Assembly: GCA_945897725.1 (NCBI GenBank)
Contig: CAMDFR010000005.1
Coordinates: 1-64,000 of the forward strand
DNA: 64,000 nt
DNA from: Chitinophaga pinensis
GTDB lineage: Bacteria; Bacteroidota; Bacteroidia; Chitinophagales; CAMDFR01
Direction: 5' to 3'
The notes beneath the pieces are model-generated. The model did not search any database, was not told where the DNA came from, and saw only the letters and a list, made by a program, of their open reading frames with translations. Of the stretch, positions 1-64,000 are shown one piece after another (within the stretch, counting starts at the first letter, position 1; the number at the start of each line of letters is the position of its first letter). The position numbers and the translations under genes are program-made.

Positions 1-199
1 CTTTGAGAAGCTGTTGCCAATACAAAATGGTAGCTGTAAAAAATTGAATATGATTTTCACTATTGTTTGATTGCATTTCATTATTTATTTTAACTGCTTT
101 TTGAGAAGCATTGGTGATATCAAAGTCGAAAATAGAATTTTCAAAAGATAGTTTGTAGTTTGGATTTAGAGATGGTGAGTTTGGATGTAGATATGGCAT
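1..199 (-). CDS. Partial ORF running off the left edge; N-terminus resembling a REP-associated tyrosine (Y1/IS200-like) transposase
   Basis: Not in the supplied ORF track. Minus strand from CAT at 197-199 is open to position 1: MPYLHPNSPSLNPNYKLSFENSIFDFDITNASQKAVKINNEMQSNNSENHIQFFTATILYWQQLLK... The 'HIQFFTATILYWQQLL' segment resembles the N-terminal strand of Bacteroidetes RAYT proteins. An alternative start is M42 (position 76). The catalytic HUH and Tyr motifs are outside the window. Confidence 0.5.
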   Translation of the reverse strand, partial: MPYLHPNSPSLNPNYKLSFENSIFDFDITNASQKAVKINNEMQSNNSENHIQFFTATILYWQQLLK

Positions 200-625
200 A
201 ACTCATTGCTTGTTGGTGAATAACACCAACAAGGGCGATAGAGAAGTGGCGAATAGATGGTATAGCTCATTGCTTGTTGGTGAATAATACCAACAAGGGC
301 GATAGAGAAGTAGTGAATACATGGCATAACTCATTTTGCTTGTTGGTGAATAACACCAACAAGGGCGATAGAGAGGTAGCGAATAGATGGCATAACTCAC
401 TGCTTGTTGGTGAATAACACCAACAAGGGCGATGCAGAAGTAGCGAATACACGGTATGACTTATTGCTTGTTGGTGAATATCAACAACAAGGGCGATAGA
501 GAAGTAGCGAATACATGGTATAGCTCATTGCTTGTAGGTGAATAATCCAACAAGGGCGATAGAGAAGTAGCGAATACATGGCATAACTCATTGCTTGTTG
601 GTAATGAATACCAAACAAGTCATGA
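191..625. repeat. Tandem array of about 7 hairpin units, period 63-66 bp
   Basis: Units start (gCTTGTTGG) at 208, 272, 338, 402, 466, 530 and 593. Core is CTTGTTGGTG-AATAA-CACCAACAAG (10-bp perfect stem in units 1, 3, 4) followed by GGCGATAGAGAAGTAGCGAATACATGGCATAACTCATT. The last unit is degenerate. Confidence 0.95.
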
Positions 626-636
626 GATAAGCATTT

Positions 637-1599
637 TTATTGCCTCAAAAATAGTTTGACTTGATCAGCAACATGTTTTCTGATATCGTACCAATATAAG
701 TTATAATCGGCAATATGAAAATTGGTGAAACCCTTTGCTAATGGATGATGTACATCTACCCAACAAATATTATCATGGACATGAGCACTTACCTTCTGTG
801 CTTGTTTCTTGTCGAAATTCAATAAAATCATACCTTGGTGTTGACTAAAAACTGTGCTGACGGTATCTGCTTTCCAACTGATTGGATTGATGCAAACGGC
901 ATCCTTATAGAAGGTGTGTATATTTTCTGGAATGAAGTCTTTTTTAAAGGAATACCATGCAACATAACATCCCAACTGCTCCGGAGAGGAACATGGTTGC
1001 AAGGTGCTATACATATTCATACTTACAGGATAGCCAACGATGTATGCTGCCACCATTTGCTTGGCCAAATCCTTTCCATCAACAAATTCTTGCAATAGCA
1101 TTTTTGTATGCAAGGAGCCTTGACTATGCGATGCAATGATAAATGGACGACCTTGGTTATAATATTTTAAATAGTATAGAAAGGCATCTTTCACATCTTG
1201 ATAAGCAAGACCAAAGGCTTTTATTGCAGAGAGTGTATCAGTGGTATAAAATGCTTTAATATTGGCTTGACGATAGAATGGGGCATAAACCCTACAAGAA
1301 CCATTGAAAACACTCGCTTGATTTTTCATTGACTTTTCTTCGATCTCCTTATTCAGTACCTGGTCGTCAATAGCAGCATTCCATGCTTCTCCTTTCATAA
1401 AATTGGTAGGATAAACAAAAAAAACATCCACGCCTTTGAGTGAATCAGCAATAGGATGTAGGCCTTTGGGAATCATATCTGCACCATCTTGGTTGAATGG
1501 CAAGGCAGCCCAAGACTCCTTCTTACTATAATCAATCCTTTGCTGTGCCCAAAGTGTTAATGTGCCAATGCATAGAACAATACAAATTTTAAACTTCAT
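637..1599 (-). CDS. DUF3089-type (alpha/beta-hydrolase-like) secreted protein
   Basis: ORF 637..1653; MKFKICIVLCIGTLTLWAQ at 1599 is the likely signal-peptide start. 'DVFFVYPTNF' and 'SHSQGS' (nucleophile-elbow-like) motifs. Confidence 0.75.
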   Translation of the reverse strand: MKFKICIVLCIGTLTLWAQQRIDYSKKESWAALPFNQDGADMIPKGLHPIADSLKGVDVFFVYPTNFMKGEAWNAAIDDQVLNKEIEEKSMKNQASVFNGSCRVYAPFYRQANIKAFYTTDTLSAIKAFGLAYQDVKDAFLYYLKYYNQGRPFIIASHSQGSLHTKMLLQEFVDGKDLAKQMVAAYIVGYPVSMNMYSTLQPCSSPEQLGCYVAWYSFKKDFIPENIHTFYKDAVCINPISWKADTVSTVFSQHQGMILLNFDKKQAQKVSAHVHDNICWVDVHHPLAKGFTNFHIADYNLYWYDIRKHVADQVKLFLRQ

Positions 1600-1725
1600 A
1601 ACTTCACCCAATTTGAGGCGTAAAGCTACTAAAATAAACATCTCTAGATGCATTGTTGGAGAGATAAAAGGGCCTTCTAATCATACTTTATTTTCTCTAG
1701 AAGATGCATAAGATGGTGATCCTAT

Positions 1726-1752
1726 GCCCTAGCACTGATCGAAGTGGTATCC
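1726..1752 (-). repeat. Dispersed repeat family R, copy 1
   Basis: Minus strand GGATACCACTTCGATCAGTGCTAGGGC aligns without gaps to the copies at 36882 and 61572. Confidence 0.7.
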
Positions 1753-1903
1753 TTTTTTTTTAAAAGTATCAGTTGCATGATCCTTTTACATGAGTTGGGA
1801 TTCATAAGAGGGATTCTATAAAAAAAAAGATACAAACGTAGAGCAGTAAAAGCTCCAAACAATCTTATGCTTCTATTGGTACAGTATGCTATAGCCTTAT
1901 TTC

Positions 1904-3226
1904 TTACATTCCATTCAGAAACATGGCTGCTATACTAAAATAAATAACCAATCCTGTGACATCCACCATAGTTGCCACCAAAGGTGCTGAAGAGGTTGCT
2001 GGATCTAGGTTTAGGCGTTTCAAAAGAAAGGGAATCATAGATCCGGAAAGTGTTCCCCACAACACAATGCCCACCAAGGAGAAAGACACAGTAAAAGCCA
2101 CAGCAAGCCAATGTTCGCCATAATTATATATACCACTTTCTTGCCATACTAGAATTCTAGTGAAGCCGATGATACCTAAGATGAGTCCTAAAGAAAGGCC
2201 AGAAAAAATTTCTTTTCTCATGACGAACCACCAATCTTTTAGTGTAATCTCGTTTAGCGCCATGGCACGTATAATAAGGGTTGCAGCCTGCGAACCTGTA
2301 TTTCCACCACTAGAGATAATGAGCGGTATAAACAATGTTAGCACAATTGCCTTCTCTATTTCGCCTTGAAAATAACTCATGGCAGAAGCGGTGAACATTT
2401 CGCCTACGAATAAAATCACGAGCCATGTCGCCCGTTTTTTAACCATTTCATATACACTTGTGCTTACATAAGGAAGATCTAAAGCCTCTACCCCACCAAA
2501 CTTTTGAATATCTTCTGTATCTCTTTTTTCGACCTGGTCCATGATGTCATCGAAGGTGATGATACCCACTAAAATACCCGACTCACTTACAATAGGAAGT
2601 GCTGCTCGATCATATTTCTCAAAAATAAGAATCGCATCTTCTTTGGTCATGGTGCTTAACACACTTACAAATTGATGGTCCATAATTGTATCGATGGTAT
2701 TGCTATCATCGGCCATCAACAAATCACCTATCTTAATGTCATCAATCAACTTACCTTGTTCATCTGTAACATATATAAAATTGAGGGTTTCGGCCCTTTT
2801 CCCAAATCGTTTGATATGTTGTAATGTTTGTGATTTTGTCCAATGTTGTTTCACTTCGATATAATGAGGTGTCATCATTCTTCCCACACTCTCTTCGCTA
2901 TACCCAATTAAGGTGAGGACAATTTTTCTTTCTTCTTCTGACAAAAAATTAACGGCATTTTTAATCAAAGTATCTGGAAAATCAAGAAATATTTGTGTTC
3001 TGTCATCTGGAGACATGCTATTAAATACTTCGGCAATATCCTTGCTTCCCATATTATGTAGAATATGTTCTTGTGTTTCGCGATCTAAATAGGTAAAGAC
3101 CTCACCAGAAATATGTCCAGGTAAAAGGATAAATGCAACGGTTTGTTCACTATCACTTAAGGCCGCAATAGTCTCAGCAATATCGCTCGGGTGTTTGTTT
3201 TGTAATTCATTTTTATCGTATGTCAT
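1904..3226 (-). CDS. mgtE: Magnesium transporter MgtE
   Basis: 440 aa; MgtE N-domain ('SPDDRTQIFLDFP'), CBS pair, and C-terminal membrane domain 'SSGGNTGSQAATLIIRAMAL'. Confidence 0.95.
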   Translation of the reverse strand: MTYDKNELQNKHPSDIAETIAALSDSEQTVAFILLPGHISGEVFTYLDRETQEHILHNMGSKDIAEVFNSMSPDDRTQIFLDFPDTLIKNAVNFLSEEERKIVLTLIGYSEESVGRMMTPHYIEVKQHWTKSQTLQHIKRFGKRAETLNFIYVTDEQGKLIDDIKIGDLLMADDSNTIDTIMDHQFVSVLSTMTKEDAILIFEKYDRAALPIVSESGILVGIITFDDIMDQVEKRDTEDIQKFGGVEALDLPYVSTSVYEMVKKRATWLVILFVGEMFTASAMSYFQGEIEKAIVLTLFIPLIISSGGNTGSQAATLIIRAMALNEITLKDWWFVMRKEIFSGLSLGLILGIIGFTRILVWQESGIYNYGEHWLAVAFTVSFSLVGIVLWGTLSGSMIPFLLKRLNLDPATSSAPLVATMVDVTGLVIYFSIAAMFLNGM

Positions 3227-3570
3227 CGTACAAAATTTAGTCGTTTACGATTCAATAAAAAACAGTCATGTGATATAGGCAGTTCAACGCTTAAAAAAGA
3301 GTTTCAGAAAAGCACAAGAAAGAAGGAAGATTAGATGCTACAAAAGATGAACGCAGCACCATACCCTAGCAAGCATGTCATTTTCTCGAATAAACCGACC
3401 GAGTCTCCGTCCATAATTGTTTTTAATTTTGTGCAAAGGTACTATTAATTACTTAAAACAACAGCAACTAAAGCTCAAGTTTCTGTTATTTAATGAAGGA
3501 GGGCATCTTATGAATTGTTGATTAAATAAATGCTGTATTCAGAAATAATTTTATTTCTTTACAAGGAGAT

Positions 3571-6195
3571 ATGAACAGTAAAAAAACAATATTAGCGGTA
3601 CCGGTAGAAACACCACTAATGAAGCAATACAACCAAATAAAGGCGAAATATCCTGATGCGATTTTATTGTTTAGGGTGGGCGATTTTTATGAAACCTTTA
3701 GTACCGATGCTGTTACCACAGCACGAGTGCTAGGAATTACATTGACCAAAAGGGCCAATGGTGCTGCAACGGCCGTGGAGTTAGCAGGTTTTCCTTATCA
3801 TTCTTTAGATAACTATTTGCCCAAATTGGTGCGTGCTGGTTATCGTGTCGCCATTTGTGATCAATTGGAAGATCCTAAGTTGACGAAGACAATTGTGAAG
3901 CGAGGAGTGACCGAACTGGTAACCCCTGGCGTAGCGATGAATGACAATTTGCTAGAACATAAATCGAATAATTTTTTATGTTCGTTGGTTTTACAAGATA
4001 AAAATGCAGGATTGGCTTTTATTGATATTTCTACTGGAGAGTTTTTGGCGACGCAAGGAAGACTTGATTATATTGAGAAATTGATACAAGCCTTTGCACC
4101 CAATGAAGTCATCTTTAATCGAAGGGAGCAAAAAGACTGCATTCAACTATTAGGCAATAAATATTATACCTATGCTCAAGAAGAATGGGTATATACCCTC
4201 GATAATACAAAAGAGATTTTAGTAAAACATTTCGAAACGGCAACACTCAAAGGTTTTGGTATTGATGATTTACCCTTGGGTATCATGGCCGCAGGTGCTG
4301 CGTTGCATTATTTGAAAAGCACCGAACACCATAAGTTGCAGCACATCTCTAAGATTGCAAAGATTGATGAAGAGAACTATGTAGGTATTGACCGATTCAC
4401 GATTCGCAACCTTGAGTTGATTCAAGGTTCACAAGCCGATTCAATTTCATTGCTCGATATTATCGATTATACCACTACCTCGATGGGTGCGCGCATGCTC
4501 AAACGATGGATAATCATGCCTCTGAAAGACCTACTTCATATTCAAGAGAGGTTAGATATTGTTGAAATATTGATGAACGATCAAGATTTACATCAAGAAC
4601 TATTAATGGCCCTTAAGCAGATTGGTGATTTGGAAAGGCTGATTTCAAAAGTCAGCACAGGAAAGGTAAGTCCAAGAGAAATCCTTCAGCTGTTGCGTTC
4701 TTTAAAAGCCAGTGAAGGTATGAAAGAAGCCTTGCAAAAAAACAAGAATATTCATATTCAAAAATGGGCAGATCAAATTCAGTTGTTTCCTTTGCTGATA
4801 CATAAAATTGAAAATGAAATAAAAGAAGATGCCGCGGCTCAAATCAATAAAGGCGGAGTGATTAAAGATGGCTTAAATGCCGAGCTTGATGAGTTGCGAC
4901 ATATTATTAAGAACGGGAAAGATTACCTGCTACAAATTCAAACAGCGGAAGCAGAGCGAACTGGCATTCAATCGCTCAAAATTGGCTTTAACAATGTGTT
5001 TGGTTATTTTCTGGAGGTAACCAATTCTCATAAAGCAAAGGTACCAAGCGAATGGATACGCAAGCAAACCCTTACTGGAGCAGAACGATATATCACAGAG
5101 GAATTAAAAGTATTAGAAACAAAAATACTTGGTGCTGAAGAGAAAATTATTGCCTTAGAGGAGAAAATATATGAGCAATTAATTTCTTTCGTAAGTGATT
5201 ATATCTCGCCCATTCAATTGACAGCACAAGTGATTGCTAGATTAGATGTTTTATTGTCTAATGCCATTTGTGCTGAGAAAAATAATTATTGCAAACCAAA
5301 AGTGAATGAAAGTCTGAACATAGACTTGAAAGCTGCTCGTCATCCAGTGATTGAAAAACAATTAGGCATAGATAAAAGCTATGTTCCGAATGATATTAGT
5401 CTAAGCAGCGAAGAAGAACAGATCCTAATGATTACTGGACCAAATATGTCAGGAAAATCTGCTGTACTTCGACAAACCGCTTTGATTGTTTTGATGGCAC
5501 AGGCTGGAAGTTATGTGCCAGCTAGCGCTGCCGAGATTGGACTAGTAGATAAAATATTTACCAGAGTAGGAGCTTCAGATAATTTGAGTAGTGGTGAAAG
5601 TACTTTTATGGTGGAGATGAATGAAACGGCTAGTATTGTAAATAATATTTCACCACGTAGTTTAATATTATTAGATGAGATTGGAAGAGGCACTAGTACC
5701 TATGATGGAATCAGCATTGCATGGTCTATTGCGGAGTTTCTTCATAATTATCCAAATGCCAAACCTAAAACTTTATTTGCCACGCATTATCATGAGTTAA
5801 ACGAGCTGGCAGAACAATATCCTAGGATTAAAAACTATCATATTGCCACTAAAGAAACGGGAGAAAAGGTATTGTTTTTGCGCAAATTAGTTCCAGGCGG
5901 AAGTGAACATAGTTTTGGTATTCATGTCGCTAAGATGGCTGGGATGCCAAAACAAATTGTGGATAGGGCCAATGAGCTACTCGAACAACTAGAACAAAAG
6001 TCGATGGCAGATGATAAAGACAAAGTGAAAAGGATAAAAAAACAATCACAATTCCAACTGAGTATTTTTGAAAGTGAAAGACCTGAAATTAAGGATACTA
6101 TTGAGTTGCTTAAAAAAATTGACATCAATACATTGACACCTGTAGATGCCTTATGGAAACTGAATGAGCTGAAGAAAATGTTGGGCGATCAGTAG
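3571..6195 (+). CDS. mutS: DNA mismatch repair protein MutS
   Basis: 874 aa; mismatch-binding 'FRVGDFYETF', Walker A 'ITGPNMSGKSA', 'LLDEIGRGTSTYDGISIAW'. Confidence 0.98.
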   Translation: MNSKKTILAVPVETPLMKQYNQIKAKYPDAILLFRVGDFYETFSTDAVTTARVLGITLTKRANGAATAVELAGFPYHSLDNYLPKLVRAGYRVAICDQLEDPKLTKTIVKRGVTELVTPGVAMNDNLLEHKSNNFLCSLVLQDKNAGLAFIDISTGEFLATQGRLDYIEKLIQAFAPNEVIFNRREQKDCIQLLGNKYYTYAQEEWVYTLDNTKEILVKHFETATLKGFGIDDLPLGIMAAGAALHYLKSTEHHKLQHISKIAKIDEENYVGIDRFTIRNLELIQGSQADSISLLDIIDYTTTSMGARMLKRWIIMPLKDLLHIQERLDIVEILMNDQDLHQELLMALKQIGDLERLISKVSTGKVSPREILQLLRSLKASEGMKEALQKNKNIHIQKWADQIQLFPLLIHKIENEIKEDAAAQINKGGVIKDGLNAELDELRHIIKNGKDYLLQIQTAEAERTGIQSLKIGFNNVFGYFLEVTNSHKAKVPSEWIRKQTLTGAERYITEELKVLETKILGAEEKIIALEEKIYEQLISFVSDYISPIQLTAQVIARLDVLLSNAICAEKNNYCKPKVNESLNIDLKAARHPVIEKQLGIDKSYVPNDISLSSEEEQILMITGPNMSGKSAVLRQTALIVLMAQAGSYVPASAAEIGLVDKIFTRVGASDNLSSGESTFMVEMNETASIVNNISPRSLILLDEIGRGTSTYDGISIAWSIAEFLHNYPNAKPKTLFATHYHELNELAEQYPRIKNYHIATKETGEKVLFLRKLVPGGSEHSFGIHVAKMAGMPKQIVDRANELLEQLEQKSMADDKDKVKRIKKQSQFQLSIFESERPEIKDTIELLKKIDINTLTPVDALWKLNELKKMLGDQ

Positions 6196-6290
6196 GATTT
6201 CTATAGTAAGCATTACCAGTATCTGGTCTTTTTTTCAAAGCTTGAGCCAACATGCTTTACATGCGCGCTCTTATAAGTGCAGCAAGGCTA

Positions 6291-6626
6291 TTAATTAGTA
6301 GCACCCATCGTTACCAAATAGGCAAGAATATTTTGCTGTTCCTGAGCATCTATTTCTTCTTTGCCCATTTTTTTATTAACTTGATTAACCATTCTTGGAA
6401 CAATTGATTTCCACTGCTCTTCCGTTCTAGCATCCGGTTTTTTTAAACCATGACATAAACCACAATTCGCTTCATAGTTCGTCTTCCCTTCATTTAGATT
6501 TGCCAGAGTAGTTCCAGAGAATTTTTTAGCAGCTCTCGAAGCATCCGACTCCGACATCATCGTGACTTTAGCACTACAAGCAGCTAGAACAATAACGCTT
6601 ACTAAGAAGAAGATTGTTTTTTTCAT
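6291..6626 (-). CDS. Small c-type cytochrome-like lipoprotein
   Basis: Lipobox 'VLAAC' and a single heme motif CGLCH. Confidence 0.7.
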   Translation of the reverse strand: MKKTIFFLVSVIVLAACSAKVTMMSESDASRAAKKFSGTTLANLNEGKTNYEANCGLCHGLKKPDARTEEQWKSIVPRMVNQVNKKMGKEEIDAQEQQNILAYLVTMGATN

Positions 6627-6778
6627 GGTATTACATTTATGTGTTTAAACAAAGATAACAAATTTTTTGCTGTTTTACCTGGAGTGTGAATTATACAAGA
6701 ATCAAGCGAAGTGGTGTAAGTTCTAAAGAGAAGAGCCAAGTAACTTTGTGCTATTATTAAACTTTTAAATCTACAATT

Positions 6779-6982
6779 ATGAAAATTATGAAGGCATTCA
6801 TTTTATCTAGTGCAGTCCTGTATATGATAGGGGCAAGTTCATGTACCAAATGTAAAGTATGTACCAAACCAAGTCAAGCAGAAACTCGCTTTTGTGAAAA
6901 AGATTATTCTAGTAAAACTGAATATGGATTAATTATTGATATTGCTGAAGCATCTGGCTTTACGTGTAAATCTTCCATCTAG
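6779..6982 (+). CDS. Small Cys-rich putative lipoprotein
   Basis: 67 aa, signal + 'GASSC' lipobox. TAACTTTG at 6741-6748 upstream and a hairpin/T-tract at 7028-7058 downstream. Confidence 0.55.
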   Translation: MKIMKAFILSSAVLYMIGASSCTKCKVCTKPSQAETRFCEKDYSSKTEYGLIIDIAEASGFTCKSSI

Positions 6983-7027
6983 AAAAACTTCTTGAATCCT
7001 ATTTAGTATCGGTCAAAGTGCTTAGAG

Positions 7028-7058
7028 CGTTTAGTGTTTATTTACTAAACGTTTTTTT
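7028..7058 (+). terminator. Intrinsic terminator after the small lipoprotein
   Basis: CGTTTAGT-gtttattt-ACTAAACG followed by TTTTTTT. Confidence 0.75.
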
Positions 7059-7110
7059 TGCATTGTTCTGTTGCTACTAAAGAAAGGATCACTTACTTAA
7101 AGGGCATAAA

Positions 7111-7140
7111 AAAACCTCAAACAATTTTGTTTGAGGTTTT
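7111..7140 (-). terminator. Intrinsic terminator downstream of pnp
   Basis: AAAACCTCAAAC...GTTTGAGGTTTT inverted repeat between convergent genes. Confidence 0.8.
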
Positions 7141-7162
7141 ATCTTTTACTCGAAAAATGAGC

Positions 7163-9286
7163 TTAGTTATTATTTTCTGGTCGTGGCAATAAAGCCTTGC
7201 TAGATAACTTCACTTTTCCTTGTTTGTCTACATCCAATAATTTTACTTTTACCAAATCACCTTCTTTAAATACGCCATCCATTGTTTCTAGACGTTTCCA
7301 AGAAATTTCAGAGATATGCAATAAACCATCTTTACCAGGTAAGAATTCTACGAAAGCGCCAAATGGCATGATTGTTTTTACTTTTCCTTCATATACTTCG
7401 CCGATTTCTGGAACAGAAACTATTCCTTTAATTCTAGCGATAGCAGCTGACATAGATTCTTTGTTATCGGCTGCAATTTCAATTCTACCGATGTTTCCAA
7501 CCTCTTCAATATGAATGATAGCACCAGTTGTTTTTTGTATGTCTTGTATGACTTTACCACCGGGTCCTATTACAGCACCGATAAATTCTTTAGCAATTTC
7601 CATCACTTCGATACGAGGTGCATGTGGTTTGTAATCTGCACGTGGCTTGTCTAATGTTTTAAGAATTTCTCCAAGAATATGAAGACGTCCTCTTTTTGAT
7701 TGCTCTAATGCATCTTTCAACATCTGCTCAGATAAACCGTTTATTTTCAAGTCCATCTGACATGCAGTGATACCATCTTTGGTTCCACATACCTTAAAGT
7801 CCATATCACCTAAGTGATCTTCGTCGCCCAAGATGTCAGACAATACAGCATATTTACCTGTTTCGTCTGTAATCAAACCCATTGCAATACCAGTCACTGG
7901 TTTCGTTAACTGCACACCTGCATCCATCAAAGCTAAACTTCCCGCACAAACAGTTGCCATTGAAGACGAGCCATTTGATTCTAAGATATCTGATACGATA
8001 CGGATAGTATAAGGACATTCAGCGGGCATCATCACTTTTAAGGCACGCATTGCTAAGTTACCATGTCCAACTTCTCTTCTACTGGTTCCTCTTGGAGGAC
8101 GAGCTTCACCAGTTGAAAATGGAGGGAAATTATAGTTTAACATAAACTTATCGCTTCCTTCGAATACCACACCATCAACTGTTTGTTGATCCATCGTTGT
8201 TCCAAGTGTAACGGTAGTTAAAGATTGTGTTTCTCCACGTGTAAAAATCGCTGATCCGTGCGTAGAAGGCAAATAGTCCACCTCGCTCCAAATTGGACGA
8301 ATTTCGTCCAATTTACGACCATCTAGACGTGCTCTATCGATCAATACAACATCTCTCATCGCCTCTTTTTCTACCTTATGGTAGTAGAATCCAACAAGGT
8401 ATTTTTTTGCTTGTTCTTCTTCGGTTAAAGTAGGTATAAATTCTTCGATGATGGTCTTGAACATTTTTGCTCTTTTATGCTTATCTGCGGTACCACTACG
8501 CGCTGCATCTTTACATTTTTCGTAACAACCATTTTTGATTTTTGCATATAGATCTAAATCTACGTCTTCGTGAGAATAGGTTCTTTTCACTAAAGATTTC
8601 TCTACTTTTTTAGCTAAATCAATTTGAGCTTGACATTGCAATTTAATCACCTCATGTGCTTTCATAATAGCAGCGGCCATATCTTCTTCTGAAACTTCCT
8701 TCATTTCACCTTCCACCATGCAGATGTCATTGATGTTACCGGCAACGATCATGTCGATGTCAGAATTTGCCATCTCAGTGATATTAGGATTGATGATAAA
8801 CACGCCATTTACTCTAGATATTCTTACTTCAGATACTGGTCCGTTAAAAGGAATATCAGAAACTGAAATAGCGGCAGAGGCTGCTAAGCAAGCATAAGCA
8901 TCTGGATTCACATCTTTTCCCAAAGAAATTAATGAAACCTGCACTACAGTATTTGCGTGATAATCGTCTGGAAATAAAGGTCTTAATGCCCTATCTATCA
9001 ATCTACAGATTAAGATTTCATGATTCGATGGGCGCGTTTCTCTCTTAAAAAATCCACCTGGATATTTACCTGCTGCGGCAAATCCTTCTTTGTATTCTAC
9101 CGTTAAAGGTAAAAAATCTACGTTTTCCCCAGCTTTAGTATCGCTGCAGACAGTAGCCAACAACATTGTGTCGCCGACTTTTAAAACCACTGAACCATCG
9201 GCCTGTTTTGCCAATTTTCCAGTTTCTAATTGAATGTCTCTACCATTCGGCATCGCGATGGTATGGTTGATTCCAATCTTACTCAT
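7163..9286 (-). CDS. pnp: Polyribonucleotide nucleotidyltransferase
   Basis: 707 aa; two RNase PH domains, KH ('[12 protein letters not shown]') and S1 domain. Confidence 0.98.
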
Positions 9287-9409
9287 GTTATTTAATTTTG
9301 TTTGAGTGTGAAATACTGTTCATCTTCTTTCTGAGCCCTATGCTTCAGACAGTACTTCGTTAATAATATATTAATTTGAAAATGACAATTGATAGGAGAT
9401 AAAAATAAA

Positions 9410-9436
9410 ATTGCCCACAAAGGACTTGTGGGCAAT
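9410..9436 (-). terminator. Hairpin terminator/processing site between rpsO and pnp
   Basis: Minus strand ATTGCCCACAA-gtcc-TTTGTGGGCAAT followed by TTTATTTTTA, about 10 nt after the rpsO stop. Confidence 0.7.
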
Positions 9437-9445
9437 CTGAATATC

Positions 9446-9715
9446 TTATTTTCTTAAACCAAGCTTCTCAAGTATTGCTCTATATCGAGTAATATCTGTT
9501 TTATGAAGATAAGTTAATAATCTTTTTCTTTTACCTACTAATTTCAATAATGAACGAGTAGAAGAAAAATCTTTTTTATTTGATTTTAAGTGTTCAGACA
9601 TATGTAAAATTCTGTCTGTAAAAAGGGCAATTTGTACTTCTGAAACACCTGTATTTGTTTCGCTGCCACCGTGAGTTTTAAAAATCTCTTTTTTTGATTC
9701 TGAAGTTAATTTCAT
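9446..9715 (-). CDS. rpsO: 30S ribosomal protein S15
   Basis: 89 aa; 'GSSETNTG'-like '[21 protein letters not shown]', '[15 protein letters not shown]'. Confidence 0.98.
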
Positions 9716-9912
9716 TTTTTTCTAAAGTTGTTTGTATTGTGTCCTCTTTTACAATACCGTTAAAAATCTTTTCTTTTATTTGAGGTGCAAAAATAACATC
9801 TATTTCGGGAAATACAAAATTTAACTACAGAAATACGCTGATTTCTATTAAAATATTTCTCTGATGATATTTCAGCTATGAGTAGCGCTCTCGTAATTGG
9901 CTAAATTTAAGC

Positions 9913-10758
9913 CTAATTCTTAAACAACATCAATAAATCTCCAATCCTCTGTTTCAAGTCTTTTCGATGCACAATCATATCTAAAAAGCCATTTTCCAAT
10001 GTCTGTTCTGCCGATTGAAATCCTTCTGGTAATTCTTTTCTAATGGTCTCCTTTACCACCCTCGGACCGGCAAAGCCAATCAAAGCCTTCGGTTCAGCCA
10101 TATTTATATCACCTAACATAGCATAAGATGCGGTCACTCCTCCAGTGGTTGGATCTGTCATCAAGGAAATATAAGGTAATTTTGCTGCCGATAACTGGGT
10201 CAACTTAGCTGATGATTTCACCATTTGCATCAATGAAAAGGCAGATTCCATCATTCTAGCTCCGCCAGATTTTGAGATAATCAAAAGCCCTGCTTTTTTA
10301 CGAATCGCTTCATCCACCGCACGAGCTATCTTCTCTCCTACTACCGATCCCATACTTCCACCAATAAAAGTAAAATCCATGGCAGCAATAATTAGAGGAT
10401 TGCCATGTACCTTGCCTTCCGCAACAGTCATGGCATCGCTCATTCCCGTCTTCTTTTGTGCCGCTTTTATCTTATCTGCGTAAGGCTTCTCATCTACAAA
10501 ATCAAGAAAATCGATGGGTTCAATTTCCTTAAAAAGTCTTTTAAATCTATTGTCATCAAACAATATCTCAAAGTATTGCATAGAGCCAATTCTTGAATGA
10601 TAGTCGCACTTCGTACAAACATATAAATTGTCCTTCAGTTCCTCCTGTTCTAATGTTTTCTTACAAGATGGACATTGATACCAAAGACCGTCTGGCGTTT
10701 CCTTTTTGTCACTAGTTTCTGTTGTAATTCCTTGTTTATTTCTTTTCCACCAAGCCAT
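9913..10758 (-). CDS. accD: Acetyl-CoA carboxylase carboxyltransferase subunit beta
   Basis: 281 aa; N-terminal zinc finger CPSC...CTKC, 'SGGARMMES', 'GGVTASYAMLGD'. Confidence 0.97.
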   Translation of the reverse strand: MAWWKRNKQGITTETSDKKETPDGLWYQCPSCKKTLEQEELKDNLYVCTKCDYHSRIGSMQYFEILFDDNRFKRLFKEIEPIDFLDFVDEKPYADKIKAAQKKTGMSDAMTVAEGKVHGNPLIIAAMDFTFIGGSMGSVVGEKIARAVDEAIRKKAGLLIISKSGGARMMESAFSLMQMVKSSAKLTQLSAAKLPYISLMTDPTTGGVTASYAMLGDINMAEPKALIGFAGPRVVKETIRKELPEGFQSAEQTLENGFLDMIVHRKDLKQRIGDLLMLFKN

Positions 10759-10864
10759 AATTCCTACGTTATTTTAAAAATGATGCTCCATTGTAGAGCA
10801 TAAAAAATCGCTAAACATTGATTTTATTCAATGCAATTCTACATATTTTTTTCAATATATAATA

Positions 10865-13030
10865 CTAAAAGTCGACATCCTCGGCCAACTCAAACTCAAT
10901 TTGCTTTTTCGCTAAATCAACTTTAGAGACTATTACTTTTAAAGCATCGCCAAATCGATAAGTCAATGCAGAACTTTTCGCTTTGAGGGTAAAGTTATTC
11001 TCATCATAGATAAAAGAATCATAACCGAGTTTCATCACAGGTACAAAACCTTCACATTTATTATCTTTCAACTCCACAAAAATACCATTAGCAATAATCC
11101 CAGATATGATACCGTCAAACTCAGTACCGATTTTATCCATTAAAAATTCACATTGCTTATATTTGGTCGCTTCCCTTTCTGCTTCGGCAGCCATTCTCTC
11201 CATGTTGCTGCAATGAACACATTGTTCTTCCAATTCATCTGCACTTAAAGGTGGTTTTTCTTCAGCTAAACACTCTTCCAAAATACGATGGACCATCACG
11301 TCTGGGTATCTTCGAATAGGAGATGTAAAATGGGTATAATAATCGAAAGCCAAGCCAAAGTGTCCTATATTAGTCGTTGTATAAATAGCCTTTGCCATGC
11401 TTCGTATGCCCAATTGTTCCAATAAATTTTGCTCGGGCTTTCCTTTGATCAATTTAAAAAAGTCATTCAGCTGAAAAGCAATATTCTTGGGGTCTTCAAA
11501 CTTAATATTATGTCCGAATCGCTTCGCCATCTCCGAAAAATTTTGCAACTTGGTCATATCCGGCACATCATGTATACGATATACCATAGGGACGCTCTTT
11601 GTTTTTACCTTTAATTTGGAAACATACATGGCTACAGATTTGTTGGCCAAAAGCATAAAGTCTTCGATCAACATGTGTGCCTCCTTTCTCTCCTTTGTAT
11701 AGACATCTATTGGTTTGCCTGTTTCATCCAAAATAAATCTGACCTCGGCTGCTTCAAATGTAATAGCACCCTTAGCAATTTTATCCTTTCTTAAAGTCAA
11801 AGCAATGGTATTCAACATCAAAACATCCTCAGAAAATTCACTCTCTTTTCCTTCAATCAATTCTTGTGCTTCTTCATATGAAAAGCGTTTCGATGACTTG
11901 ATAACGGTTCTTCCAAAAGAATAGGTTTTAATTTTATGCTGATGATCAAATTCAAAGATGGCTGCAAAACATAGTTTTTCTTCATCTGGTCGTAAAGAGC
12001 AAATAAAATTAGATAATCGCTCCGGGAACATCGGACACACTCGATCTGGTAAATACACCGAAGTGCTTCTTTCAAAGGCTTCTTTATCCAATGATGTACC
12101 TTGTTTCACATAGTGAGATACATCTGCAATATGGACGCCTACTTCCCAATTGCCATTAGGCAATCGTTGAATAGACAAAGCATCATCAAAATCTTTTGCA
12201 TCCGCTGGGTCAATGGTAAAAGTAGTAATAGTCCTATAATCCAATCGTTTTGCTATTTCTTCCTTAGAAATAATCTCTGAAATAGCTTCACTTTCTTCAA
12301 TAACACTTGGAGGAAATGAAATACTAAATCCTTTGTCGATCAAAATAGACTTCATCTCCAAATCACTATTCGTCGTTGTTCCCAGTATTTCTAATACTTC
12401 GCCTTCTGGATTTTTCATGTCTCTCTCCCATCGCACAATATTTACCAAGGCTTTGGCTCCATCTTTGGCTCCTTTCAATTTGGCTAATGGAATAAAAATA
12501 TCGAAAGGCATTTTCTCAGAATTACAAGCCAAAAACGCAAACTTATCACTCACCTGAAGGGTACCGATAAACTGGGTTTTATTTCGCTTCACAATTTCAA
12601 TAACCTCTGCTTCTGGTCTACTGCTTTTCTTGAAGATGTTAGCAATAACTGTATCACCATCAAGCGCTGTATTTAAGTTTCTATTCGAAATAAAAGCGTC
12701 TCTATCAAGTTGTGAAGACATCAAAAAGGCAGAACCAGTCTTTGTCATATCAATTTTACCTTCCACATGATTTTTACCTGAACTCTTTGTTGTTAGCTTC
12801 ACTTTATTCCCTCCAATAATATCAATTTTGCTTTGTTCATGCAAAATATTGATGGCTAACTCACTCACTTCAAGACTATATTTACTCAACATCTTTTTTA
12901 GAATGGTTGCCTTGCTCACTACTTTGTCTGAATGACTTTTTAGATAATGTAGTAAATATTTATCAGGACTTTCGGTAGAAGATGGATGAATGCTATCTTT
13001 ATTCTTATTGATCTTTTTCTTTTTTGGCAT
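10865..13030 (-). CDS. rnr: Ribonuclease R
   Basis: 721 aa; RNB motif 'TIDPADAKDFDDALS', 'HFTSPIRRYPDVMVHR', C-terminal S1 domain. Confidence 0.97.
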   Translation of the reverse strand: MPKKKKINKNKDSIHPSSTESPDKYLLHYLKSHSDKVVSKATILKKMLSKYSLEVSELAINILHEQSKIDIIGGNKVKLTTKSSGKNHVEGKIDMTKTGSAFLMSSQLDRDAFISNRNLNTALDGDTVIANIFKKSSRPEAEVIEIVKRNKTQFIGTLQVSDKFAFLACNSEKMPFDIFIPLAKLKGAKDGAKALVNIVRWERDMKNPEGEVLEILGTTTNSDLEMKSILIDKGFSISFPPSVIEESEAISEIISKEEIAKRLDYRTITTFTIDPADAKDFDDALSIQRLPNGNWEVGVHIADVSHYVKQGTSLDKEAFERSTSVYLPDRVCPMFPERLSNFICSLRPDEEKLCFAAIFEFDHQHKIKTYSFGRTVIKSSKRFSYEEAQELIEGKESEFSEDVLMLNTIALTLRKDKIAKGAITFEAAEVRFILDETGKPIDVYTKERKEAHMLIEDFMLLANKSVAMYVSKLKVKTKSVPMVYRIHDVPDMTKLQNFSEMAKRFGHNIKFEDPKNIAFQLNDFFKLIKGKPEQNLLEQLGIRSMAKAIYTTTNIGHFGLAFDYYTHFTSPIRRYPDVMVHRILEECLAEEKPPLSADELEEQCVHCSNMERMAAEAEREATKYKQCEFLMDKIGTEFDGIISGIIANGIFVELKDNKCEGFVPVMKLGYDSFIYDENNFTLKAKSSALTYRFGDALKVIVSKVDLAKKQIEFELAEDVDF

Positions 13031-13124
13031 AACACGAAGATAGTTATTTCTTATGGCAGCTCATCCATTTAGTAATTAACATATCGTTAAAATCTCAAGC
13101 GCTTCAAAGAAAAGAACTTCAGGT

Positions 13125-14225
13125 TTACTCTTCGTCATGAAATACTAAAGGTGCCTCAGGATCCATGGAAAGAATCCATGCTCGAATGAGGGCAACGCCT
13201 TCCACATGAATGAGATGACGCCCCAACTCAGGCATCATAACTCCAGGATGAATGGAATTCATCCTCAAATACAAAATAGAAGAGTCTGGTTGACCAGGAA
13301 CAATATCATACAAGGCGCCCACACTGCCTATGCCTGCTGCAATTGGTGTTTTAAATATCCCTAGTTTAGTTGGATTTCTTTCTAATGTTGTGAGAATTAG
13401 GCCGCTGGTCGCAGCTGGTCCTTCATTTCTATGGCAATGGCCACAATTGTTTTCTAGATAAGCAATGGCTCTATCTTGTATCGATCCAGTAGTGGAGTCG
13501 TCCCACTTTGCAGACAGTGGAGAAGTCGCTGGACAAGATAGCTTTTTGAGGATACCTAATGAAGCCCATTTATCGAGTTGATTCCTATAACTTCCATCAG
13601 GATAGTTTAATTTAAAATTGAGGTTTCTTATTTTGGGTCCAATAGGCGTCAACTCCCCATTGTTCCAATGACAGCCCTTGCACTGATTTTTGTTAGGGAT
13701 AGAATAATTCACAGACATTGATTGACCATGCATATCTATCCAACTAACTTTTTTATCACCACCTCCTAATTTTAAAAAAGCTTCTGTTTGTTCATCATTC
13801 CAAATGTATGGCAACGCTTCCCAACCATCGGTTCGATGGATCAACAATCTCGTTTCTATGATTCGTCTTCCCTTCAAAGAATCTCTTTCATCATTTTGAT
13901 AGTAAAAATTTTTAATCAGGCAAGAACCAATGGGGAAATCCAAAACATCTTTGTCGTTATAGTCAACAGATTTATCTTTTGGCATATAAAGAAATCTCGC
14001 CTTATGAGCATAATCGGTAAAAAGCGGGGTAATCAATCCATAGGGTACAAGTTCTTTAGATGGTTTCAATAAACGAATATCCCCAGTAAAAAAATGGTAG
14101 TCCGATAATTTTTGAAATGCTACTGAATCAATAATAACCTTGTCCTCTTTGAAAACGCTATCGCATCTTGATAAAGAGAAGATGAGCGCAACAAACCATA
14201 AAAAAATGAGGAACCTTTGATTCAT
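13125..14225 (-). CDS. Diheme c-type cytochrome-like protein (SO2930/HNE_0200-type family)
   Basis: Heme motifs CKGCH and CGHCH; partner of the upstream beta-helix gene. Confidence 0.75.
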   Translation of the reverse strand: MNQRFLIFLWFVALIFSLSRCDSVFKEDKVIIDSVAFQKLSDYHFFTGDIRLLKPSKELVPYGLITPLFTDYAHKARFLYMPKDKSVDYNDKDVLDFPIGSCLIKNFYYQNDERDSLKGRRIIETRLLIHRTDGWEALPYIWNDEQTEAFLKLGGGDKKVSWIDMHGQSMSVNYSIPNKNQCKGCHWNNGELTPIGPKIRNLNFKLNYPDGSYRNQLDKWASLGILKKLSCPATSPLSAKWDDSTTGSIQDRAIAYLENNCGHCHRNEGPAATSGLILTTLERNPTKLGIFKTPIAAGIGSVGALYDIVPGQPDSSILYLRMNSIHPGVMMPELGRHLIHVEGVALIRAWILSMDPEAPLVFHDEE

Positions 14226-14234
14226 AAATCAATC

Positions 14235-15482
14235 TTACTTATTCAACTTTTCTTTGTACCAAGAAGGATCTGTACGAACAATTATGTTTGCGATTTCAAA
14301 TTGTTTCGCATCTATCTGTAGCTTTTTAAACTGTTGCCCTGCATCTAAATTCACTACCTGAGCATTTCCATTGTTCTTAATTGAAATTGCTTTATCACCA
14401 GCCAGTTGACCAGTTTTCATGTCTACATTGGCAGGGTTATAAATCCCATCAATAATAATTTCTGGAATGTTGGCACCAAACATCTGTGCCACCAAGCCAC
14501 CCATTGGTTTACTTATGTCGGGCTTTTTAGCACCATTTGTATAGACATTATCGTGAATGAATATTCCATTATAAAATGGATCATACAAACTATCTGTAAT
14601 AGGTGTTCCTAACAATAAATAGCTAACAACGGCTGTTCCAACAGTATGATGATTACTAATTTTATTATTAAAAAATTCTACTTTATCGGATGATAAAATA
14701 AACGAACCTGTACCCGCTGGAACCATGGCAACCGTATTGCCTAAGGGTGCAAAATTTACATGATTATTGTTGATGATTTCATTGTCAAACACCCTAATAT
14801 TCATTCCATATTTAATAGGAATATTAGGCAAATCAAAAATACAAATACCACCAGTATTGTTCTCTGCTTTGTTTTTATAGACTTCTGCATTCATTGAATT
14901 TTCGATTTCAATGCCCGCTACATTTTCATGAACATAATTATTTCTAACAATAATATTTTTGGATTGCCCTACATAAATTCCTGCATCAGAGGCTCCGAAC
15001 ACTTCACAATCTTGAATCAGCACATTTTCACATGTCACAGGATACAAGGCATAAGATCCATTGCTAGAATCAGGACCATTTGTCCATCCAACCTTTACAC
15101 TTGAGATGCTTAGATCTTTGCATTCTTGAGCTTTGATAATATCACCTTTGGTATCAAACATCGAAAATCCCTCTAATGTCAAATGATGGCAAGCCGATAT
15201 TTTTAGGCCTTCTGCACCTTCTGTCTGCCCCTTGAAAGAAATGATGGTTTTATCTTTTCCTTGGCCCTTTAGAGTGATATTATTTAGCTTATCAATCGAT
15301 AATGGTTTGGTAAATTGAAAAGTCCCTTCGGGCAATTCAATCACATCGCCGTCCTTCGCCATAATCAACTTTTCTTGCAAATTGGATACTACCTCATCTT
15401 TTTTCATGACATTGCTTTTAGTTTGACATCCAATTACAAAAGTCATCAACAGAGCACTTAGCATTAAACTGATATTTTTCAT
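14235..15482 (-). CDS. Parallel beta-helix repeat lipoprotein
   Basis: Lipobox 'VIGC'; repetitive 'GIYVGQSKNIIVRNNYVHENVAGIEIENSMNAEVYKNKAENNTGGICIFD'. Gap of 9 bp to the cytochrome gene. Confidence 0.8.
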   Translation of the reverse strand: MKNISLMLSALLMTFVIGCQTKSNVMKKDEVVSNLQEKLIMAKDGDVIELPEGTFQFTKPLSIDKLNNITLKGQGKDKTIISFKGQTEGAEGLKISACHHLTLEGFSMFDTKGDIIKAQECKDLSISSVKVGWTNGPDSSNGSYALYPVTCENVLIQDCEVFGASDAGIYVGQSKNIIVRNNYVHENVAGIEIENSMNAEVYKNKAENNTGGICIFDLPNIPIKYGMNIRVFDNEIINNNHVNFAPLGNTVAMVPAGTGSFILSSDKVEFFNNKISNHHTVGTAVVSYLLLGTPITDSLYDPFYNGIFIHDNVYTNGAKKPDISKPMGGLVAQMFGANIPEIIIDGIYNPANVDMKTGQLAGDKAISIKNNGNAQVVNLDAGQQFKKLQIDAKQFEIANIIVRTDPSWYKEKLNK

Positions 15483-15597
15483 GCTTTATATTTTTTTTGA
15501 TACAGAAAGAACATTTGCAAAAATACGATTATTTAAAAAATTGGAAGCCGTAAAAAAAATGAATCAAGCAATAATAATTTTTAGTTTCTAGGCTTTT

Positions 15598-15732
15598 GTG
15601 CGTGTGGCTTGGCAAGAGTAGATTCCTACTATGCAATACAATTCAGCCAACAGGCTATCCACTTATAGTCCTCGGCAATGCTGCACATATACTGCGCCAT
15701 TGCCTGTGGGCTATCGTTTCTATCCTTCACGC
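15598..15732 (+). repeat. GCGTG...CACGC double-hairpin element, copy 1
   Basis: GTGCGTG...TTGGC/GCCAA...CACTTATAGTC...GGCAATG/CATTGCC...GGGCTATCGTTTCTATCCTTCACGC. Confidence 0.7.
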
Positions 15733-15793
15733 GCTATAATTAGAAAAACCTGAAGATCCCCGGATCAATTGAGAAATTCATTTACGAAAAAAC

Positions 15794-15824
15794 AAAACCT
15801 CCATGAAAAATACATGGAGGTTTT
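15794..15824 (-). terminator. Intrinsic terminator downstream of the adhesin cluster
   Basis: AAAACCTCCATG-aaaaata-CATGGAGGTTTT. Confidence 0.8.
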
Positions 15825-15849
15825 AAATATTTCTTGTCAATCAAAATGA

Positions 15850-18800
15850 CTATCTAAGCAATGTTATATTGCCGCTTTTATTTGTCTTTTTACCAGTGAG
15901 CTTGCTGTTGGCGACAGCATACCATACATAGGTACTCATTGGTTGTTCCCTATCTTTAAACATGCCATCCCATCCTTTGCCTTTTTGAAAATCTGGATAG
16001 TTAAATACCTGTTCTCCCCAACGATTCACAACGATAAAAGATTCAAGTTCTAAATAAGGAGTCATTACTAATCTAAATATATCATTCACCCCGTCTCCAT
16101 TTGGTGAGAATCCTGTAGGAGCTATAATATCATCTACGGGTAACACCTCAATAAAGATACTATCTTTAGCAATACATCCAGTGCTATTCACGGTGGTAAT
16201 ATAATACCATTGACTAGTAGCAGGGTTAGAACTTGTAGGATTGGAAGTTGTACTGGATACTGAAGCCGCTGGTCGCCATGAAATAATGCTATCACCCACA
16301 TTCAGTAAGTTAGCAAAAAGACTAAGTGCTGTGCCTCTCAGAATAATACTGTCTGGTGCAGGTACAATTTGTACCAAGGCAGGAACAATATTCACCACCT
16401 GAATAATACTATCCTTACAATTATTCAAATCTGTTGCCACCACGGTGTATGAAGCACTTTGCGATGGATACACTATAGTTGGATTTGCTGTAGAAGTAGT
16501 GCCATCAGGAAGTCTCCACAAATAACTATTAGCTCCTGAAGCCCATAAAAGTGCAGGAAAGCCACTACAAATCGAAGTATCTCGAATGTTGATGATTGGT
16601 AGCTGATTGATGTTCACAATTACTGAATCCCTATTAACACAACCATTCAAATCTGTAATCGTAACTGTGTACTGAGTAGTAAAGTTCGGAGAAACCAAAA
16701 TAGAACTAGTGGTAAAACCTCCCGTCCAAAGTAGACTTCCGACACCAGTTGCGCTTAAACGCGCTCGCTCTGTCCTACAGATGGTAGTATCATTCCCTGC
16801 ATTAATGAATGGTAGGGGATTGATAATAAGATTTGTTGTTAAGACGCTATCACAATTATAAATGTTCACCAAGGTATCAATATAGGTACCACTTGTGCTT
16901 TGATTGGCACCTCCACAAAAGAATACTTGACCGATACATCTATTCACAGTCCTAGTCAAGTAAGTTTGAGGATTCACAAACAAATTGGTTCTGATCACGG
17001 AATCACAGCCATTACTATTGCTCAATGAATCATAAAAAATACCACTAGCAAATTGATTGGCACCACCACAGAAATAGAAGGCACCATTACAAATATTAAT
17101 CGTTCGAACTCCTTGCAATAACGGGGCAACGCTAAGATTAGTAGTGAGAATACTGTCACAAGCTGTATAAGCAACCAAAGTGTCATAATAACTTCCAGAA
17201 GCAGTTTGAGCTGAACCTCCACATACAAAACTTGTTCCTAAGCAAATATTAATATTTCTTGTAAAGCTTGATAATGGAAGAATAGTTAAATTGGTAGTAA
17301 GTATACTGTCGCAACTTACATAGTTGACTAAGGTGTCATAATAAACGCCAGTGATTTTTCTCCAAGAACCTTGTGCGAAAATAGAATCTCCAAAACATCG
17401 ACTAAAGCTCAGGGAATTGGTGCTTATTGGTAAGACGGTAAGATTTGTAACAATGATACTATCGCATCCACCAACATTTATCATGGTATCTCGATAAACG
17501 CCACTTGTGCTATAGGTATGTATTCCAACAGATAGTGTGTTACCAGTACAAAACTGAATGTTTTGTGTTACGTTGCTAAGAGGTACAAAGGACAGATTGG
17601 TTGTGACCATAGAATCACAAAGTGCTCCCGAGCGTAATATAGTATCCAAATAGGTGCCCGCGGTCGAGTAACTATGTCCATTAAAGAGATAAGTTACACC
17701 CGTACATCGGATAATATTAGAAGTGGTTCTAGGCACGGTGTCAACGATAAGATTCGTGGTAACAATACTATCGCAACCAATAATCGAAATGAGCGTATCT
17801 CTGTAGGTTCCTGCAGCAGAGTATGAATGAATACCGACAGAGACGGTTCTACCAGAACAGATACGAAGATTTTGTGTTCTTCCTGTGGATGGATCCATCA
17901 CAATAATTGAAATCAAAACAGAATCGCATCCTGGCCTGTCAATGGTATCCCGATAGGTTCCAGCAGACCGGTACACATGTCCATTGATGACAAGACTTCG
18001 ACCTGAGCATAACCTGACAACCTGTGTATGAGTTGGAACGGAAGAGGTATAGAAAACAGTGGTAGTAACAAAGCTATCACAGGACAAATAATTGACAAAA
18101 GTATCTGCATATGTACCAGCTAAAGTATAAATACGTGAACCGACACGTACGGTATCACCAAGACAAATACCAAAACTAAGCGGTAAACTAGAAGAAGGTA
18201 TCACTGCGATGGTAGTAACAACAGTACTATCACAGGCACCACCTCTAGAAATCAAATCTGTGAAAGTACCAGCTGTGGTATGATAACTCGAACCCACCGA
18301 AATACCTGTCCCGCTCTCACAAATGGTAAAGGATTGCCGAAAAATTGGTACTGTGTCTGCTATCAGAACGGTTGTCAATACACTATCACAACCTGTGAAA
18401 TTCCTGAAGGTATCCAGATATGAGCCAGCGGTTGTATATACGTGTGAGCCGACGACAACATATCCACCAGGACAAATACGAACAGGATTCGTATATGCCG
18501 AAACGGCTCGAATACTTAAGTTCGTAATCACCACACTATCACATCTACCACCACCCCTTACAAAGGTATCTCTGTATGTTCCTGCAGTTGAATAACTATG
18601 TATCCCAACACGAGTTACCACTCCAGGGCAGGTACTGATGTTCTGATTGAAAACAAAATAAGGACCAATGGCAATCGTTGTGATATTGATGACTTCGCAA
18701 CCATAATAAGTAAGGAGCGTATCTATAAAAGTACCTGCAGTTGTATAGCGATGTGTTCCAATTCTCACTGTATCACCTGTACAAATGGTCACTGAAGAGA

Positions 18801-20940
18801 CCACAGAATCAGCCAAAACAGCCACAAAATGGGTGGTTCGAACGCCACCGCAAATAAGATTCTTAACTACCGTCAATAAATAATACCTACCTGGAATCAT
18901 GCCTGATAAGGTATCTGATGTTCGAGGCGTGTCGTACGTGCTTCGAACAACCACACCAGTCAAAGTATCTTGCCAAATATAAGAATAAGTCGCCGCTGAA
19001 TCTGGAACTAAAATTTGTACACTAGCTCTCTTATTACAAAAAAGAGTGATTGTATCTCTAAGGGAAGTAGTAGTACAAATAAATGGAGGATCAATGATAC
19101 CTACAAATCCATCACCTGTGGCATAAAGAAAATTATTATTTTGATTGTATCTAATGTCATACACCCCACGTCCAGTATAACCAGGAATGATGATATCGGA
19201 ACTAGCCACGAAAGCACTTCCAGTGAAAGTGTATACTTTGATATTGCCATTATTGCCACCAACATAAACATGGTTACAGTCGTCTACCGAAATCCCACCC
19301 TGTGCTTTTACAGTATGCCCAGGAATAGATAGAGGTGTACCCACTCCGGCCCCGGTTGATTTATTGAAAGCCTTTAAATTTAAACCATCATAATAATATA
19401 AAAATGAATCATTGACTGCAAGTGCATTAAAACCATTCGAACCATCAGATGCATAGTAAGGCCTATTATCTGCTTCCCTGAAACTAAGATAACCACTCAT
19501 AACATTCCACATAGCAGAACCATATCCAGGATTCAATCTATACATGTGGTTATCCACCGCAAATACAGATTGAGAAGCCAAGATGACAAAAACGTTACCT
19601 GATCTATCAGAAACAGAATGCAAAATATCTTGAAAACCTCCAGTAATACCAGTGAAAGAACTAAGTGTCATGGCTCCACTAATAGGATCGAGGGTACTGA
19701 TAATTTGATTTGAAGCTGTTGATCCACCGGTAATTAATACCGCGTTTGTTCGGCAATCATAGAACAGTTCCCAACCTTCATTTAATGCAGAAGATGGAAT
19801 ATTTCTCCACCCATCGCTAACTCCTAAATCAGTAATTCGAACAACTTCACAGGCAGTGGCATTGAATCCTTGGCTTATATAGGATTTTCCATTAGATTTA
19901 TCTACAACAAAGTTGCCGATATAACCATATCCTGCTTGTGCCGACCAAACAAATGGAACTGTCAAAGAACCCATAAAGGTCCACATTAGAGCACCAGCCA
20001 CTGTATATTTTGACTCTCTTGAATCAACAACTGGAGAATTAGAACCACCTCCAAAAACATATAGATTACCATCAAAGTCAAAATCAACATCAAATCCTTT
20101 ATTATTAGTAAATCCAGAACCAACTAAAGTCGAAACTGGAATTATCCAAGGATCAATGACAATGTCTTTCGAAGCATCATATCCCCCGGGAAACATAAAA
20201 GAAATGACACCATCATTGACAACAAATTTACAAGCCAACATTTCGTTATTGGAGTAAAAACTAATCGGAGCTTGCTCTTCAATTTTATCTGATCCAAATG
20301 TGATATTTAGAGCACCATCCTTCAATTGAATTTTAGTTTCTGGATTGATATAAGCAAATTTAACTTTTGATAGATCAGCACCAGCTTTCGCATAGATTGT
20401 ATATTTAATTCCTTTATCTGCGTCAATGGTATATTCCACATCAATATTTGGATATAAGTTTACATATCGAATGCTTCCAAAACCATATGAAAGCGTATTG
20501 ACATCTCCATATGAATAATAATTTGAGGTTTTTTGATTGGCAACAATCTGAACATCCTCATTTGCATCCAACCATTTCATTTCATAATTAAAACTCTCCA
20601 CGTTATGCTTTAACCTTTCAAGTAATTCCTCTTTTTCCTTACCCTTTTTTTTCTCTAATTCTTCCATCACTTCCTCAGCATCTTTTTCTTTCATGCGATT
20701 GTACTGATAGGTGATTCCTTTAGCAGAGAAATAAATTTTGGGACCGAAATGATCAACACAATACTTCACTTCCGGACCATTGGGCAATAAAGTATTGTAC
20801 TGCCCCTTGTTTTCGATGAATACATCGGTATGGAAAATATTTTTGTTGGCTTGTATCTCTTTAATACTATTGTTACTTGCTTTTACTTGTATCAGTAAAA
20901 TGGAGGCAAACACAATTAAGAAGGTAATTTTTTGTTTCAT
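15850..20940 (-). CDS. Large T9SS type-B sorting-domain (gliding-motility-associated CTD) surface protein with tandem Cys-containing repeats
   Basis: 1696 aa; signal peptide, N-terminal 'ENKGQY' domain, about 13 repeats of ~42 aa ('ICxG...GxHxYxxAGTYxDTL...GCDSxxTTNL'), C-terminal 'APTGFSPNGDGVNDIF...NRWGEQVF...GNITLLR'. Confidence 0.9.
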   Translation of the reverse strand: MKQKITFLIVFASILLIQVKASNNSIKEIQANKNIFHTDVFIENKGQYNTLLPNGPEVKYCVDHFGPKIYFSAKGITYQYNRMKEKDAEEVMEELEKKKGKEKEELLERLKHNVESFNYEMKWLDANEDVQIVANQKTSNYYSYGDVNTLSYGFGSIRYVNLYPNIDVEYTIDADKGIKYTIYAKAGADLSKVKFAYINPETKIQLKDGALNITFGSDKIEEQAPISFYSNNEMLACKFVVNDGVISFMFPGGYDASKDIVIDPWIIPVSTLVGSGFTNNKGFDVDFDFDGNLYVFGGGSNSPVVDSRESKYTVAGALMWTFMGSLTVPFVWSAQAGYGYIGNFVVDKSNGKSYISQGFNATACEVVRITDLGVSDGWRNIPSSALNEGWELFYDCRTNAVLITGGSTASNQIISTLDPISGAMTLSSFTGITGGFQDILHSVSDRSGNVFVILASQSVFAVDNHMYRLNPGYGSAMWNVMSGYLSFREADNRPYYASDGSNGFNALAVNDSFLYYYDGLNLKAFNKSTGAGVGTPLSIPGHTVKAQGGISVDDCNHVYVGGNNGNIKVYTFTGSAFVASSDIIIPGYTGRGVYDIRYNQNNNFLYATGDGFVGIIDPPFICTTTSLRDTITLFCNKRASVQILVPDSAATYSYIWQDTLTGVVVRSTYDTPRTSDTLSGMIPGRYYLLTVVKNLICGGVRTTHFVAVLADSVVSSVTICTGDTVRIGTHRYTTAGTFIDTLLTYYGCEVINITTIAIGPYFVFNQNISTCPGVVTRVGIHSYSTAGTYRDTFVRGGGRCDSVVITNLSIRAVSAYTNPVRICPGGYVVVGSHVYTTAGSYLDTFRNFTGCDSVLTTVLIADTVPIFRQSFTICESGTGISVGSSYHTTAGTFTDLISRGGACDSTVVTTIAVIPSSSLPLSFGICLGDTVRVGSRIYTLAGTYADTFVNYLSCDSFVTTTVFYTSSVPTHTQVVRLCSGRSLVINGHVYRSAGTYRDTIDRPGCDSVLISIIVMDPSTGRTQNLRICSGRTVSVGIHSYSAAGTYRDTLISIIGCDSIVTTNLIVDTVPRTTSNIIRCTGVTYLFNGHSYSTAGTYLDTILRSGALCDSMVTTNLSFVPLSNVTQNIQFCTGNTLSVGIHTYSTSGVYRDTMINVGGCDSIIVTNLTVLPISTNSLSFSRCFGDSIFAQGSWRKITGVYYDTLVNYVSCDSILTTNLTILPLSSFTRNINICLGTSFVCGGSAQTASGSYYDTLVAYTACDSILTTNLSVAPLLQGVRTINICNGAFYFCGGANQFASGIFYDSLSNSNGCDSVIRTNLFVNPQTYLTRTVNRCIGQVFFCGGANQSTSGTYIDTLVNIYNCDSVLTTNLIINPLPFINAGNDTTICRTERARLSATGVGSLLWTGGFTTSSILVSPNFTTQYTVTITDLNGCVNRDSVIVNINQLPIINIRDTSICSGFPALLWASGANSYLWRLPDGTTSTANPTIVYPSQSASYTVVATDLNNCKDSIIQVVNIVPALVQIVPAPDSIILRGTALSLFANLLNVGDSIISWRPAASVSSTTSNPTSSNPATSQWYYITTVNSTGCIAKDSIFIEVLPVDDIIAPTGFSPNGDGVNDIFRLVMTPYLELESFIVVNRWGEQVFNYPDFQKGKGWDGMFKDREQPMSTYVWYAVANSKLTGKKTNKSGNITLLR
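16815..18800 (-). repeat. Coding tandem repeat block, about 13 x ~42 aa
   Basis: Repeated 'CxG...AGTYxDTLxxxxGCDSxxTTNLxV' units within the 1696-aa protein; block boundaries approximate. Confidence 0.85.
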
Positions 20941-21119
20941 GGCTTAAATATCAATGTATGAAAATAGTGATTTTTTATATAATTAATTCATTTTTCTTCA
21001 TCAATGTAAAAAAAGTGATGAATAGAGCAATAATTAACATGAAAATCCATCAAAATTTTATCTCTTGTGCATCTAAATAAATACATGTAAATCTTGCCAT
21101 TCATTAAAAAATATATTTT

Positions 21120-21199
21120 GCATGAGGGATAGTAGAACACTACCGTGTAGTGTCGAATAGCCCGACCTATGGCCTTTGTCGCTGCCATAGGGCATGCCC
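21120..21199 (-). repeat. GCATG...CATGC double-hairpin element, copy 2 (most compact)
   Basis: Minus strand GGGCATGCCCTATGGC-agcgacaaa-GGCCATAGGTCGGGCTATTCGACACTAC-acg-GTAGTGTTCTACTATCCCTCATGC. Stem 1 is CCTATGGC/GCCATAGG, stem 2 is ACACTAC/GTAGTGT. Confidence 0.85.
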
Positions 21200-21238
21200 A
21201 AAGTTATCTCACCTTCTTCAACATGTTTGAGAAGATAC

Positions 21239-22294
21239 TTAAAGTTGTGGACAGAACTGTACCCTAGTTTTCTTTCCAAAACATCCTCCATAAACAATTG
21301 ATAATTCAGGTCCACCTATCGTTCCAGATCCTGGACTGAATTTGGAAACGTTGATGTCATAGCTAAAACCAATTTGCAATTTATTGTAATCGAATCTTAT
21401 TGCAGGTGCAATGGCATCAAACTGATTATTGATTCTTGCAAAGACACCTAAATAAATAGCCATTTTATCTACCGGTAGATAGCCTAATTTATAACGCATA
21501 TATGTTCCCAAATTGAGTTGATTCGTTCCTTGACGCAAGAACATAAAAGAAGGCATCATACTCAATTTACCTTTTAACAATATTTGGCCTCCGCCATGAA
21601 AAACAAACTTAGTGTATTGTCTTGTCGGATTATTTTGATAGAAAACAAGTCGTGGCTGATTTAGGTGATAGAAGGCAAATCCCAAATAATAATTATTATA
21701 AAAATTATAGTCATTGGTTTTTCCAGAAACTCTGCGATTCATACTCCATAAGGCACCAGCAGAAATGTCTCCATAAAGAAAATTATTCCTATCTAATACT
21801 TCTTGTCTACCTCCAGGATTAAAATCGTAACCATCATATTGTTCATCAAGCGTTACTTTGGATAAGTCGATACTTTTATATCCCAAACCACCCATAATGC
21901 CTATTGACAGAGTAGAGGTAGCATATTTATTCAGAAGAATGTGATAGGCTAAAGCAAGATCTAACTTATGGGTGGCATAATTAATATCTCCACTTACGTC
22001 AGTATAAAAATTAAATCCAAAACCAAAAAAGTTTTTGTATTTGTATGCCTTCGCAATGCTCATATCATAAGATACATTAGCTGTTTTGTAGACGAATTGT
22101 GAGACTGACGCATTTCCATACTGCATCCTTACATTGCCACTTAATCTGTAACGACAACTATTTAAGCCAGCAAGCGCTGGATTTAGATTGAGTGGAGAGG
22201 CGTTATATTGAGTAAAATGAATGTCTTGCGCACTTATTTCATCGGCAGCAAAAACGAATACACTTATGAGTAGGATTATTATTCTATTCTTCAT
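21239..22294 (-). CDS. PorP/SprF family type IX secretion membrane protein
   Basis: 351 aa; 'QDIHFTQYNASPLNLNPALAGL', outer-membrane barrel-like C-terminus. 10 bp downstream of the giant PKD gene. Confidence 0.92.
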   Translation of the reverse strand: MKNRIIILLISVFVFAADEISAQDIHFTQYNASPLNLNPALAGLNSCRYRLSGNVRMQYGNASVSQFVYKTANVSYDMSIAKAYKYKNFFGFGFNFYTDVSGDINYATHKLDLALAYHILLNKYATSTLSIGIMGGLGYKSIDLSKVTLDEQYDGYDFNPGGRQEVLDRNNFLYGDISAGALWSMNRRVSGKTNDYNFYNNYYLGFAFYHLNQPRLVFYQNNPTRQYTKFVFHGGGQILLKGKLSMMPSFMFLRQGTNQLNLGTYMRYKLGYLPVDKMAIYLGVFARINNQFDAIAPAIRFDYNKLQIGFSYDINVSKFSPGSGTIGGPELSIVYGGCFGKKTRVQFCPQL

Positions 22295-22304
22295 TCTAAT
22301 TAGC

Positions 22305-25300
22305 TTATCTTAACAGTGAAACGTTACCAGTTAATGTTACTTTTTCGTTATTTGTGCAATAGCCTTCCATGTAGTAAACATAAACCCCCGTATCAACATT
22401 CTTACCACTTTTATCTGTTCCATACCATGCAGTATTTTTATCATTTGGTTTAATGTTTTTTGCCTCATATAAGAGGTTACCCCATCTATCAAATATCCTA
22501 AAAATAGTGATATCCATTAGGCCATATCCACGTGGATAGAATGCATCATTTTTGCCATCACTGTTTGGAGTGAATGTATTTGGAATATACATGTTTTCTT
22601 TACCACACTCATTATAGACAAATACGGTTACACTATCTTCGGATGTGCAATACGCATTAACCATACTGTAATAGATGATCGCAGTATATGTAGTGGTAGC
22701 AGCCGGTTGGGCGACAGGCTCGATACAGTCATAACAATCTAAAGTAGCACTTGGGAACCAAAGAATACTATCAATTCTACCAGCAGGATAGGCGGTAAGC
22801 TGAGAAGTTGCTCCTAGTAATATACGTTGAGGAGTAGCAGTAACATCAAGTGGCATAGGAGGTAAAACCTTAATAGTAATCACTTGCGAAGTTGGAGGAC
22901 AAACTCTGTAGGGCCCGAGTGTTGTGACGGTATATGCGATAGAAGTTGCAGGAGTTGAAACCACATAAGCACTATCAGTACGATCCAAGAAGGTGGACGG
23001 TGTCCAAATATAATAAGTTCCTCCTGTGCCATGTAAGGTTACCGAATTACCTTGACAAACTGATGTATCATTGTATGCAATCAGAGCCGTTTGCCAATCT
23101 ACCCAAACTGTTTTGAAGGCAGTATCTGAGCAACCATTCAAGTCCATAACTATCAGCTGTACATCTTTTCCACCAGAGTCTGTGTAGACCTTTATTGGAT
23201 TTTGAACGAAATCACCAGTTGGAGAAGGACCATAAAAACTCCAATCCCATGATGTAATCACTCCTGAGCCAGGAGATGATCTATCTGTGAATTGCATTGG
23301 AGCGTTCATACAGGTTGTGTCCGCATTAAAATCAGCTAATGGAGGCTGATTAACCGTAACAGCTATACGAGCAGTATCTATACAACCAATAGTATCTGTA
23401 ATGGTAAGTGTAATGAAGTAGTTACCTGATAGCGCATAAGTATGACAAATATTTGGAGTGGTATAGTCAGGAATAAGATCACCTGTGACTTCCCATAACC
23501 AATTACTGATAGGTGCTCCAGTGGATGTAGAAGAATCGATGAAACAAAAAGGTGTGCCCAAACAAACCTTATTATCTGGTGAAAGAATAAAACGAGCAAC
23601 AGGATTCTCATTACCACCGACCGGTTTAACAATAGTATCAAAACATCCACGAACATCGCTTACTACTAATTGAACCTGATGTGATAGCAAATCACCAAAT
23701 GACCAACTTGGATTTTGAATGATACCGATTCCTGGATCGAAATACCAATTCCATGCATTTATAGAACCTCCAGTGCCATTTACTGAAATGCTAGAATTAA
23801 AGTTCACAGGTAAAAAACCGCAACCACCAGAAAAGGTGAAATCAGCAACAGGCAAAGTAAAAGTAAATAAATTAGTATTGCTTGTGTCGTCTTTACATCC
23901 AAAAGCATCAGTTACAAAGAGTCGAACAGGATGTGCACCAGCTGTGGCATATAAACGAATCTCAGCAGAAGTTCTTGCCGTATCTAGTGGATCAAATACC
24001 CATGTGTAGCTTGTTATTGGGAAAGATCCTGCTAATGAATTAGAAAGAACATGATTAGAATCTCCTAAACACACAGAATCGATAGTAAATCTTGCAACTG
24101 GATTATTAAATATATAGGCATTAATGGAGGTATCGTCAGAACATCCAGCAGAGTTAGTCACCGTAAGAGTTACCAGTTTTGGACCGGCTGTGGTATACAA
24201 ATATGATGGATTTCTTAGAGTTGAAACAGGCGGTGTTGTAAAGTTCCAGTTCCATGAGGCGATGACACCGAAATTGGCTGAAGAGGAATCGAGTAGATAA
24301 ATACTATCACCCAAACAAGCAGAATCAGTAATAAAATTTGCAATAGGATTGGGATTGACAATAACATTAACAAAAGTATCATCTGTACAACCAAAGCGAT
24401 CTGTGACGGTTAATTGAACGCGATAAGTGCCTGAACGTGTATAGCGATAGGTTGGATTTCGAAGCGAAGATACATCTGAAGTAATGGTAGTATCACCAAA
24501 ATTCCAACTCCATGAAGTAATTACTCCAAGACCTACAGAACTAGTACTGATAAAATTCATTGTATCTCCTGGGCAAAGTGTATCTCCTGCAAAGGAGGCG
24601 GTAGGCAAGGCAACAACGATCGCTCTCATGCCAGTATCATCTTTACAACCATTGGTATCTGTAACCACTAAATAGGCATAATGGCTGTAAGAAGGACTAG
24701 GATAGGTATAAGGTGGTATTGGATAACAATATACCGGATTCAAAAGTGTTGAAGTGTCTAATGTATTATCAATCACAGCAGAGGTATCGAAGATCCACGA
24801 ATTTAAACGTATGGAAGAGGACACAGCAGTTGAAAAATTGGTAAAGGTATTACAAGCATAGGCACAAGAAGTATCAACTCTAAAGTTTGCAATTGGATTT
24901 GCATATACACGAATAGAGATAAATGTATCCTTAGAACATCCGGCATTTGAAACATTTAGATGAACGGAATAAGTCCCTGCTGCTGTATAATAGTAAGAAG
25001 GATTTTGACTATTTGATGTATCAGCTAAGGTAGAAAGATCGCCAAAATTCCATCTCCATGAAACTATTGAACCACCAGAAGGGGAAGAAGATAAATCCAA
25101 AAACCTAGTGGAATCACCAACACAAGGAGCATTTGTAGCAAAATTTGCAATTGGTAAACGGAGTACCAAAGTTGGAATAATTGTATCATCCAAACATCCG
25201 AACGAATTAATAGTTCGTAAACTAACGTTGTAGGTGCCGGCAGTCGTGAATCGGTGAGCAGGATTATTTAAAATTGAAGTTGGTGGGTCTGCAAAATTCC

Positions 25301-28300
25301 ATGTCCAACTTGTGAGTGTTCCAATATTTGTGACCGAAGTGTTAGTAAAATGCGTTGAATCTCCTACACATACAGTATCATTTACAAAGCCAGCGTATAC
25401 CCTACTAACAAAAATGGTAACAGTATCAAAAGAAGTACAACCAGCAGTATCGGTTACTGTTAGAATGTATGTGGTTGTAGAATCTGGAGTGCTTAGTGGA
25501 TTGCTGATAATAGTCGAACTTAAAAAAGTAGCTGGTGACCATGCATAAGTTTTTCCTCCAGCGCCAACAAGTCTTGCACTTCTACCATAGCAAATAGTCG
25601 TGTCACGACCTGCATTTGCAATCGGATTAGATACTATTAAAATAGATTTGAATGTTGAATCTACACAACCAAGTGTATCTGTTATGGTAAGCTTGACAGA
25701 ATATGTTCCGGCTGTAACATAATCAAATGTTGGATTTTGTAGACTACTATTCGAAGCACCTGGCCTATCAAATTGCCAATTCCATCTGGAAATAGTAGTG
25801 TCTCCAGTAGAGAAATCTGTAAAAGTTATAGGAATATCAGCGATGCACTGAAGTGAGTCACTTCTCATAAAATTAGCTACTGGTCTTCGTCTAATGGTTA
25901 CTATTCTAACGATAGAATCTCCACATCCAGCTGCAGAATTATATCCATATAATCTCACTCGATAGGTACCTGGAGAGGTATATTTATGGCAGACATTAGC
26001 GCTCGTTCCATGAGCAGAACCATCACCATAGTCCCAATCATAAATAGTAGGTTGTAATCTACTCACCAAATAAATTGAACTATCGTAAAAGCAAACAGTT
26101 CCTGTATCACAAACAACAGAAGGAAACGATCCGAATTTAAGCCATAGACTATCAACTGTTAATTGAATACGTGGACTAACAACAACGGCACACCCCGCGC
26201 TATCAATGAGATAAAGTTCAGGTTCGAATCTACCAGTATCTCTGGCTGGTATAGTTGGGAAATAGTAAGCAAATCTAAAAATATCGGTAATTGTAGAATC
26301 TGCAGGCGGTGCCGGAGATCGAACAATGCGCACTGGAGGAGAGTACCCCCTGCCTGGCAACCAATAATACTCAGTAGTATTCACACTATTGACTGTAACC
26401 GTAACACTATCTCCCACGCACATCGACCCAGGAGAAAAGGAGAAACTACCAGTAGGTCCTTTAATAAAAATGTAGCTCGGTTTTGTAATAGTGTCGGTGC
26501 AACCATCACAAGTTCTAACAATGAGTTGCACGGAGTAGAGACCAGGAACCAGATAAAAATGGGTAGGATTTTGTAAAAAGGAGTGTACGCTACCATCACC
26601 AAAATCCCAATCCCAACTGCAAATATTGGTATAAGAAGAGTCGTAAAAACGAATGACGCCACCATCACAATTAAAAAATGTATCATCTGTACCAAAATTA
26701 GCAATAGGTTCATAGACCCTTACCTGTTTAGACATCACCGAATCACATCCAAGTGAATCTGTTACCGTGAGAGTAACAGTATAAAGTCCAGGTGCCGAAT
26801 AAGTTAAATTTCCTAAGTTTCGAACATTGGCAGCAGTACTTGAGGTTGCCCCTGGGAAAGTCCAAGCATAAATTGGTTTGTAACCACTAGCGTTTGAAGT
26901 AACACGTACCAAATTACCCAAACAGATTAAGGTGTCAATATTAAAATCTGCTACTGGGTTGATTACACGAACCATCCTAGGTGCTGTGGTCTTAGAACAT
27001 CCGATAGAATCCCAAATTGTTAGGGTAACATTATAGTCACCAGTACGTGTAAATGTGTAACAAGGATTGAGCGCTGAAGAGGTGTCTGAAACACTTAAAG
27101 AATCCCCAAAGTCCCATCTTCTTCTAACGATACTATCACAAAGAGCTGTGGAAGAATCATAGTAGCACACTGTAAGTGGACCACAGCCAACTTTTAGACT
27201 GGCACCCATTTTAGCTGTCAATACCCTAATATTTAGATAATTTGGCTTTATGAGTTCTCTAGAACAGCCAAAACCATCAATATATTGCATGATTACATAT
27301 TTTAGACAAGATAGATTTGCTACACTATTTCTTGTTGTTAATCCATAGGTACTTCCTGTCCAAGGAGTTGTAACAGTCGAGCTTGTTCCCATAAAAACCC
27401 ATCTAGTGCTACTTCCAGTGCGAATAGAAGAAGATGTATTGATATAACTAACCACTGTCCCCTGACATACATCACGAGACGATAGCATAAAATCGGTAAC
27501 AACATTAGTGATACAAAATGTCAAACGATTTTGATGCGTACAACCAGTGAGATCACTATGCACTGTAAGGGTTACAGTATAGCAACCGGTATCAGGATAA
27601 GTGAATGTCGGATTAAATACGTGGGAGGTATCATCGGAGGATCCAACCACACCAAAATCCCAAAAGGCTGTCATGGTGCTATCTCCCAGTGATTGATTGA
27701 TGAAGGACTTTGTTAGAACACTTGGGCAGACTGTACTATCAGTGAATCTTGCGATTGGTCCATGAATATATACAGTGTCCCCATAAATGAGTCGTTCTCC
27801 GCAACCATATAAGAAGGCCCTAATGATAGGAACAAAGAACCCTGTATCTGTATAGATGTGGGCATAACTATGTATAACAGTGTCTTTCAATAGCGTATTA
27901 TTAAATCCATCACCCCAATTTATTTTAACTGAATCTGCCCTACCAGTAACGGTGATAATAACTCCTGTATCTTCAAAACACATATCGGTTGGAGAAATAC
28001 TTACAGAAATATTTGGCGTATCTCCTGCGCAAATCATTTTAGGGTATAAGGTAGTGTCGCGACAACCCCTTCCTGTTACGGTAATTAATCTAACATCATA
28101 ACAACCAGTATCAGTGAACGTAATTCCTGGCTTTTTTAAGGTACTAGTAAAAACAGGTGTTCTACCAAGTCCAAAAGTCCAAGATCGAGATGCTATACTA
28201 TCACAAGCATTCACAACCGTATTATCCAAGAATGAATCTATAATTGGCAAACAACCCCTTGTGAGCCCTGTTCTAACGATAGAATTAGTATAATCTGCAA

Positions 28301-29726
28301 TGACAACGTTACCAGGAAGTGTTCTAGAATTGGTACAGCCTGGCGAGGTTGTAATCAACAAGGTTCCTAAAGGAGCAGTTAATGAAGTGGTGGATATAGA
28401 GCCATAACAAACTACATGTGGTCCAGGTCCAATTGCAGTACTTGGCGTACCACTTGGGAATGTCCAGGTATAGACAGCTGGAGGTATTCCAGAACCTGAT
28501 GCAGGTGTAGAACCAGTGCTATTATAGGTAACGCAAACTGGTCCAATACAGGATTCAAGACAACCTGTGGCAGAAGCCACGGCCACCGGAGGCGGTGTAA
28601 TAGATCCAATGGTTACTGTTCGAGTGGAATCATCTGTGCATCCTCCAAAATCTGTGCGTAAACGAACGCTATAACTACCTGCAGCTGCGGCGCAAAATGT
28701 AAATGGGCTGCCAGTGCCTGTAGCTGGCGATGTAGATCCAGGTGTTACTGTCCAACTGAAAGAAGAACCACCACCAACTGCTGTACAGGTAACACAAATC
28801 ACACCACATCCAGGTGTCGTAGAATAAGTGAAAGAGGTAAGTGGTGCTGGAGTAATCGAGATAACCACAGGTATTCTAATTGTATCCACACAACCAGAAC
28901 TATTTCTGACTAACAAACCAACATCATAAGTGCCGGAAGTTGTATAGGTACGAGTAGTCGTCACACCACTTGGTGCATCGCCTGCCCCTCCATAGATATA
29001 ATCATTATTAGTATCCCATAGCGTAGAGGTAACAGCACCTGATGAGGTACTGGTAAAGGTAACCACCAATGGAGAAGTACAACTAGTGGTGGAAGAAGTA
29101 ATAAAACTTGCGTCCACTCCTGCAACAGCATGAAAGGTATCTACCAAAGTTCCACTTACCGCACAACCACAAGAGTTTCTCATGTAATACGTTAAATTGT
29201 AATTCCCCGCACTCGTGTAGGTAGTTGTAAAAGACGAAGAAGTATAAATGGTATCTCCTTCTGGTTGAATACTCGTACTTGCAAAAGTACCACAACCAGG
29301 AATGGAAGCATTTGTAACAGTAAAAACAGCAGGTAGATCACAAGAATAGGTAGGTGTAATGGTAAAAATAGGCGTAGGATTTGCATATACCTCAATACAA
29401 TTCGGAGGACTCAATTGAAAGGAATCTCTTTGTCCAGCGCTATTTGTCACAACTAACTTCACACAATAAGTACCAGGACTTGAAAACAAATGACTCACAG
29501 AACTAGCAGTGGTTGAAGTACTTGTTAAGGGAGAATCGCCCCAATACCAAATAGCACTGGTGATAGCAGGTGATCCTACACTTGTGTTGGTGAAAGTAAC
29601 TAATGCAGAACCACATCTTGGCGTATAAGAGACGGTAAAACCAGCGGTTATTGATGCATAACTATATGAACTTATAAAAAGTACAAATAGTGTTGACAGT
29701 AATTTATGGTAAAAAGTTTGTTTCAT
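22305..29726 (-). CDS. Giant PKD-repeat T9SS type-B sorting-domain surface protein
   Basis: ORF to 29777; MKQTFYHKLL signal-peptide start at 29726 (~2473 aa). Many PKD motifs ('WNFGD...NPTYRYTTSGTYRVQLTVTD'); C-terminal 'IPNTFTPNSDGKNDAFYPRG...FDRWGNLLYEA...GNVSLLR'. Confidence 0.93.
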   Translation of the reverse strand: MKQTFYHKLLSTLFVLFISSYSYASITAGFTVSYTPRCGSALVTFTNTSVGSPAITSAIWYWGDSPLTSTSTTASSVSHLFSSPGTYCVKLVVTNSAGQRDSFQLSPPNCIEVYANPTPIFTITPTYSCDLPAVFTVTNASIPGCGTFASTSIQPEGDTIYTSSSFTTTYTSAGNYNLTYYMRNSCGCAVSGTLVDTFHAVAGVDASFITSSTTSCTSPLVVTFTSTSSGAVTSTLWDTNNDYIYGGAGDAPSGVTTTRTYTTSGTYDVGLLVRNSSGCVDTIRIPVVISITPAPLTSFTYSTTPGCGVICVTCTAVGGGSSFSWTVTPGSTSPATGTGSPFTFCAAAAGSYSVRLRTDFGGCTDDSTRTVTIGSITPPPVAVASATGCLESCIGPVCVTYNSTGSTPASGSGIPPAVYTWTFPSGTPSTAIGPGPHVVCYGSISTTSLTAPLGTLLITTSPGCTNSRTLPGNVVIADYTNSIVRTGLTRGCLPIIDSFLDNTVVNACDSIASRSWTFGLGRTPVFTSTLKKPGITFTDTGCYDVRLITVTGRGCRDTTLYPKMICAGDTPNISVSISPTDMCFEDTGVIITVTGRADSVKINWGDGFNNTLLKDTVIHSYAHIYTDTGFFVPIIRAFLYGCGERLIYGDTVYIHGPIARFTDSTVCPSVLTKSFINQSLGDSTMTAFWDFGVVGSSDDTSHVFNPTFTYPDTGCYTVTLTVHSDLTGCTHQNRLTFCITNVVTDFMLSSRDVCQGTVVSYINTSSSIRTGSSTRWVFMGTSSTVTTPWTGSTYGLTTRNSVANLSCLKYVIMQYIDGFGCSRELIKPNYLNIRVLTAKMGASLKVGCGPLTVCYYDSSTALCDSIVRRRWDFGDSLSVSDTSSALNPCYTFTRTGDYNVTLTIWDSIGCSKTTAPRMVRVINPVADFNIDTLICLGNLVRVTSNASGYKPIYAWTFPGATSSTAANVRNLGNLTYSAPGLYTVTLTVTDSLGCDSVMSKQVRVYEPIANFGTDDTFFNCDGGVIRFYDSSYTNICSWDWDFGDGSVHSFLQNPTHFYLVPGLYSVQLIVRTCDGCTDTITKPSYIFIKGPTGSFSFSPGSMCVGDSVTVTVNSVNTTEYYWLPGRGYSPPVRIVRSPAPPADSTITDIFRFAYYFPTIPARDTGRFEPELYLIDSAGCAVVVSPRIQLTVDSLWLKFGSFPSVVCDTGTVCFYDSSIYLVSRLQPTIYDWDYGDGSAHGTSANVCHKYTSPGTYRVRLYGYNSAAGCGDSIVRIVTIRRRPVANFMRSDSLQCIADIPITFTDFSTGDTTISRWNWQFDRPGASNSSLQNPTFDYVTAGTYSVKLTITDTLGCVDSTFKSILIVSNPIANAGRDTTICYGRSARLVGAGGKTYAWSPATFLSSTIISNPLSTPDSTTTYILTVTDTAGCTSFDTVTIFVSRVYAGFVNDTVCVGDSTHFTNTSVTNIGTLTSWTWNFADPPTSILNNPAHRFTTAGTYNVSLRTINSFGCLDDTIIPTLVLRLPIANFATNAPCVGDSTRFLDLSSSPSGGSIVSWRWNFGDLSTLADTSNSQNPSYYYTAAGTYSVHLNVSNAGCSKDTFISIRVYANPIANFRVDTSCAYACNTFTNFSTAVSSSIRLNSWIFDTSAVIDNTLDTSTLLNPVYCYPIPPYTYPSPSYSHYAYLVVTDTNGCKDDTGMRAIVVALPTASFAGDTLCPGDTMNFISTSSVGLGVITSWSWNFGDTTITSDVSSLRNPTYRYTRSGTYRVQLTVTDRFGCTDDTFVNVIVNPNPIANFITDSACLGDSIYLLDSSSANFGVIASWNWNFTTPPVSTLRNPSYLYTTAGPKLVTLTVTNSAGCSDDTSINAYIFNNPVARFTIDSVCLGDSNHVLSNSLAGSFPITSYTWVFDPLDTARTSAEIRLYATAGAHPVRLFVTDAFGCKDDTSNTNLFTFTLPVADFTFSGGCGFLPVNFNSSISVNGTGGSINAWNWYFDPGIGIIQNPSWSFGDLLSHQVQLVVSDVRGCFDTIVKPVGGNENPVARFILSPDNKVCLGTPFCFIDSSTSTGAPISNWLWEVTGDLIPDYTTPNICHTYALSGNYFITLTITDTIGCIDTARIAVTVNQPPLADFNADTTCMNAPMQFTDRSSPGSGVITSWDWSFYGPSPTGDFVQNPIKVYTDSGGKDVQLIVMDLNGCSDTAFKTVWVDWQTALIAYNDTSVCQGNSVTLHGTGGTYYIWTPSTFLDRTDSAYVVSTPATSIAYTVTTLGPYRVCPPTSQVITIKVLPPMPLDVTATPQRILLGATSQLTAYPAGRIDSILWFPSATLDCYDCIEPVAQPAATTTYTAIIYYSMVNAYCTSEDSVTVFVYNECGKENMYIPNTFTPNSDGKNDAFYPRGYGLMDITIFRIFDRWGNLLYEAKNIKPNDKNTAWYGTDKSGKNVDTGVYVYYMEGYCTNNEKVTLTGNVSLLR

Positions 29727-29821
29727 TGCTTTGTTAATTTCTTGACTATCCTCGATTAATTTGTAAAAATATAACATTTTTTTTGAATTTTGTATGTTGA
29801 ATATTTATGATTCTTACGTAC

Positions 29822-30826
29822 TTAAAATTTAGGGCAATAAAGACCTTTTGTTCGCTTCTGACAACTAACGGGAATAATGTATTGAGCAGACACCTCAAAA
29901 GCCCCTCTTCCACTGCTAGCCGCTTTTAGTTCTGATAAATTAAAGTCATAGGTAACTCCTATTAAAACATTTTTTATATCAGCACGAACACCAAGAATAA
30001 ATGCATCAGCGACAGGTTTTGCAAATCTACCCCAGGCTCCAATTGCGATTGCTGTCTCGCTATAATAATCTTCACCGATAATATATTGGAGATAAGTTCC
30101 AGCAACACCTTGCATTGCCTGCCCTTGCTTTTGAAACAAAGCTGATGGTATGATGTTCCACTTATTTCCCAGCTCAACCAAAGCTCCTGCGCTTAATGAA
30201 TACTTCATAGCTAGACGAGATTTCTTATCACCTAAAAACGAATTGACTGGCTTGTTGAGATGATTCGCAGAAAATCCAACATACATGTTGAGTCTATCCG
30301 CTAATTGTGCATGCCACATTAATCCAGCAGCAAAATCGAAAATGAATATAGACTTGGAAATCTGATTGCTTTCTGGAATATTATCCGGGTAAATCGCCTT
30401 CGATAAATCTATACCTCTTTGGTAAAAATTACCTTGAAAGCCCACTGAGAGAGAATGTTTGACACGAGTGCCGAAGCCCTTTGAATACGCAAGAGAAAGT
30501 CCTAATTGCGTGGTTCTTAAAGATAAATCTCCAGCTTTGTCCCCAGCAAATACGAACCCAATTGCAAAGTAATCACGCTTCCATTTACATTTCATAAAAT
30601 TCATGTCAAATGACCCAGCATAAGTTTCATATTTGGATTTCACTGAGCCCCATTGATTCCTATAATTTACACCCAATCTGTATTTTCCGAGCATGAAGCC
30701 AGTCATTGCTGGATTCAATATCAAAGGCGCGCTATGAAACTGCGAAAGATGAAAATCCTGAGCCATAACGGTTGTTGCAAATAGCAGCTGGAGTATAATG
30801 ATTCCTATAAAATTTCCTTTTTTCAT
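29822..30826 (-). CDS. PorP/SprF family type IX secretion membrane protein
   Basis: 334 aa; 'QDFHLSQFHSAPLILNPAMTGFM', 'YRNQWGS'. Confidence 0.92.
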   Translation of the reverse strand: MKKGNFIGIIILQLLFATTVMAQDFHLSQFHSAPLILNPAMTGFMLGKYRLGVNYRNQWGSVKSKYETYAGSFDMNFMKCKWKRDYFAIGFVFAGDKAGDLSLRTTQLGLSLAYSKGFGTRVKHSLSVGFQGNFYQRGIDLSKAIYPDNIPESNQISKSIFIFDFAAGLMWHAQLADRLNMYVGFSANHLNKPVNSFLGDKKSRLAMKYSLSAGALVELGNKWNIIPSALFQKQGQAMQGVAGTYLQYIIGEDYYSETAIAIGAWGRFAKPVADAFILGVRADIKNVLIGVTYDFNLSELKAASSGRGAFEVSAQYIIPVSCQKRTKGLYCPKF

Positions 30827-30977
30827 GACTTTTACTAAAAACTTTTATTCACGATACAAACATCTAGTCGTTGCCCATTCGTTTATAACTCAAAAATTAC
30901 AATGTATTGTATCTTCCTTAATATCTAATTTACGTATTTTATTACAAGAACTATTTTAAAACTATAAATATCGTTCA

Positions 30978-32741
30978 TTATCTCAATAAAGTAATATTAC
31001 CTTCTTTCAAAATTCTTTTCTGATCTGTTAATGATTCAATATAAATAAAGTAACTATAGACCCCTACCTCTGCCTCTTTTCTTGTATTTTGGTTAAAGCC
31101 ATCCCAAAAACGGTCTTTAGAAAAGGAGTCGAAAATCTTATTACCCCATCTATCAAATATATGCATTTCAATACTTTTAACGGATTCACTCAAAGAAAGT
31201 TTTAAGATATCATTCACCCCATCACCATTCGGGGTAAAAATATTGGGTACAATATATTTTAACTCGACCGAATCTACCTTTACGATCGCTGAATCTCGAA
31301 GATAACAACCGTTTTTATACCGAACATAAGCGGTATAATTAGTCGTGAGCATTGGTGAAGCCAAAGCATTTAGGTAAACAGAAACAATGCCATCACTTGG
31401 AAGCCAATAGATAGAATCATAATCTGGAACAGTAATCGCAGTTAGATTAGCATATTGTCCTTGAATAATTGAAGTATCTCCTACCACCTCAAGATCTGGC
31501 AAATAATAATTCTCCAGAGAAATATTTATCACCGTATCGCACATTGCTGCATTGCTAATGGTAACACTATAAAAGCCCGCTGGCAAATCCTTTACATAAT
31601 TGGTATCTAGACTTGAATCAAAGTTCCAAAGATAATGAAATGGTCCATCTCTCGAAACCACCTTCACTCTGATCTTCCCATTAGATTCTCCCAAACAGGA
31701 GGAATCAAGTTGAATGAGTCTAGCACTTGGACCACCGACACTTCTAATTTTAAAACTAATTGAATCGCTGCAAGCTTTAGCATCCAATACATAAACCGTG
31801 TAGGAACCTGCAGCTAAGGAATTGATAGGATTAGTAGTGCTTCCATCGCTCCAACTGAAGGCAAAAGGAGCTGTCCCACCTGTGGCGAGTGCAATGGCTG
31901 AGCCCACACCGCGCAAACAGGTATCACTTTTCGAGGTAATATCAACTTTCAAAGAATCTGTTGGACCTGTTACTACAAAATTGAAGGTTCGAAGGCTAGG
32001 ACAAAGTGCATCATGAATTTGAACAGCGTATGTGCCTTGTGTGAGCCCAAGTAAAAAAGAATCAGTGGATAGGAATCCAACCCAACTATAGGTATAAGGC
32101 CTTTGTCCTCCATCTAAGCTCAGAAAAATAGAACCTGTTCTATCATTAAAACAATTTACTCCCACCATCATGGTATCTGTAATTTTAAAATAATTACCAG
32201 AATCCACAAGCGTCACGGTCACCGAATCCGAGATACAACCTGATAAATTATCAACCACTACTACGCGATACCTTCCTGTTGGAAGTCCTGTGCCGGTAGG
32301 ATAATTGACCCCACTCTTAAGAATTTGAAAAGTATATGCGCCTGTACCTCCCGTACCGCCAACATTAATCACTCCATTATCAGCACCGCATGTTGGGTTG
32401 CTCTTGCTGACTACTATGGCCAGAACGTTCAAAGTGTCAATCGTTGCCGTATCTCTAACTACATAATTAACAGCACCACCGATAGAATCGTATCTAGAAA
32501 CAACAACGACGAATGTTCCGATTGGTAAATGATCTGCCGAATCTAAAATAGACCCTGTAGACCATGCGTAGGTATAGATGCCAGGTACAGAAGGAATAAC
32601 CTTTGCCACACCATTATCCGTATTGCAATAGGTATTCTTTGTTATGATGCTCGTTGTAAAAGCTTGTGCAGTCGCGAAAAAAGGTGACAAAAACAAGAGA
32701 ACCACGAGAAAAGAACCTTGAATAAGTAGAGATTTTTTCAT
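30978..32741 (-). CDS. SprB-repeat-like T9SS type-B sorting-domain protein
   Basis: 587 aa; repeats 'GGTAPFAFSWSDGSTTNPINSLAAGSYTVYVLDAKACSDSISFKI'; C-terminal 'VPNIFTPNGDGVNDILKLS...FDRWGNKIFD...GNITLLR'. Confidence 0.88.
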   Translation of the reverse strand: MKKSLLIQGSFLVVLLFLSPFFATAQAFTTSIITKNTYCNTDNGVAKVIPSVPGIYTYAWSTGSILDSADHLPIGTFVVVVSRYDSIGGAVNYVVRDTATIDTLNVLAIVVSKSNPTCGADNGVINVGGTGGTGAYTFQILKSGVNYPTGTGLPTGRYRVVVVDNLSGCISDSVTVTLVDSGNYFKITDTMMVGVNCFNDRTGSIFLSLDGGQRPYTYSWVGFLSTDSFLLGLTQGTYAVQIHDALCPSLRTFNFVVTGPTDSLKVDITSKSDTCLRGVGSAIALATGGTAPFAFSWSDGSTTNPINSLAAGSYTVYVLDAKACSDSISFKIRSVGGPSARLIQLDSSCLGESNGKIRVKVVSRDGPFHYLWNFDSSLDTNYVKDLPAGFYSVTISNAAMCDTVINISLENYYLPDLEVVGDTSIIQGQYANLTAITVPDYDSIYWLPSDGIVSVYLNALASPMLTTNYTAYVRYKNGCYLRDSAIVKVDSVELKYIVPNIFTPNGDGVNDILKLSLSESVKSIEMHIFDRWGNKIFDSFSKDRFWDGFNQNTRKEAEVGVYSYFIYIESLTDQKRILKEGNITLLR

Positions 32742-32852
32742 TAATAATTTAACGTTCCTAGAAGGAATAATATTGTATTTTAGAGCTCGAAATTAGTTGT
32801 TTTCAAGCTATTCAAAGATTTTAATATCAACAATTTTTACAGGTAGAAAAGT

Positions 32853-33629
32853 ATGGAATTAGTGATTTGTAATTTGAGCGTTATACCCGTTCGCAAAGAA
32901 GCTTCCGATAAGAGTGAAATGATCACTCAGCTGTTGTTTGGAGAAGTAGCTGAAGTTTTAAAAAAAGATAAACAATGGCAATTTATTCGTTGCCTTCACG
33001 ATGACTATACAGGCTGGATAGATGAAAAGCAAATATTGGTGATCAGTCAGAAATTCTATCAAAAATATGAAGAAGATCATCATTCCGTTTCGCTGGAACT
33101 TACACATGCTGTGATGAAAGACGATCGAGGCTTTCCTATTTTAATGGGCAGTACTTTACCTTGTTATGACGGCCTCACGCTAAAAATAGAAAAAGATAAT
33201 TATATTTTCAATGGATTCGCTTCAGATACTCGTGAAATTCGTGATAGAGAAAGTATGGTGGAAAAAATTTGTTTTAAATACTTAAACAGTCCATATCTGT
33301 GGGGCGGTAGATCACCTTTCGGAATCGACTGTTCAGGATTTACTCAAATGGTGTATAAGGCCATTGGAATTCCCATAAAAAGGGATGCCTACCAACAGAT
33401 TGACCATGGTACCAATATTGATTTCGTAGAAACTTCAAAGCCTGGTGATTTGGCATTTTTCGTGAATAAAGAAGGAAAGGTCATACATGTTGGTATTGTT
33501 ATCAAAAACCAACAAATCATACACGCTTCTGGTTTGGTTAGAATAGATAAGCTAGATAATAATGGTATTTTTAATACACAGACAAAAAAATACACACATC
33601 AGTTAAAGCTCATCAAAAGGTTATTCTAA
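32853..33629 (+). CDS. C40 family (NlpC/P60) cell-wall peptidase with SH3-like N-terminus
   Basis: 'YLWGGRSPFGIDCSGFTQMVYK', 'KPGDLAFFVNKEGKVIHVGIVI'. Confidence 0.93.
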   Translation: MELVICNLSVIPVRKEASDKSEMITQLLFGEVAEVLKKDKQWQFIRCLHDDYTGWIDEKQILVISQKFYQKYEEDHHSVSLELTHAVMKDDRGFPILMGSTLPCYDGLTLKIEKDNYIFNGFASDTREIRDRESMVEKICFKYLNSPYLWGGRSPFGIDCSGFTQMVYKAIGIPIKRDAYQQIDHGTNIDFVETSKPGDLAFFVNKEGKVIHVGIVIKNQQIIHASGLVRIDKLDNNGIFNTQTKKYTHQLKLIKRLF

Positions 33630-33662
33630 AAGAGCTTCAATCCTCTCCAACACATAGAATCC

Positions 33663-34721
33663 TTAGGAAGTTACTTTCTTCTTTTTCATCAATGCACCAA
33701 AGTCAATATTCAAGGTAAAATGATGCGCTGAGAAGCCTTTAGCAAAAACTTGAACACCATAACTGAAATCAAATTGTTTGATATTCAATCCTAATCCAAA
33801 AGAAAAGCCTGCTAAACTTTTTTTGTTTTGGAAGGCATGTTCTCCTCTATGCATCGGATTAAAAGCAAAATTGAATCGAAGTACCTTGGCTATCGTTACT
33901 TCTGTACCAATAATAAAATGTCTTGCAATCTTATCAAAAGTGTGTTTCTTCACTTTTTGAACTTGTGTTGTATCAGCAAACAAAGTGGATGTTTCTATAT
34001 TGTTTGGATCATCATAACGGATATTCCATCTGAAGAGATTATGCGCAATCAAACTAAATCTAAAAGGTAAAAATTTAGGTTTATAAGAAATTCCCAATTG
34101 TATATCAAAAGGTAACGACTCTCTTGCGCCTCCTTTTACATAAGGTTTAAACTGAACACCGATATCTCTTACCAATAAAGTAGCGCAAAACTTATGTGTG
34201 GTATCTAGATAAGATGCAGCCAAATCTATAGCCATTCCACCACTTTGATTCGTGATTAAATCTGAAGCCATAAACTTAAGATTTGCGCCAATAGAGTAAT
34301 GATTAGAAATCTGTCTTCCAGCACCAATTTGTATGCCCCATTCGGTGGGAATCACAGTTGCGCCAATATTTCCAGCTTCATCGGTTTTTTTTATCTTCCC
34401 GTAACTCATGTATTGCACAGAAGCACTAAAAGTGGCAACTTTAGGAAAGGATTTGGCATAGGCAAAATGACCATAATTCGTTTTTCCATAAAAAGCAATG
34501 GTACCAGCAGTAAACATCCTGTCCACCAATGGTGTTAGACCAGCAGGGTTTTGCAAAGCAAGACTCAAGTCTTTATCAATAGTAGAAATATAAGAACCAC
34601 CCATGGCCGTCATTCGACCAGATTGTGGCAGAGCGATAAACTCAAAAGTATTCTCCCCTCCTATCTGAGCTATGCCGCATAAAGACAAAAAAAGAAATAA
34701 TAAAGTAAAAACTTTTTTCAT
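33663..34721 (-). CDS. porQ: Type IX secretion system protein PorQ
   Basis: 352 aa; 'GGENTFEFIALPQSGRMTAMGGSYISTIDKDLSLALQNPAGL', typical of PorQ. Confidence 0.85.
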   Translation of the reverse strand: MKKVFTLLFLFLSLCGIAQIGGENTFEFIALPQSGRMTAMGGSYISTIDKDLSLALQNPAGLTPLVDRMFTAGTIAFYGKTNYGHFAYAKSFPKVATFSASVQYMSYGKIKKTDEAGNIGATVIPTEWGIQIGAGRQISNHYSIGANLKFMASDLITNQSGGMAIDLAASYLDTTHKFCATLLVRDIGVQFKPYVKGGARESLPFDIQLGISYKPKFLPFRFSLIAHNLFRWNIRYDDPNNIETSTLFADTTQVQKVKKHTFDKIARHFIIGTEVTIAKVLRFNFAFNPMHRGEHAFQNKKSLAGFSFGLGLNIKQFDFSYGVQVFAKGFSAHHFTLNIDFGALMKKKKVTS

Positions 34722-34881
34722 AGAATATTGACAGTATAACGCATTTTATCTATTCTTATTGCAGACATTTTTGGTGACAACGAATCCTTAAAAAAATAAA
34801 TAGCCTTGCTCTATCAAGGATAAAAATAGAGATTTATACTCATTAAAAAAAGAATATCTTTATATGACATTTGCAAACTCC

Positions 34882-36834
34882 ATGAATATAAAACTTCTTT
34901 TCTTCTCCATCCTTTTCAGTCTATATGGCCTAGAAGTTTCCTCGCAAGAGCCTATGATGCTTGACAAAATCGCAAAAGACGAATCAGAATCTTTTAAAAA
35001 TGAGCAAGGACATCTTTTTTCAAATGCCCATACTCAAAATTATAATATTCTTTATCATCAATTAATTTTTGACATCAATCCTTCTATCCTTGGCATCAAA
35101 GGCATGGTTAAAAGTTATGTGCAAGCTCGTGAAAATGCTATCACTCAAATCGATTTTGATTGTTCTCATATTTTAGAAATCGATAGCATCAAAGACAATC
35201 AACAGTCATTAACTTATGTGCTCGACATCAATGATGTACTCACCATACATTTATCCAAAACGCTTGCTATTGAAGACCTAGACACTATTTCCATTTTTTA
35301 TCATGGTATACCAAGCAGTACAGGTTTTGGTTCCTTTCAACAAACATTTCATGATGCTATGCCTTCCATTTGGACACTCTCAGAACCTTTTGGAGCAAAG
35401 GATTGGTGGCCTTGTAAACAACAACTAGAAGATAAAATTGACTCCTTAGATATCATCATCAACATGCCTAAAGGCAACTTAGCGGGTAGCAATGGAAAGC
35501 TTGTAAGTATTGATTCTACCAGCAGCACCACTACTTGTCATTATCATAGCAATTATCCGACAGCAACTTATTTAGTTGGTGTTGCTGTAACCAATTATGC
35601 CATGTTTACCGACACCATCAAGTTCGCTCACGATACCGTTCCTATCATCAATTTGGTTTATCCAGAAGTACTAGAAGCAGAAAAGTTATTGAATGTAGAA
35701 TTCAGCAATAACATGCATTTGTTTGACAGTTTATTGATTACCTATCCATTTGCAAAAGAGAAATATGGGCATGCACAATTCGGTTGGGGTGGTGGCATGG
35801 AACATCAAACGATGAGTTTTGTTTCACATCTTGATTTTGAGTTGGGTGCACATGAGTTGGCACATCAATGGTTTGGAGATAGAATCACTTGTTCCAACTG
35901 GCGAGATATTTGGTTGAACGAAGGCTTCGCAACATATATGACTGGTGTTTCTTATGAGCATACTTATGAAGGCAAATGGTGGATGACATGGAAGGGAAAT
36001 TTGATGCGCAATATCACTAGATTACCAGGTGGCTCTGTGTATATTTATGAAGATAGCACATCTGTAGAACGTATATTTGACGGTAGATTGAGTTATGCAA
36101 AAGGAGCCATGTTCTTACATATGCTAAGATGGAAATTTGGCGATGTGTTGTTTTTTCAAGCACTCAAAAATTATTTGAATGATACCAGCTTAGCTTATCA
36201 ATTTGCTGAAACTGCCAACTTAAAAAATCAATTCGAAACAACGACCAACACGAATCTTGACGAGTTTTTTGATGATTGGTTTTATCATGAAGGCTTCCCA
36301 ACGTATCATATTACATGGAAGCAAAATTCAACGAATATGGTCAATATTGTGGTGCGTCAAACACAATCTCATCCATCTGTTTCTTTCTTTGAAATGCCGA
36401 TTCCTATTTACTTTAAGAATAGTTTTATGGATAGCACCATAGTCTTAAATAATACCAGCAATAATCAAGAATTTAATATCCAACTTCCCTTTCATATCGA
36501 CAGTTCGAAGTTCGATCCAAAATTATGGATCGTGTCTGCAAACAATACTATTATCAATTTGGATGAAGCCTTGCAAGCTGATAACTTAGTAGTTAGAAGC
36601 GCTCCAAACCCTTTAGATAAAGAACTTTCAGTAGAGATCATTACCGAGCATGATGGTCAGGCAAGGATACTTTTTACTGATGAAAGTGGTAGAATTGCCA
36701 TTGATCAACAGCAAGAACTATTTTATGGCTACAATCAATACAAATATGATATATCAAAGCTTTCGAGCGGTTACTATATCTTATACGTCAAGGCAAATAA
36801 CGATACCTATCGTAGAAATTTTGTAAAGCCTTAA
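34882..36834 (+). CDS. M1 family zinc metallopeptidase with T9SS type-A C-terminal sorting domain
   Basis: ORF from 34864; likely start MNIKLLFFSILF at 34882. GGMEH, HELAH-x18-E, C-terminal 'APNPLDKELSVEI...LSSGYYILYVKANNDTYRRNFVKP'. Confidence 0.92.
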   Translation: MNIKLLFFSILFSLYGLEVSSQEPMMLDKIAKDESESFKNEQGHLFSNAHTQNYNILYHQLIFDINPSILGIKGMVKSYVQARENAITQIDFDCSHILEIDSIKDNQQSLTYVLDINDVLTIHLSKTLAIEDLDTISIFYHGIPSSTGFGSFQQTFHDAMPSIWTLSEPFGAKDWWPCKQQLEDKIDSLDIIINMPKGNLAGSNGKLVSIDSTSSTTTCHYHSNYPTATYLVGVAVTNYAMFTDTIKFAHDTVPIINLVYPEVLEAEKLLNVEFSNNMHLFDSLLITYPFAKEKYGHAQFGWGGGMEHQTMSFVSHLDFELGAHELAHQWFGDRITCSNWRDIWLNEGFATYMTGVSYEHTYEGKWWMTWKGNLMRNITRLPGGSVYIYEDSTSVERIFDGRLSYAKGAMFLHMLRWKFGDVLFFQALKNYLNDTSLAYQFAETANLKNQFETTTNTNLDEFFDDWFYHEGFPTYHITWKQNSTNMVNIVVRQTQSHPSVSFFEMPIPIYFKNSFMDSTIVLNNTSNNQEFNIQLPFHIDSSKFDPKLWIVSANNTIINLDEALQADNLVVRSAPNPLDKELSVEIITEHDGQARILFTDESGRIAIDQQQELFYGYNQYKYDISKLSSGYYILYVKANNDTYRRNFVKP

Positions 36835-36881
36835 TTGTAGTTAAGGATTCATTTGTCGATTTTTTAGAGGCAAAGAAAAAA

Positions 36882-36908
36882 AGATACCGCTTCAATCGGG
36901 GCTAGCGC
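36882..36908 (+). repeat. Dispersed repeat family R, copy 2
   Basis: AGATACCGCTTCAATCGGGGCTAGCGC. Confidence 0.75.
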
Positions 36909-36943
36909 TAAATTAATTTTGTTAAAAAAATAAGAATGAGATA

Positions 36944-36975
36944 CTTGTTGGTAAAAAACACCAATAAAGGCGATA
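36944..36975. repeat. Solitary copy of the left-edge hairpin family
   Basis: CTTGTTGGTaaaaaacACCAATAAAGGCGATA shares both the arms and the GGCGATA tail with the array at 191-625. Confidence 0.8.
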
Positions 36976-36979
36976 ACAA

Positions 36980-37540
36980 CTACTTATTAAACTTATTCAT
37001 CGCATTGTTCAAACCCTCTAAACAAAAGCATTTTACGGCTTCAGCAGAACGCTTAATATTTTCGTCGAGTGTTAATTTTTCTTCGCTACTCCATTTGCCT
37101 AAAACATAATCGATTTGTCTACCCTTTTCGAATTCATTGCTGATGCCGAATCGAAGTCGTGGATATTGTTGCGTGAGAAGGGACTCTTGCATGCTTTTGA
37201 GGCCATTGTGACCACCATCGCTGCCGCTGTTTTTTATTTTTATTTTACCATACGGCAATGCCAATTCATCGACAAGTACCAATAAATTTTCTTTCTCAAT
37301 TTTTAATTCTTGCAACCAATAGTGCACCGACTTACCACTTAAATTCATATAAGTAGTGGGTTTAATGAGATAGACGATATTGTTTTTGAGACGGAATTCT
37401 GTAAAAAAAGCAAGACGCTTCATAGTGAATGAAACGTCTTGTTCTTTGGCCAAATAGTCAACTATTTTAAAGCCTATATTATGTCTAGTTTCTGCATACT
37501 CTTCGCCGATATTACCGAGTCCTGCAATTAGATACTTCAC
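36980..37540 (-). CDS. pth: Peptidyl-tRNA hydrolase
   Basis: 186 aa; 'AGLGNIGEEYAETRHNIGF', 'KPTTYMNLSGKSV', 'SDGGHNGLKS'. Confidence 0.97.
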   Translation of the reverse strand: MKYLIAGLGNIGEEYAETRHNIGFKIVDYLAKEQDVSFTMKRLAFFTEFRLKNNIVYLIKPTTYMNLSGKSVHYWLQELKIEKENLLVLVDELALPYGKIKIKNSGSDGGHNGLKSMQESLLTQQYPRLRFGISNEFEKGRQIDYVLGKWSSEEKLTLDENIKRSAEAVKCFCLEGLNNAMNKFNK

Positions 37541-37551
37541 CTAGTATAAGA

Positions 37552-38130
37552 TTACTTTTTAGCTGCTTCTGTTGCTGCTTGTTTCGCCGCACGTGGAATC
37601 GTAATCGTAATCACAGGAATATTACCTGGTGTTAAAATTTCAACTCCTGGAATGGATAATTCTTTTACCTTGATAGATTTTCCCATTTCAAGTTTCGTGA
37701 TGTCGATATCGATATGATCTACTAATTTTTCAACCAATGATTTGATACGAATCTTTTTAGTGCTGATTTCTACCTTACCACCCGCTTGAACACCAACAGA
37801 AAAACCATGTACTTTCACAGGAATTTCTACAGTAACCATTTTACCAGGTACTAATTCTAAGAAGTCGATATGCGTCAACACATCAGTCAAAGGATGAAAT
37901 GTTTTATCCTGAACTAAAGCATTGTATGTTTTACCATTGATGTCTAATTCTACCTGAACAAATTTATCTGTGTAAATTGCTTTTCTGAAGTTTTTTACCA
38001 AAGAAGTAAAGGTGATATTCTCTGCACCACCGTATAATACACATGGTACTTTTTCTTCTCTTCTTAATAAAGTAGATGCTCTTTTACCTGTCTCTTTTCT
38101 TAGTTCGCCGCTTATTTTTACTGATTCCAT
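37552..38130 (-). CDS. rplY: 50S ribosomal protein L25 (Ctc/TL5 type)
   Basis: 192 aa; 'LRREEKVPCVLYGG', 'THIDFLEL', with C-terminal Ctc domain. Confidence 0.95.
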   Translation of the reverse strand: MESVKISGELRKETGKRASTLLRREEKVPCVLYGGAENITFTSLVKNFRKAIYTDKFVQVELDINGKTYNALVQDKTFHPLTDVLTHIDFLELVPGKMVTVEIPVKVHGFSVGVQAGGKVEISTKKIRIKSLVEKLVDHIDIDITKLEMGKSIKVKELSIPGVEILTPGNIPVITITIPRAAKQAATEAAKK

Positions 38131-38157
38131 TTTGTTTAAAATATGATATGAATTAAT

Positions 38158-39102
38158 TTATTTAATAAAAAGTGAGTTGATCGATTTGAACTCATGTGCA
38201 TGCCTAATCGACTTCCCAAATAATTGTGACACTGATAATACCTTTATCTTTTCACTCTGTTTTTTCAATGGTATGGTATCCGTTACTATAATTTCTGTCA
38301 GAGTCGAATTTTCAATATTTTCATAGGCATCTCCGGATAAAACTGGATGTGTACAAATCGCTCGTACACTCAGCGCACCTTCGTCCATAATGATTTTAGC
38401 CGCCTTACAAAGTGTATTTCCTGTATCAATAATATCGTCAACTAAAATCACATTTCTCCCTTCAACATTACCAATCAAGGTCATTTCAGCTACTTCATTT
38501 GCTACCTTTCTGAACTTATCGCAAATAACCAAAGTCGAATTGTCAAAAAACTGAGAATAAGATCTAGCTCTTTTTGTCCCTCCTACATCTGGTGTCGCGA
38601 ATGTCAAGTTTTTTAAACCCATTTTTTGAATAAAAGGCTTATAAACAGCAGTACTACTTAAGTGATCAACAGGTATATCAAAAAATCCCTGAATCTGATC
38701 TGCGTGTAAATCCATTGTCATTACTCGATCAGCACCTGCAGCAGTCAATAAATTCGCGACTAACTTGCTAGTGATGGATACTCGAGGTCTGTCTTTTCTA
38801 TCCTGACGAGCAAATCCAAAATAAGGAATAACCACACAAATATAGCCAGCACTCGCTCTTTTCGCAGCATCTACAAACATCAATAGCTCCATTAAATTAT
38901 CCATGGGTGGAAAAGTGCTTTGAACATAAAACACATAAGAACCACGAACAGACTCATTAATCACCAACTGAAACTCACCATCTTTAAACCTTTGTACGAT
39001 AATCTCTCCCAAAGGCTGCCCATAATATTCTGCTATTTGCTCGGCTAAATATCGGCTCGACTGCCCGCTAAATATTTTCACCTCATTGAATGTTGACAAC
39101 AT
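38158..39102 (-). CDS. prs: Ribose-phosphate pyrophosphokinase
   Basis: 314 aa; 'IPYFGFARQDRKDRPR', 'VILVDDIIDTGNTL'. Confidence 0.97.
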   Translation of the reverse strand: MLSTFNEVKIFSGQSSRYLAEQIAEYYGQPLGEIIVQRFKDGEFQLVINESVRGSYVFYVQSTFPPMDNLMELLMFVDAAKRASAGYICVVIPYFGFARQDRKDRPRVSITSKLVANLLTAAGADRVMTMDLHADQIQGFFDIPVDHLSSTAVYKPFIQKMGLKNLTFATPDVGGTKRARSYSQFFDNSTLVICDKFRKVANEVAEMTLIGNVEGRNVILVDDIIDTGNTLCKAAKIIMDEGALSVRAICTHPVLSGDAYENIENSTLTEIIVTDTIPLKKQSEKIKVLSVSQLFGKSIRHAHEFKSINSLFIK

Positions 39103-39124
39103 AATAGCTTAAAATTTTGGTGTG

Positions 39125-39156
39125 CAAAGATAGCACAGAATACCTTAATTTACAAA
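39125..39156 (-). promoter_or_regulatory. Bacteroidetes-type promoter for prs
   Basis: Minus strand TTTG (39156-39153) - 20 bp - TATCTTTG (39132-39125), matching the TTTG/TAnnTTTG consensus; 22 bp upstream of the prs start. Confidence 0.65.
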
Positions 39157-39173
39157 AAGTTTTTAACTTATCC

Positions 39174-39812
39174 TTATTTTCCCCACGCACTCGGGTTTTT
39201 ATACCATTCAGTAAGGCTTTCCTTCTCACCTTCTTGAATATAGCCTTTTTTGATGGCGATATCAAGAATCGTTGGATAATCACTCAACGTAAAAAAAGGA
39301 CAATGAGAAGCGGCAAAAGCATCCACGGCACGTTGAAATCCATAAGTGAAAATAGCACCTAAGGCAATCACCTCAGCCCCTGCACCGCGCAAAGCGTCAA
39401 TAGCGGTTAAACTACTTCCACCCGTAGAAATCAAATCTTCTATCACGATGATTCTATCGCCGGCTTTAATCTCCCCTTCTACCATATTGCCCAATCCATG
39501 AGCCTTTGCACTTGATCGCACATAAATAAATGGTTTATTTAATACATCTGCAACCAAAGCTCCATGGGCTATTCCACCAGTGGCAACGCCAGCAATGCTA
39601 TCAATATCCTTGTATTTTTCCTGAATGATTGCAGCAAATGAATTTTTAATATAATTTCGCACATCACAAAATGAAAGTGTCAAACGATTATCACAATAAA
39701 TAGGTGATTTGATGCCACTAGCCCAAGTAAAAGGCGCATTGGGACTTAGTTTAACTGCTTTTATTTGCAGCAGATATTCGGCAGTTTGTTCAGCTATGGA
39801 AGTAGTATTCAT
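39174..39812 (-). CDS. pyrE: Orotate phosphoribosyltransferase
   Basis: 212 aa; 'SGIKSPIYCDNRL', 'VIVIEDLISTGGS'-like 'IIVIEDLISTGGSS'. Confidence 0.96.
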   Translation of the reverse strand: MNTTSIAEQTAEYLLQIKAVKLSPNAPFTWASGIKSPIYCDNRLTLSFCDVRNYIKNSFAAIIQEKYKDIDSIAGVATGGIAHGALVADVLNKPFIYVRSSAKAHGLGNMVEGEIKAGDRIIVIEDLISTGGSSLTAIDALRGAGAEVIALGAIFTYGFQRAVDAFAASHCPFFTLSDYPTILDIAIKKGYIQEGEKESLTEWYKNPSAWGK

Positions 39813-39877
39813 CTGATAGTAGCGTTATTTTGGATTTCTTGTTGATTAATAAAAAAAATTCTAGACCCCTTATAAAT

Positions 39878-40537
39878 ATGATTCAAAGTTACAAAATTCA
39901 TATCAACGACAACACGGTTTTTTTGGAAGATGAGGCACATTGGCAATTTAAAAATTACATTATTAAAGACAAGGAACTTTATATCCCTTATGTTGACGAA
40001 GCACAGACAAAACAATTGGTAGAAGACATTTATAATAAATACCAAGGACATACCTTCTTTGTGATAGCTTCCGACTTAAGTGCTTTAAAGACGAGTTTCT
40101 TCAATCAGTTCAAATTGATAGTGGCCGGCGGTGGAGTGGTCTTCAATAAAAATAATGAAATGTTGCTGATACATCGCCTAGGTTTTTGGGATCTGCCTAA
40201 AGGAAAAATTGAAATGGGCGAAGTCATTAGAGAAGGTGCTGCGCGGGAAGTGAAGGAAGAAACCGGTGTAAAAATCAAATTGATTGATCAAAAAATCTGC
40301 TGTAGCTATCACACTTACAATATAGAAAATAAAAGGATTTTAAAAGAAACACATTGGTTTCTCATGAAAGGAAAAAGTGGAAGTATTCTAAAACCGCAGA
40401 CCAAAGAAGGCATAGAAAAAGTAGAATGGGTAAAGCAAGAAAATATTGCGCCCTATATAGAAAAATCTTATTCCAATATTGTAGATATTATTACTATTGG
40501 ATTTACTAAGTTACAATCGCAGCAAAGTTTGTTCTAA
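39878..40537 (+). CDS. NUDIX hydrolase
   Basis: Nudix box 'GKIEMGEVIREGAAREVKEETGV'; ORF from 39830 but MIQSYKIH at 39878 is the likely start. Confidence 0.92.
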   Translation: MIQSYKIHINDNTVFLEDEAHWQFKNYIIKDKELYIPYVDEAQTKQLVEDIYNKYQGHTFFVIASDLSALKTSFFNQFKLIVAGGGVVFNKNNEMLLIHRLGFWDLPKGKIEMGEVIREGAAREVKEETGVKIKLIDQKICCSYHTYNIENKRILKETHWFLMKGKSGSILKPQTKEGIEKVEWVKQENIAPYIEKSYSNIVDIITIGFTKLQSQQSLF

Positions 40538-40552
40538 AAGCTACAAACAGGC

Positions 40553-41020
40553 TTATAACTCTGCAATAATACGCTCAGGTACAAACTTACTTACATCGCC
40601 TTTTCCTTTGATAATCTCCCTAACAATCGTAGAAGAAATCATGGATAATCGTGGACTTGTTAAAATTAAAATGGTTTCGATATTGGGCACCATTTCCTGA
40701 TTCAAATGAGCTATCGTTTTCTCGTATTCAAAATCGGCAGCACTTCTAATACCTCGAACTATAAACTGGGCTTTTTTAGCCACACAATAGTTAATCGTTA
40801 GTCCATCGTAATGATCCACCTTCACTTTAGGCTCATGAGCAAACACTTGCTCTATCCACTTCGTTCTTTGTTCCAAAGTATATAAAGCATTCTTTTGCGA
40901 ATTGGATCCAATAGCGATGATAATTTCATCAAACAAGGGCAAGGCTCTATTTACTACATCTACATGTCCTATAGTAATTGGATCAAAGGATCCGGGGAAA
41001 ATCGCTATCTTTTTTTGCAT
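40553..41020 (-). CDS. coaD: Pantetheine-phosphate adenylyltransferase
   Basis: 155 aa; 'FPGSFDPITIGHVDVVNRAL', 'FIVRGIRSAADFEYE'. Confidence 0.97.
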   Translation of the reverse strand: MQKKIAIFPGSFDPITIGHVDVVNRALPLFDEIIIAIGSNSQKNALYTLEQRTKWIEQVFAHEPKVKVDHYDGLTINYCVAKKAQFIVRGIRSAADFEYEKTIAHLNQEMVPNIETILILTSPRLSMISSTIVREIIKGKGDVSKFVPERIIAEL

Positions 41021-41106
41021 GATTTTAAATTGGATATAGTCTCAAAGTACGTATTTTTTCAGCTGCTTTCAAAATTATGAATCCTTACACCAAATGCAAG
41101 CAAGAA

Positions 41107-41658
41107 TTACTCCTTGGCTTTTCCAGCATTTGTAAACACACTGAAAATGGTAGAACCATAATTTTTCTTTAATAAAAAATTCGGATGCTCGTCGTAATGA
41201 TGATTGGGATTATGTTCCATCACAAACCAACCTTCGCCATCTATCAAATTTTTCTGTATGATTAAATCTGGAATGCTATCCATATTTTCTAATGCATAAG
41301 GCGGACCTGCAAAAATAATATCGAATTTTTCGTGACACATTTCGATATAGGCAAAAACATCCATTTGTAAGGATTTGAAGCCTTCCATTTTCATATCTAA
41401 AGCTGTCTTCTGAATGAATTGCGCACATTTCGGAAAACGCTCCACATTGGTGATATCTGTACAGCCACGTGAAGAAAATTCATAAGAAATAGAACCTGTA
41501 CCTCCAAATAAATCTAAAAATTTCACATTATCAAAGTTGAAATAGTTGTTTAACATATTGAATAATCCTTCCTTAGCCATGTCGGTCGTAGGCCTAGTAG
41601 GTATATTTGCTGGTGGGTTAAACCGCATACTCTTAAAACTTCCGCCTATAATTCTCAT
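41107..41658 (-). CDS. rsmD: 16S rRNA (guanine966-N2)-methyltransferase
   Basis: 183 aa; 'RPTTDMAKEGLFNML', 'FLDLFGGTGSISYE', 'DIIFAGPPYAL'. The canonical DPPY motif reads AGPPY here. Confidence 0.93.
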   Translation of the reverse strand: MRIIGGSFKSMRFNPPANIPTRPTTDMAKEGLFNMLNNYFNFDNVKFLDLFGGTGSISYEFSSRGCTDITNVERFPKCAQFIQKTALDMKMEGFKSLQMDVFAYIEMCHEKFDIIFAGPPYALENMDSIPDLIIQKNLIDGEGWFVMEHNPNHHYDEHPNFLLKKNYGSTIFSVFTNAGKAKE

Positions 41659-42503
41659 TGAATGGATGTAAGAAATGAATAAAATTGATGCATCTTTTGA
41701 TCTTCAAATGCAGAAGAATATTTGATATGTATAGGCTCTTTTGAAAACTCAAAATGAGCAAGATATTTAAAAATATAATCGAATATTTTTGATGGTTTAT
41801 CAATATCGCCCATCAAAACACAATTGACATGTGAGGTACTAAAACCAAGTCCTTCGTAACAACTCAACACAAAATAAATGAAGTCCTCCGCCGTTTTGAT
41901 AGGGAAAATATTATGCATTAGTAATGCCTCTTGATCAAAGGCAATCACTTCTAATAAACTCGATTGTAAATGGACATATACCGTTTTGCTGCGAATAAAT
42001 TTCTGACGTGTAAACAAGTGAGCAATCAAAGTGGCTGAAGCATGTGTCACTTCCCAACATTGATTCTGCGCAAAGAATGATTGCACAGTACTTGGTATGG
42101 TATAATGATAACGGGCATTTGCCGCTGCTATATCGCTACACTTATGCATGGCATACATATCATCGGGCAACAACAAATGGCACTCATCATCGGCTGCATT
42201 CATTGGCAGCAAAACCGATTGCTCATTAAAATACGATAAGGTGGTGGTAAAATATTTCTGCAATAACACTTCATCATTTGCAAATAGCCATTTAAGTAAA
42301 TCGACTACTTCTGCATTGCCATTGATAGTGGGAAAGGCATACTTCTTATACGAATTTAACACTTTTGTCTCCACCGATAACTCCCCAAAGGCCAAACTAT
42401 CGGGCGTTAGAAACAAGTGCAGGGCACAATCACTGCTTTTGTATTCTTTTATCGCCACAGAAATATCCTGTTGCAAAACGGGTGTATGTATGGTTGCTTG
42501 CAT
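41655..42503 (-). CDS. DUF3822 family protein
   Basis: 282 aa; Bacteroidetes-specific position overlapping rsmD by 4 bp, next to coaD. Confidence 0.75.
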   Translation of the reverse strand: MQATIHTPVLQQDISVAIKEYKSSDCALHLFLTPDSLAFGELSVETKVLNSYKKYAFPTINGNAEVVDLLKWLFANDEVLLQKYFTTTLSYFNEQSVLLPMNAADDECHLLLPDDMYAMHKCSDIAAANARYHYTIPSTVQSFFAQNQCWEVTHASATLIAHLFTRQKFIRSKTVYVHLQSSLLEVIAFDQEALLMHNIFPIKTAEDFIYFVLSCYEGLGFSTSHVNCVLMGDIDKPSKIFDYIFKYLAHFEFSKEPIHIKYSSAFEDQKMHQFYSFLTSIQ

Positions 42504-42567
42504 GCTTATTCATGCAAAGATACAGAAATCAAAGGAGAATGAAGTCTCCCTTTTCTAAGCTTCATTT

Positions 42568-42679
42568 GGGCGTGCCCCCCTGCGAAAAGCAACAGGGGGT
42601 CTGGCCATTTGCTTATAGTCCGCAGTCGCCAAAAGCCTCGCCAAATCTACTGCGGAGCTATCGCTAATGTCCTTCACGC
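42568..42679 (+). repeat. GCGTG...CACGC double-hairpin element, copy 3
   Basis: GGGCGTGC-CCCCCTG/CAGGGGG-TCTGGCCATTTGCTTATAGT-CCGCAGT/ACTGCGG-AGCTATCGCTAATGTCCTTCACGC. Confidence 0.85.
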
Positions 42680-42821
42680 GATATCTTAGACCAATGCTGA
42701 TGAGCTGCACAATCGCTTATGGATAGTCATAAAGTGCTACACTCAGCTAGACTCAAATGGCGCTTCAAGTAATATCAATACTTTATGACTACCTTTGTGT
42801 ATTAATAAAGACTGCAATCGA

Positions 42822-44162
42822 ATGACTTTTGACGAACTAAATTTGAATACCCCATTGCTCAATGCCTTGAAGGATTTGGGCATGGAGCAACCCACCACTA
42901 TACAAGCAAAAGCCTTTTCTGTGATTATGTCGGGCAAAGATGTTTTGGGCATCGCTCAAACGGGTACCGGTAAAACATTTGCTTATCTTCTACCCTGCTT
43001 GCGATTGTGGAAATTTAATAAGGAGACGAGTCCCGAAATTTTGATTATTGTCCCTACTCGAGAGCTGGTGGTGCAAGTAGCCGAAGAGGCTGAAAAGTTG
43101 TGTAAATACATGAGTATAAAAATCGCACCAGTCTATGGCGGCGTGAATATGAAGCCTCAAATTGAGCTGATTAATGAAGGGGTGCATATAGTGGTAGCCA
43201 CTCCAGGAAGATTACTAGACTTGGTTTTGCAAGGCACTTTACAATTCAAATCACTCAAAAGATTGATCATCGACGAGGTAGATGAAATGCTCGATCTTGG
43301 ATTTCGTCCTCAGTTAGAACGTGTACTGGATCTACTTCCTATAAGAAGACAAAACCTTTTGTTTTCGGCAACGATTACAGATGATGTAGAAAAATTAATC
43401 GATACCTTTTTTAATAATCCCATAAAGATTGAAGCAGCACCATCTGGTACAGCACTCGAAAACATTGTACAATCGGCTTATTTACTACCGAATTTTTACA
43501 CGAAAATAAATTTACTAAAGCATCTTTTTGTCCATGACGACAATATGGAAAAGGTCTTAGTATTTACCACAACAAAGCATTTAGCAGACGAAATTTACGC
43601 TCAATTATCAGAGGAATTTGGATATCAATTGGGCGTGGTGCACTCCAATAAATCTCAGAACCAACGTTTCAATACGGTGAAAGATTTTAAGAATGGAAAT
43701 TGTAGAATATTGATTGCCACAGATATTGTAGCACGTGGTATTGATATTTCAGAAGTGACTTGCGTTATCAACTTCGATACACCGGAGATTGCAGAAACTT
43801 ATATGCATCGTATTGGACGTACAGGTCGAGCAGATAAAAAAGGTATTAGTTATACTTTTATCACGCCTAATGATAGCGAGTTGATAGAGAATATCGAAGC
43901 CTTGATGAATCAAAAAATCAATATCAATATCTTTCCTGAAGGCATTGTTATATCAGATATCTTGACAGAAAATGAGAAGCCGAAGATTCAGATGAAAAAT
44001 CAATTGGGCAAGGCACCAAAACGTGATGATTCAAAATCAGGCTTTCATGAAAAATCGGCGAAAAATAAAAAAGTAAACGTGCGTGTTGCCCATGCAGACA
44101 AGATGTGGGAAAAATACGGAAGACCATTGACTAGAGGTCAGAAAGGTAAGAAGAAGAAATAG
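42822..44162 (+). CDS. DEAD/DEAH-box ATP-dependent RNA helicase
   Basis: 'AQTGTGKTFAYLLP', 'DEVDEMLD' (DEVD variant), 'SAT', 'HRIGRTGR'. ATG at 42822 preferred over TTG at 42795; TACCTTTG -7-like box at 42790. Confidence 0.95.
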   Translation: MTFDELNLNTPLLNALKDLGMEQPTTIQAKAFSVIMSGKDVLGIAQTGTGKTFAYLLPCLRLWKFNKETSPEILIIVPTRELVVQVAEEAEKLCKYMSIKIAPVYGGVNMKPQIELINEGVHIVVATPGRLLDLVLQGTLQFKSLKRLIIDEVDEMLDLGFRPQLERVLDLLPIRRQNLLFSATITDDVEKLIDTFFNNPIKIEAAPSGTALENIVQSAYLLPNFYTKINLLKHLFVHDDNMEKVLVFTTTKHLADEIYAQLSEEFGYQLGVVHSNKSQNQRFNTVKDFKNGNCRILIATDIVARGIDISEVTCVINFDTPEIAETYMHRIGRTGRADKKGISYTFITPNDSELIENIEALMNQKININIFPEGIVISDILTENEKPKIQMKNQLGKAPKRDDSKSGFHEKSAKNKKVNVRVAHADKMWEKYGRPLTRGQKGKKKK

Positions 44163-44199
44163 TTTTGTGTTTCGATTATGTATTCTAACATCGTAGCAT

Positions 44200-44295
44200 G
44201 CGTGACTGATAGCAATGAAAAGCCTGCTGTTTGGTATTTACAGCAGCTTGTAATGAATAGCAGGACGGCGGCATTGCATTTTCCGCCGGCACGCC
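44200..44295 (-). repeat. GCGTG...CACGC double-hairpin element, copy 4
   Basis: Minus strand GGCGTGCC...GGCGG/CCGCC...CTGCTGT/ACAGCAG...CATTGCTATCAGTCACGC. Confidence 0.7.
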
Positions 44296-44396
44296 CTAAA
44301 AAAACAACCCTGAGACCAAACTATTTGTGTTCCACCCATCTACAAAATAAAGCGTAATTTTGAATTAGAAATTTGTGCTGATTTTATACAAATAAA

Positions 44397-46655
44397 ATGA
44401 CAAAAGAAAGCTGGAATTATTGGCGATTACTGAGTGTGCATGGCAGACAAACATGGCATTTCGAATACTTTGATAATGCTCAAAAAATTGAGGCTACTGA
44501 TACTCAATATTGGGAATCTGACAAAGGCAGAAAAGTGTTATCAGAGATGATGAACGATTTTGTTTTTGATAAATCTGTGAATGCAAACAGTGCCGATTTG
44601 GTATATAGAAAGCAGGCAATAAACAAAAAATTAAAAACACTCTCAGCGGCTGAAATGCCTGATTTTAAAGGGCATTCGAGCTTTATAGAAAAAGTGGCAC
44701 AACAAACATTTAAAGCCATACATTACTATCAAAGTTTGATTGCTGAAGACGGTCATATGCCTGGCGACTATGGAGGACCACTTTTTTTATTGCCAGGAAT
44801 GGTCATTATTGCGCATGTTACCGATTACGCTTTACCCTTACCACATCAGGCTTTGATTAAGCAATACATGAAGAATATGCAAAATACTGATGGTGGTTGG
44901 GGCATGCATATAGAAGGTGAAAGTGGCATGTATGGAACCTGTTTGCAGTATATTTCTCTTCGTTTATTGGGTGAGGATGCAAACGAAACTTATATGCAAA
45001 AGGCGAGCAAATGGATTTTAGATAATGGAGGTGCCACCATGATTCCATCATGGGGGAAATTTTATTTATCGACACTTGGCGTTTATGAATGGGATGGATG
45101 TAACTCTTTGTTTCCAGAGATTTGGATCACTCCGACATGGTTGCCCATTCATCCATCAAGATATTGGTGTCACGCTAGAATGGTTTATTTACCAATGGCA
45201 TACTGCTATGGACATAAAATTGTTGGACCGAAAACTGCATTGATTGAAGCGATTAGAAAAGAGATTTATACAGAAGCATACGACAAGATAGATTGGAAAA
45301 AGGCGCGCAATAGTTGTAGTCCGAAAGACTTATACAGAAAGGCTTCACCAGTTTTGAAAATAATGAATTTTGTGACGAATAGCTACGAAAAATTCTATTC
45401 AAAGAAGCTTAGAAAAAAAGCTTTAGATTTTATTTTGAGTTATATAGATGGTGAAGACGAACAAACGAATTATATCGATATTGGTCCTGTCAATCAAGTC
45501 ATCAATTCATTAAGTGTTTGGCATGGACATGGAAAGGATTCCATACAATATAAAAAACACATCGATCGTTGGTTCGATTACTTATGGGTAGCCGAAGATG
45601 GCATGAAGATGCAGGGCTATAATGGTTCACAGTTATGGGATACCGCCTTCACCGCTAATGCTTTTATGGAATCTGATTTATACAAGCAGTTTATTCCATC
45701 GCTCCAACAGCTGTATCATTACATCGATAAGAGTCAGATACGTACAAGTATCCCAAGAGACCGCGCCTTTTTTAGACATGAAGATTTTGGTGGATGGCCA
45801 TTTTCTACTGTGGAGCATGGTTGGCCAATTACTGATTGTACGGGCGACGGTGTGAAGGCCTCTATCAAATTGAATCAAATTTTTGAACAAGAAAATTGCA
45901 TTGACACCATTCAAGTAAGCAAGGAGAGGTTGATTGACGCAGTGAAGCTTCTATTATCTTTTCAAAGTGCCGATGGCGGTTGGGCTTCCTATGAAGTAAG
46001 GCGTGCACCAGAGTGGATAGAAGTTTTAAATCCTTCTGAAGTCTATGGCGAAATTATGGTTGACTATTCTTTTGTTGAATGTACCTCATCCACGATTCAA
46101 GCATTGCACAGTTTCACCAAAAAATATGCAGATACCTACCCTGTTGAGATCAAGAATGCCATTGCAGGTGGTATAGACTTTATTAAGAGCATTCAAAAGG
46201 AAGATGGTTCATGGTATGGCAATTGGGGCGTTTGTTTCACCTATGCCTCTTGGTTTGCACATGAAGCCCTAGCTTGCGTTGATGAGTATTACGACAATAG
46301 TAGCACAGTAAAAAAAGCCTGTGATTTTTTAGTATCGAAGCAACAGAATGATGGAGGTTGGGGTGAGAGCTATAGAAGTTGTGTAGATGTGAAATATGTA
46401 CAACATGAACAATCACAAATTATCAATACAGGCTGGGCATTGCTTGCCTTGATGATTTCAAAATATCCTCATCAGGAAGTGATAGAAAAAGGAATTCAGT
46501 TATTGTTATCCAGACAAGAAGCAAGTGGCGATTTCCCTCAAGAAGGCATTAGTGGTGTGTTTAATAAAAGTTGCATGATTACTTATACAGCCTACAGAAA
46601 TGTCTTTCCAATATGGGCCTTACAGCGTTATTTAAAAACATACAAGTCAATCTAA
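44397..46655 (+). CDS. Oxidosqualene cyclase family triterpene/sterol cyclase
   Basis: 752 aa; 'HGRQTWHFEY', 'EDGHMPGDYGGPLFLLPGMVI', QW motifs, 'YWCHARMVYLPMAYCYG', catalytic 'TDCTGDG' (compare DCTAE of lanosterol synthases, DDTA of squalene-hopene cyclases). Confidence 0.92.
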   Translation: MTKESWNYWRLLSVHGRQTWHFEYFDNAQKIEATDTQYWESDKGRKVLSEMMNDFVFDKSVNANSADLVYRKQAINKKLKTLSAAEMPDFKGHSSFIEKVAQQTFKAIHYYQSLIAEDGHMPGDYGGPLFLLPGMVIIAHVTDYALPLPHQALIKQYMKNMQNTDGGWGMHIEGESGMYGTCLQYISLRLLGEDANETYMQKASKWILDNGGATMIPSWGKFYLSTLGVYEWDGCNSLFPEIWITPTWLPIHPSRYWCHARMVYLPMAYCYGHKIVGPKTALIEAIRKEIYTEAYDKIDWKKARNSCSPKDLYRKASPVLKIMNFVTNSYEKFYSKKLRKKALDFILSYIDGEDEQTNYIDIGPVNQVINSLSVWHGHGKDSIQYKKHIDRWFDYLWVAEDGMKMQGYNGSQLWDTAFTANAFMESDLYKQFIPSLQQLYHYIDKSQIRTSIPRDRAFFRHEDFGGWPFSTVEHGWPITDCTGDGVKASIKLNQIFEQENCIDTIQVSKERLIDAVKLLLSFQSADGGWASYEVRRAPEWIEVLNPSEVYGEIMVDYSFVECTSSTIQALHSFTKKYADTYPVEIKNAIAGGIDFIKSIQKEDGSWYGNWGVCFTYASWFAHEALACVDEYYDNSSTVKKACDFLVSKQQNDGGWGESYRSCVDVKYVQHEQSQIINTGWALLALMISKYPHQEVIEKGIQLLLSRQEASGDFPQEGISGVFNKSCMITYTAYRNVFPIWALQRYLKTYKSI

Positions 46656-46683
46656 TAATTTACTTTTTAAATTTTATTTCCAT

Positions 46684-46715
46684 AAAAAAACTCCTTCTTT
46701 TCAGAAGGAGTTTTT
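46684..46715. terminator. Bidirectional intrinsic terminator
   Basis: AAAAAAACTCCTTCT-tttc-AGAAGGAGTTTTT between convergent genes. Confidence 0.8.
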
Positions 46716-46739
46716 CTTTGTGATGATATGTTTGTATGC

Positions 46740-47804
46740 TTACTTAAAGTCAACTAATTCTACATCAAATATCAAAGTTGCTTTAGGTGGAATGGCGCCT
46801 GGATATCCAGCTTCGCCATATCCCAATGTATAAGGAATCAAAAATTTAGCTTTTTCACCTTTGTTTAGCAAGGCAATACCATCGTCCCAACCTTTGATTA
46901 CTCTACCTTGTCCCAAAGGAAAATCAATTGGCTTTCCTCTATCTAATGAAGAATCAAATTTCTTACCGTCGTTGAACATTCCTGTATAATGAACACTAAC
47001 TGTTTGACCAGCTACAGGCTGTGGACCTGAGCCTTCTTTTTCAACCACATAATACAAGCCAGAGGCTGTTTTTCTTGCCGTTGGATAATTCACTTTCACC
47101 CAATTTTCAAAAGCAGGTAATTCTTGTGCTCTGCCTGCTTCTTTTAATTTTTCTTCTGCCGCTTTTTTATCTGCAATAACTTTTGCTGCTGCTGCCCTAT
47201 CTACCGCTGATATTTTTAATGCAGCAAAGATTTTATCATTGGCTTCATAAGCCTTTGCCTCCTTACCTACTCTGATAATTTCTAAAGTGGTGATGATATC
47301 ATCCTGAGCAATTTTATCGACTACATCTTGTCCTTCAGTAACCTGACCAAAAATAGTGTGCTTACCATTTAACCACGTTGTTGGAACATGCGTAATAAAA
47401 AACTGACTACCATTGGTAGCAGGACCAGAATTAGCCATGGCTAAAACACCAGGTTTTGTGAATTGTAGATCATCTACAAACTCATCTGCGAAAGCGTAGC
47501 CAGGACCACCAGTACCATTGCCTTGTGGGTCACCACCTTGAATCATGAAGCTAGCGATAACACGATGAAATTTTAATCCATCATAAAAGTGCACACCAGC
47601 CGCTTTTGCATTATTGGCGATTTTACCTTCTGCTAATCCAACAAAGTTACACACTGTTAAAGGTGCTTTGTCTGGAAATAGTTTTACAGTGATGCTACCT
47701 TTGGAGGTATTAAATTTTGCGTACAAACCATCAGGCAAATCTGCACTGAAGACTGTGTTAGAGAAAAGAACGATACTGAATAATGTCATTGCGATTTTTT
47801 TCAT
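46740..47804 (-). CDS. Secreted cyclophilin-FKBP fusion peptidylprolyl isomerase
   Basis: 354 aa; cyclophilin '[25 protein letters not shown]' then FKBP '[42 protein letters not shown]'. Confidence 0.95.
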
Positions 47805-47837
47805 TTTTTTTGATTTATAAATTAGTTATTTGATGAT

Positions 47838-48935
47838 CTATTTAATGGCTAGTAATTCCACATCAAAGATTAATGTAGCCTTTCCAGGAATGCTTGGTGG
47901 ACTGCCGTCTGGTCCATATGCCCAAGTGTATGGTATCAATAATTTTGCTTTTGTTCCAACAGTTAAATTTGAAAATGCTACGTCCCAACCTTGAATGACC
48001 CTTCCCATGCCTACATTAAACTCAAATGGAGCTCCTCTATCTAAAGACGAATCAAATTTCTTGCCATTTATTAAAGTTCCCGTATAATGGACAGAAATTG
48101 CTTGTCCTTTACTTGGTATTTTACCATTACCATGCTTGCTTTCAAGAATATACATAGCACCTACTTTTTTTGCTTTTGGGTAATTTGTTTTCACCCATGC
48201 TATAAATTCTGGAACATCATCTGGGGAGCTAATGCCGGCTTTCTTTGCCTCTGCTGCTGCTTTCAAGGCATCTTTCATTTTCGAATTGAAAGTAGCAACC
48301 TCATCAAAAGCAGATGCTTTCTCGCCTTTTCTTTCAAAAGTTATCGATTGAATGATATCTCCTTGAGCAATCTTATTCACGATATCTTGACCTTGAGTGA
48401 CATGTCCAAAGATGCTATGCTTGCCATTCAACCAAGGCGTCTCTTTGTGCGTGATAAAAAATTGACAACCATTTGTATTTGGACCAGCATTGGCCATTGC
48501 CAAAACTCCTGGACCCACAAATTGTAATGATTGGTCAAATTCATCAGGGAAATCATAACCAGGTCCACCTTGTCCTGTTCCCATAGGATCTCCACCTTGA
48601 ATCATAAAGTCAGCAATTACCCGATGAAAAGTCAAACCATCGTAAAAAGGTTTTCCCATCGCTTTAGAATCATTTTTAATTTTACCTTCCGCCAATCCCA
48701 TAAAGTTGGCTACTGTGAGGGGCGTTTTTTCAAATTCTAAATCGCAAACAATTTCTCCTTTGTTTGTTTTAATATGTGCGAGTATAAAATCAGTTTTTAC
48801 TTCAAGGGGAGGTGGAGGTGGAGCTACTTGAGGAACCTCATCCTTTATCGTTTCACTTTCCTTGTTCTCCGTAGCATGATTACATGCTGAAAGAAATACA
48901 ATACATCCAAATAATGTATAGGCTACTTTTTTCAT
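47838..48935 (-). CDS. Lipoprotein cyclophilin-FKBP fusion peptidylprolyl isomerase
   Basis: Same two-domain order; ORF to 49064 but MKKVAYTLFGCIVFLSAC at 48935 gives a lipobox and avoids overlapping the upstream gene. Confidence 0.95.
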   Translation of the reverse strand: MKKVAYTLFGCIVFLSACNHATENKESETIKDEVPQVAPPPPPLEVKTDFILAHIKTNKGEIVCDLEFEKTPLTVANFMGLAEGKIKNDSKAMGKPFYDGLTFHRVIADFMIQGGDPMGTGQGGPGYDFPDEFDQSLQFVGPGVLAMANAGPNTNGCQFFITHKETPWLNGKHSIFGHVTQGQDIVNKIAQGDIIQSITFERKGEKASAFDEVATFNSKMKDALKAAAEAKKAGISSPDDVPEFIAWVKTNYPKAKKVGAMYILESKHGNGKIPSKGQAISVHYTGTLINGKKFDSSLDRGAPFEFNVGMGRVIQGWDVAFSNLTVGTKAKLLIPYTWAYGPDGSPPSIPGKATLIFDVELLAIK

Positions 48936-48948
48936 TGTTGCTAAAAAA

Positions 48949-49944
48949 TTATTGTTTAAAAATCGACACAAATTTAAGTAATGTATTCTCAAGTGTATCA
49001 TTTGAGGCTGCACCAGCTGCATTTTTATGACCTCCACCGTTGAAATGCTGTCTGGCCAATACATTTACATCAAAATCAACTTTCGATCTAAAAGAGATCC
49101 TTATTTTTTTATCTTTTTCACGAAAGAAAGCACAGGCTTGTATTTCAGCGATTTTTAAGGGATAGCTTGCAATGCCTTCGGTTTCGCCATCCTGGATGTT
49201 AAATCTTCTTAATTCTTCTTCGCTTACACCTATGTATGCAATTTGAGTACCTTCAATAATTTTCATTTTTTCTGCAACACAAAAGCCAAGAAAACGAAGT
49301 CTGCTTTCTGTAAAACAATTGTACACTTTGTTATTTATTTTATCAGGATTGGCCCCTTTAGTCAGTAAGACGCTCACTACTTCATGTACATGTGATGTGG
49401 TACAACTATATGCAAAAGAACCCGTATCGGTAAGAATGGCTGTGTACAATAGTTCAGCAATTTCTGCATCAATTTTATCTTGATCTCCTAAGGCAACTAT
49501 CATGTCGTATATCATTTCTCCAGTGGAGCTTGCCTCTGAATGACTGAACATGATATTGGCATAATCGTCAGGGAACAAATGATGATCGATCATTACTTTG
49601 ATGGCCTTTGTATTTTTGACCACCTCACCAAGTTCCTCCATTCTAGAAAGTGAATTATAATCAAGACTAAAAATAATATCCGCACTGTGAAGAATTCCTT
49701 TTGCATATTCTTTAGCTTTCTCAAAAACGATTGTCTGACCAACAATGGGCAACCATTTATAATAATCCGGATAATCATTTGGTGAGATATATTCCACGGA
49801 ATGGCCTAGTTTGGATAAGTACCGCATCCATGCTAAGGAAGAACCCAAAGCATCACCATCTGGGTTTTTGTGCGCGGTAACAACTATTTTTTTTGTTGTC
49901 GCTAATAACGATTTTAATGCTTCTACCTTTTCTTTATTGAACAC
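48949..49944 (-). CDS. DHH/DHHA1 family phosphoesterase (NrnA-like)
   Basis: 331 aa; 'AHKNPDGDALGSSLAW', 'MIDHHLFPDDYA', C-terminal 'FNGGGHKNAAGA'. Confidence 0.94.
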   Translation of the reverse strand: MFNKEKVEALKSLLATTKKIVVTAHKNPDGDALGSSLAWMRYLSKLGHSVEYISPNDYPDYYKWLPIVGQTIVFEKAKEYAKGILHSADIIFSLDYNSLSRMEELGEVVKNTKAIKVMIDHHLFPDDYANIMFSHSEASSTGEMIYDMIVALGDQDKIDAEIAELLYTAILTDTGSFAYSCTTSHVHEVVSVLLTKGANPDKINNKVYNCFTESRLRFLGFCVAEKMKIIEGTQIAYIGVSEEELRRFNIQDGETEGIASYPLKIAEIQACAFFREKDKKIRISFRSKVDFDVNVLARQHFNGGGHKNAAGAASNDTLENTLLKFVSIFKQ

Positions 49945-49969
49945 TGGAATGAATTTATTTGAATAAAAA

Positions 49970-51937
49970 TTATTGTTTGATAATCTTTTGAGAGAAGATC
50001 AATTTGCCCGCAGCATCGCGAACGATAACATTGTATGAACCTGCAGACAATTGCTGAAGATCAATATTATTGGTGTTTTGAAGCTTGCTTTGAAGTATCA
50101 GATGACCAGTCATATCAAACAATTTCATCTCTTGCCCTTTTGAATCAGGGGCACTTATAAAAAGGTAATCGCTCACCAAAGAAGGATAGATGTTGATTGG
50201 TTGATTTTGAATATCATTTCCGATGGCAAGTGTCTCGTCTTTTCTAGAAGAGCCATTGTTCATAATCCAATTGTTGGGATCGACCACAATACTGTCAACT
50301 GCTTTATTATCTAGTTGAATGATAAAATTGTCATCATTACTAGTCACATTGACCCTGATGGTAGTATCTCCAGAAGTGGAGGTACACTTCAATTCTAAAG
50401 GGGTTTTAAACAGAGGCGTTACCAAAGAGGAAGTACTATGTTTCACATTTACATAGAGTAGATTAGCCACTTGATTAAAACTCACATCAAAAGTTGGATA
50501 TCCTTCTCCATAGAACCATTGATTCATCCAATCATTTAGATTTAGACCACTGACAGCTTCCATGGTTGCTTTCATATCTAAAGCAGTTGCTGTTGCATTT
50601 TTAAATGTATTCTGATAATTTTTTAATCCTTGAAAGAATAAAGCATCATTGTTAAAAAGGAATCGTAAAGTATGGATGATCGCACCACCTTTATCATAAC
50701 TAAGTCTTCCACTAAAAATTCTATTCACATTGGTACTGTCGCTAAACCAGACAGATCCATCAGGTTGAGACATCACATTGTCATGCACTGCTGCTTCAAA
50801 AGCAGCTTTATCAGCCGGATAAAAGTGCTCAATAGCTAAATATTCAGTATAGGAAGCAAAGCCTTCATTGACCCATATATCTCTCCAGGTTTGGCATGTT
50901 ACATTATCACCAAACCATTGGTGACCGAGTTCATGTGCATCAATGGTGAATTCAAAAAAACCTTGAGAGGTCATGGTTTGGTGTTCCATTCCTCCGCTAA
51001 AAGGGGCCAGACAATGACCATATTTCTGCTTCTCAAATGGATAGGGTCCAAAAATCGTAGAAAAATAATCGAGTGTCAAAGCAGTCGTATCTATCAATCC
51101 TTTGAAGGCTGGCAGTGTACCTGGATTATCATAGATATAATTTTGCATAAGTACAGAATCCGCACTCCCCACTGGATGCGCATAAACGCTATAATCTATG
51201 TACTTAGCACATGCTACAGATATTAAGTAATAGTCAATAGGGTTTATATTAATCCATTGAAATTGACGTTTGCCACCGGGTAAATCGATGACTTGTTTTA
51301 GTAGACCATTCGACCCAGCCATGTTTGGCGTATCGGTAGTGATATAAAAGTAGGTGGAGTCTATTTTGTCCATCAAATCTTGTTTACACGGAAACCATTC
51401 ATAGGCCACAAAAGGTTGGCTTAAGCTCCAAGTAACCAGATTACCCCATCTTGTAGAACGGCCCGCGGTGAAGCCATTGCCGATAGCTCCGAAACCACCT
51501 GTAGGCGAATTTCCCTTATAGTATATTTTCGCATCAATCATATCTCCCAATAAAGCGGTGCTCGCTAAAGGCACATAAACATCATGTGTTCTTCTGAAGA
51601 ATGGAAGACGATTGCCACCAATACAAACAGAATCGATGGTATAGTTGCTGTGCAATTCAAATACAAAAGTATCAAGCGCAGCTACACTCACTTGAGCTAA
51701 TGTTTTCACATTTCCTTTAATACGATTGGTATCTCTTTGTATTTCCAAATCTAAAAACTGAAACTTCATATCATATTGCTGCATAAGACTTGTAGCAGTG
51801 ACACTAGCAGAGGCTCTTCTTAGAATGGTATTCGACTTTGTTTGAGAGCATAAATTTTCGTGATGAACAATGGATTGCGCACTAAGAAAATGAATGCTTA
51901 AAAATGTAATACAGAATAGAGTAAACTTACTTTTCAT
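49970..51937 (-). CDS. M1 family zinc metallopeptidase with T9SS type-A C-terminal sorting domain
   Basis: 655 aa; 'GGMEHQTM', 'HELGHQWFGDNVTCQTWRDIWVNEGF', C-terminal 'IYPSLVSDYLFI...LSAGSYNVIVRDAAGKLIFSQKIIKQ'. Confidence 0.94.
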   Translation of the reverse strand: MKSKFTLFCITFLSIHFLSAQSIVHHENLCSQTKSNTILRRASASVTATSLMQQYDMKFQFLDLEIQRDTNRIKGNVKTLAQVSVAALDTFVFELHSNYTIDSVCIGGNRLPFFRRTHDVYVPLASTALLGDMIDAKIYYKGNSPTGGFGAIGNGFTAGRSTRWGNLVTWSLSQPFVAYEWFPCKQDLMDKIDSTYFYITTDTPNMAGSNGLLKQVIDLPGGKRQFQWININPIDYYLISVACAKYIDYSVYAHPVGSADSVLMQNYIYDNPGTLPAFKGLIDTTALTLDYFSTIFGPYPFEKQKYGHCLAPFSGGMEHQTMTSQGFFEFTIDAHELGHQWFGDNVTCQTWRDIWVNEGFASYTEYLAIEHFYPADKAAFEAAVHDNVMSQPDGSVWFSDSTNVNRIFSGRLSYDKGGAIIHTLRFLFNNDALFFQGLKNYQNTFKNATATALDMKATMEAVSGLNLNDWMNQWFYGEGYPTFDVSFNQVANLLYVNVKHSTSSLVTPLFKTPLELKCTSTSGDTTIRVNVTSNDDNFIIQLDNKAVDSIVVDPNNWIMNNGSSRKDETLAIGNDIQNQPINIYPSLVSDYLFISAPDSKGQEMKLFDMTGHLILQSKLQNTNNIDLQQLSAGSYNVIVRDAAGKLIFSQKIIKQ

Positions 51938-52080
51938 ATTTTAATTAAAATTTATTGAGTTTATCTATGCATTTCGTTACTATATGCCGAATGCTAGAAT
52001 CAAAAATGGTTAGCCAACAATACAAAGATATTTTATATTTCCAATTATGACAATCTTATTCACCTCATGCCAAGGAAACT

Positions 52081-52112
52081 TTGTTTCGTAAAATAAATAA
52101 GCGTAGTTTTGC
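52081..52112 (+). promoter_or_regulatory. Bacteroidetes-type promoter for ndk
   Basis: TTTG (52081-52084) - 20 bp - TAGTTTTG (52105-52112). Confidence 0.6.
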
Positions 52113-52158
52113 ACCCGATAAAAAACAATATTTCATTCAACTCATAAAATAAATAACA

Positions 52159-52578
52159 ATGGCAGGCAACAGAACATTCACAATGATTAAACCAGATGCG
52201 GTAGCCGCAGGTAATATTGGCAATATTTTAGCAATGATTAATAAGGCTGGTTTCAAAATTATTGCTATGAAGTTAACAAAACTTTCTAGTGAAAACGCAG
52301 GTAAATTTTATGCAGTGCACAGTAGCAGACCATTTTATGGAGAACTTTGTGACTATATGTCTTCTGGTCCAATCGTTGCAGCTATACTTGAGAAAGAAAA
52401 TGCCATTGAGGACTTTAGAAATTTGATTGGCGCTACAGATCCTGTAAATGCGGCAGAAGGAACCATCAGAAAACTATATGCTAATTCAATTGCAGAAAAT
52501 GCAGTACATGGTTCTGATAGTGATGAAAATGCACAAATGGAAGGCAGTTTTTTCTTTAGCCAATTCGAAAGATTCTAA
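52159..52578 (+). CDS. ndk: Nucleoside diphosphate kinase
   Basis: 139 aa; '[14 protein letters not shown]', 'HGSDS'. Confidence 0.97.
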
Positions 52579-52600
52579 TCACAAAACAAATAAAATCATA

Positions 52601-52632
52601 AAAAAAGCTACCAATGATTGGTAGCTTTTTTT
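52601..52632. terminator. Intrinsic terminator downstream of ndk
   Basis: AAAAAGCTACCAAT-g-ATTGGTAGCTTTTT inverted repeat. Confidence 0.8.
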
Positions 52633-52727
52633 ATGACTATTCTTTTTATTTTCCGATACATAAAGGCATCCCAAGAACTGATCAAGTTATGGATGGCAAT
52701 CCATGAATAGGCTTGCCCTTAAAGCCA

Positions 52728-53813
52728 CTAATCTGCTTGGTGCACAGCAATAGGTATCTTAAGCATCCAGCCAAACTCATCAGCAATCTCACCACTCTTA
52801 ATAGCGAATAATTCTTTTTTAACAGCGGTAGAAATAACTCTTGTTTCAATGGCAGGCAATTCGAAATACTTGTCGTGAAAGCCAATGCCGATGATAGGTG
52901 CAATGGTAGCTGCTGTTCCTGCTCCAAAAGCTTCTTGCACATGACCTAAGGCTAATTCTCTAAAAAATTCATCTGTACTAATATCTCTTTCTTCAACAAT
53001 ATAACCTTGCTTTCTTGCTAGGGCAATCACGCTATTTCTTGTTACGCCATCTAATATTGTTCCACCTTCTAATGGAGGAGTAATGAGTATATTATTTATC
53101 ACAAAAAATACATTCATCGTACCACATTCTTGAAAATATTTTTTTTCAATGCCATCCAACCACAATACTTGGTCATAGCCTTTTTGTTTAGCAAAACGAA
53201 GTGGTAACAACGATGCACCATAATTTCCTGCACATTTCGCAAAACCTACGCCTCCTGGAAATGCTCTGATATAATCTTCAGAAATAAAGACTTTAACTGG
53301 GGAAGAGTAATAAGCACCAACCGGTGAGGTGAAAATAATAAACGTATAATCATCAGATTCCTTAATACCAACATACTCATCTACCGCCATCATAAAAGGT
53401 CTGATGTACAGAGAAGACAACTCACCACTAGGAATCCATTGATGATCGATACGAACGATTTCTTCTATCGCTTGTGTAAATAGGCCTTCTGGTAAAGAGG
53501 GCATACCCATTCTTTCAGCCGAAAGATTGAATCGCTTGGCATTGGATTCAGGTCGAAAAACCAAGGCATTACCCGCTGAATCCTTTTGAGCTTTTAAACC
53601 TTCAAAAATAGCTTGGCCATAATGAAAAGCAGAGGTGGCCGGGTGTAACGAAAGATTGTGAAAGGGCTCTATTCTAAAATTTTTCCAACCACCATCTGTA
53701 TAGTCTGCAATAAACATATGGTCTGAAAAAAACTTCCCAAAAGGCAAATTGTTGAAATCTACTTCATCAATTTTACTTTTTTCCGCGTGGTTTATCTTAA
53801 TTTCGTATTTCAT
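52728..53813 (-). CDS. ilvE: Branched-chain-amino-acid aminotransferase
   Basis: 361 aa; 'HYGQAIFEGLKAQK', 'CGTMNVFFVI', 'GAGTAATIAPI'. Confidence 0.95.
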   Translation of the reverse strand: MKYEIKINHAEKSKIDEVDFNNLPFGKFFSDHMFIADYTDGGWKNFRIEPFHNLSLHPATSAFHYGQAIFEGLKAQKDSAGNALVFRPESNAKRFNLSAERMGMPSLPEGLFTQAIEEIVRIDHQWIPSGELSSLYIRPFMMAVDEYVGIKESDDYTFIIFTSPVGAYYSSPVKVFISEDYIRAFPGGVGFAKCAGNYGASLLPLRFAKQKGYDQVLWLDGIEKKYFQECGTMNVFFVINNILITPPLEGGTILDGVTRNSVIALARKQGYIVEERDISTDEFFRELALGHVQEAFGAGTAATIAPIIGIGFHDKYFELPAIETRVISTAVKKELFAIKSGEIADEFGWMLKIPIAVHQAD

Positions 53814-53955
53814 AGAGGCTATTTGTTTTTAGTCTAACAAGCTAAAGAGAGCGTCCTTTATATAAAAGCAAACAAACTTCGTAGCTAGCATTTCAATTTA
53901 CTTAAATTTTATTTCATGTTCGAGAATAAGGCTGCAAGTTAAAAAAAAATACATC

Positions 53956-54423
53956 ATGAATACAATGAATGAAGCAAACTGTCTCTTTTCTGATCAAAAA
54001 ATATACATTCAAGCCGAGTTAAAATCTAATCATTTACTCGACCACAAAAACATAAACAGCTGTAAAAAAGCAATTTATGTTGTAGAATGGGCTGAAGGAC
54101 TTGAACTTGATGCCCAATATCAAGAATTGATCTCTAAAATGAATGCGGCGGTAAAATACCTTCCCGAAGATTTACAAATCATTTGTTTTGACAAGCAAAC
54201 GAGATGGAGTGTTCTAGAATTAAAAGAACACTATCAATGCGAATTGATTGCCATTTTTGGTAATTTATTGAATGCTAGCATTAAACAAATGAGTCTACCC
54301 TTAAATAAGTTGGTGAGCATTCATGGTGTTAATGTGATTCAAACAAATTCCATCCAAGAAATCTTTGAGGACGCAGCACTGAAAAACAAATATTGGATTG
54401 CCCTGAGAAGCATCCTTTCATAA
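53956..54423 (+). CDS. Conserved hypothetical protein upstream of rdgB
   Basis: 155 aa ORF, 4 bp before the next gene in the same direction; no family recognised. Confidence 0.6.
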   Translation: MNTMNEANCLFSDQKIYIQAELKSNHLLDHKNINSCKKAIYVVEWAEGLELDAQYQELISKMNAAVKYLPEDLQIICFDKQTRWSVLELKEHYQCELIAIFGNLLNASIKQMSLPLNKLVSIHGVNVIQTNSIQEIFEDAALKNKYWIALRSILS

Positions 54424-54427
54424 GATC

Positions 54428-55027
54428 ATGATAAAAAAAATAGTTTTTGCCACCAATAATCTAAACAAGATAAAGGAGATTCAAGCCATTACGCCCTCCA
54501 ATATTGAATGGATAAGCCTTGCTGAAGCAGCTATCTTTGAAGAACTGCCAGAGACTAGAGAAACCATTGAAGCAAATTCTCTGCAGAAGGGGGAACGAGC
54601 TTTTGAATTAGCAGACCTGCCGTGCATGTCAGAAGATACAGGACTGGAAGTTGAAGCCCTACACAATGAACCAGGCGTTCGGTCAGCAAGATATGCAGGT
54701 GACTTATCCACAAGTGAAGAAAACATTGATAAGCTTTTAGGAGCCTTACATGAAATAAAAAACAGAAAAGCGCGTTTTAAGACAGTCATAAGTTTTTGTA
54801 CAAAGGAAAGAATCATTCAATTCGAAGGTATTTTGAATGGGGAAATTGCTCAAGACAGGAGAGGAAGCAACGGTTTTGGCTATGACTCCGTATTTATTCC
54901 TGAGGGTCAAATGAAAACCTTCGCAGAAATGAACCTAGAAGAAAAGAATCAAATGAGTCATAGAAAAAGAGCTTTTGTCAAATTTCTGTCATATTTAAAA
55001 TTGAATCAACATGATTCGTCGAAATAA
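54428..55027 (+). CDS. rdgB: Non-canonical purine NTP (XTP/dITP) pyrophosphatase
   Basis: 199 aa; 'FATNNLNKIKEI', 'SEDTGLEVEAL', 'GSNGFGYDSVFIPEG'. Confidence 0.95.
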   Translation: MIKKIVFATNNLNKIKEIQAITPSNIEWISLAEAAIFEELPETRETIEANSLQKGERAFELADLPCMSEDTGLEVEALHNEPGVRSARYAGDLSTSEENIDKLLGALHEIKNRKARFKTVISFCTKERIIQFEGILNGEIAQDRRGSNGFGYDSVFIPEGQMKTFAEMNLEEKNQMSHRKRAFVKFLSYLKLNQHDSSK

Positions 55028-55045
55028 CTTATTTTTACTTTGAAT

Positions 55046-55627
55046 ATGAGTTTAAGATTTGAGCAATTAACGCCTGATAATGAGCACCTTGTTATACAAG
55101 GGTGCAGAGAAGGTAATTTGAATGCTCAGAAAACGCTCTATAAAGCATTATCTGCCAAAATGTTTGCTGTTTGTCTAAGATATGCCTCTGATTATCATAA
55201 CGCAGAAGATATTTTGCAAGATGGCTTTATTAAAGTGTTTAAAAATATCGACAAATACCGTGGTGAGGGCTCTTTTGAGGGGTGGATAAGAAGAATTTTT
55301 GTCAATACTTCAATTGAACAATACCGAAAAAACATCAAAATGTATGCGGTTTCAGCAATAGAAGATACCAATATTGCCAATCATGATTCCTCTATTTTAG
55401 ACACTTTGATGACCGAAGATCTTGTGGCGCTGATTCAAACCTTATCACCTGGTTATAAAACAATATTCAATATGTACGTAATGGAAGGAATGTCTCATAA
55501 GGAAATTGCAGCAGAGCTAGGCATCACAGAAGGCACTTCAAAATCTCAATTGGCAAGGGCTAGAGCTATTTTACAATCAAAAATTGAAAAAACAAACAAG
55601 ATTTCAACAGATATCAAAGAATTATAA
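55046..55627 (+). CDS. RNA polymerase ECF-type sigma-70 factor
   Basis: Region 2 'ADDILQDGF'-like 'AEDILQDGFIKVFKN', region 4 'MEGMSHKEIAAELGITEGTSKSQLARAR'; ATG at 55046. Confidence 0.93.
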   Translation: MSLRFEQLTPDNEHLVIQGCREGNLNAQKTLYKALSAKMFAVCLRYASDYHNAEDILQDGFIKVFKNIDKYRGEGSFEGWIRRIFVNTSIEQYRKNIKMYAVSAIEDTNIANHDSSILDTLMTEDLVALIQTLSPGYKTIFNMYVMEGMSHKEIAAELGITEGTSKSQLARARAILQSKIEKTNKISTDIKEL

Positions 55628-55706
55628 AAGAGAGTACAACTATTTTTACAAATAAAGCGTCTAACAAAATATTGAATAAGAGGAAACAAGTTGTTTTCGA
55701 AAAATT

Positions 55707-57017
55707 ATGGAAAAAAAACTAACACAAAATAATCGTTCATTCGACGATAACATAAAGAGTAAGTTGCTTGATTATGAAGTAACCCCCTCTCCTCATATTT
55801 GGGGTAAAATAGAGAGTGAACTACACCCTATAGATTCCAAACCTAAAGGTATATTTTGGCTTCAAAACAAAATGATGTTATCGGCTATTGGTATCTTACT
55901 CTTAGTTGGCTTTTCTTCTGCTGGAGCTAAATACGTCATCAAAAACATCTTAAAAGAATACCAAGTAGAAAAGGCCATCGCCAATCATAGTCCTGTTTCT
56001 AATATTGAATTCATTAGCAATATCAACAAGAACAATACGCTTTCAAAAGACCATACATCTAAGGTACTAACCTCTGCAAGCAATTCTACCATTGACAAAG
56101 TGAGTAATTATTTAGAAGAAGTAAACGAAGTTGTAACAACGCAGTTAGAAGGTAAAAAGCAATCTAAGGCCAGCACTCAATCAGTTTCAAGTAACAATCA
56201 ATCAGTCTTGAACAGAACTCCTATAGAGAATAATTTAGGTACTCCAAAAATAGCTTCATCTCCATTCACAATGATGACCATGAATTTGAAAGAACTTGAA
56301 AATATGTCAAATGTTAGCACCCTCAGTGGCGGTCTGCTCGCCGAGGAAGTGATATTCAATAGCAATGCCTACAACCTCAAAGGATTTTATGTCGGTCCAG
56401 ATGCTGGTGCTAGTATTCAGTTGGCCATCAAAAATCATCAAACTGCAAATCCAATTATCGGAAATAGAATCAACTATTTACCTACTGTTTCTGCAAAAAT
56501 GGCAATCGTATTGGGCTATAACATCAATAATAGAATTGGAATAGAATCTAAAATGAGCTACTTGCGTCAATCGCAAAAATTTGAAAGTCTCAAATATGAT
56601 GCAAAAGCAAATGGTACATTAAAATTGACGTATTTAGAAATTCCTTTGAATGTTAGATACAAATTCAACCAAATGTCGAAAAATGCTCAACATATCAGCT
56701 CCATTAACGTATCAGCTGGTTTGCAATATGCCTATCTAGCTCAAGCAAAGTTATCGATGAAGACCAAAATAACGAAGCAAAATGCTAAATCAAAAACTGA
56801 CATGCATGATTATCTTTCTAATCATCGACTAGGGGTGGATGCTGGCGTTGATTATGATATATTCCTATCCAAAAATCTGTATTGGACGGTAGGTGTTGAT
56901 GGATCCATCATGGGTGATGTCGCTAATACCAACATACGCACCTCTCCTACGGTAGCCATTGGAATTCACACAGGTATTCGTTTCTTTAGCGGCGGCGTAT
57001 CAAAAGGGAAGCATTAA
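55707..57017 (+). CDS. Single-TM protein with C-terminal outer-membrane beta-barrel-like domain
   Basis: 436 aa; N-terminal 'FDDNIKSKLLDYEVTPSPHIWGKIESEL', TM 'MLSAIGILLLVGFSSAGA', C-terminal 'GFYVGPDAGASIQLA...YLEIPLNVRYKFN...IGIHTGIRFFSGG'. Directly downstream of the ECF sigma gene. Confidence 0.75.
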   Translation: MEKKLTQNNRSFDDNIKSKLLDYEVTPSPHIWGKIESELHPIDSKPKGIFWLQNKMMLSAIGILLLVGFSSAGAKYVIKNILKEYQVEKAIANHSPVSNIEFISNINKNNTLSKDHTSKVLTSASNSTIDKVSNYLEEVNEVVTTQLEGKKQSKASTQSVSSNNQSVLNRTPIENNLGTPKIASSPFTMMTMNLKELENMSNVSTLSGGLLAEEVIFNSNAYNLKGFYVGPDAGASIQLAIKNHQTANPIIGNRINYLPTVSAKMAIVLGYNINNRIGIESKMSYLRQSQKFESLKYDAKANGTLKLTYLEIPLNVRYKFNQMSKNAQHISSINVSAGLQYAYLAQAKLSMKTKITKQNAKSKTDMHDYLSNHRLGVDAGVDYDIFLSKNLYWTVGVDGSIMGDVANTNIRTSPTVAIGIHTGIRFFSGGVSKGKH

Positions 57018-57104
57018 TTGGTCTGTATTGCCTTGTATTTATCCATCTAGATTATCTGTGCCATTTTCCATAAAATCCAAGCACAGTTTTGTATTTTTGC
57101 AACA

Positions 57105-58562
57105 GTGAAAAAACTTTCTGTATTACTTATTAAAAGCTATATCGGTCCTTTTGTGCTAACTTTCTGTATCGCACAATTCGTATTGATTATGCAATTTTTA
57201 TGGAAGTATATAGATGACCTGGTGGGCAAAGGCCTTGATAGTTGGGTTATATTTAAATTAATGGTCTTCGTCTCAGCCACCCTTGTTCCTATGGCACTGC
57301 CCTTAGCTATTCTTCTCTCTTCTATCATGACTTTTGGAGCCTTTGGAGAAAGCTATGAGCTAACTGCCATCAAATCTACAGGTGTCTCTTTTATTCGATT
57401 CATGAGACCCTTGATGATTTTTATCTTTATCCTAAGCATTGGGGCTTTTTTCTTTTCGAACAATATCATTCCTTTTGCAAACCTTAAATCGGGTGCCTTG
57501 CTCTATGACATTCGTAAACAAAAACCAACCTTGAATATCAAACCAGGTGTTTTTAATGATGACATCCAGGGCATCACCATCTTTGCAGGATCTAAAGATC
57601 CTGATGGGAAAACAATGCGTGACTTAATCATTTATGACCATACTCAAAATTCAGGAAATACGGATTTGATTATGGCTAAGAAAGGACAATTGCTGCAAAC
57701 CAAAAAGGGAGATGTACTCATTTTTAAGCTCGATAATGGTGTTCAATACAAAGAAGATTTAAGCGTATCGGAGGACAAAAAATACCAACTTTTTCAAACG
57801 AATTTCGACCAATGGGAAAAACATTTCGACCTATCACAATTTGCTTTACAAAAAACAGATGAAATCTTTTTTAAGGACGTCAGTAGAATGTGCAACATAT
57901 CACAGTTGCAAACAAAAATTGATACGGTAAGGGGAAGTATTCAAAGCAGAAAAAACAACCTGTACGATAATTTAAAAGCCTATTTGTTTTTTAGCAATCC
58001 AAGATTTGATAGCATTGCTAAAGCCACTAGCACATTCCCAATTGTGTTAAGCAATATAAAAGGCTTAGATCTAGTGAAGAAGGAATCACGTATGGAGCAA
58101 CAAGACATCATAGAAGTTGCAACCGCAAAAGCTAGAAACATAAAAAGCTATACAGGGAGTTCTACAAAAGATATCTTCTATCTGCGCTCCGACTTAAATG
58201 AATTCAAGGTAGAGTATCATAGAAAGTTTAAACTCACATTCATCTGTATTTTATTCTTCTTTATTGGCGCTCCCCTGGGTGCCATCATTCGCAAGGGTGG
58301 ATTAGGTTGGCCTATATTCTTTTCAATCATCATTTTTATCTTCTTCTACGCCATCAACATCATCGGCGAAAGAATTGCTGAGGGCTCTACCTATCAGGTA
58401 TTCACGGGAACATGGATGTCGGTTTATGTGCTGACGCCCATGGCCATTTTCTTAACCATCAAAGCCAACAGCGATTCCTCTATTTTTAATAAAGATACTT
58501 ACCTCAAAAAGGCAAAACGATTGTTCCAATTTTTTCAGAAAAAAGAAACAATTCATGCTTAA
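57105..58562 (+). CDS. LptF/LptG family permease
   Basis: 485 aa; GTG start, 'MALPLAILLSSIMTFGAFGESYELTAIKSTGVSF', 'FIGAPLGAIIRKGGLGWP'. Confidence 0.93.
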   Translation: MKKLSVLLIKSYIGPFVLTFCIAQFVLIMQFLWKYIDDLVGKGLDSWVIFKLMVFVSATLVPMALPLAILLSSIMTFGAFGESYELTAIKSTGVSFIRFMRPLMIFIFILSIGAFFFSNNIIPFANLKSGALLYDIRKQKPTLNIKPGVFNDDIQGITIFAGSKDPDGKTMRDLIIYDHTQNSGNTDLIMAKKGQLLQTKKGDVLIFKLDNGVQYKEDLSVSEDKKYQLFQTNFDQWEKHFDLSQFALQKTDEIFFKDVSRMCNISQLQTKIDTVRGSIQSRKNNLYDNLKAYLFFSNPRFDSIAKATSTFPIVLSNIKGLDLVKKESRMEQQDIIEVATAKARNIKSYTGSSTKDIFYLRSDLNEFKVEYHRKFKLTFICILFFFIGAPLGAIIRKGGLGWPIFFSIIIFIFFYAINIIGERIAEGSTYQVFTGTWMSVYVLTPMAIFLTIKANSDSSIFNKDTYLKKAKRLFQFFQKKETIHA

Positions 58563-59223
58563 GCTTATAAAAGAACATAAGTGGTTTTATGCCCTTTGGT
58601 TGGCATTTGTGGTATTAGGCTCTATCTATTTTCAATACTTTTCAAAGGCAGATTTTAACCTCTATTTTAATTGTAATAAAAACGTTTGTTATGATTTGAT
58701 CTTTAAGAATGCAACCCACTTGTCTGAGTTTTTGGTGAGCATGATAATTGTGCTCTTTTTGTTATCCTACAGAATCAGTTATGGCATTTTTTATCTACTC
58801 AATGCTTTTTTCATTAGCCTTATCGTGTATGTATTAAAAGTGCAAGTATTCAATAGTCCTAGACCTTTGCTTTACTTCAAACCATATAGTATTCTAGAGC
58901 CTGTTGCAGGTGTTAAATTACTAGAACATTATAGTTTCCCGTCTGGTCATTCTACCTTTGCATTTGGTAGCATGCTCGTATTGGCTATTGCCATCAATAA
59001 CAAATGGATTTCCATTACATGCTTTATACTTGCGCTCTCCACGGCCATCTCAAGAATTTATCTCCTTCAACATTTTTATGAAGATATATATGCAGGCGCA
59101 ATTCTTGGTGTCATCATTACCACACTTCATTATAGTGTAGCAAAAAAATGGTTGATAGATGCAAAACAACCTTGGCTTCAATTTTCATTCATCGATAGTT
59201 TTCTGAGTAAAAAAACAAAATGA
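58555..59223 (+). CDS. PAP2 family phosphatase
   Basis: 222 aa; 'KVQVFNSPRP', 'HYSFPSGHSTFAFG', 'SRIYLLQHFYEDIYAG'. Confidence 0.92.
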   Translation: MLKLIKEHKWFYALWLAFVVLGSIYFQYFSKADFNLYFNCNKNVCYDLIFKNATHLSEFLVSMIIVLFLLSYRISYGIFYLLNAFFISLIVYVLKVQVFNSPRPLLYFKPYSILEPVAGVKLLEHYSFPSGHSTFAFGSMLVLAIAINNKWISITCFILALSTAISRIYLLQHFYEDIYAGAILGVIITTLHYSVAKKWLIDAKQPWLQFSFIDSFLSKKTK

Positions 59224-60893
59224 CAGAAAAGATATTCAATAGGTTTCAATTTCTAACGAAAATACCAACTTCCTTGTGGTTACTCATCGCGGGAGCATTG
59301 CTATTTATACCATTCATAGGACAAGTGCATCTCTTCGATTGGGATGAAATCAACTTTGCAGAAGCTGCTCGCGAGATGATTGTTTCAAAAAACTATTCAG
59401 AGGTGCAAATCAATTTTATGCCTTTTTGGGAGAAGCCACCATTCTTCATTTGGCTACAAGCCTTAAGTATGCATTATTTTGGAATCAATGAATTTGCATC
59501 GAGACTTCCTAACGCCATCTGCGGAATACTCACCCTGTATGTAATTTATAGTATTGGCAAACGATTTTACAACAAAGAGTTTGGCGTCATTTGGGTATTT
59601 GTCATGATAAGCTCCTTCCTTCCTTTTGTATACTTCAAATCAGGAATCATCGATCCATTCTTTAACTTATTTATTTTTTTGGGCGTCTATTTTTTAATGA
59701 ATAACTCTTATGATTTAGAGTTGTACGACAGCAAGGGGAGAAATCGATACAAGCTAAAAAATGTGATTCTTTCAGGATTCTTTATTGGTATGGCCATCCT
59801 AACCAAAGGTCCAGTAGGCTTGCTTTTAGGAGGAATGACGGTCTTTGTTTTTTTTGTCGTGAACAAATTCCGACGAATCATTGGTGTTGGTGAATTAGTC
59901 ATTTGGATACTCTGCATTGCATTGGTCTGCTGTGCTTGGTTTGGCTTCGAAATGTATGAACGAGGATTTTGGTTCTTCAAAGAATTTATCGCTTATCAAA
60001 TAAGGTTAATGAGTACCAAAGATGCCGGGCATGGTGGTTTTTTCTTTTATCATTTTGTAATTGTTTTCATTGGGTGCTTCCCCGCATCTATCTTCGTTTT
60101 CGATGCTTTCAAAAAAGATAAAATAGAAACCAGAGATCAAGAATTATTAAGAAACTGGATGCTTTGTTTAATGATGGTGGTACTAGTCGTATTCACTATC
60201 GTAAAAACTAAAATAGTGCATTATTCATCGCTCACTTATCTACCCTTGAGTTTTTTAGCAGCGCTATTCATTTACCGCTTTTTGCATCAAGAAAGAAAAT
60301 GGAATTGGTATCATACACTTCAACTCTTCATTGGCATTGCACTATGGAGCACCTTACTTTTCGCAATCCCTTTTCTAATGAAGGATACATCCTTTATTAG
60401 CCAACTTGCTAAAAAAGATATTTTTGTTGTCCATAATTTACAAGCAAAAGTAGATTGGTCAGCCATCGATTATCTACCATTCCTATTTTTCATGATTGCC
60501 ATCATGGCCATCATCGCTTTTATTTGGGGCAGCAAGAAAGAAATCTCTTTGTATGTTTTTTTCTTTTTTCAAACGGCTTCTATTTTCAGTGCCATCACTT
60601 TTATTATTCCCAAGGCTGAAAAATATTCACAAGCGGCAGCAATTGAGTTTTTTGAGGCCAAAGCAAAAGAAGGCGCCTTGGTTGAAGTATTCGGTTACAA
60701 AAGTTATGCGCAATTCTTTTACAACCAAAGAAGCATAGAAGACAAAGGTGTTGGGTTTAATGAAGCCATCTATCAAACTCGAAATAAAAAAACATATATC
60801 GTTTGTAAAATAAATAAGGCGGCTTATTTTGAAGAAAAATACAAATGCAAAAAACTCTATGAGAAAAATGGATTTGTATTTTTCGAGAAGTAA
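59220..60893 (+). CDS. ArnT/PMT-like (GT39/GT83-type) glycosyltransferase
   Basis: 557 aa; 'FDWDEINFAEAAREMI', 'FMPFWEKPPFFIWLQALSM', many TM segments; overlaps PAP2 by 4 bp. Confidence 0.9.
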   Translation: MTEKIFNRFQFLTKIPTSLWLLIAGALLFIPFIGQVHLFDWDEINFAEAAREMIVSKNYSEVQINFMPFWEKPPFFIWLQALSMHYFGINEFASRLPNAICGILTLYVIYSIGKRFYNKEFGVIWVFVMISSFLPFVYFKSGIIDPFFNLFIFLGVYFLMNNSYDLELYDSKGRNRYKLKNVILSGFFIGMAILTKGPVGLLLGGMTVFVFFVVNKFRRIIGVGELVIWILCIALVCCAWFGFEMYERGFWFFKEFIAYQIRLMSTKDAGHGGFFFYHFVIVFIGCFPASIFVFDAFKKDKIETRDQELLRNWMLCLMMVVLVVFTIVKTKIVHYSSLTYLPLSFLAALFIYRFLHQERKWNWYHTLQLFIGIALWSTLLFAIPFLMKDTSFISQLAKKDIFVVHNLQAKVDWSAIDYLPFLFFMIAIMAIIAFIWGSKKEISLYVFFFFQTASIFSAITFIIPKAEKYSQAAAIEFFEAKAKEGALVEVFGYKSYAQFFYNQRSIEDKGVGFNEAIYQTRNKKTYIVCKINKAAYFEEKYKCKKLYEKNGFVFFEK

Positions 60894-60970
60894 AGAGTAG
60901 ATGTTATCACATTCCATTTTTCTTTTGCAATGAAGCGAATCTTGTATCTTTAAAATCTAAATATTTTTTT

Positions 60971-61468
60971 ATGAATCAAAATTTACCTTTAAAAGAAAGA
61001 CCTATCGATATCTTTTTTATCATCATGTTTTCTTTATTCTTTATCACAAGTTGCATCTCCGACCTCTATCCTACCATCGGCATTCCGCTAGATCCTAACA
61101 GCACCAATGCATTGGCAAGAGCCAATTACGATTATGCTTATCAATGCGACCCTCTATTTCTGACACCGCCAGTTTGGATGCGTTTTGTAACAGGACTTTC
61201 AGCCTTTGTCTATGGCCCATTTTACCTTGTCTTAGTCTTCTGCATTTACAAAGGTTATAATCGAATTCAAGTACCAGCTATCGTATACGCGACTGCTATT
61301 AGCGTGATAACTGGGGTTATTGTTTTCGGTGTCGAATTTTTCGGGGAACCAGAATGGCGTTGCCAAAATCTAGGACGCTTTCTACCGCTCAATCTACCTT
61401 ATGTCATTATCCCTTTAATACTGCTTTTCAGAATGAGAAAAGAAAAACCTTTTGAAAGAAAATTTTAA
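60971..61468 (+). CDS. EXPERA domain (emopamil-binding/TMEM97-like) membrane protein
   Basis: 165 aa, four predicted TM; 'RPIDIFFIIMFSLFFITSCISDLYP', 'CDPLFLTPPVWMRFVTGLSAFVYGPFYLVLVFCIYKG', 'PAIVYATAISVI', 'PYVIIPLILLFRMRKEKPF'. Confidence 0.75.
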   Translation: MNQNLPLKERPIDIFFIIMFSLFFITSCISDLYPTIGIPLDPNSTNALARANYDYAYQCDPLFLTPPVWMRFVTGLSAFVYGPFYLVLVFCIYKGYNRIQVPAIVYATAISVITGVIVFGVEFFGEPEWRCQNLGRFLPLNLPYVIIPLILLFRMRKEKPFERKF

Positions 61469-61477
61469 TTTTTTCAG

Positions 61478-61598
61478 GAGCTGATCCAGCTTTTCGCTTT
61501 ATCTTTTTGGTCGCCAGGAGTATCTAACCATTTTCTTGCTTCATTTTTTATAATGCAGCATTGACCAAAAAGGATACCGCTGCAATCTGGGCTAGTGC
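61478..61598 (+). repeat. Dispersed repeat family R, copy 3 (most complete, with 10-bp stem)
   Basis: AGCTTTTCGCTTTAT-CTTTTTGGTC...GACCAAAAAG-GATACCGCTGCAATCTGGGCTAGTGC; stem arms 61503-61512 and 61563-61572. Confidence 0.75.
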
Positions 61599-61605
61599 AT
61601 CACAT

Positions 61606-61642
61606 AAAAAAAGCTGAAGTAGAGCCTACTTCAGCTTTTTTA
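61606..61642. terminator. Intrinsic terminator between convergent genes
   Basis: AAAAAGCTGAAGTA-gagcc-TACTTCAGCTTTTT. Confidence 0.8.
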
Positions 61643-61656
61643 ATTGCTATAGTATA

Positions 61657-63999
61657 CTATTTCATAATGGCAATTTTTAATACCTCATCCATTTTGTCGA
61701 CATAATGAAATTTAACCGTCTTGATATAATCTTCTTTGATTTCCTTCACATCCTTCTCGTTCATCTTACTCATAATAATCTCTTTCATACCCGCACGTTT
61801 AGCAGCTAAAATCTTCTCTTTAATACCACCTACAGGCAATACCTTCCCTCTTAGGGTTATCTCTCCGGTCATCGCCAAAAATGGTTTAATAGGCTTATTT
61901 GTCAGCAAAGAAGTGAAGGCAGATAGAATGGTAATACCTGCCGATGGTCCATCTTTAGGCACCGCACCTTCTGGCACATGCAAATGAAAATTATAGGTCT
62001 CAAACAATTTTTCATCAATCTTTAATGTGGCTGCATTTGCCTTGATATAGGACATTGCAGTAGATGCCGATTCTTTCATCACATCTCCCAACTTACCTGT
62101 CAATTGCAATAAACCTTTTCCCTTACTCTTATTCGTTTCAATATATAAAATATCACCACCCACTGATGTGTAGGCTAGACCCACAGCCACTCCTGGTGGA
62201 TTTGCTTCCTTATACAAATTTCTGTCATAGCGCGTTGGACCCAAAATGGTGTATAAATCTTCGGGCTTTACATCATCATTGTAGGCCTCTTCCATCACAA
62301 TAGATTTTGCAACATAACGCATAGTGCTTGCCAATACTCTATCCAATTCACGCACACCACTTTCACGAGTATACTCATCGATAATGAGTTCTAAGGTCTT
62401 TTTGTTAACCTTCACATCTTTCAGTTTCAAACCATGCAGTTTTCTTTGCTTGGGCACCAAATATTTTTGAGCAATCTCTAATTTTTCTTCAGTGGAATAG
62501 CCCTCTAGATAGATAATCTCCATACGGTCGCGCAAAGCAGGATGTATACTCTGCAGAGAGTTGGCGGTCGCAATAAACATCACTTTAGATAAGTCATACT
62601 CTAATTCCAAATAGTTATCATAAAAATGTTCGTTTTGCTCAGGATCTAGCACTTCCAATAAGGCAGAAGCAGGATCTCCTCTAAAATCATTCCCAATCTT
62701 ATCGATCTCATCTAAAATAAATACTGGATTACTCGATTTTGCTTTTTTAATGGACTGAATAATTCGTCCAGGCATCGCACCAATATACGTTTTTCGATGA
62801 CCACGAATTTCACTCTCATCGTGCAATCCACCCAAGGCCATACGAACATAAGTTCTATCAATAGATTCAGCAATAGATTTCCCTAAGGAGGTTTTACCAA
62901 CGCCTGGAGGACCCACCAAACAAAGAATAGGCGATTTAAAATCTCCCTTCAATTTTAAAACTGCCAAATACTCTAAAATTCTATCTTTCACTTTATCCAA
63001 ACCAAAATGATCTCTGTCTAAAATCTCTTTTGCCTTTTTTAAATTGAAAGTATCTTTTGTGAGCTCACCCCAAGGCAATTCCAACATCAAATCCAAATAA
63101 TTCAATACCACGCCATACTCTGCGGCAGCAGGATTGGTTCTTTCGAGCTTTGCTAACTCTTTGTCAAAGGCTTCTTTCGCAACCATTGGAAATTGAACAC
63201 CTAATGACTTTTCTTTCAAACGTTTTACTTCCTTACCAACACCATCACCGCCCAATTCTTCTTGAATAATACGCATTTGTTGATTCAAAAAATAATCGCG
63301 TTGCTGCTTATCCAAATCGACTTTAGTTTTCGACTGTATCTGATTTTTTAATTCCAATAATTGAAACTCTTCATTCAAAAGCTCCATGCATTTAGATGCT
63401 CTTTCTTTCAAATCATTCACTTCTAAAACCATCTGTTTCTTCGCCACCTCCACATTCATATTAGACACAACAAAGTGAATCAAAAAAGTAGGATTATTGA
63501 TATTGTGCAGAATGGTAGAAGCCTCTGAAGGAATATTAGGTGATAGCTTGATAATTTGTTTAGATACATCTCTAATCGAACTAATCAATGCCTCAAATTC
63601 TTTATCATTCACATCTTTCTCATCATGCAGCATCTTTACCTTTGCTGTAAAGAATGGCTCCGTCTGCACTACTTCTTCTAACTCAAAACGTCTATTGCCT
63701 TGAATGATCACCGTGGTGCTGCCATCGGGCATTTTTAAGCGCTTCAAGATCTTAGCAATCGTTCCCACTTTGTACAAATCTCCGGCTTCAGGTTCTTCTT
63801 CACCAGGATTGATTTGCCCAACAATAGCAATAATTTTATCTTTTTTGTAGGCCTCATTTACTGCAGCGATCGACTTATCTCTACCAACCGTTATCGGCAG
63901 CACAACACCTGGAAATAAAATGGTATTTCGCAAAGGAACAATAGGCAATACTGCCGAAATATCACCATCATTTAACAGTTCTACGTCATCATCACTCAA
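61657..63999 (-). CDS. lon: ATP-dependent protease Lon (N-terminus cut by the window edge)
   Basis: 'LCLVGPPGVGKTSLGKSIA', catalytic 'PKDGPSAGIT'. The M at 63999 is a TTG codon at the window edge, so the true start is probably outside. Confidence 0.96.
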   Translation of the reverse strand: MSDDDVELLNDGDISAVLPIVPLRNTILFPGVVLPITVGRDKSIAAVNEAYKKDKIIAIVGQINPGEEEPEAGDLYKVGTIAKILKRLKMPDGSTTVIIQGNRRFELEEVVQTEPFFTAKVKMLHDEKDVNDKEFEALISSIRDVSKQIIKLSPNIPSEASTILHNINNPTFLIHFVVSNMNVEVAKKQMVLEVNDLKERASKCMELLNEEFQLLELKNQIQSKTKVDLDKQQRDYFLNQQMRIIQEELGGDGVGKEVKRLKEKSLGVQFPMVAKEAFDKELAKLERTNPAAAEYGVVLNYLDLMLELPWGELTKDTFNLKKAKEILDRDHFGLDKVKDRILEYLAVLKLKGDFKSPILCLVGPPGVGKTSLGKSIAESIDRTYVRMALGGLHDESEIRGHRKTYIGAMPGRIIQSIKKAKSSNPVFILDEIDKIGNDFRGDPASALLEVLDPEQNEHFYDNYLELEYDLSKVMFIATANSLQSIHPALRDRMEIIYLEGYSTEEKLEIAQKYLVPKQRKLHGLKLKDVKVNKKTLELIIDEYTRESGVRELDRVLASTMRYVAKSIVMEEAYNDDVKPEDLYTILGPTRYDRNLYKEANPPGVAVGLAYTSVGGDILYIETNKSKGKGLLQLTGKLGDVMKESASTAMSYIKANAATLKIDEKLFETYNFHLHVPEGAVPKDGPSAGITILSAFTSLLTNKPIKPFLAMTGEITLRGKVLPVGGIKEKILAAKRAGMKEIIMSKMNEKDVKEIKEDYIKTVKFHYVDKMDEVLKIAIMK

Positions 64000-64000
64000 C

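Follow-up and report, generated by a model that had tools for sequence, protein, structure and literature searches.

A probable REPtron of TnpAREP subclass 2.6 and its tandem REP array at a contig end in Chitinophaga pinensis

Among bacterial transposases that have been domesticated, REP-associated tyrosine transposases (RAYTs) are the best known. At one end of a Chitinophaga contig a run of short hairpins lies directly ahead of an open reading frame which the contig end interrupts, and the question which this arrangement raises is whether the hairpins are REPs that are cognate to a RAYT, a regulatory element of its gene, the multiplied ends of an insertion sequence, or instead a tandem repeat found there by chance. 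The stretch analysed, here the window, is the first 64,000 nucleotides of contig C5 (C5:1-64000; CAMDFR010000005.1) of Chitinophaga pinensis, assembly GCA_945897725.1, which is a draft genome (G000) of 2.59 Mb in 50 contigs. Comparison was made with same-genus genomes, including the sister genome G002 (assembly 87% complete), with 80 RAYT homologues fetched from Bacteroidota, and, for co-occurrence, with a sample of 294 genomes of the class. The locus, as argued below, is very probably a REPtron, that is, a gene for an HuH/Tyr endonuclease (tnpA-REP, or RAYT, of subclass 2.6, equivalent to group 5) flanked by its cognate REP hairpins.

The interrupted transposase gene

The minus-strand ORF at 199-2 is present and continues past the contig end; it belongs to a RAYT/TnpA-REP gene, of which it is the 5' end and which contig C5 cuts short. 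Taken by itself this 66-aa window ORF matches no Pfam family, which is because the catalytic part lies off contig C5. That part is found on contig C12, where C12:16-213 gives a Y1_Tnp match above the Pfam cut-off, with its front missing. The contig ends, i.e., C5:1 (reverse-complemented) and C12:1, overlap by four bases, AAAG, and the joined frame is ungapped (...YWQQLLKENRYKQIIIDSL...), with no indels relative to homologues such as FFTATILWWKPLLKPDKYKQIIIDSL. We infer the join from these four shared bases together with protein continuity, and, as the assembly holds one front fragment only along with one back fragment without a front, it would seem to be well supported, with a broken gene less likely.

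In-frame ATGs of this ORF are found at 199 and 76 only. Homologous proteins start 8-15 residues ahead of FFTATI, which makes ATG 76 the likely start of tnpA and speaks against 199, as it is ATG 76 that the homologues' N-termini match. The preliminary description had the longest in-frame ATG lying inside of a repeat; the sequence around ATG 199 is indeed derived from the repeat, but the true start, going by homologues, is probably at about 76, and the ‘ATG in repeat’ is probably an artefact of longest-ORF calling.

From ATG 76 the joined protein is 178 aa long, against approximately 179 aa for subclass 2.6. Its HuH motif, PNHIH, is in the C12 part and matches the subclass 2.6 pattern NH[LIV]H, and its Tyr motif, YIHNNP, matches YIH[QN]NP and follows 77 aa after NHIH, the published subclass median being 82 aa past HuH (PMC6006769). 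The C-terminal tail, FYSSASF, carries the SS motif of the subclass. The flanking hairpins, i.e., the array and a hairpin on C12, are without GT[AG]G and have copies elsewhere in the genome (23 in all), which is likewise as described for subclass 2.6. NCBIfam REP_Tyr_transpos scores 68 bits against the C12 fragment (E 5.8e-19; cut-off 80, with the query only a fragment), and a profile search matches the E. coli TnpAREP 4er8. The W motif is the one deviation, WE here versus a consensus of WQ, with the residue in 81 rows (80 homologues plus the protein itself) being E in 35, Q in 17, and K in 1, and with the pattern unmatched in 28. The joined protein fits, by its motifs, TnpAREP subclass 2.6, which is RAYT group 5. 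Extending the contig leftward for HuH and Tyr motifs and searching for Y1_Tnp, both of which had been proposed, bear out the original suggestion of a RAYT.

Beyond the array lie a gene for a DUF3089 protein (637-1653, minus strand, 212.6 bits), which adjoins it, and then an MgtE-type transporter (1904-3226). Between these two genes is a Flavo-1 RNA (RF01705) above gathering score (1727-1854, plus strand), and additional Flavo-1 matches adjoin the RAYT loci of contigs C8, C9, and C12.

The array and its REP family

The hairpin array reported at the start of the window is real. By Tandem Repeats Finder the repeat spans 193-619, with 6.6 copies of a 64-bp unit and 87% matches; these comprise six full units of about 64 bp plus a decayed seventh (Table 1). 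In units 1, 3, and 4 the 10-bp palindrome is perfect and encloses a 5-nt loop; the unit 2 stem has one G-T mismatch, the hairpin of unit 5 is mismatched yet folds, that of unit 6 is weak (z = -1.4), and that of unit 7 has diverged. To speak of seven near-perfect palindromes thus was an overstatement, as four units are good while two are decayed and one is a relic. Folded as single-stranded DNA, either strand of unit 1 is far more stable than its shuffles (z = -5.2 and -5.6). All of units 1-6 have the GGGCGA foot in identical form, and their mean pairwise identity is 92.5% for the hairpin and 85% for the linker. A 53-bp direct repeat brackets the RAYT and its REPs from outside, with its two copies in one orientation. 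No Rfam family matches the array.

Table 1. Coordinates of features of the locus and of further RAYT loci in the same genome. Positions are those of the window unless a locus is named; array units begin with their hairpins.
Feature	Position	Strand	Remarks
tnpA-REP (RAYT, subclass 2.6), 5' part	2..76	-	likely start codon 76-74; continues at C12:1-465
In-frame extension to ATG 199	77..199	-	probably untranslated leader; unmatched by homologues' N-termini
Array unit 1	209..272	+	hairpin 209-233, foot GGGCGA 234-239, linker
Array unit 2	273..338	+	hairpin 273-297 with one mismatch, foot, linker
Array unit 3	339..402	+	hairpin 339-363, foot, linker
Array unit 4	403..466	+	hairpin 403-427, foot, linker
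Array unit 5	467..530	+	mismatched hairpin 467-491, foot, linker
Array unit 6	531..594	+	weak hairpin, foot, linker
Array unit 7	595..619	+	relic hairpin, diverged, without GGGCG foot
53-bp stretch, relic hairpin and flank	594..646	.	direct repeat, 92% identical, at C12:502-554 (L002)
Degenerate dispersed REP copy, intergenic	36938..36975	+	covariance model R1, 33.1 bits, E 2.4e-7
C9 RAYT, subclass-2.6-like	L022 4043-5215		hairpin family GGTTTGTG..CACAAACC
C8 RAYT, HuH PSHVH, YLHKNP	L021 3501-5067		hairpin family CTCACAAGCGGACGCTTGCGAG
C34 RAYT, truncated	L018 3087-3825		59-nt inverted repeat with CTCGCAAGTTTAGC

On the tnpA sense strand the REP reads 5'-CGCCC-TTGTTGGTG-TTATT-CACCAACAAG. Exact-arm copies of the hairpin number 15, across nine contigs (control, 0). 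The covariance-model search that had been suggested, with a model built from 16 copies, yields 23 forward matches in the source genome (E <= 2e-4), 13-14 REPs in G002, and weaker ones in G003, while the same search of G001 gave nothing convincing. The hairpin and GGGCG are common to aligned copies and their flanks are unrelated, and the REP unit therefore is a hairpin with an asymmetric foot. Dispersed copies were intergenic in all 12 of the 12 examined, as judged by ORF calling rather than annotation. A literature search with the core TTGTTGGTG returned no description of a REP with that core.

Some REP positions are common to the source genome and G002. Two stretches which bear REPs here, one of 209 bp (C18) and one of 552 bp (C2), are absent from G002, and these differences are REP-bearing islands gained or lost, not precise single-REP jumps. 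The 209-bp stretch (L030 4550-4758) holds two hairpins of the C9 family beside one of the C12/C5 family, such that this polymorphic island combines the REPs of two transposases. The REPs of G002 are found on its contigs C34, C69, C64, C71, C28, and others, and a search of that 87%-complete assembly for a close RAYT found none, the best match being of 32% identity; the RAYT may have been lost there or gone unassembled, or the REPs may have been kept without it. An empty RAYT site is not decidable from the three same-genus genomes in which the locus was compared, as the G002 contig stops inside of the DUF3089 gene and G001 carries the two flanks on separate contigs.

Three more RAYT-like genes are seen in the source genome, each with its own hairpin family on both sides (Table 1). 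Contig C14 (L019 2408-2998 and L020 2320-2799) encodes in addition a pair of Y1_Tnp proteins whose motifs, DH[IV]H and YINNQEKHH or YIMNQKKHH, match the published motif of subclass 1.2, which is not REP-associated. Several RAYT/REP pairs coexist, and nest, in one small genome.

Cognate hairpins across Bacteroidota

Hairpins with the same core occur within 1 kb of the RAYT in 51/80 homologues, at a density of 0.79/kb near the RAYT versus 0.042/kb farther away, a 19-fold enrichment (shuffles, 0). The exact hairpin is found in 9/21 genomes with a close RAYT (E <= 1e-31) versus 9/273 others (p = 2.5e-7, the genomes not being independent). Hairpin type, too, clusters on the RAYT tree, with 12 changes versus 24 when shuffled, to which row relatedness contributes. 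The preliminary description had named two outcomes that would speak against it, i.e., lack of HuH/Tyr motifs from the full-length ORF or lack of hairpin enrichment near RAYT homologues in related genomes; with the motifs found and the enrichment seen, it stands on both counts.

As orientation of the hairpins by GGC itself would be circular, the foot was counted again with orientation set by loop composition alone. So oriented, 111/139 hairpins are followed on their 3' side, within 5 nt, by GG[CG], versus 7/139 with the complement on the 5' side. The opposite strand reads 5'-GCC-n-stem, which is the position of GTAG in canonical REPs. A canonical GT[AG]G is not what stands directly 5' of the stem; instead one flank of the stem has GCCn and the opposite flank mostly nYA. 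The remaining loci have hairpins of other sequence, and in these the GTG-loop-CAC apex is mostly kept and the foot is on one side in about half, while REPs of the second RAYT, that of C9, likewise mostly have a GTG-loop-CAC apex plus a one-sided foot. The nearest upstream and downstream REPs form an inverted pair with feet outward (33/42 and 33/36), a layout to which the array in the window and the hairpin on C12 conform.

In these little-studied Bacteroidota REPs a conserved GCC foot stands where GTAG is usual. We consider it an evenly balanced proposition that the ‘atypical’ REPs of subclass 2.6 in Bacteroidota are one superfamily, having a GCC foot one base off the stem, GTG-loop-CAC, and often YA 2-3 nt past the stem (a possible cleavage site), with the enzyme reading GCC as a guide.

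Origin of the array and relation to known systems

A REP that is exposed as single-stranded DNA would fold up as a hairpin, with the GCC foot on one side only. By analogy with the enzymes of E. coli, S. maltophilia, and Marinomonas, from which the enzymatic steps are carried over (PMC8266576), the endonuclease may bind the GCC-foot strand and cut near the stem base, and REPs may spread to intergenic sites by way of such cutting of one strand. Strand-specific cleavage, and mobilisation of REPs by their own enzyme, thus are presumed for this locus. The REP closest to the gene start, together with its 38-bp linker, would then have been duplicated in tandem to give the array, whose far units would have decayed after duplication.

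That duplication was local is indicated by the linker, which within the whole genome is unique to the array, and which points to tandem growth from one REP plus its flank; the copies may have arisen by slippage, unequal recombination, or reprocessing of REP DNA. Nor is a head-to-tail array unusual, as the preliminary description had supposed. Three REPs form a 47-bp tandem at C5:129775-129907, on a contig that has no match to Y1_Tnp, and on C69 of G002 three are spaced 78-89 bp apart. Among homologues the clear constant-period arrays are two, i.e., an independent one of four 56-bp units upstream of the RAYT of L065 (Cyclobacteriaceae) and 118-bp units on both sides of the RAYT of L115. REP tandem reiteration together with flanking DNA has been described by Di Nocera et al. 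(PMC3733652). As such arrays occur without a RAYT as well as beside other RAYTs, the array most likely originated by local tandem amplification, and it needs no special function.

It could be supposed, nevertheless, that the array has been kept since it regulates tnpA, with either RNA in a long 5' leader or enzyme-bound DNA throttling expression (autoregulation). It lies directly upstream of tnpA, the leader RNA folds better than shuffles (z = -5.9), and the sole TAnnTTTG box on the gene strand is past the array, at 653, such that a transcript might cover it. Comparable arrays are rare among homologues, however, whose usual upstream REP is single or paired, and they occur also without a RAYT; units 5-7, moreover, are decaying with no compensating changes. 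Regulation accordingly is improbable. The HuH/Tyr fold family, the hairpins on both sides, and the 53-bp direct repeat on both sides would suit, in turn, an IS200/IS605-like insertion sequence with multiplied end repeats, the transposase of which moves its own gene. Yet the Tyr motif is YIHNNP rather than the Y(I/V)ENQ of IS200 (PMC6006769), the IS200 model scores 17.9 bits versus a cut-off of 55, no tnpB is found within 2 kb at C12, and the gene is single copy, where near-identical copies would be expected, versus 23 copies of the hairpin, all of which leaves an insertion sequence very improbable. Least credible is a plain tandem repeat, or transcription terminators, next to the gene by chance. 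The locally duplicated linker would be in keeping with a plain repeat, but the hairpin with its foot is dispersed in the genome and found beside homologous RAYTs across Bacteroidota, and no T-run follows the array hairpins. What counts against the REPtron reading itself is a join on four shared bases, a sister genome (G002) without a close RAYT, insertions of 209 and 552 bp that are not single REPs, and WE.

As a kind of element the probable REPtron of subclass 2.6 is a known one, and so is the sort of tandem array that its REPs form. The subclass was described as having ‘atypical secondary structures’ by Quentin et al. 2018 (PMC6006769), and the locus shares with it a Bacteroidetes distribution, NH[LIV]H, YIH[QN]NP, SS tail, and length of about 179 aa, as well as flanking hairpins without GT[AG]G that are copied elsewhere in the genome. 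It differs in its WE, common to many homologues, rather than the published WQ, in hairpins that are strong where the published ones are weak, and in its GCC foot, which the main text of that paper does not describe, though its Table S1 may already list it. A foot common to ‘atypical’ REPs is the point of wider use. In P. fluorescens SBW25, REPIN clusters, including their flanks, are in tandem, some beside RAYTs (Bertels and Rainey 2011; PMC3116915), and the array resembles these in its near-identical tandem units with flanks; the units there, however, are inverted REP pairs (REPINs), versus single REPs head to tail here. In the studies consulted, biochemical dissection is confined to REPtrons of groups 2 and 3, which are of the GTAG type (E. 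coli, S. maltophilia, and Marinomonas; PMC8266576), and a clear group 5 cognate pair with a defined foot supplies substrates with which to ask if recognition of a guide extends to HuH REP endonucleases in general. Like those GTAG REPtrons, tnpA here is bordered by cognate hairpins with a short, one-sided foot; unlike them, that foot, as read from sequence, is not GTAG but instead GCC, one base from the stem.
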